Assembly: GCA_022578965.1 (NCBI GenBank)
Contig: MU400510.1
Span: 186,001 to 250,000, forward strand
From: Xylaria sp. FL1777
Taxonomy: Eukaryota; Ascomycota; Sordariomycetes; Xylariales; Xylariaceae
Length of the DNA stretch: 64,000 nucleotides
Direction: 5' to 3'
Below are positions 1-64,000 of this stretch, piece by piece (position 1 is the first letter of the stretch; every line of letters begins with the position of its first letter). A program made the position numbers and the translations under genes. The notes under the pieces are model-generated. The model was not told the origin of the DNA. It was given only the letters and a program-made list of their open reading frames with translations, and did not search any database.

Positions 1-3000
1 CCAAGCCAAGACCTACACTAGGTACCTACCTACACTAAGTAAATGACTTAAATGACTTACTTAAGTACAGTACTCGTACACTATCTCCACCGCTAGCGTA
101 GGTACCGCAGACGCATAGGGACATGTTCCCGACCCTTGTCAAATCAGATCTTGATCCTCTTTTCCTATCTGTGCACCAACATTATTGACGATGTTAATAC
201 CTCTTCCTTCTCTGGGCTTTCTGGGCTCGTACGAGTCCCCTCCCTATCCAACTGCGTACGTACGGTAGTATATGCTTGCTATGCACAAGAGGGCTCGGAG
301 AAATGAATTCTTCCTTCTCTGTCTCTCTCCCTCTTTACCGACTTTTTCTTCAGGGTGCCACTCGCCTCCACTCGAACCAGCCCTCGTTTATCTACTGTTC
401 TGACACGATGCGGTACGATCATTCATTGAAACACCGGGGTTGATATCAATATATACATACTACTACTACACTCCTTGCCTACGCTAGTTACATACGGTGG
501 ATGTTTGTTCACACATATCGAACGACCTCCTAGGTGTTCCGCTTGCCCCGTGCAGCCAGCGGCATCCTGTACAGCAGCCTACCTAGTTCACTTGTCATCA
601 TTATCGAATGATGGAAAAACCACCTGCATATGTACACGGCGCAATTGAGCAAACGAGATTTCGGTCACCACCGTTGACATGTGTACGCAGTAACGCTAGC
701 GTATAACTAGGTAGATAGATTGGTACGCGCTTAGTCACTGTCCCCTGTCGCTAATAAGATGCAGGGAAGAAGAGAGAGAGAACAATACATACATGTAATA
801 ATAATTACATATAGTATACATATGCTACACTACATACAGAGATATGATGGGTTGGGTGGCGAAAGCCCTCGCTGCGCGCGCATGGGAAGGCCCGGCCACA
901 AACCCCTTGCATCCTTCTCTGCAGACTCTCTCACATAAGATCATAAGATGCAGATGTGTTGCGGTTACGCACTCTACGCATCTAGATCTGTACCGTACAT
1001 AGGACGTTCCAGCCGATCGCGGAAGCGAGCCATGTCGACCCGGTTTTGCCCTCTCTCTTTCCTTTCCCATCTTTATTTTCCGTTGTCGGTATTGCGCGTA
1101 CGTAAGTGAGAGGCACTTGATCGTCCCAGTCCGTCGGATCCCGCGTCGAGCCTAAGGTTGGGCGATGTGTTGAACAAACGTCCTCGTATGTCATTGGTCT
1201 CCCTCTCTCCCCCTCTACATGACCGGTAGTCTGTACTATACACTACATGGGTACACTGGATAGTCTGTCGGAGAAAGTGCCAACGTCCTGAAGGCGCCAT
1301 TTCTCGCGAGAACTTGCTACAGTAGTGTAATAAACATCTCCGATATACCGCCCCCCTCCTCAATACGTGTACAGCGTTATAGCATAGAGATCAACCCCAG
1401 AACCTGGTCAGCGATGACGCGCTTCCCTTCTCGCGACCTTCATGTTCCGTCCTGACGCCTCGAGCCTACTCGCTGGTGGCGTCCCTGGTGTGATGAAACC
1501 CCCTCAAGCGAGATATCTTTATCAAGGCTGTTTCGCTGTGGCTTGCTCTGACGTGCTTCACCCGGCATTAGTAAGATTCGCTGGGAATCGATAGCCAACG
1601 AGACAACATCATTCGACAGCCAATCCGCCTAGGATTCTGCAGCCCCGTTACGTCAAGTCCTCGCCCAGCGAATTATGGCCTCTGCCTGAGAAGTCCGAGC
1701 CGCCTGACTACATATGCATGGGAAACCAACACCCATGATAATCGCCTAATAAATAACCCATGCCACTTATCTATCCATGTCAGTATATCATGACAGAGGG
1801 GAAACAAACCCCTCTACCGGAACATACAGTACGCGTAGTGTAGAGTGAGTAGTATATAAGGATAAGTCTAGTGTAGCGGGTCTTGAAGGGAATAATTAGG
1901 ATCGGTGAGTCTGGAGGGCTGGTAGGAGTCAGTAGCCGGGTTAATTAGTCGTCAAACACCGCAGAGATCTTGAGTGATCCCTGCTCTCATCGGGGAACGT
2001 GGGACGCTAGATAGTGTATACAGTACGGTACAGCCAGACATGGTGCTGTGTCGTGTGTCGTTGAACAGATCATTTGACTAGCGGCATCTCCAGGCGGGCA
2101 GACGGACCACTCCTGCAGTAGTGAATGTCGAAATGAACTGACTTGTCAAGCTGTCACCTACCTGTGTCGAAGTCCTGGGACGATCTAGAACGGCCCTAGT
2201 CTTCTGCGGGACCACCGCGAAAGGTCTTGTTTGGCGCATCTTTTCTGCGGAACCCACAACCTGCTTGACAACGAGCAGCCAGATACACTTACATAGCGCA
2301 GTAGGGAATACTGTATGTGAGTATTGCCGGCCGAGCAGGGGAGATCCTGGAAGTCGCAAGGCCCACATGATTCTCCTGAATGACAAGCCGGTGCGTCGAC
2401 AGGTGTTTGAGCCTTTCGAAGTCGTCGGCAACTTGGCTCGGGACATGGGCGAGCGTCCCTTGGCCAATCCTCTGCCAGGGCTTCCACGGCCTGGAATGAT
2501 TTAAGTTGGCACGTATATGCTGTACGGCTGCTATGTGTATGTCATGCCTCTCAGGGTCCAACAGAGTCCAGACGCCCGAACCCGCATTAACTCACAAGAA
2601 CCGCGGGAGCACACCGCGATGTACCGGCTCTCCAGCCTGCCCATCCATGGCGGTTGAGTTGGCCGTTGGAGAGCGAAGACAAGACGGCCTCGCTCGAACG
2701 AGTTTCTGCGCTGCAGCAAGAGTAGGTTGCTTCGCCTAGCCTGAGCCTACTTGCTGCGTAGACCGGGCACCAGGGGTCCGCGAGACGAAGCAGGCACCCG
2801 AGCTACACTACGTAGTCCATGGCTGGCATTGGTAGATATCTGGTCGTGCATGAGCACTTTATCGATCACAGTTGCTGTGGCTTAATGGCTGCATTGTGAT
2901 GTCTCTTGGCATTGTAAAACGTCGCTGGTGTACATGTAACCCCCACCTGGACGCCGACCGGCACCTGGTCGTGGCTGTCGGGCTTGTCGGGCGATCGGAA

Positions 3001-3280
3001 CCACGGATCCCCGTGTGGCTCAGGCCATCCATTCTGTGGCTCACCAGCCTCCGCAGCTTCTGTCCAAGCCTCACTCGCTCACCCATCCTGCATCCCGTTA
3101 GCTGTCCGCCTAGAGACGACAAGAACTCCAGATGGTGGAGACCGCCATACCGCACCACCCACCTATCAAAGGCTGTAGGGCTGAACCTAAAAGGGATTCA
3201 ACTTGCGTATAAACTGTACTCGACTATTTTGATATATATTTACATATGTCGTCTCCATCGGCCCCGCCCCTGTTGTGATT
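1..3280. other. Intergenic region, no supported gene
   Basis: Open frames here are at most about 140 codons, overlap one another on both strands and show no recognisable domain. There are short AT-rich simple stretches near 780-830 and several copies of a TAGGTA/TACCTA motif, for example at 14-36. A TATAAA lies at 3208-3213, about 70 bp before the ATG of the next gene, and could be its core promoter. The left edge may hold regulatory DNA of a gene outside the window. Confidence 0.6.
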
Positions 3281-6200
3281 ATGCCTGAAGATGCGGCCGC
3301 GGTCGCGGGAGCATCGGGTGGCCCTACTGGAGAAACGCTGGTAATTCACTGCTGCCTTCAGACTCGTGAGAGACAGGCCAGGTCTCTAACACGCATTTAT
3401 AGTCTTGTGTCACGTGTCGGAGTCGAAAGCTTCGATGTGACAAAGTAAAACCTGTTTGCACACGATGCTCCAAGGTGAATGGTGACTGTGTCTATCCGGA
3501 GTCGCGAAAGAAGCCGGCCTTCAAGCGCAAAAACGTAAAAGAACTCGAGGAACGCTTAGGTAACTTGTCAATGCTCCTCACGTCATTCCGTTAGCCGTAG
3601 CTGAACAACCTGTATTGTAGTACAAGTTGAAGGCCTTCTGAGACAAGTTGGTGGCGTCGGGCTCACCGCTACTGGTGTTGATGCGGCTTCCGACGCCGGG
3701 ATCTTGAATATCGACGCCCTTGAGACGCCTGTGGCCGAAAATGTCTTATTCCAAGGCATTGACCATCTAGAGGTCTCTTTGGATGGTTCCGCATTTACTT
3801 TTGGCCATGGGGATCCGACAGCGTTTACAGGGGGCACCTCCGCGGAGCCCTCCAGTAGCTTCAACGGTAGTACTCTCAATAACGAGCTGATAGACCTCGG
3901 GGGCGTCTTCGAGACCCTACCCCCATTTGAGTTAATGGAAGACCTGTGAGTAGCTTGGGCGACCCCGTCTTTTACGGCACTGCTAAAAACGGATAGAAAT
4001 CGACTCTACTTTGAGCGGCAACATCAGTTTACCCCTATTGTCCACCGAAATCGCTATCTACAAGCGTTCTATTCCCCTCCTCACATGAAGCCGCCAATGT
4101 GTCTCCAGTATGCAATGTGGGCGCTCACTTCCAACGGCGATCCCAAGTATCACGCTTACCACGATGGTATGAAATAACGTACATTGTTTTCTTTCCGTTG
4201 GGCTAATGCTGGAAGCTGGATTCTCCCATTCTAGCTAGACCTGTAATTCAGAAGCCCTGCGTATTCCTGGGCATTTCTACTTCCCGGTAACGAAACTTGC
4301 TGACTCGTGACGTTGAAGTTTTCTATCAGCGTGCTCGGCATTATGCTGATATGGACGAGATGAAGGTATACATATTAGCCTCGCACACATCCGCATTATA
4401 TGATAACTAGTCCTAAAGAGAGGGTTGATGCTAACTATGAAAGGGTTACGGTGAGCATTTTATTACCGTGGCACATGCTCAAACCTGGTGTGTCCTTGCT
4501 ACAGACGAAGCTAAATCAAGTATGTTTTCTCTAACCTTGTCATTTCCCCGTTCCGGAAGACTTGGTTATCGTTCGAAGGATCTCTGATATGGTCAAATGC
4601 TCTTATCGCCATTAGATCCAGCTAGTATCTCCAACGCCCGCAGATATCTCATGAGGATGATAGCTACTAATGGCCCGCTTCTCTATCTATAGTGATGTTC
4701 ACTCGAGCCGCTATGAGCTGTGCTCGAGCAGTACGACTTTCTGGGATGATGGGTCTTCATCATCTAGATTCCCCACCTGATGAATCGAGCCCTACCCTAC
4801 TCCCCCCTCGGGATTGGGCGGAACTCGAGGAGCGACGTCGCGTCTTTTGGGGGATATTCTGCATTGATAGCCACTGTTCTATCTCAACAGGATGGCCACA
4901 TCTGATAGATATGACGCAGGTAAGGTAAATGAAGTTATGGTTGAGAAACGACGGCTAACTGGCGCTAGGTTACTACTCATCTCCCTTCTGTAAGTTTGAT
5001 CTAATCTATATTCTCCCAAGAGATGCTTCGACAGACTTTATGCCTTTAAACTAACCTCTCGCTTATAGACCGAAGCTGCTTTCCACAGTGGAGAACCCAT
5101 GGAAACGTGCACTATTCATGATATCTTTAAAGGAGACCACTCTTACTCATCATTTTCCGGGAGCGTAGTAGTGTGCCACCTATTCAACATGATCTTAAAA
5201 CACGCCCATCGGCCAAAAGAAAACGATAATCCAGACAACTATGAGTATGGGGCATACTGGAAACGTCACCGCGAAATCGACAATACCCTATCTAGTGCGT
5301 TTATGTTTCTGCCGGAGTCATTTAGACTACCTGAGAACTACCGTGAACCGACAGCCGTCAACACGAATCTAAATCTCCACGCGTCAATAATATGTCTACA
5401 TCACGCAGCACTTGAAAGGATTGAAACATATAACCTACCAGAATCTGCAAAGCGAGTTAGCCAACATCGCCTCAGCGCCGCTGCGCAAGAGATTATCAAT
5501 ATCATAAAGCTTACAAGTCACTTGAGTACAGGTTCAGTAAGTTATCCCTCAATTCTAGTATTCACTACACAAGGTTTCTAATGATTTGCCATAGAAAACA
5601 CCACTAGCCGCGGTGTCATTGTTCTGCGCTGCCTCCGTGTATACATATTTCTGCAAAGAAAATTACACACCAACAAATGCCGATAACCTTGACTTCTTAC
5701 TCTCTGCTATGGAAGCCATTGGTCGCACACATTCTATCACTCGCTCATTTTTACGACAAGCTCTTCTTGACATCGAGCAGAACGGTGTTCAGAAGATTGT
5801 ACAGCTTCCCCGCGTGACGCGGCTCAGCCGGAGCCTGAGTATAAAAGTGCCTCATAACGTCCCCTTGTTAGCTAGGACCAGGATGTCTCGGCATTCTGAA
5901 GCCCAACCTCCATTGCCAGGTCTACCAATCGGTAAGAGCAGGGCGGGCAACGCGCCCTATGTATCTACACCGTGGACGCGGCTCGCTCAGAGCTCGGGGC
6001 CGTCAGCTGGTGCTGGCCCCGACGGTCACGCCCACAAACGACAGAGGACCGGAACTCCTTCGTCAAATTCGCCTGCCTATACCGACTCAAGCACGTCGAA
6101 TGGGTCGTCTTTGACATTCTCATATCTCCCTATTCGCTCCGAAGCCCCTTCAACCTCCAACCACCACAATACCGAAACATCTATTCCTAATCTAGCCCCA

Positions 6201-6590
6201 AACATGGAATCTTCGAGCTCCAAGCAGAGCACCAACCCTAATCAGAATCGCATTAGCGTGACTAGCGCCCCGAGTATTCCAGTGCACCGCAGTTCCAAAC
6301 CATCCGCAAATGTAGGCCGTGAGGAATTGCAGACGAGTTTATCGAATGGGGACATAGCGACCTGGGAACTCGGCAGCTTTTGCATTAGTGCTATGGCCGA
6401 GAAAGGGACAAGTCACGCTCTAAGTAACGACGACGATGTCTCAGCCCAGTTTGTGAACCCAGACGATATGCGGATCAACTGGGACACGCTTGATACAGAC
6501 TTGAACATGGATGCCTATCCCCCGATACCCACACAGGTCGAAATAAACGAAAATGCAGATAGCAGAGGAGGGGGGCCTGATGGCGGATAG
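3281..6590 (+). CDS. Zn2Cys6 fungal-specific transcription factor, 848 aa
   Basis: I spliced ten exons: 3281-3340, 3403-3559, 3621-3945, 3997-4166, 4319-4365, 4444-4519, 4693-4919, 4969-4989, 5069-5536 and 5595-6590, 2547 nt in all, in frame throughout. The N-terminus has an exact CX2CX6CX6CX2CX6C zinc cluster at residues 22-49 (SCVTCRSRKLRCDK), followed by a basic linker and a short predicted coiled coil (ELEERLVQVEGLLRQ), as in Gal4-type dimeric DNA-binding proteins. From about residue 181 the fungal-specific middle homology region begins (LYFERQHQFTPIVHR) and includes RAVRLSGMMGLHHLD and FWGIFCIDSHCS. The last 200 residues are Ser/Asn/Pro-rich and probably disordered. It is expected to be a nuclear regulator. 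No neighbouring biosynthetic genes indicate its target. Exon 8 is only 21 nt. Class is certain; the specific role is unknown. Confidence 0.9.
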
Positions 6591-7954
6591 GCTCGGCAGC
6601 ACTACTGGTTTAGTTAGTAGGAGGGTTTATGATGGTGAAGAATGTATGTATATATGTGAGAAGCCGTCGAAGTTGACTGTAGAGGACTGTATCTACTGCC
6701 GAAGTTGTAATATACCGTACCCCTCCTCTCGGGAAATGTAAACATAAGACAGACACCTCCCCTAATATTCGACGGAGGAGTTATTCTCTCCTATCGGGGT
6801 ACAGGTTCCGATACTTGCTCGCTAGAACGTATAAATACCCGCTTGCACGATGATTGCTAACCTAATTCCCTAAGTCAAGACCTATTAATTCTAATAGATA
6901 GATGTATATATGTATGATGAGGATCACCCCAGTAGATCAGACCTGACATACCATAAGGAATCTGTGTTGTCATCAAGTAGGAGACGAGACTACGTAATCG
7001 ACGCAAAGGTAACTATCATAACAGCTCACGCTACTAGATGGTTAGCAAGCGATTGAGACTATTTGTGTAGAACTCGGTAGTTTTTACGTCGAATTTGTTG
7101 TCCACTCCTACAAGGAAGTGTAGCAGCTCGTGGCTATGCCTTATTCTCAGGGCTACTACCATTTTCCTTCCTCCCTTCATTCCTGCCCCTTGTGGATGTT
7201 TACATTAATATTTCGTTCATATAGCGCTTTATAAACTCTATCGTTGATTTACTGAGGGACACCTTAACGCCTGATAGCATAAACTTAGGTAACTCCGTGG
7301 ACAGGTATGAAGCATATTTAGTCTAGACTGAGCATTCACCTGTTCCTTTATCTACTCATTCATCGAGTCAAATTTATTCTATTTCATTATCTGCCATGCA
7401 TTCGTTTGTTAGTTAGTAATCCCACCCCTATGTATGATCCCAAAAACTTTTGATGATATTTTAGTTTCTCTCCTAGTCCTCATTTTACCGCGCTATGGAG
7501 TATGGAATGACATTGGGGTGCAAGCTTCCTTTTTTTTTCCTTTCCTTCCCGTGTTGGAGAAACTTCGTAAGAGATCTGTTTCCACTATAACGTGGAAGTT
7601 TGGGTAGTCGTCGAGGCGTTTCCAAAACTGCCCTTCCTGCTTAGGTAGAGATATAGAGTACATAAAACAACTCCTAGCTCTTTAGACTATGTAGTTTTGC
7701 TAGGTTTATATATACATTCACTGCACGCTTTGCGTGTGTCGACGGAGAATACTGTGTAGAGAGTCTGCATCAGTCAGTTGAGATAGAGCATGTTATCTGA
7801 TGCGATTAACTAGGTCGGCCAGTTTTCGGCATCAATATTAGGCCTGTATAGTAGGAAGATATTCTGGCGCAGGTACGGCTGCTGGTTGGTTTATCTTCAA
7901 TCCTTGTCGATGCTCCAGACGGAGCAGAGCAGACAGGGGCAATACCGCTGAAGC
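6591..7954. other. Intergenic region between convergent genes
   Basis: This 1.36 kb stretch separates the 3' ends of the Zn2Cys6 gene and the caspase-like gene. It is AT-rich, with short poly-T tracts (7531-7540 area), and should contain both 3' UTRs. I see no gene in it. Confidence 0.6.
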
Positions 7955-10900
7955 TTAACGGGACGGTGGTGCATCTGGCCGTCCGCTCCGTATAATCCGT
8001 GTAAATAAAGATGAACGGGCCCGCTTGTCAAGATGTGCCGAGCTCGTACTAGAATTTGTAGCTGTACCCATAGCTGTGGGAGCCGGAGCCGGAGTATTCG
8101 GACTCCCGGGACTTGACTCGTCGGATGGTTTACCCCTCAACGTTGACGAAGAAGAGGACTTATGTAGAGTGGGGCCCGTGCCCTGCCAGGCATTCAGATG
8201 CTGCTGCCGATGATATTGGTGATTATAATCGTCTTCTGCTGCTTTTCGCGCGTAATCCTTACCCCTGATGTCCTTGGCTTCGTCAGGATACCGTGTGTAC
8301 TGTGGTAAACCACTTGCGGATACCCAGGCGTTGTCGTAGTCTTGATTGCTGAGCGCAATGCCGCCGCTAATACTGTGTCTTTCATCGATAGATGACGGAG
8401 CGGTAGAAGAACGTGACAGTCCGGCTTCGTGTTGCATTTTCGCGATTCCACGCTCAAGATGTGCCACCAATGGCGCTTTGACGGACCAATTGTCATCAGG
8501 TTGACGACTCTGCGCCTGTCGATACAAAGACGGGAACGTGCGCCAAAATTCCATCTCCAGCGTCTGTTGTTGTTGGTCTGTCGCTTGTTGCCGCTCTAAT
8601 TTAATGGCCGGTGGTAGTTCCGTTGTGTGGACTCTATCCTCGTCGTCGAGGAGCTTAAGCCAATCGTCGTAACGTTGATGGTCATCCTTCTAGTGGGTAC
8701 GAGAATAACATTAGTATCACTGGTCTCGAAGGAGGAAGCACATATCTTTTTGTTTGCTTCCCTCAAGTGACTGAAGCTAATCGAAAACTTACGCTCTTCT
8801 CCCAAGATATATCCTGCAGACTAGCTAGGTATTCAGTAGCCGTGTCCGTAGTCTTAGTCCCAACAATGTACTTATCAAAAGACCCTGAAAATTCGCGATA
8901 ATGACCCTTGAGAACGAAGCACTGACCCGGCCAGTGCTTGCTTTTGAACTTCTGGAAGAAAGCCTCGGCTACGGGAGCCTCCCAAGGGTATTCGACAACC
9001 TTGTCGTAGAAGACAACGCATTGACTAGTATACCACTTGTCGAAAGAGCTTCGACTAGCCTCGTCAGTAAGAGACTTCTCAATCATCTCCATCGACGCTC
9101 GCGAGACAAAGGATGCAGGGGCCCGGAAGTTAATTGCGCCATGGATATGCGAGCGCTCATAGTCGGCGCTCGGACGCAAATCAATCACTACAATCTGGCC
9201 AGCAGGGAATATCTCGAGTAATCTGTTTAGATGGGCTGGCAGGATCATCCGAGCGCCATCTTTTGGAGGGGGATTGTGGCTTTGGTCGTCCATTCGCAGA
9301 CTTTGCAGTTTATTGGATACCTCCTGCTGCTCGCGGCGATGGCGGAACCAATTCTAAATAGCGTCATGAGTATTTCACATATGGCATAAAACGAAAGAGC
9401 ACTTACGTCTATATCGGCGGTCTCTATTCTTAGACTCGACGCCAAAAATTCCTTCACTGCAACCGTCGGCTTTGGATTGTTATTGATAAAATATTCCTCT
9501 AGTCTATTCTCGGCATGAGTGGGAAGAATTGGCCGACTTGAAGGTGGATCGCCCGTTTTGGGAGCTGACTGGAGCGTGCGCGCTTGGTCAGGTTGTTGAG
9601 TAATAGAAACATTTGATGCTTTCCGTATCGCATTAGTGAGATAACTTTGGCTCCTTCTCGTAGACAATTGAACAGCTGAATGGTGTGGACCTTGCACATT
9701 ACTCTCCAAAGGGGGGCGGACTGGCAGTATAGTCTCCGCTTGGATGCCAGGCCATCTAGGTTTGGGCTTCTCTATGCTTTCGTAGGTACGGTCCATCATA
9801 GGCCAGTTCATAGCCCCAGGCAGCTCTGGGTGATCAGTAGTAACTGTAGTAGTTCCTGAGTATATAGAATCCTGGTCTGATTCCAATTCACTGGCCAATG
9901 GTGTAAGGTTCCACTGTCCTTGCCCATGCCCCTGCTTTTGTGCAACAAGATTGTTGGATCGGATAAAAGCTATGAAGCTGCAAGCATGGTGGTCTGGTAA
10001 CAGATCCCAGATCATAACGGGTAATGACAATAACAGCAGTGTCGAATGACTCTTGAATACTCCTTGGACTTGAACATATTTGGCTAGAGCGGGGAGGCTT
10101 GCAAGCCAACGCTCCCAGTCCTCAATATTGAGATTTTGATCGTCTTCGAGCGCAAGAGACACCATTACATGAGGAACGCTTTCGTTGGGTTCAGAACCGA
10201 TGATGTCTTCGGTGGTAGCGCGACCTTCAATAAAGGAATTGCGCCTCGAGGTAGACCTAGAAGGAAGTGAAGGTGGTAATGTGTCCTGAGAGATCCTACA
10301 AAGCTCGATGCTCGGGGCTTTATGGTTCGCGGTCATCATGAAGTGCACTGGTGTGGTCCTCTCTTCAAAGTGACTCCCATTGCGCCTCTCGGGGCGGGGA
10401 TGCTTCAGACGGGCCAAAATCTCGGCATGAAGCATTGCTACTGAAAACGTCTTCCTCTTCCATTCTTGGAGGACCTCGAGGAGCGTAGAGGTAAATGAGT
10501 ATCTTCCGGGACTTGGTGCGATAGCGTCCCAACTTGAGGCTGATATTGTTTCGGTTATACTACTACCAGTGGGAAACGCAGCGCTTGCGGCACCAGCACA
10601 GCAGTCTAACAATATTAAAGCATCCGATAATGATCTCTCTAGCAGGGTTTGAATAGCAGACCATCTTATTTTTGCCATCAGTCTCCATTCAAAACATACC
10701 GCAGGAATCCGTCAAAGTATGTGAAAGGCTTTATGAGATACGATAAGGGTACGACTTACTGCAACCACGGTGAGTCTGAACTCCGAGAAGCGCACCAAGT
10801 ACTTTGTCTTGCCTCGTCTATTCTCGCATGACCGCCGTAGTACACGATTAACAAAGTATCGGTGGATTCATGATCCTTTATCATAGCCCCGATCTTCAAC

Positions 10901-11452
10901 ATCAAGTCCAGGTGCGCATTGCTGGAAGGGATGGTGAACCTCTCAGTCTCGAAATTGTAATCATGTTGAAAACAAGTCTCCAAGTCTTCGAGCTCAGGGA
11001 GGACAAACAGGTCATCTGAGTCCCAATGAAGCAGAAGAACGCAGACTTTTCTATAACGCTGCGAGCTGCCACGGTTAGGAAATGCCCTAGCAGCCGACTA
11101 GGAACACTCAGTCAGTAGTGATCTATTCTTGTTTAAGGTGGGCCGTCATGAATGCGATTGGAATAAAGAGAACGCACATCTTCTAAAGCCTTCGCAAAGT
11201 CGGGCAGGCGCTTCACATGATAATTCACCCGGCTGATGTCGTGCGTAGCGGAAGGGGGCTTCGAATCTCCCAGACTGGAGCCATACTAATCAAGAGGGAA
11301 ACGATGTTAGATGACAAAGCCGCCCTTGATGTAGGTGCATTCCTATAGATAGGGCCTAATCTCACCGCGGAATCTCCGCTGCTAAAGCCATTCTCCTCAG
11401 AGGGTTGTCTTGAGCTAATGGTCAAGAACGGCAAGTTGTTGAAGTCGGTCAT
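7955..11452 (-). CDS. Caspase-like / homeodomain-like / rhodanese-like protein, 1034 aa
   Basis: Six exons on the complement: 11366-11452, 11178-11285, 10760-11097, 9407-10682, 8793-9353 and 7955-8689 (3105 nt, in frame). Residues about 80-320 resemble peptidase C14 (caspase/metacaspase fold): a strand ending in LLIVYYGGHA carries the putative catalytic His155, and ALILLDCCAG carries Cys206, so the dyad looks complete. A long disordered linker follows. Residues about 567-622 resemble a homeodomain: RLEEYFINNNPKP at helix 1 and NWFRHRRE at helix 3. Residues about 640-765 resemble rhodanese (VVIDLRPSADYERSHIHGAINF), but the active-site loop reads VVFYDKVV with Asp where catalytic rhodanese has Cys, so this part is probably a binding module. 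The last 245 residues are Gln/Ser-rich. The 9354-9406 intron interrupts the homeodomain-like segment, which argues for one transcript rather than two genes. Function unknown; a protease-based signalling role is inference. Confidence 0.75.
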
Positions 11453-12677
11453 GCTGACCAGTCAAACCCTAATGGTTGACTTATCAATCGTAGTAGTCTA
11501 GTGGTGGAGAAATAAGTGTTGACAAAGGGCAGATTAACCAGATACGGATGATGGACGATTCCCCAACGTCATGTCGTATGTGCCCGGTCCTTGCGGGGTA
11601 CAACTATACATACCGAAGACGATCCAGTCTTGGCAAAGTGAGGTGTTTGTGACTCGCAGTAGATTGGTATCTGGATACTTGGTGTTGTATTGAGGTGTTC
11701 CAGACATTGACGGGGCCAGGGGCAAGCAAGTACATGGAAGTTTCTGTGTCCAGGCACCTTTGTGCGGGCCTTTAGCTTCAGCGTCAAGAACGAATAAGGG
11801 GGAATATTGGCCGTTGCTGGTGGCAGCTGATGCCTGTAGGCTGTATGCGTATGCAACATTGTGGCAGCGTCAACGCCATCGGTAGCAAATTCCGGTTAGC
11901 GTTGCGCCCTGATGGGATCAACAGGCATACTGCATCCTTCGGACTGCGTGTCCTCAATCCTTCTAACCCCGTACAGCTATAGATGAATCACCGTATGGCC
12001 CCATTTCCATAGAAACCTCCAGCATTTAAGTGACCGCAGCTACCAAACATAAGCAAACAAACATGCAGGTAGAATTGAGGCTCAAGTGGGTTGCCGATTT
12101 GTGCTAATTGACTTTGACACGGATGTCAATCAGGCACCACCATCTTAGGCACATGCGGGATGAGCCAAGACTTATAATGAGATACCTCGCTTGTTGATAA
12201 TTGTGAGTTTCATCTCTGCTATATTATAATAGCTGATACTGACTGCCTGGGTGTTAGGAATGCTATAAGAATTTGCTATGGTAGTGCCGGTCGCAAGAAT
12301 TGCTGTGAAGATGCTGCCGGATGAACTCGACACATATACAGTACTCCTGGAAAGACCCAAATGCTGGGGCACTGAAATGAGCCATGTGCCAGAGCAGTCG
12401 TCTTGCCCATGATTCATCCCAATGTGCAAACGGCTGATACATCTCCTAACTATTATGTTATCAATGCAGGTTCTGATCTTCATAACGGCAGCGACTAATT
12501 CGCAAGCCCTATCAGCCCATATAATAAACATCTCGACCGTCCGATTGCGCGGGATAGAAGGGTGCACAATTGGTGCATAATATCTAAGGAAGCGAGAGAC
12601 AGCCGTGACCAATTTGCAGTGTCAAACAGCTCTAGACTGCTAGAGTGTAGAAATTACCAGGCTAAGAAGGCTACATT
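11453..12677. other. Intergenic region upstream of the caspase-like gene
   Basis: This 1.2 kb stretch holds the promoter side of the caspase-like gene and the 3' side of the next minus-strand gene. The longest frame (12172-12612, minus) encodes nothing recognisable. No gene is supported. Confidence 0.55.
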
Positions 12678-14522
12678 TCACTCTTTCTTGCGCACATTAT
12701 CTGCAAACCCACGCGCAAGCGCCTGTTCCATCAGACGCTCACCCAGGCTCCTTGGAGTGCCAGTAAAACAGCGTTGATCGCGACGATAGCTGTCCGACGG
12801 GTCCACGCCACTTCGGCCATCCACACTCCCAACAAACGTGGAAAAGTCGCCCATCTCATTCGCCCTCTTGTGCACCTCCTCGTCACGGACTACTCCTATT
12901 ATAAAAGGCTTCCCCTTGTATGAACCGGCAGATGCGCTTATATGTTTCGAAACCGGTGATGCAGGTGGCAGGCTTGCAGGCTTGGCAATAGGGATGGCGG
13001 GCGACGTGGAGTACAAGGTAACGGGCAGTCTTTCAGCCGAATCACCCGCAACTGGCGTGCTCTGTTCTTCGACTTCAGGTTCTACCTGTTGGATATATTT
13101 GGAAATTGTCTTCGTCACTTGAGGTCGTAAGGCCGACTCGTCGTCATCAAATTCAAACATGCCTTCCTCTTCAAAGTTCGGAACCTCGCGAGATTGCGAA
13201 GAGAGAGCCGAACTAGGAGGTTTTGTTTTGCTGGGAAGTATCTGCTGTAATTTTGGATTCTCCTCTGGTGTTACTCCTGATATGGTTTCTTGAACTTTTT
13301 GCGGAGGGGAATCCCTCTTTTTATCCTTGAAAGAACTAAGATGAGTCAATTCAAGTATATCATCCACCCCTTCGTCTATCTGGTCATAATGAGTCTTCCC
13401 TGTCGAGTCTTTTGGCCGTTCACTTGGAATATGGTCAGGACCTGTGCCATTTTCTAGAGGTCTGGCAGGGCTTGGTTCTATAGCGGGAGCTTGTGGTTTC
13501 TTTTTTGAAGCGAACATAACAAGACCTTCCTCTTCTTCTTCGTCGTCGTGGATGTCGCCCACTACGGTCCATTGAGACGTATCTTCTCTAGAACTTCTAG
13601 CTAATGCCTTCAGTCGTTCAGTTGACGATATTTTCTTGGGCCGTGGAGGAGAATTGCCCAATATAGAGGTTTCCTCCTCGAGATCTAGGTGGTTAAGAGA
13701 CCCGTGGATCAGCGTGATTTTGTCTTCAGGTGGATGTAACGTAAGGAGCTCATATATTCGGGGTGAGGTTGGAGGGGAGACCGTCGGCAGAACTTCTTCG
13801 CCTTCGACATCGAAACGGACTCGCCGCGGACTCTGGATGTCTTTCGTAGAACCGCTCGAGGACCGACGTAATGCACTTCTGCGTATACGCAATAAACTAT
13901 CGTCTGAATGTATCGAGGACATGGTCTCTTCGGTATGACGATGGACAAGATCCGGCCGCCGTGCGGTGGCGTCTACTTGGTCATGGGGCGATGGCTCTTG
14001 AGTAATATTAGATTCATTATCTCGAGGCGTGGTGAGTGATGTGACAGCAGTTGGGGCGGGCATAGTTTTGCTTGGTTGCATGACCTCAAGTAAAGGGAGA
14101 AAGCTCGGCGTAAAAAGACCGTGGAACTCACGATCACGATCGCGGTCAGGAGGTGAACCAGAGGTAACATCATTGGGGGGGACACCTGAGGTATGAGGGA
14201 GGACGGGGGGTGGCGAGACCCTCCCACGTCGTGGCCATCGCTCAACGTCGGAGCGACCAGCGAGATCTGCACAGGCTCTGTCGAACGCGACTAAACCAGG
14301 GCCCAATGCCGAATAGTTGTGGAGCTCCTCTGCAAGCACCTCCTCGACACGAACGGCGACATGCTCAGGCGCATCCTGCAACAAACTGTGCGAATACCGT
14401 TGGAACTCCTGTGCCATCTCCGTGCGATAATCGCAGACTTTCTGGTCAAGTTCTGCGAGCTTGTTCAGGAGCTCTGAAACGAGCGTCGTGGTATCATCCA
14501 TTGTTCTCGACTGCGCCACCAC
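12678..14522 (-). CDS. Ascomycete protein of unknown function, 614 aa
   Basis: One uninterrupted exon. I do not recognise a named family. Residues 8-75 look helical and possibly coiled-coil (VSELLNKLAELDQKV). The middle 400 residues are low-complexity and charged, with acidic patches (DDEEEEEGLVMFASKKK, EEEGMFEFDDDES) and many SP/TP sites, so largely disordered. The C-terminus is compact and looks conserved: KPFIIGVVRDEEVHKRANEM, then FVGSVDGRSGVDPSDSY and GTPRSLGERLMEQALARG. A second ATG at 14501 (MDDTTT), in a better initiation context, may be the true start. The length, smooth codon use and structured ends support a real gene; the function is unknown. Confidence 0.75.
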   Translation of the reverse strand: MVAQSRTMDDTTTLVSELLNKLAELDQKVCDYRTEMAQEFQRYSHSLLQDAPEHVAVRVEEVLAEELHNYSALGPGLVAFDRACADLAGRSDVERWPRRGRVSPPPVLPHTSGVPPNDVTSGSPPDRDRDREFHGLFTPSFLPLLEVMQPSKTMPAPTAVTSLTTPRDNESNITQEPSPHDQVDATARRPDLVHRHTEETMSSIHSDDSLLRIRRSALRRSSSGSTKDIQSPRRVRFDVEGEEVLPTVSPPTSPRIYELLTLHPPEDKITLIHGSLNHLDLEEETSILGNSPPRPKKISSTERLKALARSSREDTSQWTVVGDIHDDEEEEEGLVMFASKKKPQAPAIEPSPARPLENGTGPDHIPSERPKDSTGKTHYDQIDEGVDDILELTHLSSFKDKKRDSPPQKVQETISGVTPEENPKLQQILPSKTKPPSSALSSQSREVPNFEEEGMFEFDDDESALRPQVTKTISKYIQQVEPEVEEQSTPVAGDSAERLPVTLYSTSPAIPIAKPASLPPASPVSKHISASAGSYKGKPFIIGVVRDEEVHKRANEMGDFSTFVGSVDGRSGVDPSDSYRRDQRCFTGTPRSLGERLMEQALARGFADNVRKKE

Positions 14523-17500
14523 GGGCCAAGCACGGAGACGACGACAAGCAGACGAGAACGAAGATGGACGTCTAATCGAAAACAGCCAATGGACAAGTAC
14601 CAGGCATTATCGAGGCCAGAGTTATGAATACGCTTCCTCAAGCCGGTATCCTTGAGGTATTGGGGCTGGGGTTTGGGCCCGAACCAAGAAATGAAAATCA
14701 AGGGTTGTGGCTCGTGGTTAGGCCAAAAAGATAGGAAGAGACCGGACTTCCAGACTGGCCGATAGGAACAGTCCTAACCAGGATGCTACCTAAACAAGGC
14801 AAGATCGCGGTGTGTCCGGAATGCCCTCGGGTGCGGTCGATTGTCCAGGTCGGATCTGGATATTGATGCTGTGACGTAGGAAGCGCAGAAGACGAACACA
14901 CAGTAGAAACGAGGCTGCAGATCGCAAGATGGAGTGCCGCAGGGGAAGCGGCGGCGGCAGTGACGGGGTGTGGTGTAGTGGAGGGAGGGGGAGTGGTAGT
15001 GGTAGTGGTAGTGAGGTAGTGGCAGTGGCAGTGGTAGTGCTAAAGATCGGTGGTGGTGTTAAACGAGAATAACGCTGCGTCTGCGTGGTTGTGTGGTGTG
15101 TGCGTGAAGGTGGGCAAGCGGGAATGAGGGTAGGTGATGTCGAGGGACTCCCGATGCAGCCTAAGGACTGCTGTCACAGCTGTAAGTGTACATGGGCTGT
15201 ATGGGCTGGTGGCCGGGGCCGGCTGATCAGCGGCTGTCAAATGTTCTCGAATGTAGACAGATGTGGGGGGAAGTGGGCATTCTGGACCTTTGGTTCGGTT
15301 CTGGCTCTGGCCCAGGCTAGGTATAGCCTACTGTATTACAGGGCTGGGTCCCGACCACCTGGACTGACCGATTTCGACTGGCACTTCGCGGGCGGAATGA
15401 TACCTACAGTGAGTCCAGAATTCCAATTGACGTCTACCTAATGTACAGGCATAGGCATGCATGTGCCTGCTTATATATACGTACATATGCTTCACCTAAC
15501 CATGCACAAGTAAGTACCTACATGTAGCACCTTATATTTCTGCCATGTTCGCGTTCAACAAGAACCTAATCACTTCCGCAAATAAAATGACTTCAATGTT
15601 GTTGGTAACACATGGCGTTCATCATCCGTAAGCACGTAGGTATACCTACCTCACCGCGACGCCCAGATGATGTCATTGACCAATCAAAAACGCCGTTTAG
15701 GTCGATGCAACCTCAGCATCTCTACGCAGTGCTACCGGGTCAAAATATCTGGAAGTACCGGTATACCGATTGGACCGTGTGCTGCACAATGTCCTGCGCG
15801 GTGACCTGAATACCTATTACCGTATATAACAAGCCGATGGCATCTTCCAGAGTTTCAAGACAGGCCACGATAGCCCTGTTCGGGCACACATTATACTCAA
15901 CTCCATAGTGTTAGGTCTAATGCAACTTTGTTTCGCTAAGAGGCCGGACCCTTGTCTTGATCTCAATGGGATCGGCCGATGCAATCTGCTCGGCCGCATG
16001 TGATTAATGTCTTGTCTGCTGTTTATTACATTGCGACTCCAACCACGCCGCATTACTTACACTACTTATACCTGCTCTTCTCCAAGACCCCGCCACTATC
16101 CCATTTCCCCTGGTCTGCGCTGATTACTGTATCTCTCACAAGTTGCGTGGTCGACGCTTTAGATTCCGACTGCGAGATCCTTTTCCGAATTGGGCCATCC
16201 AGCTGATTGGAATGTCGTCGTCAGATCGGCCACATGTTTAAATTAGGCAAGTCAGAAAGCACCCTAGCTGTCTCGAAGTCTCGTGCTCAACAACTACATG
16301 CGTATCATCTCAACGGGTTGTGTATAAATGATTTTTTCTAGGTATCTTCATCTACAACACTTGCTACCGTATGAAGATCTAAGTCGTTTTTAGGTGGTGG
16401 TGATACAGTGTTATCTTTTGTCTTGCTAACCTCAGGGGGCAACATGTTGCGCCCACCGTTGTTTCGGCAGATGCTTCATGCCATCCCATCGTCAATGTTG
16501 GCCACCTCTCCTCCTCGTCTTCGACTAGCCACCCGTCGCTTGACCACAGGGTATCGACTAGGGCAGTCCTGATCTCGACGGTTGTGAATAGGTTTCGGAC
16601 AGTAGCGCGAGGTTCATAGCCAAAGACCCACCGACCTGTCATCTGACGAACGTTGGTAAATATCTAAGATTGCACATGGTAGAAAGACGGAACAAGCAAG
16701 GAATGGACTAGTCAAAGTCCATCGGACTCGCTCTGTTAACGGTACTATGAGTACCAAGGAGAGAAAGGTGAGAGGAGCAATTACGTAGGGCTGGTGACAC
16801 CTAATGTGACAAACGCCTAGTCTATTCCTATGGGTGTATCAAGGCTGGAAATCCTTAAAATACAGCCGACCCAAGGCTGCAGGGCCTCCGTCATGATTCT
16901 CGACGTAAATACTAGGCTCCGGGAGAGTGAGTCTCAGGCGGCGGTCGGACTACTTGGAAGCATCGACACGTGATATACTTGTTGTAAATCATGGTCTGTT
17001 CGTAAATTCACATGCGCTTAGTACTTAGTATACCCCATCCTCAAGGTTCTAAAACACTTGAAGATAGTCTTTGACCAGGTCCTTCTATGACCTCGAAGCA
17101 ACTTCTAGGCATTTAGTTCTATCTAAATAGGTAATATGTCGATAGACTTGCATCATTGAATTTGGTATTAACTCCTAAAAGGCGAGATACCAACACCGTT
17201 CAAGGTTTAGAGTCTTAAGAAAGCATAAGCATAATCTGCTGCCTTATAAATTGGAAACGATGGGTTATTAATCGAGACTGTTATAACCTATTTCATTAGA
17301 AAACTCTTGTTTTAGCTTGTATAGATGCCTGGTCCTGTACTTCGGCTTATCCTTCAGAGCAAGCATATCTATGTTTTGATTCTATAAATCGGCTTTGAAA
17401 GAACCGGAAGAAGTCCTCCCTTAAAATGGGAGGAACTATCACATCAAGTAGTGTGGTGCAAACGTACGCTCAAAATCTCTTGTTTGAGGAGTAATTACCA

Positions 17501-18242
17501 CTATAAGAGCTATTAAATACGGCATAGCACTAGAATTACATTCTATATAGCAAAACTGTAGAGACAAGATTCCGTATCTGCACTAAACTGGAAGACTTCA
17601 TAGGCTGTTGTTGAAATATAATACTTCAGATGATGCGATGTATGAACTAATATCAGGTTTAATGATAATCTGTTAACAAGGACCATACATAGAAGTGCCT
17701 ATTGAGTAGAGATAGTTCGATTCATCTACATTACAAACAGGAAACCAGGCTTTTGGTCTTTCGTTCACCTTAATCTATACAAGGAGAAGAAAACCGATCG
17801 AAGATTGAGAGGATTCAGGGGTTTCGATCTTGTGAAGCTGAACATACTTAAGTTCCCTGACAATATATGTATGGATTCAGCTAACCTCGGAATTATAATT
17901 GAGAATCTGGTTATCATTTGGCGGCTCTGAAAAAAAGGAGCAATCCAACGAATACGGCCATTTGTAATTATATGGTATATTCGGTAATCGAATGCAAATC
18001 ATAATTCGCGCTATGATCTACTTGAGAATGTCATTGCTTCATATTCATAGTATCCAGCGTTGAGCCTGTCTTCGGAATGCGAAATGCGCCCTAGATACCT
18101 ATGTAGGTCTATATATAAGTAACCACTCAGGCAAGTTTGCCGCTTCATCACTGTTGAAAGCTCGAATGGACTGGCCTTGTCTTTCTAATTGTACTGGTTC
18201 CGTATATGATGAGATGTGGATGAGAATTTACCCGGAACCATT
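14523..18242. other. Gene desert, 3.7 kb
   Basis: No coding region is supported. The left part (14.9-15.1 kb) is a purine-biased GT-rich tract with tandem repeats. From about 16.96 kb to 18.2 kb the base composition becomes clearly AT-rich, with many TA steps and no long frames, as expected of old, mutated non-coding or transposon-derived DNA. I could not match it to any element family. Confidence 0.5.
14992..15039. repeat. AGTGGT-type tandem simple repeat
   Basis: The + strand reads as repeated AGTGGT/AGTGGC hexamers with one GAGGT interruption. It lies about 470 bp upstream of the 614-aa unknown gene, within a G-rich, C-poor segment that continues to about 15060. Confidence 0.85.
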
Positions 18243-19345
<1,103 letters not shown>

Positions 19346-20202
19346 GGTGACACACGGAACTCGAGGAACAGCGGGAGAAGGGAGACTGGGCAACAGGAAC
19401 AGCGTCAGCACGAAAGGGACGAGGTAGAGAGTAATACCGGCTGTCTCGAGTATTTAAACCCCCGGGGCCACTGGTGGGAGAGGCGTGGAGGATTCCAGGA
19501 AGCTTACTGTCACTTTTCGGGCTTGGGGCCAGTCAGTCAGTCCCCAACAAAAGTCGGCACGATCCCGGCGCTTGAAGCTGAGCCAAATGGGCTGATTGCT
19601 CAATTGGGTCTATGGGCAGATTTTCCAGATTAAGAAATTACCAGGACAGTGTATGCACTAAAAGACCACTCCGAACTTAAAATAAGTGCATATCGGCATA
19701 TCGATAAGCTCGCCGGCCATGGACTTGAATGCGTGCCGAATGCGGGGTGCCCCTCAACATGGGACCACAAACTGAGATCCAGCCCAGTTGGTGTTCGACG
19801 TATTCGCTTAGCACCCCTGTTTTTCGCTCTCTGTCTACCTACCTATTGTTATGATTTGTTTTGGTTGTTTTATTTCCAATGCATGCCCAACACTCTTTTC
19901 CCTAGGGATGCGGGAAAGGGGATACGGCCAGGTAGAATTCTCTAACGACTTTGTCTACAGTATTGCATCTGCATCAATATGCTAGGATCTTTCTCGAGAT
20001 AGGGTGGTGGGGTGCCCTTAGCCCTCTATTTTCTCCGGCACTTATACTAGGGATATCTCGCCGCATCTTGATCTACATACATGTACACGTGTAGATGCTG
20101 AGGGCAGGCATTGTTTCATCAAACCCAAACTAAACCTAAGCCCGGGCACTTCCGAGCTAACCCCGAACCGTTGCTCTGAGCACTCATAGACCCCTATCTA
20201 AT
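19346..20202. promoter_or_regulatory. Divergent intergenic region CBR1 / Nag-induced gene
   Basis: These 857 bp lie between two genes read outward and must contain both promoters. A TATTTAAA at 19451-19458, about 105 bp from the CBR1 start, is a plausible TATA-like element. No reading frame is supported. Confidence 0.5.
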
Positions 20203-20904
20203 ATGGGTGACCTATCAATCAATACACTGCCAGTAGAGGCACCATTTCCGTTGACTGAAGTCGACAAATGGGTTTTGTCTCTGACCGATGACGAGTTTCA
20301 CTATCACGACTGGGAAGACTTGCAGAAGATTATTGGTATGGCAGGCAGGGTATACCCGGCTTCTACGTCTATTTGAGGCTTACGCACGAACATAGGTGAA
20401 AACAATCTCTCGGTTCTCAAACGGAAGCCTTCTGATCTGCGACGATACATGGCATGGACTGCTGAAACCAAGGCCCACTATGGATCCATGACAAACTATC
20501 TTCTGATTCATCGCCTGCCTAAGGCATGGGGATCGCCTCCTTTCACCCCAGCTTCACCCGTCCCATTCGATGATGAGTCGGACTACTCTATCCTTATTAA
20601 TGATTGGCCCTATGGCCTCACCCCAGATATAACCCATATTGTCGTGTGGTCAAGGACGATCATCGATACCGATGCGGGGACTGGTGACATGACCGCCGAG
20701 AGTCGCCAAGTCATCTCAAACTTTGTCAAAAGAGTCTTTACTGACAAGCTCGGTCCCGAAGGAGAAGGCAAGGTCTTGTGGTTCAAGAATTGGGTTGCAT
20801 TGCAAAGCGTTCGTACTCTTGAGCATATCCACGTTATGGTGAAAGATGCAAGTAAAGAACTCCTTGAGGAATGGACACGGAAGGCAGATATCCATGGCGC
20901 ATAG
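20203..20904 (+). CDS. N-acetylglucosamine-induced protein 1-like (DUF3605), 213 aa
   Basis: Two exons, 20203-20335 and 20396-20904 (642 nt), split after codon 44. The product matches the fungal DUF3605 family named after the Candida N-acetylglucosamine-induced protein 1. Family-like blocks include PFPLTEVDKWVLSLTDDEF, then AHYGSMTNYLLIHRLPKAW, a central NDWPYGLTPDITHIVVWS and the C-terminal LWFKNWVALQSVRTLEHIHV. The length agrees with the family (about 200-250 aa). No signal peptide or membrane segment is seen. The biochemical activity of the family is not established as far as I know. The stop lies only 96 bp from the convergent stop of the SND2-like gene. Confidence 0.88.
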
Positions 20905-21000
20905 AACCGAGCAACCGCGAAGGCATTATAAGTCCTTACACTTATATAGGCCTCTTGCACTTGACTCAGTAACAATAACTGCCAACACTAGAGGGCAATC

Positions 21001-21483
21001 TCAAGCCGCTCGTCTCTGCTTTCGATTTCCAGTTACCTGGGCACCGCCGGCTTGCTGTTGTTGTGCCTGCTTCATCCCTGCCATTCCACGAGCTACACCT
21101 AGACCCTTGAAAGCCCCATAAGCTGGCACAACAGACCATAGAAGCCAGCCCCAGTTCCCGAAGAACGCGACCAGGACAACAGACGCCCAGGTAACCCAGA
21201 TAACATCGAACATGTATTCTGTAAGACCGGGGACCGATAGATCTTCCCCAGCCGTTTTGAGAGAGTTGGTTGACGGGTCATATTTGGGACGGCCCGTTGA
21301 TTCCAAGATAAACTCGCAAATGAAGCTGGGGATCGAGAGGATCACATAGAGGAATAGAGATCTTCGTTTAAAAAGCAAGTTGAGGAGAATAAATGAAGTG
21401 TTAACGATGAGTGTACCGGTGTGAAGGTTCTTGAGAGCAGCGCTGTTAGCCTTCGCCCTGTCCTTGCGCGCTTTCTGAGCCAT
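21001..21483 (-). CDS. SND2/TMEM208-like ER membrane protein, 160 aa
   Basis: Single exon. SND2 (yeast Env10, human TMEM208) is an ER protein that helps target membrane proteins independently of SRP. I chose the start MAQKARKDRAKANSAALKN (21483) because the family begins with this basic helix; the upstream in-frame ATG at 21525 would add 14 residues. Hydrophobic segments include GTLIVNTSFILLNLLF, LFLYVILSIPSFICEFIL and VIWVTWASVVLVAFF plus WGWLLWSVVPAYGAF, fitting a small multi-pass protein. The C-terminus is Gln-rich and ends in the basic NRKQRRAA. Size and topology match the family. Confidence 0.88.
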   Translation of the reverse strand: MAQKARKDRAKANSAALKNLHTGTLIVNTSFILLNLLFKRRSLFLYVILSIPSFICEFILESTGRPKYDPSTNSLKTAGEDLSVPGLTEYMFDVIWVTWASVVLVAFFGNWGWLLWSVVPAYGAFKGLGVARGMAGMKQAQQQQAGGAQVTGNRKQRRAA

Positions 21484-22523
21484 CGTAGTTTGATTAACCG
21501 GCTGTCCTCTAGCTCCTTGATGCAATCCCTTTAGTAAAACAGTCTGGAGTTCGTTGTGGTCTCGATTTACGAACCAATGACACGAAGAGCTCGGACTTTA
21601 AGGTTGTAGAGGATAAAACACGGCCTTCTAGGAAGAGAAATTTCCAGCCACCTTTGCTACTTAAGAAGTGGAACTGAAGAATGAATCGGGGAGTAGCCGC
21701 GACTAGTGGGGGTTCCTTTCAAGGGTTTTTACATATACCTTCGATGTCTGTTTTTAAATGTGGCCGGTGGAGGTACTTGGGTACTTGTAGTATGGTGTAA
21801 GCCTGTGCCAAATGGCCAGCGCTGCGTTGTTGCTCTGCCAGGGCAACTCCGGCGGGTCGCAGCCAATCAGATGCTCCACAGCCCCCTGTCAGCGTCACTC
21901 CACCATAACATGCCAAAATCGCAACTGGCAATTGCCTCCAGGGCTCCAGTCTGTTGTTATTGTTGTCGTCGTCCATCCCACCAACCCTCCCTGTTCATGA
22001 TCTTATTCAGAGGGCACTCTTTGAGCCTCCGGAGCTGGATCATCTTCGCGAAGAGCACCACGTTCTGTCCAGTCTTTCTAATGGCTTCGTCATAATATAT
22101 TCCCGAGCTGTTTCTTTCCGTCTATCACGCCCATTCGCCCAGAAGCACTTTCTCACAGACATGCCTGATGAAGACTGTCGAAACCTCTTTAACTGAATTC
22201 CTGTTTCTGTTGCCGCCCGTCTAAATACCTCGAGTCGTCCCGAAAACGTCCCTCGAACCAGTGCTGTGTCCAGTCAGCCCACCCTAATCATAATAATTAT
22301 CGTCATCGTCGCTCACGAGCTGGCCTTTCTCGAGGGCGTGCTGCTGGCGTGCAGAGTATCCGGCAAGACGACAAGCCTTTGCTCCGTCGCGGATACCGAT
22401 TATCAACCATAAATCTTCGCTTCCGCTAAGCATAGAGCTGGCGGGAGCACGGAACGATCACATGGCTATTCGACACTGATATCATACCGTCCATAACTCA
22501 CCGATCCGCCCTTGACCTTTACC
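21484..22523. promoter_or_regulatory. Divergent intergenic region SND2 / APC3
   Basis: This 1.04 kb stretch separates two outward-reading genes. Frames of up to 129 codons on both strands overlap each other and have no recognisable content, so I take it as promoters and 5' UTRs. The APC3 leader just upstream of 22524 is C-rich. Confidence 0.5.
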
Positions 22524-25023
22524 ATGGCGCCTCCGAGCTCCGCCGTTTCGGCCCAGCTAAGACAGATGGTTCATTACCACCTCGATCACCACTCATATGA
22601 TAACGCGCTCTTCTTTGCCGAGAGATTAGACGCCCATGATCGTCGCTCAAGCGAATCTGTATACCTGCTCGCACTCTGCCATTTCCGATTGGGGGACTAC
22701 AGGTCGGCATATGAGATCAGCAAATACAATAGCTATCGTGGCATTCACCTTAACTGCGCATATATATTTGCCCAAACATGTCTTCTACTCGAAAGGTATA
22801 AAGATGGAATCACCGCCCTGGAGAAATCCAAGGCTCTCTGGTCTCATAAATCAAGTTTCGGAAAACATACAGCAACAACAAGAGCCTCGAATCCGGATTC
22901 CGCTAGCGTCTTATGTCTACTTGGAAAATTGTACAGGGCGTACGATGACAAGAAGAAGGCAATCCAAAATTTTGAGGAGGCACTGAAATCGAACCCGTTC
23001 ATGTGGGATGCGTTCACAGCCCTTTGCGATATGGGTGTGAATGTACGGACGCAGAATATTTTTAAGGTAAATGATGCCTTAATAGATGGGCTGAGTTTTG
23101 ATCAACCACCCGGAATATTAGTGGAACAAAAGGACAATGGTGCAATGAACCCAATCGATAAGAAGACTTCTACTCGATCTGCTCTTTTTGATCCCATGGA
23201 TCCATTTGACTCGCAACGAACAGGGACTCCGAATGAAATACTTCTTGGTACCAACTTTCTAAACGCAGGCGCTGGAGAAAACGACTTCATGTCCAAAATT
23301 CGAGCTGCTCGCTCTAAGATGCCCTCGGTGCCTGACCCCGCTCATGATCCGCTAGAATCGCCAACGGTAGCGAATGTTGATCCAAACTTTTCTAGAGTAG
23401 GCCTAGCCGTCGAGCCACCTCAGGCGCCAACTAGAAGGACGAGAAACACACAGCCTGCAGATCCCGGGTTGCTGGAAGCAGCTCCCAAGACGGGATATCG
23501 GTTGACTGGGAAAAGAAGCCAGAAAGCTCAAGACGAGCATACTTCTGAATCAAACCCAGCTATTCTTAGGGCTACTGCGGCTGCTGTCTCGGGCATCGAA
23601 CGGAAGAGAACAGTCTCTGGCCACCCTGTACAACCTAGACAACCGTCTGAGGAGCCCGGTGCACCGCAACGAAGAAGTGCCAGACTATTCAGGGGCGCAA
23701 ACGCAAAGGCGAATGCGGGGGCAGCTACTGTAGGTGGTACAGCAACAAGAGAGTTGAAAAAGGCCAGGCCTCAGATCTCCCGGATATTAAGGCCCAATTC
23801 TAGCGGTGCCGGTGTTGGTAGGACCGTTAGCGGCAACAGAAAACCGCTAGAGGAAAACGGCATGGATGTGGATCAAGCCGAGGCGCCGCCTAGGATCAAG
23901 GAGATTTCTCAGCCTCCTGTCATTAAATCCATGGAACCTGATGTGGTTAAGATCGAGGAGACGTTTAGGTACTTGATTGAATTACTGAAAAAGTTTGGGT
24001 CTGGGTATCTGGCGCTTTCTCAGTACCGATCCCTAGATGCTTTGGCTGCCTACACATCACTACCACGTGCACATCAAGACACCCCTTGGGTGCTGTCTCA
24101 ACTTGGTCGAGCGTATTACGAGCAGGCATCATATGCTGAGGCAGAGAAGTATTATCGGCAGTTGCGTATACTTGCACCTACTCGCCTCGAAGACATGGAA
24201 GTCTACTCCACGATCCTTTGGTTTCTCAAGAGAGAGACGGATCTATCCTTTCTTGCCCACGAATTGGTAGATTCGTCTTGGCACTCACCACAAGCATGGT
24301 GTGCTTTAGGTAATGCATGGTCCCTTGCTCGGGATCATGAACAGGCTTTGAGGTGCTTCAAACGCGCTACTCAACTAAATCCCAAGTTCGCCTATGCGTT
24401 CACTTTGCAAGGGCACGAGCATGTCTCGAATGAAGAATACGAGAAGGCTCTTACGGCATATCGATTGGCAATATCGGCAGACCGTCGCCATTACAACGCC
24501 TACTATGGTATCGGTCGAGTCTATGAAAAGCTCGGCAGCTACGACAAGGCTTACACGCACTTCCATTCGGCATCCATCATCAACCCCACCAACGCTGTCT
24601 TGATCTGTTGTATCGGGAATGTCTTGGAGAAGCAACGCCAGATTGTTCAGGCACTGCAGTATTTCAGCAAAGCCACAGAACTTGCGCCCCATGCTGCTCA
24701 GACTAGGTACAAGAAAGCCAGAGCCCTGCTCGCCTTGAATCAACTTGATGCAGCCCAAAAGGAGCTTGAGATCCTCAAAACTCTGGCGCCAGATGAGGCC
24801 ACAGTTCACTTTTTACTGGGCAAGCTCTATAAAACCTTGAATGACAAGGGGTCTGCTGTTCGGCATTTCACTATCGCGTTGAATCTAGACCCAAAGGTTA
24901 GTTAAAAATGCCGTCCACATCCCCATTCCATACTAAATTGAATATTAGGCAAGCCAGCAGATCAAAGAGGCTATAGAAAGCCTTGAAGACGACGATAGTT
25001 TTGACGATTCTATGATGGCATGA
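22524..25023 (+). CDS. Anaphase-promoting complex subunit 3 (CDC27/BimA), 815 aa
   Basis: Two exons, 22524-24896 and 24949-25023; the intron falls 24 codons before the stop. APC3 is a TPR scaffold of the APC/C ubiquitin ligase that binds the C-terminal Ile-Arg tails of Cdc20/Cdh1 and APC10. An N-terminal TPR-like block covers residues 1-170 (YDNALFFAERLDA, LCLLGKLYRAYDDKKKAI). A disordered basic/Pro region covers about 200-470. From about 475 to 790 there is a continuous TPR array (WCALGNAWSLARDHEQAL, YNAYYGIGRVYEKLGSYDKA, NPTNAVLICCIGNVLEK). This layout is diagnostic of CDC27/Nuc2/BimA. The start is the first ATG, in a good context (ACCATGG). The tail is acidic (EDDDSFDDSMMA). Confidence 0.95.
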
Positions 25024-25825
25024 CATGGGTCGTGATGGCCGGGCATACGCTTGGCGAAGTGCATGAACGACTATATTATGGTTCTACGGGAGATGCGGTG
25101 GTCTGTTCTCGTGTTGGTTTGGGGAATGCGTGGCACGATATTTGGACTGGAACTGTCCCACGGGTGGTTGAGGCGTTAGCGTCAGGCGTCTAGGTACCTA
25201 GGGTGTCTGATGAAGTTCAGTGAGGCTTTGCATTGTAATGGGCGTTAAGGGCATGATAGGCCATCCACGGAAGGCTATCGATCATTTGAGGGCGGGTCTT
25301 TTTGTGTATACAATCAGGGTATGCATTGCGGAAAGGTGTACAGTACTGGCAGCCTCTTCACGGTTATCTAACGGGGCATCATCATAGAATCGGAGACTTG
25401 CAAGTCAGTATCGATGTTGCAGGTATTCTTGCCAAAAACTTCTGCCTAACAAGGAGGAAACTAAGGCGTATCTTCTTTTGCACATAGCGCGTGTACTTCC
25501 ATGTTTTAATCAACAAGCTGTTGGCTGTTGGCTGTTGAGGCATCTGAACCACCTGGGTGGGCATTACATACATGCGGACTATTTGAGAGTTTCGAGACTA
25601 CCATATGATTGAATGATCCTGCTCGAGCACAAACGAGGTTCTTATTAGCCCTCGTGGATCGTTTCACCATAATGTTCCTGAAGTGAACGTGACCTTGAGC
25701 TGGCCCCGCTTGTCGGTCCCAAGTTAACACTGTTTACACCATTTATTCTGCTCTCCCTAGGTAGATAAGCCAGCAGAGCGAGCAACGAGCGCGAAGTCTG
25801 ACACTTGAAGCGACCTCATTCCATC
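25024..25825. other. Intergenic region
   Basis: These 802 bp contain the APC3 3' end and the promoter of the next gene. A perfect palindrome CTAGGTACCTAG lies at 25190-25201. No gene is supported. Confidence 0.55.
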
Positions 25826-27187
25826 ATGCGAATTCCACACCTTTCCCTCGCATTCATGTTGCGGCGACCTCTTTCTATTTCTAAAACACGTTTATCGTTC
25901 ATCTCAAGACCTATGAATAATTCTGCAATTCCGAAAACCCGCTACGGAGAAAGTGGCGCGGTGTATTCATTCATCCAACCATTGGGCAGACGTACCAACT
26001 CCCGCAGAAACGTGTGGCTCATCAAAGAAGATGGCAAAAATGAATTTATAGCCAAAGGGCCGTCCCTGGAGGATGACAAGCTATCAGGCTGGCCAAATTT
26101 TCAGCATGAGATCAAGATGCAACGGCTGTTCAAGGAGGACAAGATGATAAGGCCGATGGTGGACTTTATCCCATCTTCAGATACTGATGATCCGATGATG
26201 GTTTTGGCACCCTTTGAGCAGACCTTATGGGATGCTCGGAATGCTCGCCCCATGACAGCTTCAGAAATCAAATGGATCATGGAAGGTGTTATGTGTGAGT
26301 AATATTCGTACGAATTTATCTTTCCCATCTTTTATAACCTCCCGCTTTCAAGATACACCTCCAAAATCTTCATCTCACTGCGAGAGTGATAATTACTAAG
26401 TCTAGATATTGTAGTGGGCACCCTGACGATTCACCGGAGGGGGTTAGTTCACACGGGTCTGTCTATTATCCCCTCTTCAGAGTTGCATACCCCCTAGCTC
26501 ACGGTCATTAGATATCAAGATGGAAAATATTGGTATCACCGGATTCGACAACGACAAGCCCAATGAAAACATTCGGGAGATAATCGTACGCATAGCAGAT
26601 TGTGGCTTCAGTAAGTTAATGTTTTGCGCCGAACGTGGTCTATAGCTAACACTTCATTAGTCAGTCCACCGGGCAAACGAAAAATCTCGTCTCTTACATA
26701 TCGGAGCCCAGAAGCATATTTCGGAAAGCCCTGGGACCAAAGCACAGATATCTGGTCGTGGGGCATTATTGTAAGTATTCTTGTTCCCTCGCAATAAGTT
26801 GTTCATTGCATTTAGAAGCTTACGCAACTTATACAGTTAGCTCAATTGCTCCTCGCACAAGTAGATTTCAGATCTCCAGGTATGTACGATGGCATCTGTA
26901 CTGGCACAATGGAAGAGAAGGCCCAATTCGTCCGTGAAAGAATGGCTACCGACTTCGACCTGTTTTCTGTTCCGCTCTATACCGAGGAGGAGGAGGATTC
27001 GCCATCTTTACTACCTTGTAAACGCCCGGGACCCGACGATATCTACATGTGGACTGCCGATATGATCGAGAAGGGGGTTTCGGGCGAAGATATGCAGTTT
27101 TTGGTGAATGTTTTAAACCCACGCCCAGATGTACGACCTACGGCGGATGAGATTATCAAGAGCGGATATCTTAGAGTCCGCTTTTAA
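25826..27187 (+). CDS. Protein kinase-like protein, SRPK-like motifs, 359 aa
   Basis: Five exons: 25826-26294, 26406-26456, 26512-26610, 26661-26770 and 26837-27187 (1080 nt, in frame). The fold is that of a Ser/Thr protein kinase. The glycine-loop region is weak (YGESGAVYSFIQPL), the ATP lysine is in NEFIAKGP, and the catalytic loop reads GLVHTDIKMENIGI. The metal-binding motif is DCG instead of DFG, followed by SLTYRSPEAYFGKPW and TDIWSWGIILAQLL. The HTDIK loop and the SPEA activation segment resemble SRPK-type and related fungal kinases. The C-terminal lobe ends in NPRPDVRPTADEIIKSGYLR, a normal kinase end. The N-terminal 37 residues are basic and hydrophobic and could be a mitochondrial presequence, unless translation begins at a later Met (LAFMLRR or RPMNNS). 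Substrate unknown. Confidence 0.8.
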
Positions 27188-28363
27188 GTGAGAGAGGAGA
27201 GGGTATTGTGTTAGAGCTTCATAGTGTTATAAGAGCTTGAGAATTGATTCGAAAAAAACAATAATCTTCTTTGGCACCAAGGTCCCCAACTAACAGTGGG
27301 TTGGGGCCCCGCAATCTACCTGGGTATTACCATGTGTAACTCCTTCATATTAGTCTGGGAGGCACTCATGACTCAGTTTTGGCCGCCGTTTGACAGGTGT
27401 GAATGAGAGACGGCTGGTCACCTACTTGCAGTGGGGTGACCCCTCCATATGGCTGAACGCTAGCTTGGCCTGCACTACTAACTCGGCTTCCTACGCATAA
27501 GCATATGGTACAAATTTATACTGCTAATGGTTCTTGTTCGAACTGGTACCTAGTACAGAGCCTATGGCTGTATGGGGATGTATTTACCGTGATCCGGAAT
27601 GTATAGTAAATAGGTAGATACCTTGAAGATACAGAGTATTCTGGTAAGCTTTGGAAGATCTTTGTTACATTCATAGCTTTTCAAAATGGGTTAAATGGAT
27701 TTTAATGAAGAGAAGTTACCTATTATCCTGGATAGATAGTGAAATACCCCAGCCTTATTGAAATCGGCTTACAGAGGTGAATAAAGATGTATTTCCCTCG
27801 GCATCACGATTACTTATCTATTTAAATATAGTTTCCTAGTTGTGGATTGAAAATACGTAAGTACCTAGGTATCTAAGCTGAACTGACCAAGAGCAGAAAG
27901 GGCGCTAAACTCAATTTGTTTACGGTACTACAACTTACGCATAAGGGAGGGAAAGCACAGACCATCAAGGCTAGCAGGGGTTATTCCTAGCGTGAAGAGA
28001 AATCAGTCCCAAAACCACAGCAAAACGGGCAAGGAAATAGCGTGCCGTTCGCAAGCGCAAGCAGGCCCTCTCTTGAATTCGACAATCAGGTGTTGAACCC
28101 AATTTTCTGATTGGCTCAAACAGCCACTCTATTTTCTGAGGCAACTACGGTACCTAGGTACCAAGTTGCAATCAGCAACCACCCCCAGAACAGCCTTTTA
28201 AAAACTGCCCTCCCATCCTCACTTTTCACCGCTTTCTCCCCTTTTTCCTCTTCTATTTCCTCCAAAGTCTATACAGCACTTACCATCAACAACGCGCATC
28301 AACTTTGCCACCAACCAACATCTCTCCATCACTAAACATCTACATTCAACAACATCATTCAAT
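27188..28363. promoter_or_regulatory. Intergenic region and histone H4 promoter
   Basis: This 1.18 kb stretch lies between two plus-strand genes. Near the H4 gene there is an inverted CCAAT box (ATTGG at 28110-28114), a 14-nt perfect palindrome at 28149-28162, a TTTTAAAAA tract near 28196 and a long pyrimidine-rich leader, all plausible parts of a strong promoter. Confidence 0.5.
28149..28162. repeat. Perfect 14-nt palindrome GGTACCTAGGTACC
   Basis: The 14 bases equal their own reverse complement. The site is about 200 bp upstream of the histone H4 ATG. The same core (TACCTAGGTA or CTAGGTACC) recurs in other intergenic regions of the window, so it is a recurring motif rather than an H4-specific site. 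Confidence 0.9.
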
Positions 28364-28963
<600 letters not shown>

Positions 28964-29524
28964 GTCACGTAGCTGGTTCAGCTTACGTTGGCATCTTTGC
29001 ACCTTGGCTATTATTACCGGTCCACACAACATGTCGTAGATGGCTCGCTTGTATGAGGCTTAGGGTGCGTCCCTAGACGAAGGGATTTATTGGTTTCTGT
29101 ATTCGCACACGGTTCTGCATGATACACAACATTGTGTGATAGGCGTTGGTGGTTTGTGGGTTTGCTCTGGTCTAAACAATGAATTGATTGTCCATGAAGG
29201 GAAGGAGTCTGGCCGGCTAGTGCAGTGCATGGCACTGATGAATACAAATGCAATGCTTCCTTTTGCGACATGAATCCATGCAAAATGTTTTATTTAGTTC
29301 ATTGATTATTTTGGTGATTTCGCCCCTCGTGTGCATTGCCTTGGTATCTTCTATGTAACACGATCTGCCGACTCCAAACGCCTAATTTAGTAGATGCCAA
29401 TAGAGGACATAAGTCCGTTGGGGTCATCCAACAGTAAACGAGTAATGTCCCTGTTATGAAGCACGTAGATAAGTACACCGACAATATTCGATACACCGTA
29501 AGCCCAACTGAGGAGCAATAAGCA
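28964..29524. other. Convergent intergenic region H4 / TRAPPC2
   Basis: These 561 bp contain the two facing 3' UTRs. No gene is supported. Confidence 0.55.
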
Positions 29525-30098
29525 TTACAGATACTTGCGACCGGCGGCAGCCACCCGTTGACGGAATATAGGGCTGCGGACTTCCATGTTGACACGATAA
29601 AAAGGGCTCATAATAGCCTTGACCCAAGACTCATAGACTTCGAGCATGAAGGCGCGCACAGCCTCTTCAGTCTGAGTGCTCGTTGGGTTCGCGGCAATCG
29701 TGGACGTCGACGAGCGCGGATTCGTAGCGGTGGAGGAAGCAGACGAGGGCGGTTGATGTAGGAGCATGAACTTTACGTTGCCGCCCGTGAGGAAACAGGA
29801 CACGTAGTTATTGAAGAAACGGTCGATACATTTGAGATACCTGTCGGGGAGAATGCGAAGTCAGCTTCCTGCATGAGAAACGAAGGGGCGGAGGAATGTA
29901 TACTACTACATACATCTGCCCCGTCCCCCATTGAACCTCCTCCACGATGTCCAGACTACTATGCACGATGAACTGATTCATGTGGCGGGCCTGCTCGGGA
30001 AACCGGGCCTGGCCGTCGCCGCCTGACTTTGAAGTCCCGAATTCGTACTCAAAGAGCGGGTTGTCTTCTGTCCCGACTATGACGAAGTAGTACGACAT
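29525..30098 (-). CDS. TRAPP subunit 2 (Trs20/sedlin), 166 aa
   Basis: Two exons on the complement, 29914-30098 and 29525-29840 (501 nt). Sedlin is a core longin-fold subunit of the TRAPP complexes, which act as Rab exchange factors and tethers in ER-Golgi traffic and autophagy. Diagnostic segments are MSYYFVIVGTEDNPLFEYEF, QFIVHSSLDIVEEVQW, then KCIDRFFNNYVSCFLTGG and the C-terminal SPFYRVNMEVRSPIFRQRV. A Ser/Thr-rich insert of about 35 residues after KFMLLHQ makes it a little longer than human sedlin (140 aa). The upstream gene mL60 is divergent. Confidence 0.95.
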
Positions 30099-30540
30099 GT
30101 TTGGTCGTTGTCCCAGTGTCGCCGATTTAATAAGGTGTTGGGTTTGGATGACTTCGTTTCGGGGTTCTGAGGTCGGTGATTGTCGGCGTGGGAATTAGAA
30201 ACTGCTTTTTGCTACCTGTCGATCATTTGTAAAAGTCGGCTTTCGATTTCGTCTACCGACAACAGACTGAGGCTCTGTTTAGAACAATAGAGGTCATGAG
30301 ACTAGATGAACTTGAAATATTGCGACAGACCACCCAGTTCTACCTTCTTAGGTAGGTAGTTGTACGCAGGTAGTTACAGTGGGGCGCCCACCCCCAGAGC
30401 AGCGGTACATCACTGTAGTGTAGGTGGAGCCGTCCTGTCGGCACGTTGGCTCATGTCCCGCTCCGAAACTTTTCCATCTTCAGATAGGTAGTTGAACGAA
30501 CCACACAGCTCCCTAGACGCCAGCATACCGTCACATCACA
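30099..30540. promoter_or_regulatory. Divergent intergenic region TRAPPC2 / mL60
   Basis: These 442 bp should hold both promoters and 5' UTRs. Several AGGTAGGTAG/TAGGTAG units lie near 30350-30375 and 30485. Confidence 0.5.
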
Positions 30541-31109
30541 ATGTTCGGCGCCTTCAGAGCAACGAACGCTTTGTCGAGCGGTCTTCTATGGTGCGTCTAA
30601 GCTGCCCTCGTCTTACCATAGTCACCGCAAGCACAAGAAATTGGTTTCCAGGAGCTATCGCCAACGATCGATCAGACATCTCCTAAACCGGAACAAACCC
30701 GCACGGATTTATTCTAGTTTGCTAACCCTTAGACTTGGTGGTTACAGGAAGATCCCCTGGCGACTTTCAAGATTCCAAAAGGCGCGGCAACGGAGGCGTC
30801 TACGGGCCGTCGATGCGGTTGTGGCGACGGTCGACCAGGCGCTTGCGAAAAAGGGCGAGACATTAAAGGCCCTTGACGTATGGAAGGAGACGATGCCCAC
30901 CGAGGCTGAGATGCTGCCCAAGGACAAGTACACCATGTTCGACCGGAAAGAAAAGCGATATAGGAAGGGCATACATAGTAGGTTTCTTCCGTTCGGGGAG
31001 ATTGGGTTCACTTTGGATAGAGGTGATGCTGACCTCGCGATTCCCCCCCTCTGCAGAACTACCGAAATGGACGAGAGTTTCACAACGTGTGAACCCGCCG
31101 GGTTACTAG
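30541..31109 (+). CDS. Mitochondrial large ribosomal subunit protein mL60 (MRPL31-type), 110 aa
   Basis: Three exons: 30541-30590, 30748-30977 and 31057-31109 (333 nt). The protein is a fungal mitochondrial ribosome component. The whole length matches the family: N-terminal MFGAFRATNALSSGLLWKIP, then SRFQKARQRRRLRAVD, ETMPTEAEMLPKDKYTMFD, and the C-terminal KLPKWTRVSQRVNPPGY. The junctions fall inside the conserved LLWKIPW and KGIHKLP blocks, which confirms the splice choice. It is strongly basic, as expected for an rRNA-binding protein. Confidence 0.96.
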
Positions 31110-31520
31110 ATGATTAAACTGCATTGATCTGGGACTGTGGAATGAACCGGTTTCTACGACAGGGACCGATATATATCTCATAGATGGCCGCGATACAGGC
31201 CTCGAGGTAAATGGCCTGGTTTGCTGGCTTGAACATGTGTACCATACTGTACAAAATCGCGGACCTATAGTTTAGCGGGAACGGTCGCCTAGGTACGACG
31301 CCAGTAGATGGCTTGCATGTGTTAAAACACTCAGGATAGAAAACCTGATCATAATGAGAGTGAACTCCTGAATTTGTACCATAGGGCTGTAAACTGTAGC
31401 CGCAGCCTCCCTCCCTCGAAAATTATGCCGATGTACTGTATATGTACATACCCTGCCCAATAGAATCGCAGTTGCTCTGCCAGTTACTTAATTAATAGCC
31501 ATGTTTCTTATTTTTTATCT
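31110..31520. other. Convergent intergenic region mL60 / CBP20
   Basis: These 411 bp contain the facing 3' ends. No gene is supported. Confidence 0.55.
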
Positions 31521-31742
31521 TTACTGAGTATCTCTCTCGTGATCAGGTCTCCATCGATCTATTTCTGGTCGAGATCGCTCGTGATCATCTTCGTAATGAC
31601 TATCTCCCTCAGGATCAGGTCTCCATTGATCTATTTCTCTCTCACGATCAGGTCTCCATCGATCGATTTCTGGTCGAGATTGCCTGTCATCATCTTCGTA
31701 ATGACCATGTCTCTCACGACTGGGTCCTGAGCTATCTGATCC
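31521..31742 (-). other. In-frame charged repeat extension after the CBP20 stop codon
   Basis: Directly after the TAG at 31743-31745 the same reading frame stays open for 73 codons, to TAA at 31521-31523. The translated sequence is arginine/aspartate-rich and repetitive: HYEDD...RPEIDRWRPD occurs twice, with a further shorter EIDQWRPD copy between. The first part resembles the [11 protein letters not shown] stretch just before the stop. On the + strand this appears as repeated GATCAGGTCTCCATCGATC blocks between 31540 and 31675. It may be a translated extension (readthrough or alternative splicing) or a coding tail cut off by a recent stop mutation. Confidence 0.6.
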
Positions 31743-32532
31743 CTATCGAAGTCGCCCGTAGTCGTCTTCGTGGTGATTATCCCTCTCACGATTCCTCTCA
31801 ACCTCGCGCAACCTCTCTGCCTGGATAGCTCTACCCAGACCGCCTCTACCCTCGTCGAAATCGTCGCGGTACTCGTCACGTACCTGTCCACCTGACTTTC
31901 CGCGGCCGTACTGACGGCCCTCTTCGAACCCAGGGTCTAAGTCAGTACGGATGACACGCTCGTCCAGTTTCGTACCGCCGATGTACTTCATGCAATCCAG
32001 GGCGTCTTGATGCGTGTAGTACTCCACGAAGCAGAAGCCGCACGGCGTCTTCTGGAATCTATCGAGTCCCATGACCAGACGTTTGATCTCGCCGCATTTT
32101 GAGAAGAGCTCATATACCTGCTCTTCTGTTGTGTAGAATGACCTATATGTAGTTCGTTAGCATGCTCGATTACTCTTTCAACGGTGTATTTGGGTTTCAA
32201 CATCATCAACTCGGCTGAAAATACATCAATAGATGAAGGGTATACTGACAAATTGCCAACATAGAGTGTGGTGGCGTTCTTTAGGGGATCCTCAGGGGGC
32301 TCCTCTGGTTTAGCGTCGACCATGTCTGTGTCTCCATCTTTGCCATCTTTCCCATCACGACCATGATCATTCCGTCTCCGCTTGTTGTTCTACATACTTG
32401 CGTCAGCTAATCCAAAGTTCCATGTTTGAGTTGGTATTTGTCTGACTGAGATCAGAGCTTACTCACTCGGCTGTGGTAGTAGGCGCTGGGTGCATCCAAC
32501 CGGTCAACGGTTGATCGGACACCAGGACGCAT
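31743..32532 (-). CDS. Nuclear cap-binding protein subunit 2 (CBP20), 201 aa
   Basis: Three exons on the complement: 32467-32532, 32250-32389 and 31743-32142 (606 nt). CBP20 binds the 7-methylguanosine cap together with CBP80 and acts in splicing, export and RNA quality control. The N-terminal [11 protein letters not shown] supplies the cap-stacking tyrosine region. The RRM (about residues 62-140) has RNP2 [14 protein letters not shown] and RNP1 GFCFVEYY, and the C-terminal [20 protein letters not shown] is diagnostic. A Lys/Asp-rich insert (residues 23-45) separates the N-terminus from the RRM. The second intron uses a GTCAGT donor inside LS, confirmed by the conserved [10 protein letters not shown]. 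The frame remains open beyond the TAG. Confidence 0.94.
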
Positions 32533-33066
32533 ATTGAATGAGAGATTCGCGTCGGTAGTAGAAAGATTGCACTCGTTGGATTTTCTGCTGAACGCCTGTG
32601 TGTAACGAATATGCTGGTGTAATTGATGCAGAAAAGGCTGAGATGGCTGCAATTGTTACAATTGTTAATGAGAAGGCTGAAAGAGACGACCTCCGGCTCC
32701 ACTTGTTGCGCAACCTATGCGTAAGGCGAAGCTCAAGAAGAGCTGTCGCGCTGGGACGCGCTTCTGCTAGCTGAATTAGGTTAGGTCTTAGGTAGAGTCT
32801 GCGCTAGCGTAGGCGCTGGTCTAAGGCCCACTTGCTATTGACCGAATTCCTAGCACACCTTGGCTGGCTAGCTAGAGAGGGTACCTTAGGTACAGTACAG
32901 AGCTTCTGTAACCAGAACCGAGAGACAGCAATCTTTTATGCCTAAGACTAAGTCTCTACACGTGCACTTTTAGGATTTCCCACAAACTTTCCATAACCAA
33001 CCAGACATGCACTTCTACTAACTTTGACGCCACTCGTTCGCCTCATTATCTGCTGTCCTGTTCGAA
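32533..33066. promoter_or_regulatory. Divergent intergenic region CBP20 / Nup82
   Basis: These 534 bp hold both promoters. TAGGT/ACCTTAGGTAC motifs cluster at 32780-32900. A 66-codon frame extends upstream of the CBP20 ATG but shows no family conservation. Confidence 0.5.
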
Positions 33067-35799
33067 ATGCCCAAGATAAAAGCCTACACCCCCGCCTGGC
33101 TTTCCAGTCCTTCGCCTGGCCATCAGCTCTTCACGCCCAATCCTGACAGCGCCCAGAACATACCTTCTTATGCTTCTATAGCTGCCTCCAATATTGGCCC
33201 TCGCCGAATCATTGCGACGAGAGGGACCGAAGTGTTCATCGCCGTAGGGAGGGAGATTCGATGGGCCGACTTGGTCTATCTTAAGGAGAGATGGCAAGAG
33301 AAGGCAGCTCGGGAAGGCCGAGGAGGTGTTTACATAAAGCGCGAAGACTCGTATGGAGTGAGCGACGGAGATATAATCAAAGAATCGATTGAAAATGGCT
33401 GCGCGGAAGGTTTTCGCGTCAGTATTTCCTTACGAGGTTGTGAATAGGCGTTGGACTAGACTGACCTTGAGCAGACAATCAAACCCCCTGCCATCGGAAG
33501 TGATATCCAACAGTTAATCATATCTCCCTATGCTAACTTCATGGCCGTTTTGACTGTTCACACCATCCGTATCATCCTCCTCCCCGATCCATCCCACCTT
33601 ACGGCACCAAACCTTGATGTGATCAAACCAAAGTCATGGTCCCTTGGCCCTACCACCCATTCCGACGACCGGTCACCGATCGCCTCTGCTTTATGGCATC
33701 CCCTCGGGGTTGATGGGTCGGCGCTGGTAACAGTCACAAGGGAAGCTGTGGTTAGAGTCTGGGAGCTGTCGCAGAAGGACCGGTGGTCGTTCGACACACC
33801 TACTCTAACAATAGATCTTCAGAAGCTTGCTGATGGTATATCATTAGATGAGAACTTCTCCGCCAGCAACCTGATGAAAAGGGGTTTCACGCCTGATTCT
33901 TTTGATATGGATATAGCGGCAGCATCCTTTGCGGCAAGGGGATCGGGGGGCTGGTCTTCCATGACACTATGGATCGCAATGACGGGAGGGGACGTATATG
34001 CCCTATGTCCATTATTGCCAAGTCAATGGGCTCCTCCTCCAACCCTAATTCCATCTCTCTCAATATCCATAGTCGGTAACCTAGCAGCAATCGAAAACGA
34101 CCCAAACGTGTCTGAGCAGGCAAAGTTATTAGCACAGCAACAGCTAGATTGGATGTCTGATCTTGATAATCAAGAACCTCGGGTCATCGAAGGCCCTCCT
34201 GGAGAACCCCCTACTGAGGTATACATGAGACCATCACGGCCGGGTGTGGTGCCGCGCCTACAAGGACCATTCATTCTAGATCTAGGCCCTAAAAGTGATG
34301 ATGAATTGGACCTTGACTTGACGGATATATATGTGATTGGTGAGAAACTCGACACCGAAGAGCTCATGCTTGGCGAAGACGAGGAGTTAGAGATGGAAGA
34401 TACTGAAGGAGAAGGCTTGTCACTGTCTGTCATCTGCTTGCTCTCATCTGGTGGCCGGGTCCAAATTTGCTTGGACGTGGATGGTACACAAGCCCAATGG
34501 CTACCGCCCCGAAATAAATCGAAGACCATGGGCCGCTTGGTTGGATCACCATCCCTATTGACATTCTCGACTCTGGATACCTTGGACGCCTTGGAAGCAA
34601 ACAGAGAGGCCTGGCCAATTTTCAGCCCTGATGTCACGTCTCGATACTCATTTTATATCACCCATCCTTCTAGCATCACGTATATTTCCTTGGCACCCTG
34701 GGTTTTCCGCCTTGAAAGCGAACTTCAAGGTGATTCGGAAGCAGGCTCCGAATTCAGAATTAATCTCCTCATAAATAGCCAGGCTTCTACGCGTGAGCGA
34801 CTCTATAACAGTCCAGCTCAAGGTGATACGCAGTTACCTTTGAGTGCAGCAGTTGCAATCCGAGACCCTGACCTTGGTTATTTCCTCCTATCTGCTACAC
34901 CATTTGAGCCGATCGCTCTAATATTTGAAGCCCCTGAAGATGATTTCGTACCTATTCAGTCGATGTCGCCATCCTATAGCCAAGACGTCGAAGTTAGGCC
35001 CTTAGAGTTTTTTGAGCCTCGCCCTGTGTATCAGCCATCTCACGCGTTCGACGAAAGTTCGGTACTCCCTAGATTCATTGAGCAGCTCCGCACAAGTCGG
35101 CACAAGACAATCATGAACCAAGAAATCCGGCTTTCACCACTTACTTTACAGCTACTCACCGAAGCCCACCAGATTCTTAGCGACGAGACACACAGACTTG
35201 GTGTGGCGGCTTCAGAAGTATTCCGGCGCTGCATAAAACTCCAAGAAGAATTGAAACAACAAGTCACGAAGGCGAATGAAGTTAAGGCGAGAGTCGAGGC
35301 TGTCACAAGCGAGGATCAGGGCGAAGCGGGCGAGGAACCAGGGTCAAGCAATGCCGCTATCGAGAGGCGGCTGCAAAACGCTAGGGAGAAAGGAGAGGCT
35401 CTAAGCCGACGTTTAGAGAAAATGAGGAAGACGGTCAATAAGGCTACGAATCGGGGGCTCAGCAAGAAAGAGCAGGAATGGGTCAAAGAGGTCAAGGCTC
35501 TTGATGCCGGCATATACGGAACGGCTCAGACCGGGGATGGACCAAACCGGGCTAAGCAATACATGGACAGGTACGAGAAGATTAGGGAGCTAAAAGATGA
35601 GCTTGCAGAACAAGCACAAGCACTCGAAGCCCCAGCTGTTGAAGAAGAGGGTAGCCCGAGTCCTTCAAGAGGTGATCTCCGCATTCCATCAGAGCTCAGG
35701 CGTGCTAAGATCGGCCAAGTCAAGAGCCTTCTAGAGCGAGAGACAGCGCTGGTCGAGGCGGTCAAGTCGAGGCTGGAACGCTTGGCTGTGGTCGGGTAG
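33067..35799 (+). CDS. Nucleoporin Nup82 (Nup88 family), 891 aa
   Basis: Two exons, 33067-33417 and 33475-35799 (2676 nt). Nup82 anchors the cytoplasmic mRNA-export platform of the nuclear pore with Nup159 and Nsp1. The N-terminal two thirds reads as a beta-propeller (IKPPAIGSDIQQLIISPYAN, SALWHPLGVDGSALVTVT, VVRVWELSQKDRWSFDTPT), with acidic insertions near residues 270-310. The last 230 residues are helical coiled coil (AHQILSDETHRLGVAASEVF, IERRLQNAREKGEALSRRLE), as in Nup82/Nup88. Size agrees with filamentous-fungal Nup82. Transcribed divergently from CBP20. Confidence 0.9.
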
Positions 35800-36809
35800 A
35801 AGGTACCTGCAACAGGCAAGGAAGGTCGGTTCCATCCGTCCTGGATAAAGAATGTATTATGATAAAACGATGCTCCGATATGCGTCAGCACAAGTGCAGA
35901 ATCATTGGCCGTCAATACCGTGTAAGGTTCAACAATTTTCCAAGGTGGTCAGCGTTACTATGCTGCGATGATTCCCTGTCGAATGCCTCGGCTACATGGT
36001 GGTTCATGTACGCCATGCTGATTATATAGAGAACCTAGTATCACGCTTTTTTTCGATCCCTTGCAATTGTGTGGCGTTGTGCGACATGCAGTGCGGCCGA
36101 CCAGTGCTAACCATCTTTTGCAGCCTCGTTCTGCTGTGCCATTGGCTTCTTGGTGGCGTCCGAGTAACCCGACTTTTCGGTGGGCTCACAAAATGTACAG
36201 CCAGCCGACCATACAGCAGTCTAACTCAAGAAATGCGACGGATCAGACCTGTCCTTGTCATTTTAGCTATCCAACAAGAACATATAAATAACCCAAGGGA
36301 TGTCTTTTCTTTTCTGTTTGAACCCAGCGGTGTGGGTGGGAGGATGCGGTTAGACTGCACGGAATCCAGGGGTGCCTTATCAAACCGGAACCCCCAATAC
36401 TGCTCGCCTCACTTTTCTCAAGCGCTCCGACGTCATCCACCTTTGAGGTAGGCTACGCGGAGTTCGGGTATCTTGACGTATATCCGAGGAGGCTAGGTAC
36501 AGTGAAACCGTTTGTTGTGTTGCAGTAGTGCACCACGGCTGCTCGCCTCTCTGACCATGGTCTTGCAAGATGCATGCCAGCCTCGCTCGAGCCAATGACT
36601 GCGACTAAGCATGACGCACAAAGGGAGCGTGGGTGCAGGGAGCCATTACACCTCGCACCTGGATCAATATATAAATAAGATGGGTGTCCGGATACTCCGG
36701 TCATGATCATTGAATGCATCTGTACCAACTTTGCTCCTCAATGCTAGTGTACCTCCAAGAGCCCCCAAATCAGGCTCACACCCGTGTCCAGCACCTACCA
36801 GACACCGTT
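35800..36809. other. Intergenic region
   Basis: These 1.0 kb hold the Nup82 3' end and the promoter of the next gene. No frame with recognisable content on either strand. Confidence 0.55.
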
Positions 36810-38290
36810 ATGGCCCCTCATGTGTTCCCCCCGTCAACTCTCGTCTTCGATAGTCGGACGCAAATCATAGGTCAGTCCCTTCACTCATCTGACATAAGAC
36901 CGTGCCCTGTTCTGATTGGACAATGCCAGACAACTGCAAGTTCATCATAAGCAGAGATGATGTAGTGCAGGTAATCATCAGCAAAGATCCTGCCGATAAG
37001 CTCTTGAAAGCGTATGCTGTGCAGGGTAGCGAAGATGCCCGTGAGGTTCTGTTAGTGTCAGAACCTTGTGAGAGTCCCCAAAAAGCAATAGACTCTCTAC
37101 ACGCAAAGTCATGTGAGGCAATTCACAACTATATCACGATAAATGGCTTCTCGAGACCCCGCGACCTTAAAGCGGCCTTCCTTGAACCCAACTTAGACGA
37201 CGACGATGATGCTGTCTCCATCGTCTCTGGTCACTCCGAGTCCTCGACTGCTGCTTTGTCTGAATGGGGCAGCTCTGGTGATGAGGCCACGATGCTGAAG
37301 CATGCGCCCGGGGCCAATGGGGCTTTGAAGGATCGACAGCGTCCTTCTGGCCGCCCGGACTGTGGTACGGTGACTGCCCCTGGTGCCCATGAGCCAGCGG
37401 GAGATTCGCGTTCAAGGGGAGCAGCCCGAGACGTCTTCGCGCCAGCACCCCCACACACCCGCGCCGTCCGCCCTGCGCGTTCTCGTTCGCCCTCGTTCGC
37501 CTACAGACAAGCGCCACCGCCGCCACCCCCTGGACACCCTGGCATGAATGGACCTCCAGCTCCGCCGCCTTCCATGCGAAAAACGACCATGCCCCCACCC
37601 CCGCGCTCCTATCCTGCGGGCATGGCGGGCGGACCGCACCCCGGTCGTCCGCAGAATAACATGAATCCTTCGATGCCTCCCACCCAGCACTTCACCTGTT
37701 TTCGCGCCCCCGGGTTCTCCGTAGACGGCCCCTCCCCGATGCCTCAGTGGCACAATCGACCTCCTAAACCCCAAGGCCATAATGCTAGCGACAATACCAA
37801 TGGCAACAGCAATGGTCACGGCAATTACCCGCCTCGACCCCTTTCCGTCTTCCATCCTAACATACGTACCCATACTGTCCGTATCACGGTGCACTGGCTA
37901 CGCCACGGTCAACACCGCATCATAGCTCAGTGTCAGCCGACCCGCGAATCCCTGCAAAGCGCGGCCGTCACAGACGTACGCATGAACCCGGGTGCCTTCA
38001 CCGGCGAAAGTAACCCCAACAACAAAAGCAGCAGCGCTAACAGGAATGGCAATGAACTGACCCTGCGTGCGCATGTGCGCCAAGCCGTGTTTGCTGGCGA
38101 GCCGTACGACATGCGGACGTTCCACGGCCAAGACCTTGCGCGCTTGTTCCACGCCATGGCTGCGGATGATAGTATGCCGTCATTCGAGGTCGTCGTTGAG
38201 GATCTTCCTCCCAATTTTGATGACAGTGACGACGATGAGGCGAGCGTCCAGGGATCCCTGGCCCCGGCGAAAGCTGGGAAATGGGACTAA
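36810..38290 (+). CDS. Proline-rich protein of unknown function, 473 aa
   Basis: Two exons, 36810-36870 and 36930-38290 (1422 nt); the junction joins DSRTQII to DNCKFIISRDDVVQVI in frame. I do not recognise the family. Residues 1-110 look globular (alternating beta strands, then an amphipathic stretch EALHNYI-like near SCEAIHNYITINGF). Residues about 120-300 are low-complexity: acidic/Ser first, then Pro-rich with poly-Pro runs (APPPPPPGHPG, PPAPPPSMRK) that could bind SH3, WW or profilin. A second compact part (about 310-450) has strands HTVRITVHWL and the end FEVVVEDLPPNFDDSDDDE. It is GC-rich, with long antisense frames that are shadows. Real gene likely; function unknown. Confidence 0.7.
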
Positions 38291-39514
38291 CTGAGCCCTA
38301 GCCTCGCCACGTCGCTACCTCAAGACACGGCAGTTGGGAAAGGTCAAAAGTGCTTGCAGGCATGCCGGCTGTAACATATGACTTGGGTCGCAAGCCCAGG
38401 CGGTATCTGGTTTTCCTCTCCCTTGGTAGGGCGTCTCAACACCTTCCTACCTAGTTAATTATCCGGCCTTGTAATCTTCTCCTTTTCAAGTGATACACAG
38501 AACGTGTGCAGGCTTTTGGGGGGGAGGGGCGTATTTCCATTCCATTGGACCTTCGTTTTTCCCCTTGTTTTCATGATCATATCAGGTCGGGACTCTCTTT
38601 GTACAAATTGGTCTTGTCACAGGCTCTGCCGCCTTCCACTCACTCCCTTCCTTAAGTTAGAAAGGTATTCAGGGATTCAAGAGAAAAAGTACTAGCGCAG
38701 ATTTCCAAACACGCCGCTGTCTTTACTTGATACAACGGCTTTGCTACGCTGTCTACATAGTATGTAATTCAAAGTAATTATCACAAAGTATGCAAATCTT
38801 CGCTAGCGTGCACCGGCAGACTGATATGTGCGTTTAGAAACTAACTTAGGTGGTTGTATCAAGTTTCACCCCTTTTTGTCTGCTTTGCACTATTAACGTC
38901 TTAAAATCAAGATTTGAAAACTTCCCGGGTTCTTAATACCACCTTGTGATATATAGCTTGAGATAACATGACAGTTTTTGCCGGCTATACATGAGAGTAC
39001 CAATTATAATCCAATACCACACAACGCCTTACGAGAACTCAAATCATTGTCTATACTATGAGTAAAGAGTAAGTAAATCCCCTGCTCACATATGATATCA
39101 ACATGGTTTCTCTTGTCCCTATATTCGGGTTTCAATTCAAATGTTCGCCCTGTTTGTGTTATGAGTCGGAATACGAGTCTATGATCGACAGCAGGCGATC
39201 CGACCGAAAATCCTCCACCATCCAATTTTTTCGAACTACCTATACATTACTAGTATACACTACGAAGCCAGGATCAGGGGTGTTTTGATTTTGGGGGAAA
39301 AAAAGGGAGCTTGCGTTGCTTCACCTTGAAGTAGGTATTCTAACTATTCCCACTTAAACAACCGAGGCTTTGGTTTTTTTTCGCCTAGTAGATTAGGGTA
39401 ACTCCAGTCACAGAGCAAAGCTTCCCATTTTCGGATCCGCCTGCCTTATCGTTAACACCATCGTCCCACAAGACGGATGATTGCGTGACGGATTCTTCCA
39501 TCTACCTCTACCTT
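38291..39514. other. Intergenic region
   Basis: These 1.2 kb lie between the proline-rich gene and the tRNA gene. Sequence is AT-rich near 38.7-39.1 kb. No gene is supported. Confidence 0.55.
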
Positions 39515-39650
39515 GCCCGGTTAGCTCAATCGGTAGAGCGTGAGACTCTTAATCTCAAGGTTGCGGGTGAGTACTAGACAGACAGACAAGAACAGTCACG
39601 GCGATGAAAATACTAATTCGTACGTCTAGGTTCGACCCCCGCATCGGGCT
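39515..39650 (+). tRNA. tRNA-Lys (anticodon CUU) with a 63-nt insertion in the T arm
   Basis: Read as 39515-39566 joined to 39630-39650, this gives a 73-nt cloverleaf without mismatches: acceptor GCCCGGT with ATCGGGC and discriminator T, D arm GCTC/GAGC, anticodon arm TGAGA/TCTCA with loop CTCTTAA (CUU, lysine), and T arm GCGGG/CCCGC with loop TTCGACC. The A box (TAGCTCAATCGG) and B box (GGTTCGACCCC, using the last G of the insertion) are intact in the DNA. The anticodon loop has no intron. The insertion has no run of four T that would stop RNA polymerase III; a T7 run at about 39697-39703 can serve as terminator. A pseudogene cannot be excluded, but the perfect stems argue against it. Confidence 0.85.
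39567..39629 (+). other. Spliceosome-type intron-like insertion inside the tRNA-Lys gene
   Basis: The 63 nt begin with GTGAGT, contain TACTAAT (39611-39617), matching the fungal branch-point consensus, and end with CTAG 12 nt later. Length and signals are the same as those of the protein-gene introns in this window. It splits the T arm between positions 52 and 53. The tRNA splicing endonuclease normally removes introns after position 37, so that route would not explain removal. Confidence 0.7.
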
Positions 39651-42600
39651 CAATTCCTGATGCTTCTCAGATCAACTGAGGATAACAACCAATATCTTTT
39701 TTTATCTTTCTTTGAGGCCATTCGCTAGTGATCCTCTAGTTTTTTTCTTTTTTTTCTCTGTTCTTTTCGTGCGGCACAGGATCAACGAGTAGATGTTGTA
39801 TATAAGAGTGGCGGTGGCCATCACTACCTTCTTTATCAAATCAGCATCTAGAGCCCCGTTGAGGCGACAACGTGCAGGCTCTATCGAGATTTCGTGCAGC
39901 CATGCTACCTCGACTCATTGGTAAGTAGGCATGTTGGTGCTTAAGATGGGTGGTAGCTGGGATACAACTCTGCCCAAGGCGCGACCATTCCATATTAACA
40001 CACGTAACATCCATGTTCCATGTCACGTCTATGCGACTATTTACCACCCATTGCAGAACGGTACGCTTATACAGAAAATCATGGCAGAAGCAACTGACAA
40101 AGCCGGATTTTCGGGGCAAGGAGGGCTCAAGCACAGGATGAACTCCCGCTCGATCCCAACCAGCCATTTATTTCAACGGAGGGCATAGAACGCAAAAAGG
40201 TCTGACCGACCGTATGATTCCACGAAAGCCTTGAGTTCACGGCCCAGGCCACGTCGTATTGTAGCACATTTAAAATTTAAAGAGCTGTGATAGGTATGTT
40301 CGCCCGTTCTGTCTCCTGCCACTGGGAATGATTCCTCCTGTGGAAACTACCACGGTACTCCTGGATGGTGGGACACAACTGAAGGAGGGGGAACACGTAC
40401 GGTATGGCTATCATGACATATGATCTATGGCATGGGGATGCCTGCAGTGTGAGGGTTGGCAAGGCGGGCACAATGACTCACGTAAACAAGCACCAGGTAC
40501 ACGGAGAGCAAAGGGATTGGTCCGCTCCCCGTTGCGGGCGTGGTCTTGCGATTTCCATGGACGGGCTCACGGATTCGTGCATGAGGACCAGTCTCTTTTT
40601 TCGGTCTCGCACGCAGTCGGCTGCTTGAAGAACGGCTATGTCACACGGAGGAGATATCGTACGACTACAGCACTACCGAAAATCGTACAGTCCATGCATG
40701 GGGATCTGCAACCGCCCAGTCCCGTACGGTGGATATCTTGGAAGCGATTGCGCGTCTGCCAGCTAATTGTACGCTACTTACTATAACACAGCCATGGGTA
40801 TGGCCAACTGTCTACGTAGTATAAGTGAGACGTAGCACGTACCGTCATCCTACTAAACAGAGAGGGCATAGACTGACTGGGAGAAGGAGGGAGGCTAAGT
40901 ACCGACAAGTCGGTGAGGTTGGAACCCAAGCAAACAACAAACCAAAAGTGTCAGCTGCCCAGTACACTATCTCCCTCGCTTCCGTATATGACATATAGCC
41001 TGACCTATTGGTTACCTACAGCCGTACAGTTCATTCCACAGCATGGAACATCCGGCTGAGACTGACACATCACCACTGTATAATCAAATTCGATGTGTCA
41101 GATCCGACAGATGCGAGCAATTCGAGCCCGCCCTGCCGGGTTTATCGGCCAGGCGTCCTTTTACTGGCACCTCACTCTACTACCTATCATGATATGTCAT
41201 CCGATAACTAGATCAAGACGAAAAAATATAGCTAAATATGATACAAATGGAGTGTTAATCGAATCCCGCCCGATAGTCAGTCAGCAGACTAGCCAAAATT
41301 TAGCTGTTTCGTCACACCTGCTGCTAAGAGATCGTAAGATTCACATTCATCTAACACAAGATTGGGCAAAAGCTGCTTGTACTAATACCCGAATCCAGTG
41401 CTCCGGACGATCTAGCATGCTGTCGTGGTGTGGGACATAGAAATGTGTAACAATTCCTACAGAAAAAGATATACGTGCTAGAACTTACCCAACAGTGCTA
41501 TTTTGGCCTCTTCGTGCAGCCGTCGGAATCGCCACATATGCCTGAATAAAATTATTCAGAAAGTGATCCTAACATGATCGGACAGCCGGTTTCTAGTCTA
41601 GTGCAATCGCAAATGTCATTCTCGGAGTGTATGCTAGGGAGAGTCTCTCGTATCTTGCATCTTTAGCTGTGGCTGATCTAGGGAGAGAAGCACGGCTATC
41701 TAAAGTACGGGATATCTTCGTCTGTCTTGGGAGTCCATATGCTATTATACAACAACACATTACGTGTCTTTCTCCCCTGAGTTTCGTATCCATCCCCTTT
41801 TTTCATGATTATGACTGCGACATTGAACGATTGCCCATCGTCCTAGCGTTTGTCTTGTGCTCCCCTCGTATTAGTTGTCAAGAATCCTTTCGCCGAAAGG
41901 GGGTGCAATCCTAATAATGCTCTCTTCGGCTACTGCGGCAAAAGACTGCACGATATTGTGTGGCTCCCTCATTTCTTGTTTGGGAGCTTTATATGAGCGA
42001 ATCTGAACAGAGATAGAAAAAGTGCCTTCCAAGACGTCTGTCTGTCTGTTCGACCGCAGTTCCGTGCGGAATATTAGGAAAGGCAATAAGAAAAGGAGTT
42101 CGACAGCTGTTGATGTAGCTCGACCGGTTGTTACATCGGGACCCTTTGAGCTCGGCTTACCGCAAGATATGTTAGTTGATGTTCACTTCCTTCCCGTGAG
42201 AAGTTTGACGTACCTGTCCATTATGCGTGCTGTTGCAACTTAAACTTGTGTTTCTAGGCAATACTTAGGCAAAACTTTTGATACCGTGCGTGAATCATGG
42301 CAGGGGATAAAACGTAGAATGCAAGAGGCAAAGAAAATGTGTGCTGTGTTGCGAAGCCATCTCCCTGCCTCTCTAAGGAGATAAAGGGGTGTAGTAGGCA
42401 GCTACGCCGTGAATGGGAACAATACGGTCAATGAAAAGAAAACGTGATTCTTCCCCCTTTTTGTGTATTCTTCAGCAAGGTTTACAAGCTTGAGAGAAGT
42501 CTCCGAGAGTAATCGCAATCATCTCATTACTGTCGTTCATCCCTCTTGACATGATGATGGCTAGTTCCCTTTGTCCTCTTTGTAGGCTTCATCGCCCAAC

Positions 42601-42697
42601 AATCATGGAGATGAATGCAATGCTGCCCCCAGGGGCAATTACCCGTACAATTACGAGTGAAGTGCAAATGAGTGGGAGACGAGTGAGCTCTCTAGCT
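39651..42697. other. Intergenic region, 3.0 kb
   Basis: Frames on both strands are short (at most 119 codons), overlap one another and have no recognisable domains. T-rich tracts at 39697-39760 may include the tRNA terminator. I see no second RNA gene in it. Confidence 0.5.
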
Positions 42698-44365
42698 CTA
42701 GTAGTTTAGAGAGTATTCACTGCACCCACTGCTGACGTGGTAGAGGTCGCCCCCGTAGCTATTCTCATAGACGGACTTGAAAGGGGTCTGCACTCCTGCA
42801 TCGGCGCCTACCATCCCAGCAGACATCATGCTAGACATATGCATCGGAGATGAAGGCGAGGTAGGTGTATCAATTACACTGCTATAGTCGAAGTTTCCGT
42901 TCTCCTGCGGCGGCTCGGGATATTGATAGCTCTTGGAGATCGCAGCATTATATGAGTTCTCGTGCGTCGGTAATGCCAACGGCCCAGGAGAACCAGGTTG
43001 CAAACCCGTCGAATTGACGCTCGGTTGTACCTCTGAATGGTGCTGATAAGCAAGCAAAGGTGTTTCAGGCCTTGGCCCCGTCGGATGAATGGTTTGCCGC
43101 AGACCAGCATTGCCAAAGTAGGCTGGCGAGGCCGGGGTTAAAGGCGTAGATGCAGGAGTTGAATTGAGATAGTCATAGTAAGCATGACAAGCTGGGTGGA
43201 CATGTGTCTCTGTCTCCATGCCCTCGTAGCTCTCCTTCTCATATGCCCTGAATGCATGGATGTCTGTATGCTTGTACTGGGCAGAAAGACCCCAGGTGGG
43301 AAGGGGAGGCGGAGGGGGAGGAAAACGGCTTATGGCTCTACGTCGCTTCCGATAGTGAAACCGACGACTTGGCTCTACCGAAGGGATAGGCCGTTGAGGC
43401 AAGCGGATTCTGGGTTCCTGGCTCGAGCTAGAGACTGTGTCGATACATGGAGCTTCGCGGCTTCGTCGAGCGTAAACAGAGTTGGAAATCCAGCCGTTCT
43501 CGCTATCTGCAAACTGTATATACAGAAACAGGTTAGTCAGGAGCTCTAAGCTTAGTATCATAGAGTTTGTCACATCCCACGAATAATAGAAACGAGGGCG
43601 CTAGGCGCAGGAGATGTTTTTAACACATACCAGTTGCGCGTTCTTTTGGATGCGAGCAACGCCCAGAGGATAGTTGTCTAGTAGATGTAAAATATTAGTT
43701 CCATAATTGAAAAGTTGGATCATGGGGAAAGGACAAAACCTCGAAGAACCATGATGAAGCCGTGGGCTTGAAGAGTCAATATATGATCATAATTTACCTT
43801 TACCTTGGCTTGACAGGTAATACTCGACCCAATTGAGCAGAGATATCTCTTCTTCAGTGTTGATATTTGGATTACGAAGTCGCTCTCGGCGTATCAAAAT
43901 CCACTTGTAGAAGGCATGGTTGAAGTTGTTGCAGAGGCGCTGGAACACATACTTCTTGGAGCGTGTTACTCGAAATGGGATCGACTGCCTCGTGATGTAC
44001 GTCATAACAGCCTCGTTCTTTGTCTCGATGAAATCCATGAGCTCTCGCACGTCAGAAATTGGAATGTCGTGCTTGTAGTTATGGATGCCATGGAGAGCTT
44101 CATTCAATTTCGTAGCGAGCCGGAGTGTGCGGTCTCTAGCATCGTTGTCTGGATGCTCACCATTCGTATCACCAGTATGAGGACGCTTCGCAAGCTTCTC
44201 TTTGAAGGTTTCGCAATGCTCATGCTTGCAGATCAAAGCGCAAATCGTATCCAGCTCAAATTGGGACCACTCTCGTATCTTGGGCTCTTGCTTGGAGTTG
44301 AAGGGTAGCTGAGAGTTACCCTCACGGGATAGTGAGGATTCGATAGTTTCCGAGGAAGTCGCCAT
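42698..44365 (-). CDS. Conserved-looking fungal protein of unknown function, 476 aa
   Basis: Three exons on the complement: 43798-44365, 43631-43677 and 42698-43513 (1431 nt, in frame). The N-terminal 230 residues are globular and helical: EWSQFELDTICALICKHEHC, then HGIHNYKHDIPISDVRELM, FRVTRSKKYVFQRLCNNFN and ISLLNWVEYYLSSQGK. The small exon 2 supplies NYPLGVARIQKNAQL and joins to FADSENGWISNSVYARR; this strongly patterned block crosses both junctions and supports the model. The C-terminal 240 residues are Pro/Ser/Tyr-rich and disordered. No catalytic motif, signal peptide or membrane segment is seen. I do not recognise a named family. Confidence 0.78.
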
Positions 44366-45877
44366 AGTGTTCTCTGGTGCTACTAGGGCTTGTTAAAGAG
44401 AGACGAAGGATCAAATGTTGTAGGTAGAAAGTAGGATATGGTATCAAAGACCCGAGGAGCAAAAGCACTAGGGCTTGTTCCTTCCTTGTGAATGATGATG
44501 TTAGTCTTGTTATGCTAAGGAATGAGACCTAGATGGATGGATAAGTGTAGCTTGACTGTTTCTGCAGGAAAGAAGGTCATAGGTTGCAAACGGATTACGG
44601 AGATATTGGAGGAGACTGCAAGGAGATGATGGATAACCTACAGTACGAGAAGTACCGGGGTACGGGGCAGGACAGAAAGTAGGTTGTACGTATGAGATAA
44701 GATGCAGGGAAGGCTGGAAGATAGGAGAACAAGGCTGGTGAAGGGGAATGAATGAGATCTAGGATGCTACGTACCCCGTTAAAGAGCTTCTGATGCTTTG
44801 TAACGGATAAACCAGAAGAACTCGGCTCGGTAGCTGCCTTGTAAAAGTTGAAGAGATACGTGAACTGAGCTTAGAGGTATGGAGGAAATGGATGTTGCGC
44901 TCTCACTGATCTGTATGCATTGGGGTAGAGAATGAGAGAGAGATAGAGAGAGGGGATGGACAGTACAGTGGACATGTACCCCGGCGGTGTTGTGGGAAGA
45001 CAGCCGTAAGGTTGACGATGCCATTCTAATTTCTGGTGAGTACCACAGGGAACCAAACATACCATCCTTCGCCTGGAAACCACTCGACCGCTTCGTGCTG
45101 TGCCTACATGGGTGGGTGGTAAGAGGAAGGAGGTAGAAAGGCGCGGCAGAAGGACATGGAATGCGAGGAAGAGGGGTAGACCTCATTGTAGTTATAGATC
45201 TAGGAAGTACCAGGTAGACTAGGCAGCTCGTGTTGGTGGTATGTGGCAAGCTGGGCTTCAAGAAGTAGGTAAGTGAAAAAAGACTTGGATAATCGGCTTA
45301 GTTTGTTTGCAGTCGTTCACTGCTGCCGGGCAACACTAGAGGATAAAGCGGCATTCACCCTTCGAATTCTTTTCACTCACAAATATTCAAAAGGAGAACC
45401 TAGAGAGTTTATGCGCAGTTCAATATGAATACATGTATCATGAGTTTTTGGATAGCCGGTTAGTTAGATCATAGGATCACTTAAACCCACGTAGGTAGGT
45501 TAGTTTATTGCCTTTCTAACCCAGTATAAGTACTAATTTATATCCTGCTTGTTGAAGCACTTGTTCCAAAGGCAATAGGGATCGTTTAGCTGATGAATGT
45601 TATTTAGTTATCAAGTCTTATAATGCTTGTAGAAGTCAGAGGTGATTTGATGCCCCGTTGATCTCCTACCATGGTATTTATGGCATGTAGATAGTATTTT
45701 CATAGAGAAGTTGGCTTCTCATGATTCTATACTGGTAGTGCTGCTTCACCATAAACCAGTAAATGATTCGTCCTGGGTGGAGATTATCCCAATGGTTAAC
45801 TCTATCGCCTAGAACGCCGCCCAAATGCCAATGTTCTCTTATCTCTTCCTTATGACCCACGTGGCGTTGATGATGGC
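44366..45877. other. Intergenic region, 1.5 kb
   Basis: This holds the upstream region of the 476-aa gene and the 3' side of Pik1. The longest frame (44779-45261, minus) is low-complexity and has no recognisable content. AG-rich tract at 44925-44960. Confidence 0.5.
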
Positions 45878-48800
45878 TTAGTATATACCTTGGGTGCGAT
45901 ATTGGAAGGTGTCGTAACTGAAAACATGTTAGCACACTGATATGACAACGAGGTGAGGCAACATACAGTCGTGTATAGTAGCTACCAAAAGATTTGGCGA
46001 TCAAATCGGTCTCAACAAAGCTTTCGGCTTCGTCGGCGCTCAAGTGTAATTGGAAACGCTGTCTTAAAGCTGCCGTCGTCTGCACTATGCCAGCTGAGTA
46101 GCACGGCATCTTCGAGTCCCTTCCCATCATGCTGACAAGGTCAATAATATTGTCCGCAGACCGGCGAAGCGCTTCGCTGAAAATTAGCAGAGCCATTGCA
46201 GTAAGAGACGTCTGGCAAGACCTACCTTGGAATGATTGCTTGCATAATGTCTTATAATCCTCAAAATCCGAAGACCCGACTCCACCTAAAACTTCAACGT
46301 ACTCCTGAGTGAGTTTGAAAGGGGCTGCTTCGAATCCAACTGATCCAGGCGAGTTCGAGAGCATGAATCCAAAATCAATATGAATGATATGCCCTTCGTT
46401 ATCGATGAGCACGTTTCCGTTGTGACGATCCTTCAGTTGTAGAATATATTGTATCATGCTATATGCAGCAAGTGAACGCTTGAATGCGTCCACGGCACTT
46501 CTATATGGGTCACTGTCTGGTTTCCCAAATGTCTTGACCCAGTGATCCTTGAGAGTTGCGAAGCGCCTCCTAGGGTTCAAACCGGATTCAATTGACGACA
46601 ATGTCAGGCTGCGCTTCAGGGAGTGTAAAGAGACACCGTTAGTAATCGTCTCGATAAGCCCGGAGGACTCGCCAGTCACCAAAATTTGCATGAGTTTGAC
46701 CCAGACAGGTACACCTGCGTCCACCCAAATCTTGTGACACACCTGGATTAGTTGACATGCAAATGCTTCTTGTCTTAGATCGGACCCTGTCTTTACAATG
46801 ACACTGACGAGGTCCCAGTTTTTCATCCAACCGTATGGGGAAGTCTTTCGGATACGTTCTTTCTTGACATGCCACGCCTCACCGAATACAGCAGCGCTTG
46901 GATCGTCGCGATCACCCTTTTTTTGGACGCCTCCAGTCATAGCATCGTTTTCCATCCTAGCGACGCCGGCCGTAGGGTTATTGCCAGTCGCAAATTCATC
47001 GTCGAGGTCTCCCTCGGAGACTGACGAAGTTGCGCTTGCTTTGGCGATGATCATGTCGAAGGTAGGCCCTTGGCCGTCATCTAGGTCGAAACTCTGTTCC
47101 TCAAGACTTTGCATACTGGCAATGATCTTTGATCGAATAGCTGCTACTTCGTGCTTGGGCCGCTTCCCACTGGTTGCATCCAATTGTGCTAGCATCTGCG
47201 AGGCCGTACGCATATGAGTTGCTAAAGCTGAAAAATCTGGCTGCTCGTGTGTGGTGCGCTGCCCGGGGATTCCCACTTTTTGCAAGGATCCAGGACTGCT
47301 AGATCTAGACATAGATGTACCAGAATCACGCGGTGTAGAGTCTGATGTTATATTCGTGAGACCATTTGGCATGGACCTACGAGTCGCTAGTTTTCCATTT
47401 TTCTTGTCTTGAACGTTTTCGTCAAAGGCTTTGAGCATAGGCGAACTGCCTAGATCACCAGATGTAGGCTCGAATACGCTGTCAACCTTCTCATTCTCCA
47501 GGGAGGGTGACCGTTCGCCAGCAGGTCCTCGGTGAGCATCTGATAGATCAAAGAGTCGTTTACGGTTGCTCTGCTCCGAGAGTAGGGTACTTAGTAAGCG
47601 TTGGTTATCTACCGAATTGGGGTCAAAGGTGAAGTCATCTTGGAGAATTTCGATCATGAGTAGAAATGGAACCTTTTCCGCACTGTTGAGCACAGTGGCC
47701 TCAGCGGGATTAACCCTTACTATGCGATGATGCCGACTCTTTGCAGGAGAGCCATCGACAAGTGTGGGTGGGCAGAGAACTGGAATATCGAGCTCCGCAG
47801 GTAAGTCTCTAGCAATGAGTGCAAGTTCAGCTCGTAGAGCGCTAAGTCGAGCCGGCTTAGGTACTATAACAAGCCTATTCGATATATCCTCAAGGGCTGA
47901 AAGAAACATCGTCTGCGTCCGGAAATAGTTTTGTCTAAGCAGGCTACTTTTCTGATCTGCACTCATGTCTGCTAAACTGAGAATAGGTTTCACATGATGA
48001 GAGTGCCTACGGTATATGGCTTCTGTTGGGCGTGGCAGTCGAGCAGAAAGCGGTGTCGTGGGGCGGGTAACGGTTCTTGGTGATCGCATCTCAGGTAGTG
48101 GAAGAGATGAAGAACTTAAACGGGGATCCGCTATCTTCGACTCGGTGTACCCAGGTTTTGAATTTACCTGGCTGGGGGTGATGTTGGCTCCCGCGTGTGC
48201 TGTAGACGAAGTAAGAAGACTTCGTGGCGGATTATCGGATCCGGCGGTTTTCGCATCCTGGGAGCTTCCTCCTTTATTCCCATCTCGTTGTCGTCGTGAC
48301 CTCGTAGAGGACACAGTCACCGTCTGACTCCTCGCCATCTTGAACTGTGTTTGGGATAAGTCCGAAATGGCATCGCTGGTGGGCTGGGATTTCCGTGCTT
48401 GTGCGACGGCAAGCGGTCCGGCCCATTGCGATAACTTGGGAAGTCCAACGCTGGCTAAGACGAAGCTCGCTAGGACAGTAACGGGTAGAACGTTTTCTTG
48501 GACCTTCTCATGCCGCACGGTATCGGGAAGCCCAAACACAATGTGCTGCACCTTGTTGTATACCCTCCGGCAGGTCTTAAAGGCTTGTACTTGAGGTGTC
48601 GAAGCGAGATCGTGCAGATAGGTCTGGAAGAGCCAGAAGGTCTTGGGGTGTTGCTTAGTGACTGACTATGGACTGCAGCTGAATGGACGACAACTAACCA
48701 GGAGAGCCGCACTGACAGATTCTTCACACAGGTCCAACAGAAATTCCTCCAGAGCCATGGACTCGTTATCGACGCTGATTATAAGGTGACATAGCTGGGG

Positions 48801-49025
48801 AAGGAAGAACTCGATATCCTCGTACGGGAACTGGCGAAGCTTGGAGCATAGCACGTAATGGATACCGACATGGTCGGCGTATCGGCTGCAAGTCCACGCG
48901 AGTTAGAGCTCGGTGTCGAGGAAGCAGGAGGCGCCATTGACTCACGAGAGGTATGAAACCGAGAGAAAGGGGTTTTGGTTGAAAACATCACTCTCGATAA
49001 ATCGCCGGAGCAGATCCCACGACAT
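45878..49025 (-). CDS. Phosphatidylinositol 4-kinase Pik1 (type III beta), 975 aa
   Basis: Five exons on the complement: 48946-49025, 48699-48885, 46226-48641, 45967-46171 and 45878-45917 (2928 nt, in frame). Pik1 makes phosphatidylinositol 4-phosphate at the Golgi and in the nucleus for secretion. The N-terminal lipid-kinase unique helices begin MSWDLLRRFIESDVF and continue SRYADHVGIHYVLCSKLRQF. A long disordered Ser-rich centre follows. The catalytic domain has GWMKNWDLVSVIVKTGSDLR, the catalytic loop LKDRHNGNVLID (near residue 826) and IIHIDFGFML. The short final exons encode ALRRSADNIIDLVSMM and LYDTFQYRTQGIY. Size and order match fungal Pik1. Confidence 0.95.
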
Positions 49026-50215
49026 AGCGACCTATGTATGTAACTATGTTGACTATTTTCGCCGCCGCCGCTGCTGTTGCTGTTGCTAGTACTGCTCTCT
49101 CTCTCTCTTATAACGGAGGAGACATATACCATGTCACCTAGATCGGGTTTGGACGAGGAACATCGGAAGGGCGTCTACCATGGCTGCGGTCGTCGACAGT
49201 TCAGCACAATGCGAAGGGACGCATCTACAGTGTGCGCATCGCGGATTCAAGGGAGAATGAAGGATGGAATTGGAATTGGAATAACTCTATTTCGAGCAGG
49301 TGTCAAGATGGGAAAGTACCGTCCCGAAGAACGCGTGCTAAGATGCTAGATACCTAGTTAAGTTAGTCTACAACAATTTGGTTAGTCTCCTCTCTTACCC
49401 CCTTCGTATTTTAGCATTTTAGTAGGTCTGATGTGTTAAGTCCGAGAGTGATTGGTCTAATTTGACATTTCTAACTCGCCGTCCGTCCCGTGCTGCTGCC
49501 TAAATAGGTTAGAGAAATAAACATCATGCTTGATTAACGTGTACCTAGATTGTACTGCGCAGACGGCATCTATTTTCGAAAGGACGTTAACTAGGTTGCT
49601 TTCTCTTTCAGGCATAAATGATCGGAATGGAACAAGGTAGCTCTTTACCTCATACAATTGATATGGCCGGCATCTAGGGTTTACATATCGATACTATGGA
49701 CGCCAACACGATGTTCAATGTTGGTGGTGCCCCGTTGAAACCGAGATGGTAGGTATGCCTAGATGAGCCTATTCTTGCCTCGGCACATTATTATAAAGCA
49801 TTCGTATAGAACGCGAGACAAGTGAACCTAAGCTTGATATCAATACTTTAGATAAGTTCACAGGGGACATCTATTCTAAGAATGGATCGAACTTTAAAAA
49901 ACTGCTTTCCCAAGAAAGGTAAAGCAAACGCCCCTGTGATAGTCAATTATCACCGTCAATTATATGTGCCAAAACTAGACAACGCCGAGATCCTTGATCC
50001 TTGATCTACTGGTCTGTCCTGCAATGTCCAAGATATTTACAGCCGCGTCGGGCACCCTCCGTACCTAAGATAGCCCCCCCCCAAATCCACGAACGCCGTT
50101 CCCTATGCTGCTGACACCTCCGCACATTGCTTCTTGAACGCCAAAATATAAAACCAACCGTCATGATGCCCGTGATCTTTGGTAGAAACTAATAGTGCCC
50201 TAAAAGGACAGATAC
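49026..50215. other. Intergenic region, 1.2 kb
   Basis: This contains the Pik1 promoter and the NC2-alpha 3' side. A CT dinucleotide run lies at about 49090-49108, just upstream of the Pik1 start, within a GCC/GCT-rich leader. No gene is supported. Confidence 0.55.
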
Positions 50216-51313
50216 CTATGCCGCCGTTTTCTTCTTGCGACCACCTCTTCCCCTTTTCTTAACCTCTCCGGCATCGCCATCGTCGTCACTATCGCTTTCG
50301 GCTTTGGGGCGGCCACTACTTCTAGCTCCTTCTTTCTCCTCGGTTACCTTGGCGACGATCTCCCTCAGAAAATCCCATTCGTTGGTGGAGTCGATGGCCT
50401 GTTTTAACATGGGGGCGGTGATGCGTTTCGAGTTCTTTTCTTTAGCAACTTCTGCGCTCTTATGCACGAGTTGCACCATGAAGAGCTCTAGCGCCTTCCC
50501 CACCGCGATTGGCGTCTGTTGAGCAACTTTGCCGACCTCCTCATCAGCCTGCATAATGCGCTTGATGCGCGCAGTAGGGAATTTCGTCCGAACGGGTGAC
50601 TCCATGATCTCGGGTTCCCTTGCTGCTTGGGCAGCAGCCTTGCCGCGTGGCATGGCGTCAGGGGGGTTGGACGTGGTCGGCCGGTTGCAAACTAGATATG
50701 ACTGTTGTTGCTGTTGTTGCTGCTGCTGTGGAAGGCTCTGGTTTGCAGGGAGGTAGCCCGTCGACGTAGGTGGATCGGTGTATGATGAGTAGTAGGGGGG
50801 TTGGTAGCCTGGATGCTGTGGCGGAGGATAATGCGGTTGCTGGTGTTGCTGCTGATGTTGCGGCGCGGGCGGTGGATAGTACTGCGCACCAGGCTGGTGA
50901 GGGTATGGAGATAACGCGTGACGTGAGTTATTGTCGTCGTATGCAGTTAACGACACGTGTTGATGCGGAGGTAAATGATAGGCGTCGTGGTTGGTGATGG
51001 TGGTTGATGCAGTTGAACCGTTGCTGATACTACTGCTATTATTATTATAGTGGTGAGCTTGGTATTGGTGGTGAGACTGTGGTTGGCCGAAATTGTGCGA
51101 TCCCGGCTCGAGCTGTTGTACTTGTGTTTGTACCTGTGGCCGTGCCTGTGTTTGGGCTAGAGGCTGCAGGGAATGATTGTCACCAGGTGTGGAATTGGGA
51201 AACGCATAGGAGTTGGGCTTGTAATAGGTCGAGTGGAATTCTGGGCCTGAATAAAGGCTGGATAAGTCGGGCGACTTGGGTGCATAAGATGTGTTGTCTG
51301 CGACCGGAGACAT
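50216..51313 (-). CDS. NC2-alpha / Bur6-like transcription repressor with Gln-rich N-terminus, 365 aa
   Basis: Single exon. NC2-alpha (DRAP1, yeast Bur6) pairs with NC2-beta through a histone fold and binds TBP on DNA. The histone fold spans about residues 237-315: [60 protein letters not shown]. An acidic stretch then a basic tail ([11 protein letters not shown]) follow. Unlike compact Bur6 (about 140 aa), it has a 230-residue N-terminus rich in Gln, His, Pro and Tyr, with a run of nine Gln encoded at about 50701-50730. That region is probably disordered. CHRAC/NF-Y-type histone-fold proteins are the alternative, but the [16 protein letters not shown] block favours NC2-alpha. Confidence 0.9.
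50703..50728. repeat. CAG/CAA trinucleotide run encoding poly-Gln
   Basis: Mixed TTG/CTG triplets on the + strand encode nine consecutive glutamines of the NC2-alpha protein on the minus strand. Because codons are mixed CAA and CAG, the run should be less unstable than a pure repeat. Confidence 0.9.
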
Positions 51314-53608
51314 GATCCACCGCTGTCTCTGGTCTAGGCACGCTATTGTAGGGAAAAAAGAATCGGAAATAAGAAAGACCTGGAAAGGGACAAAGAGGCC
51401 AAACGCACGACCGTTCTAGGAACTGTGGGGAAAGGGGAAAGGCGTGGTTTTGAGGCTGTCCTCTTAGCAGTCGGCGGCTCTGACCAACCTTGTCCTTTTT
51501 GTCAAAAAATGATTCTTATTTCTCCTCCCTGTCGTCTGGAGAGGCTGGTTTTCAGTCAACACACAGATGGGATGGAGACGAACCCCTGCCCTCACGGTAC
51601 CGGTAGCTGACTACCGAGGACTGGATGGCGGGAAGAATCAAGACACACACTTGCTACAGTCATACGAGTAGTAGGATGCAGCGAGATACACCAATACAGC
51701 CCGGAAACCCAGGATTGATGCTTGCGACTGCTGGCGATGTTGCTGTTGCTGCCGCGGGTAGGGAAGTGTGTGTGCGAGCTTAATGGCAATGTCAACACGG
51801 TTTCGACGGCAACGAACGACAACAACACCAACACCGACACCAACTTCAAGTACACCTGGGCAGGCTGGATGGATGGCTTAAAGTGTCCAGCCACCTATAC
51901 ACATGCACAATGGAAGGCTTAGGTGCAGGAACACAGCCTTCTTTGGGAGCAGCGGGGTTCAAGACGATAGATATCCTATCCCGACTTGGAACCAAGCAAA
52001 AGAAAATCTTCAAATGACGAGCTTCTATTGGCTGGTTGGGCTGTCCAAAGCAGGACGTAGTCTTACGGATTGGAGGTGTGCAGATAAATGGGTCTCTATT
52101 GCATCCAAGGTCTCCCGAGGCAACAAATATGGAAATGGCTGACTGGACAGAGAATTGGGGCAACAAGGTGCATGAAGAAGCTGCTCAGGAGTGGTTGGGC
52201 GCTTTAGCTGAATGACTGTGTCGAGTACAGCCAGAGTGTGTATAGGGACGTCGAACTGCCGGGCGGTGGAAGTGGGGATTGACGTGATGTAATACAGTAG
52301 GGCCAGGTACCGTGAGGTAGTGTGTCTGGAAAGGTGCTCGGTCGAGACGACATAAAATCATGTGGCTTAAGCTTCGGCTGTGGTGACGTGCGCTTTTATG
52401 CTCTTCGAGATCCAGGGTGCGGGTGTGACTCCCTTTTGAAAGGTTCGCTGAGGTTCGCTGTTGGTCGCAACAGGGTGGCAAGTGCCCACTATTTTATATG
52501 CAAGCACACACCGAATCGAATCAGGGGGCCCCATCCCACTAGGCCAGGTACTCCATCCAGTCCCAGCAGCTCCAACCATCCACTACTAGCAGCAGTTAGC
52601 GCGCAGCAGCTTGTGCAGTACTTGTGCAGCCTAATCGAGCACCTTAGGTACCGGTAGTACAATTGTGGTAGGTACCGCAAGAAAACCTTGAGGTTACCTA
52701 CCTAGGTACTTAGCCCGAAAACCTGGCCTATCCAGATGTGCCAATCCATTTCAGATCATCAATGCTCTCCACTCCCATGTGCAACCTGTTTTTTTTCCTT
52801 TCTGATTTTTTCATATGCCACCCTACACAGTACACTTGGCATCCCTCAACACCTTACTAGCAACTGACTACTACAGTATAAACTTGCTGTAAGTAAGGTG
52901 GAATGGGCCATTTTAACGGTACAGTCAGACTACCGGTACTCTATTCGTCGCCCTCCTTTTCAAAGTGCCTTGGTTACATTATTCGCTGACTGCATGCACA
53001 CGCCGAAGCCACAATGCAATCGAGGCATTACCGGACGGTCTGCCTACACTTCTACCGATGAGCGCGTTAACCCTCTGCAGTCTCCCATTACTGCTCCCAG
53101 TATGTCATGTTTAGGCACGCTCCTGCACTCCCCTAGGCTGCAATCGGCCTCTGTACGCATAGGTTGGCTGGACAAACAGCGGGCTTACGGAACCTTGCTT
53201 TGGCATCATATCCTCCTACGTGTATTTGAAAAGCATGTCGTGGGCCTAATTGCAACCTGTCGGCTCTACCACGATTCGGTAGTGGTTGGTACCTGCCTAG
53301 CACCACTGGCTGATTATTAATCCTTGAAGTTCACATGACGGGCGACTCGCGATCCGATGTCAGCGTTTCATATTTCTGGTTATTGGCATTATCAAGTGAT
53401 AAAAGCCATTATGTCATGGATGATGACAACTATGATAAAGAGCTTTTCGGAGACCGCAAATAGCAGCAATCTAGAAGCCAGATGTATCACCATCAAGGTT
53501 CCTTCTTTACTGTCTGGTTGATGATGTTGTTACTTGATCTAATCTGACATGACACAATTCTTGACTGAGTCCTTGTGCCTGATGGGTAGCATTTGTCTAA
53601 CCGTTTCT
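51314..53608. other. Intergenic region, 2.3 kb
   Basis: Several frames of 60-140 codons on both strands overlap and have no recognisable domains. TAGGTA-type motifs cluster at 52640-52715, including CCTACCTAGGTACTTAG. I see no supported gene. Confidence 0.5.
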
Positions 53609-55347
53609 TCAAATACTTTCTCTAATCTCCTGGACTAACACTTTCAAACCCGTTAGTCGTTTGTTTGACTCGCTAAGGAAAAGAGAGGCGATTGGCCATG
53701 CATGAATACCACCAGGCTCCCCACGACTAGCGATTTTGATCCCACCTCTCTTCCAAAATTGTATAAGTTCCTCGATTTCCCGGGCAAAAACTTCTTCATT
53801 CCCATACTCTACGAAGAACCCATGAATAGGACAAGCTCGGTCCCACCATGTAATTACCCTACACTGACCTGGCGAAAGTAAGGAATCATTTGACGAGATG
53901 TCATCTCCGGCATACTCCTCGGCATATATGTGTAAGTTTCTAGCGTCGAGATAGTCACTTTTAGTATTGTGATGCCTATCCGACACAAGCGACACCCAAG
54001 GAGATATAAGAACCGCCAAGGCGGGCTTCGCCAGGCGCCATTGTCCGATTCCGTCCATCACGCCTGCGTGATAGTCTAGATTCGCTAGATGCAAAAGCAA
54101 GCTGAGAACGATGGTTGCCCCGGCGGAATCACCACTAACACACACTTTCCCCGGATCGCGCACCGTCGACAAAACATGTTCATATCCAGCGATAGCTTCC
54201 TCTAATTGCTTAGGGAAACTATCATCGGGAACAAGAGTGTATTCTAACGCGAAGATCGACGGGTTTTCATACCCGGCTTTCTTTAAAAGATCTAGCCACG
54301 AAAGCAGAAATTCTAGATAGAAGTACGACGAACCCATGGAAAATCCTCCACCTGCATATGATCAGCTCCGGCTATCACGAGATGTCTCGAAGGGATGGAA
54401 TTTCCCTTACCATGAGCGTAATACACACACAAGTCTGGCCGCTTGACCGGGTCATGAATTATCCAAATGCCCCGAAATCTTTTCTAAGATAAACCTCTGT
54501 AAGCACAGTACGTAATCTTCTAGGTACATTAACCTACATCGTGGTACTCGTGCCAGTAGACTGGAGATTTGATATAACCGTGGCGCAGCATCCTGAATCT
54601 TAGGAAGGGCAAGGCGACTGGTTTTGAGAAGAAGACTCTCCCAACGCTTGGGTGAAGGTTGGCAAAGGCGTAACGAACACATCGGATGACGAAATCCTCA
54701 AACGGCGATGCATGTTGCACGAAGGGAGAACGATTCTCATACTTGAAGAAGTACCGTTCACGAATGAAGCTATACGGAAGCTCAAACACTGCTGCTAGTT
54801 AATATCCGAAATATGATGCTTAGGTGACTCGGCCTCTGGACTTAGATGTATCACTTACACAAGAAAGGAAGGCATTGCAACACCACTGCTATCGTCTCAA
54901 AAAGACCAACGTGTATCACAAGTTGAGGCGCTAAAAAGATGCAAAAGGCGAGGCAATCCAGGTAGGAGATCGGTTCGAAAATCATGATGATTCATGAATC
55001 GTTTCTGCTCTCTGCTAACCTCTATGTATTTCCCCGCCTTCCAATATGGGAATCGGCATTTCAAGTGAAAGAGAGAAAAAGAAGAATACTCAGGGGACAG
55101 AATTGGTGCTACGATTTTCATGGTTTCCCGGGCAAACCGAGCGAATGACAGTAATGCACGAGTGCGAAAGTTCAATTGCTAACCTAGACGATAGTTGGTG
55201 ACGTCGAGGATTCAACTGCTGATACGCCGGGATACCATGCAGCTGGCGTAAGTAGATCAACCAATCATCATCTCCCAAATTGCCTACTTGACTACCTGTT
55301 CGTATCTGCGAAACCTCCCCCGGATAACTTGATCTGTAAACCCTCAT
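53609..55347 (-). CDS. Alpha/beta hydrolase of the HSL/steryl-acetyl-hydrolase type (5' exons uncertain)
   Basis: The 3' part is solid: exons 54538 to about 54791, 54411-54483 and 53609-54351, joined in frame. It encodes an alpha/beta hydrolase of the hormone-sensitive-lipase class: oxyanion motif YYAHGGGFSMG (split by an intron at 54352-54410), nucleophile elbow CVSGDSAGATIV, and a C-terminal FVEYGNEEVF with GGIHAWP supplying the likely Asp/Glu and His. The substrate is probably a small carboxylic ester; yeast Say1 deacetylates sterols. Upstream the frame must continue into at least one more exon, because no ATG precedes this part. Candidate frames starting at 55347 and about 55121 exist, but I could not decide the splice, so the first 60-130 residues are unresolved and the gene may be damaged there. 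Confidence 0.68.
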
Positions 55348-55652
55348 GAGAACCTAATGAGTACGTAAGCCTGCCTTATTGTAAAGATAAAAAAGCTTGT
55401 TTCGTCTACGTTTCTCCCAATGTAGTAAAAAATAAATATCTAAGGTTTGTCATCAGGAGTAGCCTAGATCATTGATGATTTGATACCTAGGTAGGGACAT
55501 AGTAGATAGGTAGCCTGACTCTCTCGAGGTACCTATAACGTCTAAATGAACCAAGACATAAGATAAGGTAGGTAGGTATCTCGCGTCTTAGCTATACTCT
55601 CGCTCACTCATCACACACTCCCCAATTTACCCCCCGTCCCTCCCTCCCTAAC
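55348..55652. other. Short intergenic region
   Basis: These 305 bp are AT-rich with repeated TAGGTA units at 55488-55582 (for example ATACCTAGGTAGG). They separate the xylulokinase stop from the hydrolase 5' end. Confidence 0.55.
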
Positions 55653-57668
55653 TCAATTCTTCGCAATGCTCAAAACCTTCCTCTCCATCTCCTCAAAAGC
55701 ACCCAGTACATTCCCGTACAAAGCGTACTCCCGCCCGCGATACCCGTCGTCGACCCTCTGCACATTCCCCTCCTCCCTCCAGCGGGCACCGATGAGCTCG
55801 TCGAAGCTCTCCCCCGGGTCGCGCCGCTCGCACGCCCACAGCGCCTTGTGCGCGCCGCCGAGCGCGCACGCGTTGCCGCCCACGTCGAGCCTGTAGACGC
55901 CCTCGGCGCCGCCCAGCACGTCGCCGAAGGTGCGCGCGATCGCCGCGTTCAGCGAGCCCCCGCCCACGAGGTAGATGCGGCGCGGCTGCGCGGGGAGTTC
56001 TGGACGGCCGGGGATCGCTGACACTAGGCTTTGCGAGCGCAGCCGCATCGACAGCGCCTGCGACTCGACGATGATCCGCGCGTCGGCCTCGGGCGTCCAG
56101 TTCGTATTGTGGGTTTTCGACGAGGAGGAGGAAGAGGAAGAGGGCGAATGTTCCGTCAGCGAGGACCCGTCTCGCGCGTCGCACGTGTACCGCCACGTGC
56201 CGGCCCGCACGTTCGGCACGATCTCCGGCAGAGGGAAGTACAGGCCTAGCTTTGCGGGGTCGCCGTCGCGCCGCAGGTCGAGCGGGGGCGTCTCGAGCAC
56301 GGACTTGTTGAAGTTCGCCCAGGGGTCCTCGCCGCCGTCGGCCGCCGCCGGCTTCGGGAGGGCGTCGCGGACTTTCTCGCGCGCGAGCCCGCCGTTCTTG
56401 TAGCATAGCATGAACATGTAGTGGCCTTTCGTCGTCGGGTGGTTCATGAAGTGGTACGAGGGGTCGGGCTTGTAGTTGGGCGTGTTCATGAGGAAGGTGC
56501 TGGACGTGCCGAGCGAGACGATGGCGTCGAGCGGACGCAAGGGCAGGGAGAGGATGGTGGCCGGGTTGTCGCCCGTGAAGGCCGTGATGCGGCAGTCTTC
56601 GGCGAATCCGAAGCGTCGCACGAAATACGGCGATACCGTGCCTAGGATCACGCCCCCGTCCAGCGGCACCTCGCCGAGCTTCTTGCGCAGCGCCGGGACA
56701 CCCTCCGCGCTGCCCGCCGTGAGCTCTAACAGCTCCTGGTTCCACGTCTCGGCGCTGATGTCCCACAAGTTCATCCCCGTCACGTCACTAATGTCAAATG
56801 GCGCGATGCTGCCGACGAAGACGGACGCGAGGAACGATGAGCATAGCGAGATGCGCGCTGTCGCTTCGTAGACTTGTGGACGCCGGCGTCGCATCCGCAG
56901 GATCTGGGTTCCCGTGAATCGCTGGCACGGGGCGCAAACTGTTAGCTTGCTCGTCCAAAAGCCTATCGACGAAAGGGGGGAGAACTCTATGTCAATGTAG
57001 GAGCTTCACTCACATGATGCGCGGAGCTGCCCGAAACCTCGGCAAGCTTCTGGGGACTGCCGAGATGGACATCGAAATCATCGCATTCTTTCTGCGTGCT
57101 GTGATCCTGCCAATTGGGCGCGAACTCGTAAGCGAACACGCGGCCCAGCTGCTCGAGCAGTGGGAGTTCCGGGTCGAGGCTCTTCAGGACCGCATCGGCG
57201 TCGCTGTTCCAGTACACGCTCGAGTGCTGCTGGCCAGAGCCGCTGATGCCCTTGATCCGGTCCATGGAACAGCCCTTCTCGCGCAGACGCGCGAGCACGA
57301 GGTCCACGGCCTCCACCCACATCGCGACGGGCTGGTACACCTCGCCCTCATCCTCGTTGATGCGCACACCCTTCTTTATGCCGTATTTCGTCCCGAAGTC
57401 GGCGTCGAAGTCGACCTTGGCTTCCGAGTTGACTGTCAGATCGGAGGAGATGACGATCGCTAATTGAGTTTCTCTATGTTAGCTTGAAGCTTATTGACAC
57501 CCTACCCACGGGGGAGCTTTATCCCATCTCCCTGCGCTAGTCATGTGCACGCCAGGGGAGCTTCTTAGCAGAAAGTTAAAACCAAGACGCAGATGTAATT
57601 CTATCTGACTTGCCTTTAAGTTGTTGGGTCGAGAGATCGAAGCCCAGATAGAGGGGTCCGGAGCTCAT
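55653..57668 (-). CDS. D-xylulose kinase, 589 aa
   Basis: Three exons on the complement: 57614-57668, 57014-57459 and 55653-56921 (1770 nt). The FGGY-family enzyme phosphorylates D-xylulose to xylulose 5-phosphate, linking pentose catabolism to the pentose phosphate pathway. The N-terminus MSSGPLYLGFDLSTQQLKAI carries the first phosphate loop. ISGSGQQHSSVYW, the AFTGDNPATILSLPL and IVSLGTSSTFLM blocks and the C-terminal RIYLVGGGSLNAAIARTFG with NACALGGAHKALWA are typical. A Ser-rich insert near residue 415 is unusual. Intron 1 has a GC donor (AAAG|GCAAGT). Third-position GC is much higher than in neighbouring genes, so long antisense frames across it are shadows. Confidence 0.95.
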
Positions 57669-58374
57669 CCTCGCTTGCTTTCTTCCAAGATGGAATATAC
57701 ACGTATGTTGTTTAGAAGATAAAAAAGAGGGGTCAAGGGACTCTATCCGAGCTTGTTACTTGAGGTAATAGTCGATGAGAGGGGAATTTCACCATTGTGC
57801 AGATTGGAAAGAAGAAAAAAGGGAAAACAAAATTCGAGCAACAACTAGTTTTTCACGATACCTACTCAATTGAATGGGGAACTTGCTTGATGCATGCTTG
57901 ACGTTAATAACCCGTCTTTGAAGGAAGTAGCTGACCCAGACTCGCGGGGCAATTCGCCCGATAGCTCCTGCGTGGCACTTTAGCCTAAACGTCATCCGCG
58001 CCAATCAATGGATCTTGGCGCGGCTAGTCTTCCAGTGACACTGTGCAGATGTGGTCGAGCATATTAAATACCGTGCATGATACATGACGTCGAACAGGCG
58101 AAACATGTGAAGCAACAAAGCCGAGATATCATTCAATAATCTAATAAAATGCAGTGATGCCCCCCAGCTTAGTGCTAAGGGTGCCTGCGATGCTTGCAAT
58201 ATGAAACGCCATCTAATGCATCTTTTGAGTATGGTACATCCAACCTCGATCCAGCAAGTTGGGCTGCCCCTTTCAAGATACGCGAATTGGTATCTTTCGG
58301 CGGCTCGAGTGTGCAGCATATAAGCTTAACCAACGCCCCAACGCCTTCCGCATCACTAATTGTGAGCTGCTTGT
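57669..58374. other. Intergenic region
   Basis: These 706 bp hold the xylulokinase promoter and the 3' side of the metal transporter. No gene is supported. Confidence 0.55.
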
Positions 58375-60039
58375 CTACTTAGACTTGTGATGAACCGTAT
58401 CACCGTTGTGATGGTGGCCGTTCTCTTCTGGGTCAGGCTCAGGGCTAGACCTAGGACTGACATCCCCGGCAATAAACTCGTCGAACTTAGGGGCTATCGG
58501 TGCCTCCTTGGGCACAAAGCGGACACGGATTTTCCGTACGCCTCGCACTTTACTGCCAACTCTGGTTCTCATAGTCTCCTCAACCTCTCTCAAGTCCTCG
58601 ACTGTCCAAGAGCCTGGAACAGCAACCTCGAGGTCTACTAGATAGTTCTGTCCGGATTTGATACCAGAAACGTCGCGTAGTTCAACTTTGTGTCCTTCAC
58701 TAACGTCAACCAGGGCCTTTTGTACCTGTTTTCGAACCGAGGATTTGACTTCGTTATCGATGCCTCGGTCGGCGAGCTCGAACAGGGCGTCAAGGGTATT
58801 TTCGACACCAGCTTTTACCACCATGAGTGAGATGAGGAGACCACCAACAGGGTCCAGCCAGGCAGCATTCTGGAATAAATTGGCGCCGAGAATCACAGCT
58901 AACGTGACAATACCGGTAAGACTATCAACTCGGTGATGGACGGCGTTAGAGGCAAGGACGGATGATTTTCGTTCGCGAGCGACTTTCATAGCTAAGAATG
59001 CAGTTAGTGATAGGGCTCACAGGTGGCTATGAGAAAAACGGTAGGAGTGCTTACTCGCATGGTAAAGCCACTCCTTGATAGCCACAGTGCCTGCCGCAAG
59101 CCATGCAGCATGAAGACTCGGTAGAGCGCTTGCATGATCGTGACCATGTGCATGTGCATGTGCTGCTAGCTCGGCCGCCGCTGCAGGATCTAGGAAGAAC
59201 TGGCCATAGAGTGTCAAGAGGCTGCCGTACCCCATCCAGAGGCCACCAAATAGGAGCATGCTAGAGACGCCTAACGACCCCAAGCTCTCGATCTTGCCGA
59301 ATCCGGTGGGAAACTTATCTGTAGGTGGTTTGAGACTCCAGGATATGGTGGCAAGCGTGAGAATATCGGAAGCAAGGTCCGTGGCGCTGTGGATAGCATC
59401 TGCAACCATGGCCTGCGAATTGAAAGCATAACCGCCAACTCCCTTGGCTACTGCCATACCTAGATTAGAGTAGAGACCAATTCTAGTAATGCGCACACCT
59501 GCATCGTTTTTGTTTTGTGACGTAAGATAGACATTGTCATGATGGTGGTGGTGATGTCCGCCATGGCTATGGTTATGGCCACTGTGTGTCCTGGTTTGGG
59601 TGATTGAGGTCATGGCAGGCAAAGAACTGAGTAGAGAGCGTGAATAGAGGTGGACGGCAGAGGAGGGGAGTGAAGGTAACGAGGGCAATGCAGACGACCA
59701 AGGCGTCGGCGAGGAGGGAATACAAGAGGTTCGAAGGACACGGCGAAGGGGGACTGGCAGATGCAGGCGATGTGTCCTCAAAGGAGAACCTTGGTGGTTG
59801 TGGTGGTGACCCTGGTGATAGGCGCGGGTAAAGGTGGTGGTGGTGTTGGTGGCAGCAGCAGCAGCAGGCGTCGCAGTGGCGGCGGCAGCAGTGACAGCTG
59901 TGGTATCGCGTGGCGCCGTGGGCAGCGTGGATAGCAGCTTGGGTAGCGTGGCCCTGGATCTCGACCAACGGGAGCGCCCTGGCCCAGCCGCAAAACACTG
60001 GTGCAGGCGGCCAAAGCTCGGCCTACAATGTGCCAACAT
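58375..60039 (-). CDS. Mitochondrial cation-diffusion-facilitator metal transporter (MMT type), 533 aa
   Basis: Two exons on the complement, 59055-60039 and 58375-58991 (1602 nt). CDF proteins export divalent metals by proton exchange; the closest type is yeast Mmt1/Mmt2, linked to mitochondrial iron. The first 140 residues are Arg/Ser/Thr/Ala-rich without acidic residues, as in a mitochondrial presequence. A His-rich segment (GHNHSHGGHHHHHH) precedes the CDF core. The core has NSQAMVADAIHSATDLASD (first metal site), WLYHAS, then ASNAVHHRVDSLTG (second site) with transmembrane helices between, and a cytosolic-type C-terminal domain (VELRDVSGIKSGQNYLVDLE). A second His-rich loop, HAHAHGHDH, lies between helices. 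Confidence 0.9.
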
Positions 60040-61215
60040 AGGGACTCGAGATCAACGCCGCCCGCCACAAGGGAGGGGCACCTTCGACAGTAGACACGTT
60101 CTCCCCTACGCTATGCCGGATCGCCGCGGCAGCAGATAAAGAGCGGAAGTACGCGTCCGGGGCCGGGTATTGTGCCTGGAATGTGGGAGGATGGCATCGA
60201 GACAGGCCATGCACCGACGCACCAGAGATGAGACTGGACGAAGAATACTACGCAGTACCTGTCTACTAAGTATGTACGCGGTAGGTGGTGTAGAAGCAGA
60301 TTGTCGTCATGGGGCCTTGTGGACGCTTGTGAGAGTGCGACTCCGCTGAGGGTCTTTGCCAAGCTCGCTGCTGCGTCAGTGCTCCGGAATGTGGGCGGGC
60401 CACTAAAACGCAGGGCATTAGCGATCCTAATACTACCTGTAAACTACATACCTACGCGGTAGATACCGGTATATAGCGTTGTTAATGTCTGGCATGTGGA
60501 AGCCTGTACCTTACGTGCTTTGTACCGACATACATACTTAGAGAGGTAGGTAATTATCAAATAGTAGGTACTTACCTAGGCACAATAGCTTAAAGATTGT
60601 ATCTCTATTAAGGTCCTAGTTACACTTGCATTCACCTTGGTCTTATGCAAGCTAGAAAACAGAACATTGAATGGACTCTTAGGGAAAAAATATTACAGAC
60701 TCAAGAAATTAAAAACAGAGTCATGCATAAGGTACAAAGATATACCTACGTATCTATGGTTTATAATTATAACAACATAATAGAACAAGAATTACATATA
60801 CTATATAGTATTATCAGGACTCAGAAAGTAATAATAACATTGAACACATTGAAGATGATATTTGTGAAGCTATGTGCTAGACTAGGTACTCATTTGTAGT
60901 GCGGACTTAGGTCAGCAGTACCAAGCTGACAAAGCGGTCCTGTCTTGGATTGGTGCATTGTGATATTGAATAGTTATCAGTTCCATTCTCTATTTCCCAT
61001 TGGAACTCTACATGTAATTCCACCCATTCATTACACTACAGTACACCCGGTCAATACCAGTACTTACCCTCAGAAACATTAGTACCTATGTACCTACTGT
61101 AGGGTAGGTAGGTAGTATTGGATGTATACTAAGTACTTAGTAGTATTCTCTTGGAACCTCACCCCTGAAGCAAATCACTGTACACGTAACTGCTACTCGT
61201 CATCCGATATCTGAG
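60040..61215. other. Divergent intergenic region CDF transporter / sirtuin
   Basis: These 1.2 kb hold both promoters. From about 60.42 to 61.14 kb it is AT-rich with many TAGGTA/TACCTA units (60530-60580, 61078-61115). An 84-codon frame at 60645-60899 starts with a true ATG but is Lys/Ile/Asn-rich, as expected from base composition alone. Confidence 0.5.
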
Positions 61216-62385
61216 ATGCGCAAGTTGTCAATGCGCATTCCGTACATACACGTGTTAGACGCCCCCACGATCATCCCGAAGAGTGCAAAGACCCTGTCTG
61301 GAGCCGTTGTGGCTCTGCAAGAGTTTCTCACAGCCCCGTCATCGTTGTCATCATCGTCGTCGTCTTCAGAAACACGCCCATCTACGGCTGTTTTGACGGG
61401 GGCCGGTATTTCTGTTGCTAGTGGTCTGGCTGACTACAGAGGTCCGAAAGGGACTTATCGCGTCAACAAGTTGTTTCGCCCCACTTACTATCATGAGTTT
61501 CTCAATAATCACGAGGCAAGGAAACGTTACTGGGCAAGAAGCTTTATAGGCTGGTCCACCTTGCACAAGGCCAAACCTAACGCGAGCCACTTCGCTATAA
61601 AAAATCTGAGTGACCTGGGCATAGTCCAGAGTGTCATAACACAGAATGTCGATTCTTTTCATTCCCAAGCACACCCGGATCTCCAGACTACTGAACTACA
61701 TGGCCATTTGAGATCATGTGTCTGCACATCATGTCACCAGGAGCTTCCCCGAGATGATTTCCAGAATGAGTTGGCGAGGCTCAATCCAGCCTGGGACGCT
61801 TTCCTCCAGAAACTACTGGCTTCGGGTGCTCTAGATACACAAAATCTGGACGAGCAGCGAGCCAGAGGCATGAAGACGAATCCCGATGGCGATGTTGATC
61901 TCCCTGGGGCTCCTTATATGACGTTCCGTTACCCTGCATGCCCGAGATGCCTCGCGAATCCTCCACCCACGGAAAACGGGACTTGTGCAACTGTTGAAGT
62001 CGACTCAGATGGGGCTTGGGACCCCACTAGTACAGCAGGGATTTTGAAGCCCGCAGTCGTCATGTTCGGGGAGAATATCCACCGCTCCATCAAGGCCGCT
62101 GCAGAGAAAATGATTAACGATGCCGATAGGCTGCTTGTTTTGGGCACTTCCTTGGCTACATACTCGGCCTGGAGATTGGCTAAACGGGCCCTTGATCAAA
62201 ACAAGCCTATTGCAATCGTTAATCTTGGAGGTGTGAGAGGCGAGGATGCGTTCTTCGTCAAGCTTGATCCAGATCAACGGGGCAGTCAAGGGGTAAGAGT
62301 AGAGATATCTACTGATGAGCTACTCCCAACCCTAGTAGAGCGGCTCCGATCTTCTACAGTCCAAACTAATAACGAAAGCCCCTAA
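61216..62385 (+). CDS. SIRT4-type (class II) NAD-dependent sirtuin, 389 aa
   Basis: Single exon. Sirtuins remove acyl groups from lysine using NAD; the class II (SIRT4) type is usually mitochondrial. The NAD-binding motif is TGAGISVASGLADYRG (residues 61-76). TQNVDSFH is at 142-149, and the catalytic His is H162 in ELHGH. Zinc cysteines are C170/C173 and C242/C245. The segment DGDVDLPGAPYMTFRYPACP before the second Cys pair is characteristic of the SIRT4 branch, and VLGTSLATYSAWRL binds NAD. The N-terminus before residue 30 is basic and could be a presequence. A run of seven Ser (about 45-51) is a low-complexity insert. The start is the first ATG of the frame. Confidence 0.93.
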   Translation: MRKLSMRIPYIHVLDAPTIIPKSAKTLSGAVVALQEFLTAPSSLSSSSSSSETRPSTAVLTGAGISVASGLADYRGPKGTYRVNKLFRPTYYHEFLNNHEARKRYWARSFIGWSTLHKAKPNASHFAIKNLSDLGIVQSVITQNVDSFHSQAHPDLQTTELHGHLRSCVCTSCHQELPRDDFQNELARLNPAWDAFLQKLLASGALDTQNLDEQRARGMKTNPDGDVDLPGAPYMTFRYPACPRCLANPPPTENGTCATVEVDSDGAWDPTSTAGILKPAVVMFGENIHRSIKAAAEKMINDADRLLVLGTSLATYSAWRLAKRALDQNKPIAIVNLGGVRGEDAFFVKLDPDQRGSQGVRVEISTDELLPTLVERLRSSTVQTNNESP

Positions 62386-62505
62386 CTATGTCGCATAGAC
62401 AAATGGGTCTTCTGTCTTCAGAGATACGCTATCCTAGGAGACTGCATGATGCCATAAGCGTGTATGTTATGTAGCCGGCATGACGGCAACTTGAACCTGT
62501 CAGAC

Positions 62506-63129
62506 CTAAAAGAAATTTGAATAGCCTGTGTTCGGTTTTGTTGGCTCGGTGTTTTGTGTCGATGTTGACTTGGGTTTCGCTTCTGTAACGGTTGGAATCG
62601 TAGACGGAGTCTTAACCGTAACAGCCTTCTTTGCATTTTTGAACACATCGTCCCGTTCTATTTCTTGTAGAACTTCCTCCCATTCCCTCTCTTTCTCAAT
62701 GTCACCGGTACCTAAAGCCTTCTCAACATCCACCTCCTCGCCTCTTTGTAATTTCTCAACCACTTCTCGTAGCAGTCCAATGCGGACTTCGGCCCGCCTC
62801 ATGAAAGTGGCATAGTCCCTTTTTAGTGCTATCATCTGGATGGCCATGGAGCCGATGAAGAGGAATATGACGATGTAGAAAGTGGCCGGATTCCATTCCT
62901 TCGACTTAGGCTTCTGTTTTTCTGGTGTACCCCAATCGACAGTGGGTTTGGGTTTGGGGCGAAAGGGTTTTGGTATTAAAGATCTCCAAAAGGAAAGTTG
63001 AGCGACCGTAGGGGCCGAGCTTTGGCAACGGATGTGATGTTGGTTCAGGAAAGGCGTGGATCGCAAAACTCTGGGCGCTCGGGCAGTCGCAAAGGTTTTG
63101 AGGGCTCCTCGCTGTAGAGGCCTTTCCAT
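62506..63129 (-). CDS. DUF5321-type mitochondrial single-pass membrane protein, 207 aa
   Basis: Single exon. The first 35 residues (MERPLQRGALKTFATARAPR) are basic, Ala/Ser-rich and non-acidic, a typical mitochondrial presequence ending near HIRCQSSA. One transmembrane helix follows: WNPATFYIVIFLFIGSMAIQ. Then comes a charged helix, LKRDYATFMRRAEVRIGLLR and GEEVDVEKALGTGDIEKERE, which is the conserved block I associate with the fungal DUF5321 family. The C-terminal 45 residues are Thr/Lys/Pro-rich. The function of the family is not known to me; inner-membrane location is inferred. It is transcribed convergently with the sirtuin, 120 bp from its stop. Confidence 0.82.
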   Translation of the reverse strand: MERPLQRGALKTFATARAPRVLRSTPFLNQHHIRCQSSAPTVAQLSFWRSLIPKPFRPKPKPTVDWGTPEKQKPKSKEWNPATFYIVIFLFIGSMAIQMIALKRDYATFMRRAEVRIGLLREVVEKLQRGEEVDVEKALGTGDIEKEREWEEVLQEIERDDVFKNAKKAVTVKTPSTIPTVTEAKPKSTSTQNTEPTKPNTGYSNFF

Positions 63130-63675
63130 TGTGTGTTGAAGATGCCAGGTTGATGAGGCATATATGGGGGACCAATTGATGCGACAATAAATTTCAAGGT
63201 TGAAGAGGGAAAAAAGTTACTAGAAATTGAATCAATTAGTTTGTCGCAAGAGCAATTGACTCGAGGACATCCATGTGCCTGTGATTACGGCATCAAATTT
63301 GGAGCACAGCTCCTCCGCGCGGCAGCTGCCGGTTGCTGTGTTAACAGGAGCTACCCTATTTAGGCCAAGTACACAAAACTTAGATCCACCCTTGGTCCAC
63401 TGTCCACCATCAATGGTAGTATGCCTAGGTACTTGGATAAGGCTTGGTGAACACACTACAAACAGCACATACACTACGTACACTACATACTGGATGCCTA
63501 TGTTTTAGATTCTTACTCCAATAAGTCCTTTACAAAGCGTTGCACGTCACGATTCGTCTTTTCTAATAGATTGCATTCATTGACATGGCGTTTTGAAATC
63601 TGTATTTACAGTCTTTTGCTTGGAACGACGACATGATTACAAAAGCCTACACGCACACTACGCGCACACGTACCT
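63130..63675. promoter_or_regulatory. Divergent intergenic region DUF5321 / right-edge gene
   Basis: These 546 bp should hold both promoters. A TATAxxx-like element is not obvious. GCCTAGGTAC occurs at about 63424. Confidence 0.45.
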
Positions 63676-64000
63676 ATGGCATCCTTCATCGCGCAGGCCG
63701 ATGCGATTCGGTCTGCCATCGTCTCAGTATCGACATGCACTCCCGCAATCTCTGCCTCTTTAAAAGAGCTGCTCCTCGGAAGACAAGACAGCGACGAATC
63801 CTCAAAACCTCCTGTCAAATCCTCACAAAAACCCACTCAGTCTTCCGCCAAGACAAAACCTTCAACAACAAAGAAGCCTGCCAAAAGTGCAGGAGACGCT
63901 TGCCATGGCTCTAACGACCTGAGTCCGAAAGAGAAAGCGGTTCTCGCCACACATGTTGTCAATGCTGCACTAAAAGCTCTAGGAAATGCGGCAAAGGCGC
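63676..64000 (+). CDS. N-terminal fragment of a gene cut by the window edge, possibly separase
   Basis: An ATG at 63676 opens a frame of 108 codons that runs off the right edge. It begins MASFIAQADAIRSAIVSVST, continues TPAISASLKELLLGRQDSDE, then a Lys/Ser/Pro-rich linker, and ends in LSPKEKAVLATHVVNAALKA. The helix-linker-helix start resembles N-termini I recall for fungal separases (Esp1/BimB), large cohesin-cleaving proteases, but only a weakly conserved part is visible. Frame and composition support a real gene; the identity is a guess. Confidence 0.5.
   Translation, partial: MASFIAQADAIRSAIVSVSTCTPAISASLKELLLGRQDSDESSKPPVKSSQKPTQSSAKTKPSTTKKPAKSAGDACHGSNDLSPKEKAVLATHVVNAALKALGNAAKA

Follow-up and report, generated by a model that had tools for sequence, protein, structure and literature searches.

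How is a nuclear tRNA matured when its gene is interrupted in the T arm by DNA that looks like an mRNA intron? The question is raised by a tRNA-Lys(CUU) gene of the fungus Xylaria sp. FL1777, which lies at positions 39515–39650 (plus strand) of the 64,000-nucleotide stretch of contig MU400510.1 analysed here, referred to below as the window, and whose T stem is interrupted by an insert of 63 nt that follows nucleotide 52. Nuclear tRNA introns are handled by a splicing endonuclease and a tRNA ligase, as summarised in the available part of a review of tRNA introns (PMC4090602). For the present case comparison of paralogous genes points to a different answer: with a probability that we put at about 0.8, four nuclear tRNA-Lys(CUU) genes of this genome have a T arm interrupted by a U2-type spliceosomal intron that would be removed by the spliceosome.

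Structure of the interrupted gene

Exon 1 (39515–39566, 52 nt) covers tRNA positions 1–52 including the CUU anticodon, and exon 2 (39630–39650) adds a further 21 nt; all features of the locus given here are on the plus strand. When joined, by removing 39567–39629, they form a 73-nt tRNA-Lys(CUU), and the coordinates given in a preliminary description of this DNA proved exact. The regular 73-mer claimed there also stood, whereas the perfect stems did not, since the acceptor stem carries one G-U pair. Both exons were recognised by cmscan, with the Rfam tRNA model RF00005 scoring 51.7 bits on 39515–39650 (E 3.4e-8 for the window) and the insert being placed in the T loop; ARAGORN, run with the bacterial code, reported nothing. 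Two elements read from the sequence, TAGCTCAATCGG at 39522–39533 and GGTTCGACCCC at 39629–39639, we take, from their consensus, to be the A box and the B box, and the first G of the B box is supplied by the last G of the insert, as had been pointed out. A run of seven T, likely the Pol III terminator, follows at 39697–39703. The locus thus has a cloverleaf once the insert is removed, both internal boxes and a downstream T run, as a nuclear tRNA gene should.

The insert (39567–39629) is of spliceosomal type. It starts with a 5' splice site GTGAGT (39567–39572), contains a branch-point-like CTAAT (39613–39617), whose A at 39616 is the presumed branch nucleotide and lies 13 nt upstream of the insert end, and finishes with a 3' splice site TAG (39627–39629). 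The GTGAGT start, the TACTAAT sequence, the CTAG end and the lack of TTTT that had been listed for the insert are all present. Its boundary can slide by one base, as GCGG^GTG...TAG^GTT or GCGGG^TG...TAGG^TT, and GT-AG ends are obtained in the first register only.

Five tRNA-Lys(CUU) genes in the genome

A search of the whole genome for further copies, suggested in the preliminary description, covered 58.7 Mb in 588 contigs and yielded five tRNA-Lys(CUU) genes including the window copy. The same five were found with the first 25 tRNA bases, allowing up to three mismatches (control 0), and with a pattern extending from the D arm to a CUU or UUU anticodon (control 2). A looser Lys pattern matched 7 places, the five genes and one place each on contigs C1 and C12 (control 12); the latter two were rejected as tRNA genes, neither having an Rfam match.

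Four of the genes, located on four contigs (C5, which holds the window, C8, C95 and C107), are interrupted at the identical T-arm base by inserts of 63, 58, 55 and 60 nt, respectively. Every one of these inserts begins with the identical GTGAGT, ends with TAG, lacks TTTT and contains a branch-like CTAAT or CTGAC that puts the presumed branch A 11–14 nt from the insert end. The fifth gene, at C7:531595 (L010, L091), has an uninterrupted T arm; its insert, of 39 nt, lies beside the anticodon, where canonical tRNA introns are located. The two kinds of insert never occur together in any of the five genes, and two Lys(UUU) genes that were inspected have canonical introns only. The preliminary description had named other intact tRNA-Lys(CUU) genes as a mark of a pseudogene at the window locus, and on this point the outcome is mixed: one gene lacks the T-arm insert, but it has a canonical tRNA intron. 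Since such a gene exists, it does not follow that the cell needs the four interrupted genes.

The five genes have identical exons (for C7 by eye, with the canonical intron left out). A 401-base query around the window gene matches the other copies solely within query positions 115–313, which comprise the gene and a 3' trailer, so that no flanks common to the Lys(CUU) loci are detectable; a form of the same trailer is also carried by the C7 gene. The C107 copy scores 31.3 bits in the tRNA model, with an alignment that stops inside the insert. A Lys 20-mer was absent from collections of viral and genome contigs, neither of which is fungal, so that this result has no bearing on fungi. Four stretches of the window, some of them unverified as genes, contain 62 AAG and 47 AAA lysine codons, a count on which no conclusion is based here.

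Splice signals in dissimilar inserts

When GTGAGT and the last 20 nt are set aside, the insert cores are no more similar than shuffled sequences in all six pairs (p 0.43–0.97), whereas the final 20 nt are similar in five of the six (p <= 0.035; sixth pair p 0.31). Identical exons and kept signals, together with dissimilar cores, imply that exons and signals are what was retained. The identity of the exons could partly reflect gene conversion, which would have to end at the intron borders. When each of the four inserts was shuffled 20,000 times by letter, a leading GTRAGT occurred with a frequency of 0.00015–0.00065 and a terminal TAG with one of 0.012–0.018; CTRAY at 8–20 nt from the end was reached in 0.045–0.081, that is in 4.5–8.1% of cases by chance, which counts against it. 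Every one of the four copies has all three signals, more than chance would give. The argument for selection on the splice signals is drawn from four paralogues and, because of that relationship, the four inserts are not independent draws.

For comparison, five host mRNA introns were mapped by protein continuity in two genes of the window, those for PI4K and for Nup82, the frame of the former matching a protein of Xylaria sp. FL1777 at 98% and that of the latter showing 93% identity to Nup82 of X. hypoxylon; 13 further Nup82 rows, at the protein end, were left out. The host introns measure 49–60 nt against 55–63 nt for the tRNA inserts. Four of the five have CTRAY at 10–17 nt from the end, with no branch motif matched in the fifth, and one starts with GTGAGT. 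There are also differences: the tRNA inserts end with TAG whereas none of the five host introns does so (they end with CAG or AAG), and TTTT occurs in two of the five host introns versus none of the four tRNA inserts. Judged from their sequences, the T-arm inserts resemble the host mRNA introns of the window, and in their GT...AG ends, branch motif distance and host-like length they have the properties of U2-type introns. The spliceosomal reading, already raised for the window gene, is supported by the paralogues, in which four copies keep splice signals between identical exons although the remainder of the inserts is dissimilar.

Other fates of the inserts

Alternatively, though in our view this is very improbable, the inserts might be introns of the tRNA type in a non-canonical position, excised by the Sen endonuclease or one of its relatives, with the exons joined by tRNA ligase. 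The bulge-helix-bulge motif consists of a 3-nt bulge, a 4-bp helix and a 3-nt bulge at the two cut sites. No such 3-4-3 arrangement was found in any of the four copies in either junction register, and a bulge-helix-bulge intron was rejected on this ground. With other bulge sizes no copy has a 4/4 inner helix; the looser sizes do give three of four inner pairs in C5, C8 and C95, and nothing at this level in C107. A Sen-type origin would leave unexplained the conserved GTGAGT, CTRAY and TAG in mutually unlike inserts, although Sen-type splicing presumably serves the same tRNA in this genome, given the insert at the canonical position in C7. The likeness of the T-arm inserts to canonical Sen introns consists in their presence in a pre-tRNA, of which the C7 paralogue provides the regular form; they differ in lying in the T arm, after nucleotide 52 and not after position 37, and in their mRNA-type splice signals.

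The parallels that can be named for such a mechanism are nucleomorphs and Cyanidioschyzon. In the accessible portion of the review cited above, T-arm introns are removed from tRNAs in the Guillardia theta nucleomorph, and the non-canonical tRNA introns of red algae are linked to bulge-helix-bulge motifs (PMC4090602). These nucleomorph and red algal T-arm and D-arm introns share with the Xylaria inserts the interruption of a T arm in a eukaryotic tRNA gene, but those of G. theta are given there as 3–24 nt long (PMC4090602), compared with 55–63 nt here and GTGAGT, CTRAY and TAG in addition. A group I or II self-splicing intron was rejected, there being no Rfam match to a catalytic intron family and a length of 63 nt. 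Among 4227 Rfam families searched with the window copy at E up to 5, the only matches were to the tRNA and, far under the gathering score of that family, to one CRISPR repeat.

It is comparably improbable that the inserts simply stay, the four genes being dead or giving an RNA whose T loop is very large, and that C7 is the sole supplier of tRNA-Lys(CUU). Insertions in the arms of eukaryotic tRNAs mostly affect one of many synonymous genes and are taken as pseudogenes, nucleomorphs and a red alga being the exceptions, in the consulted part of the same review (PMC4090602). The Xylaria genes resemble these cases, with their short D- or T-arm insertions, in having an arm insertion in a nuclear tRNA gene; they differ in that four of the five genes found are affected, at the same site and with conserved signals. 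The existence of C7 is compatible with such an outcome; dead genes, however, would decay, and the contrast between the exons, identical throughout the five copies, and the differing inserts and flanks disfavours pseudogenes and weakens the pseudogene alternative of the preliminary description, as does the retention of the splice signals. As to the enlarged T loop considered there, the T stem can pair around the insert in the cmscan alignments of C5, C8 and C95, and its predicted probability is 0.75 in unspliced C5 without the trailer, but in unspliced C8, C95 and C107 it is poorly formed even without the trailer (0.01–0.18), which weakens this reading.

Inserts in other tRNA and U6 genes

Removal by the spliceosome remains the preferred reading for the Lys(CUU) genes, and splice-signal patterns were used to search the genome for T-arm inserts of the same design, their scope being inserts with GTTCRA directly after AG. 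A pattern GTGAGT...AGGTTCGANNCC matched the four Lys copies and two other places, L055 and L056 (reversed-pattern control 2), which were rejected as RNA genes since no Rfam family reaches its cut-off in them. The version with GTAAGT had no match genome-wide. A pattern CTGAY...AGGTTCRANYCC matched only two Lys copies (control 0), and the CTAAY... version matched 21 places (control 2), namely the two remaining Lys copies, 18 places with a copy or near-copy of a repeat, and L100, which was discarded for want of an Rfam match. Within this scope the searches do not support a general invasion of tRNA T arms. The repeat is dispersed over C2, C5, C6, C9, C27 and other contigs, carries a B-box-like CTAATTGGGAGTTAGGTTCGATTCC and variants of it, and is possibly SINE-like; L056, at C166:31387, is one of its copies.

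A tRNA scan scored 63 of 3048 candidates and missed the Lys(CUU) genes on C7 and C107, so that the tRNA lists are lower bounds. Among its 59 non-Lys(CUU) tRNA matches, none of the 49 inspected has a T-arm insert, and the remaining 10 are 72 or 81 nt long.

Inserts of mRNA type were also found in U6 genes. The genome holds at least three U6 genes, a lower bound since 47 of 2820 candidates were scored, and two of these hold such inserts in the catalytic core, the gene on C52 (L107) being uninterrupted. In L106 (G000:C1:675236–675393, minus strand) a 58-nt insert, GTAGGC...GCTAAC...TATAG, lies between ACAGAGAAGAT and TAGCATGG and contains TTTT; it also holds GTTCGAATTC, which is B-box-like by its consensus. 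L108 (G000:C18, U6 match 120452–120548, minus strand, with the gene extending upstream) has two inserts, the first of 63 nt, GTAAGT...CTAAC...TAG, before ACAGAGAAG and the second of 58 nt after it; the second has CTAAC and TAG but starts with GAAAGT and not GT. With the inserts taken out, L106 and L108 are alike save for a short region close to the 3' end. Each of the seven inserts in tRNA and U6 genes ends with TAG, versus none of the five mapped mRNA introns of the window. As two of three U6 genes carry mRNA-type inserts, Pol III-type genes with such inserts are not a one-locus oddity in this genome.

A 3' end GCAACC(C)AATTTTT is common to the Lys genes on C8 and C95 and to both interrupted U6 genes. 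The corresponding GCAACC-AATTTTT pattern occurs at 11 places genome-wide, four of them in Lys or U6 genes (control 1); four of the remaining seven were examined and showed no evident RNA gene, with no Rfam match in L109–L111.

There is a precedent in Schizosaccharomyces pombe, whose U6 snRNA, made by Pol III, carries an mRNA-type intron close to its catalytic nucleotides, as stated in the accessible part of the source (PMC10484740). The Xylaria genome shows the same combination of an mRNA-type intron and a Pol III-type gene, with U6 inserts of 58, 63 and 58 nt and CTAAC before TAG; the Lys(CUU) genes differ in that the interrupted RNA is a tRNA and has to be exported from the nucleus as one, and in that a single site is shared by four paralogues. 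That the Lys genes are instead transcribed by Pol II, alone or additionally, with mRNA-like splicing of a capped RNA from which a tRNA or tRNA-like RNA is excised, is very improbable: Pol II RNA is the most natural setting for a spliceosomal intron, but the A and B boxes are intact, in each of the five genes the trailer is followed by a run of 5–8 T, none of the five loci has a frame of 130 or more codons between stops that crosses the tRNA, and U6 offers a Pol III precedent both in the consulted text on S. pombe (PMC10484740) and in the intron-bearing genes of this genome.

A conserved trailer downstream of the tRNA

A feature missing from the preliminary description is a conserved 3' trailer between tRNA and T run (39651–39696 in the window; alignment A1), which each of the five Lys(CUU) genes has. 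In these genes a run of at least four T first appears at +41 to +47 after the tRNA; for 46 other tRNA genes of the genome the median is +11, and five of them have it at 41 or more. Besides the four interrupted Lys genes, a genome-wide trailer pattern matched two places (control 7), which were rejected since they do not fold into the hairpin and have no Rfam match. The trailer itself matches no known RNA in Rfam beyond the CRISPR-repeat match below cut-off. Downstream of L068 (C8:198152–198253, a tRNA-Met by its anticodon) a stretch CAATTCCTTGATGCTTATC resembles the Lys trailer CAATTCC-TGATGCTTCTC, and two other inspected copies of this tRNA (L067, L069) are without a trailer-like stretch.

The trailer contains a hairpin, P3 (39664–39682), in which 39664–39670 pair with 39676–39682. 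Together with a 3-pair extension it has 49 of 50 cells paired and compensatory changes in three pairs among five related sequences. Its covariation score and paired-cell share were reached by 1 of 500 shuffles, the number of pairs with a two-sided change by 170 of 500 and the number of pair types by 500 of 500; sliding the register by +3 also gives three two-sided pairs, yet only 48% paired cells. On this comparative evidence the hairpin is likely real.

Both flanks of the hairpin are conserved and complementary to parts of the tRNA. The upstream flank, CC(T/C)GATGC, present as CCTGATGC at 39656–39663, could pair with GCATCGGG (39641–39648) on the 3' side of the acceptor stem as a possible helix P2, and the downstream flank CAAC(C), present as CAACC at 39686–39690, could pair with GGTTG (39559–39563), three bases before the 5' splice site, as a possible helix P1. 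When the five spliced forms are folded together with their trailers, the consensus is this alternative structure, in which trailer and tRNA are paired. In the four unspliced precursors the predicted probability of the acceptor stem falls from about 0.9 without the trailer to 0.02 or less with it. The alternative fold persists in the modelled spliced forms with trailer (acceptor stem 0.02–0.07 in the four copies and 0.53 in C7), so that the model predicts no flip on splicing.

The T stem of an ordinary tRNA fold would bury the 5' splice site, GCGG^G, and a fold that first opens this stem would therefore help. The trailer may thus pair with the 3' strand of the acceptor and with GGTTGC beside the 5' splice site, holding the T stem open until splicing. 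Shuffles of the flanks did as well in 12, 10, 19 and 27 of 400 cases for C5, C8, C107 and C95, and in 109 of 400 for C7; whole-trailer shuffles did so in 54, 52, 55, 85 and 158 of 400 (C5, C8, C107, C95 and C7). Moreover, the model predicts loss of the acceptor stem for 4 of 28 other tRNA genes as well when 43 nt of their downstream DNA are included, and the folding energy models leave out the tertiary contacts of tRNA. A trailer switch is, according to these shuffle tests, a weakly supported proposal. The compound idea, that the spliceosome matures most gene copies of one Xylaria tRNA-Lys isoacceptor and that the trailer is an RNA switch keeping the precursor from folding as a tRNA, and the 5' splice site open, until the intron has been removed, is speculative and, as a whole, rather doubtful.

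A possible maturation route

We infer Pol III transcription, spliceosomal removal and the order of the steps as follows. Pol III would transcribe the gene from its A and B boxes, the latter completed by the last G of the intron, through the hairpin-bearing trailer to the T run. The nuclear spliceosome would recognise GTGAGT, CTRAY and TAG and join GCGG to GTTCG, with the intron of 55–63 nt leaving as a lariat. A normal T loop would form only after splicing, and RNase P, RNase Z and CCA addition could then complete an ordinary tRNA-Lys.

We found no report of spliceosomal introns in tRNA genes in the accessible literature, outside which most subscription papers fall, and novelty is thus unproven. 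No word beginning with "spliceosom" occurs in the text of the tRNA-intron review (PMC4090602) or in the tRNAscan-SE 2.0 paper (PMC8450103), where non-canonical introns are, in the part available, treated for archaea.

If the spliceosomal reading is true, tRNA annotation can miss or misplace genes of this kind, as exemplified by the C107 copy with its 31.3 bits. Two maturation pathways that are treated as separate would be joined in one tRNA family, and Pol III transcripts besides U6 could be spliced like mRNA. On the compound idea with the trailer switch, which is rather doubtful, the inserts would represent a further kind of nuclear tRNA intron, in a lineage where, judging also by the intron-bearing U6 genes, spliceosomal introns have invaded Pol III genes, and decoding of AAG codons would be coupled to the state of the spliceosome. 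A tRNA family spliced in this way would also offer a tractable case for the entry of spliceosomal introns into non-coding genes.
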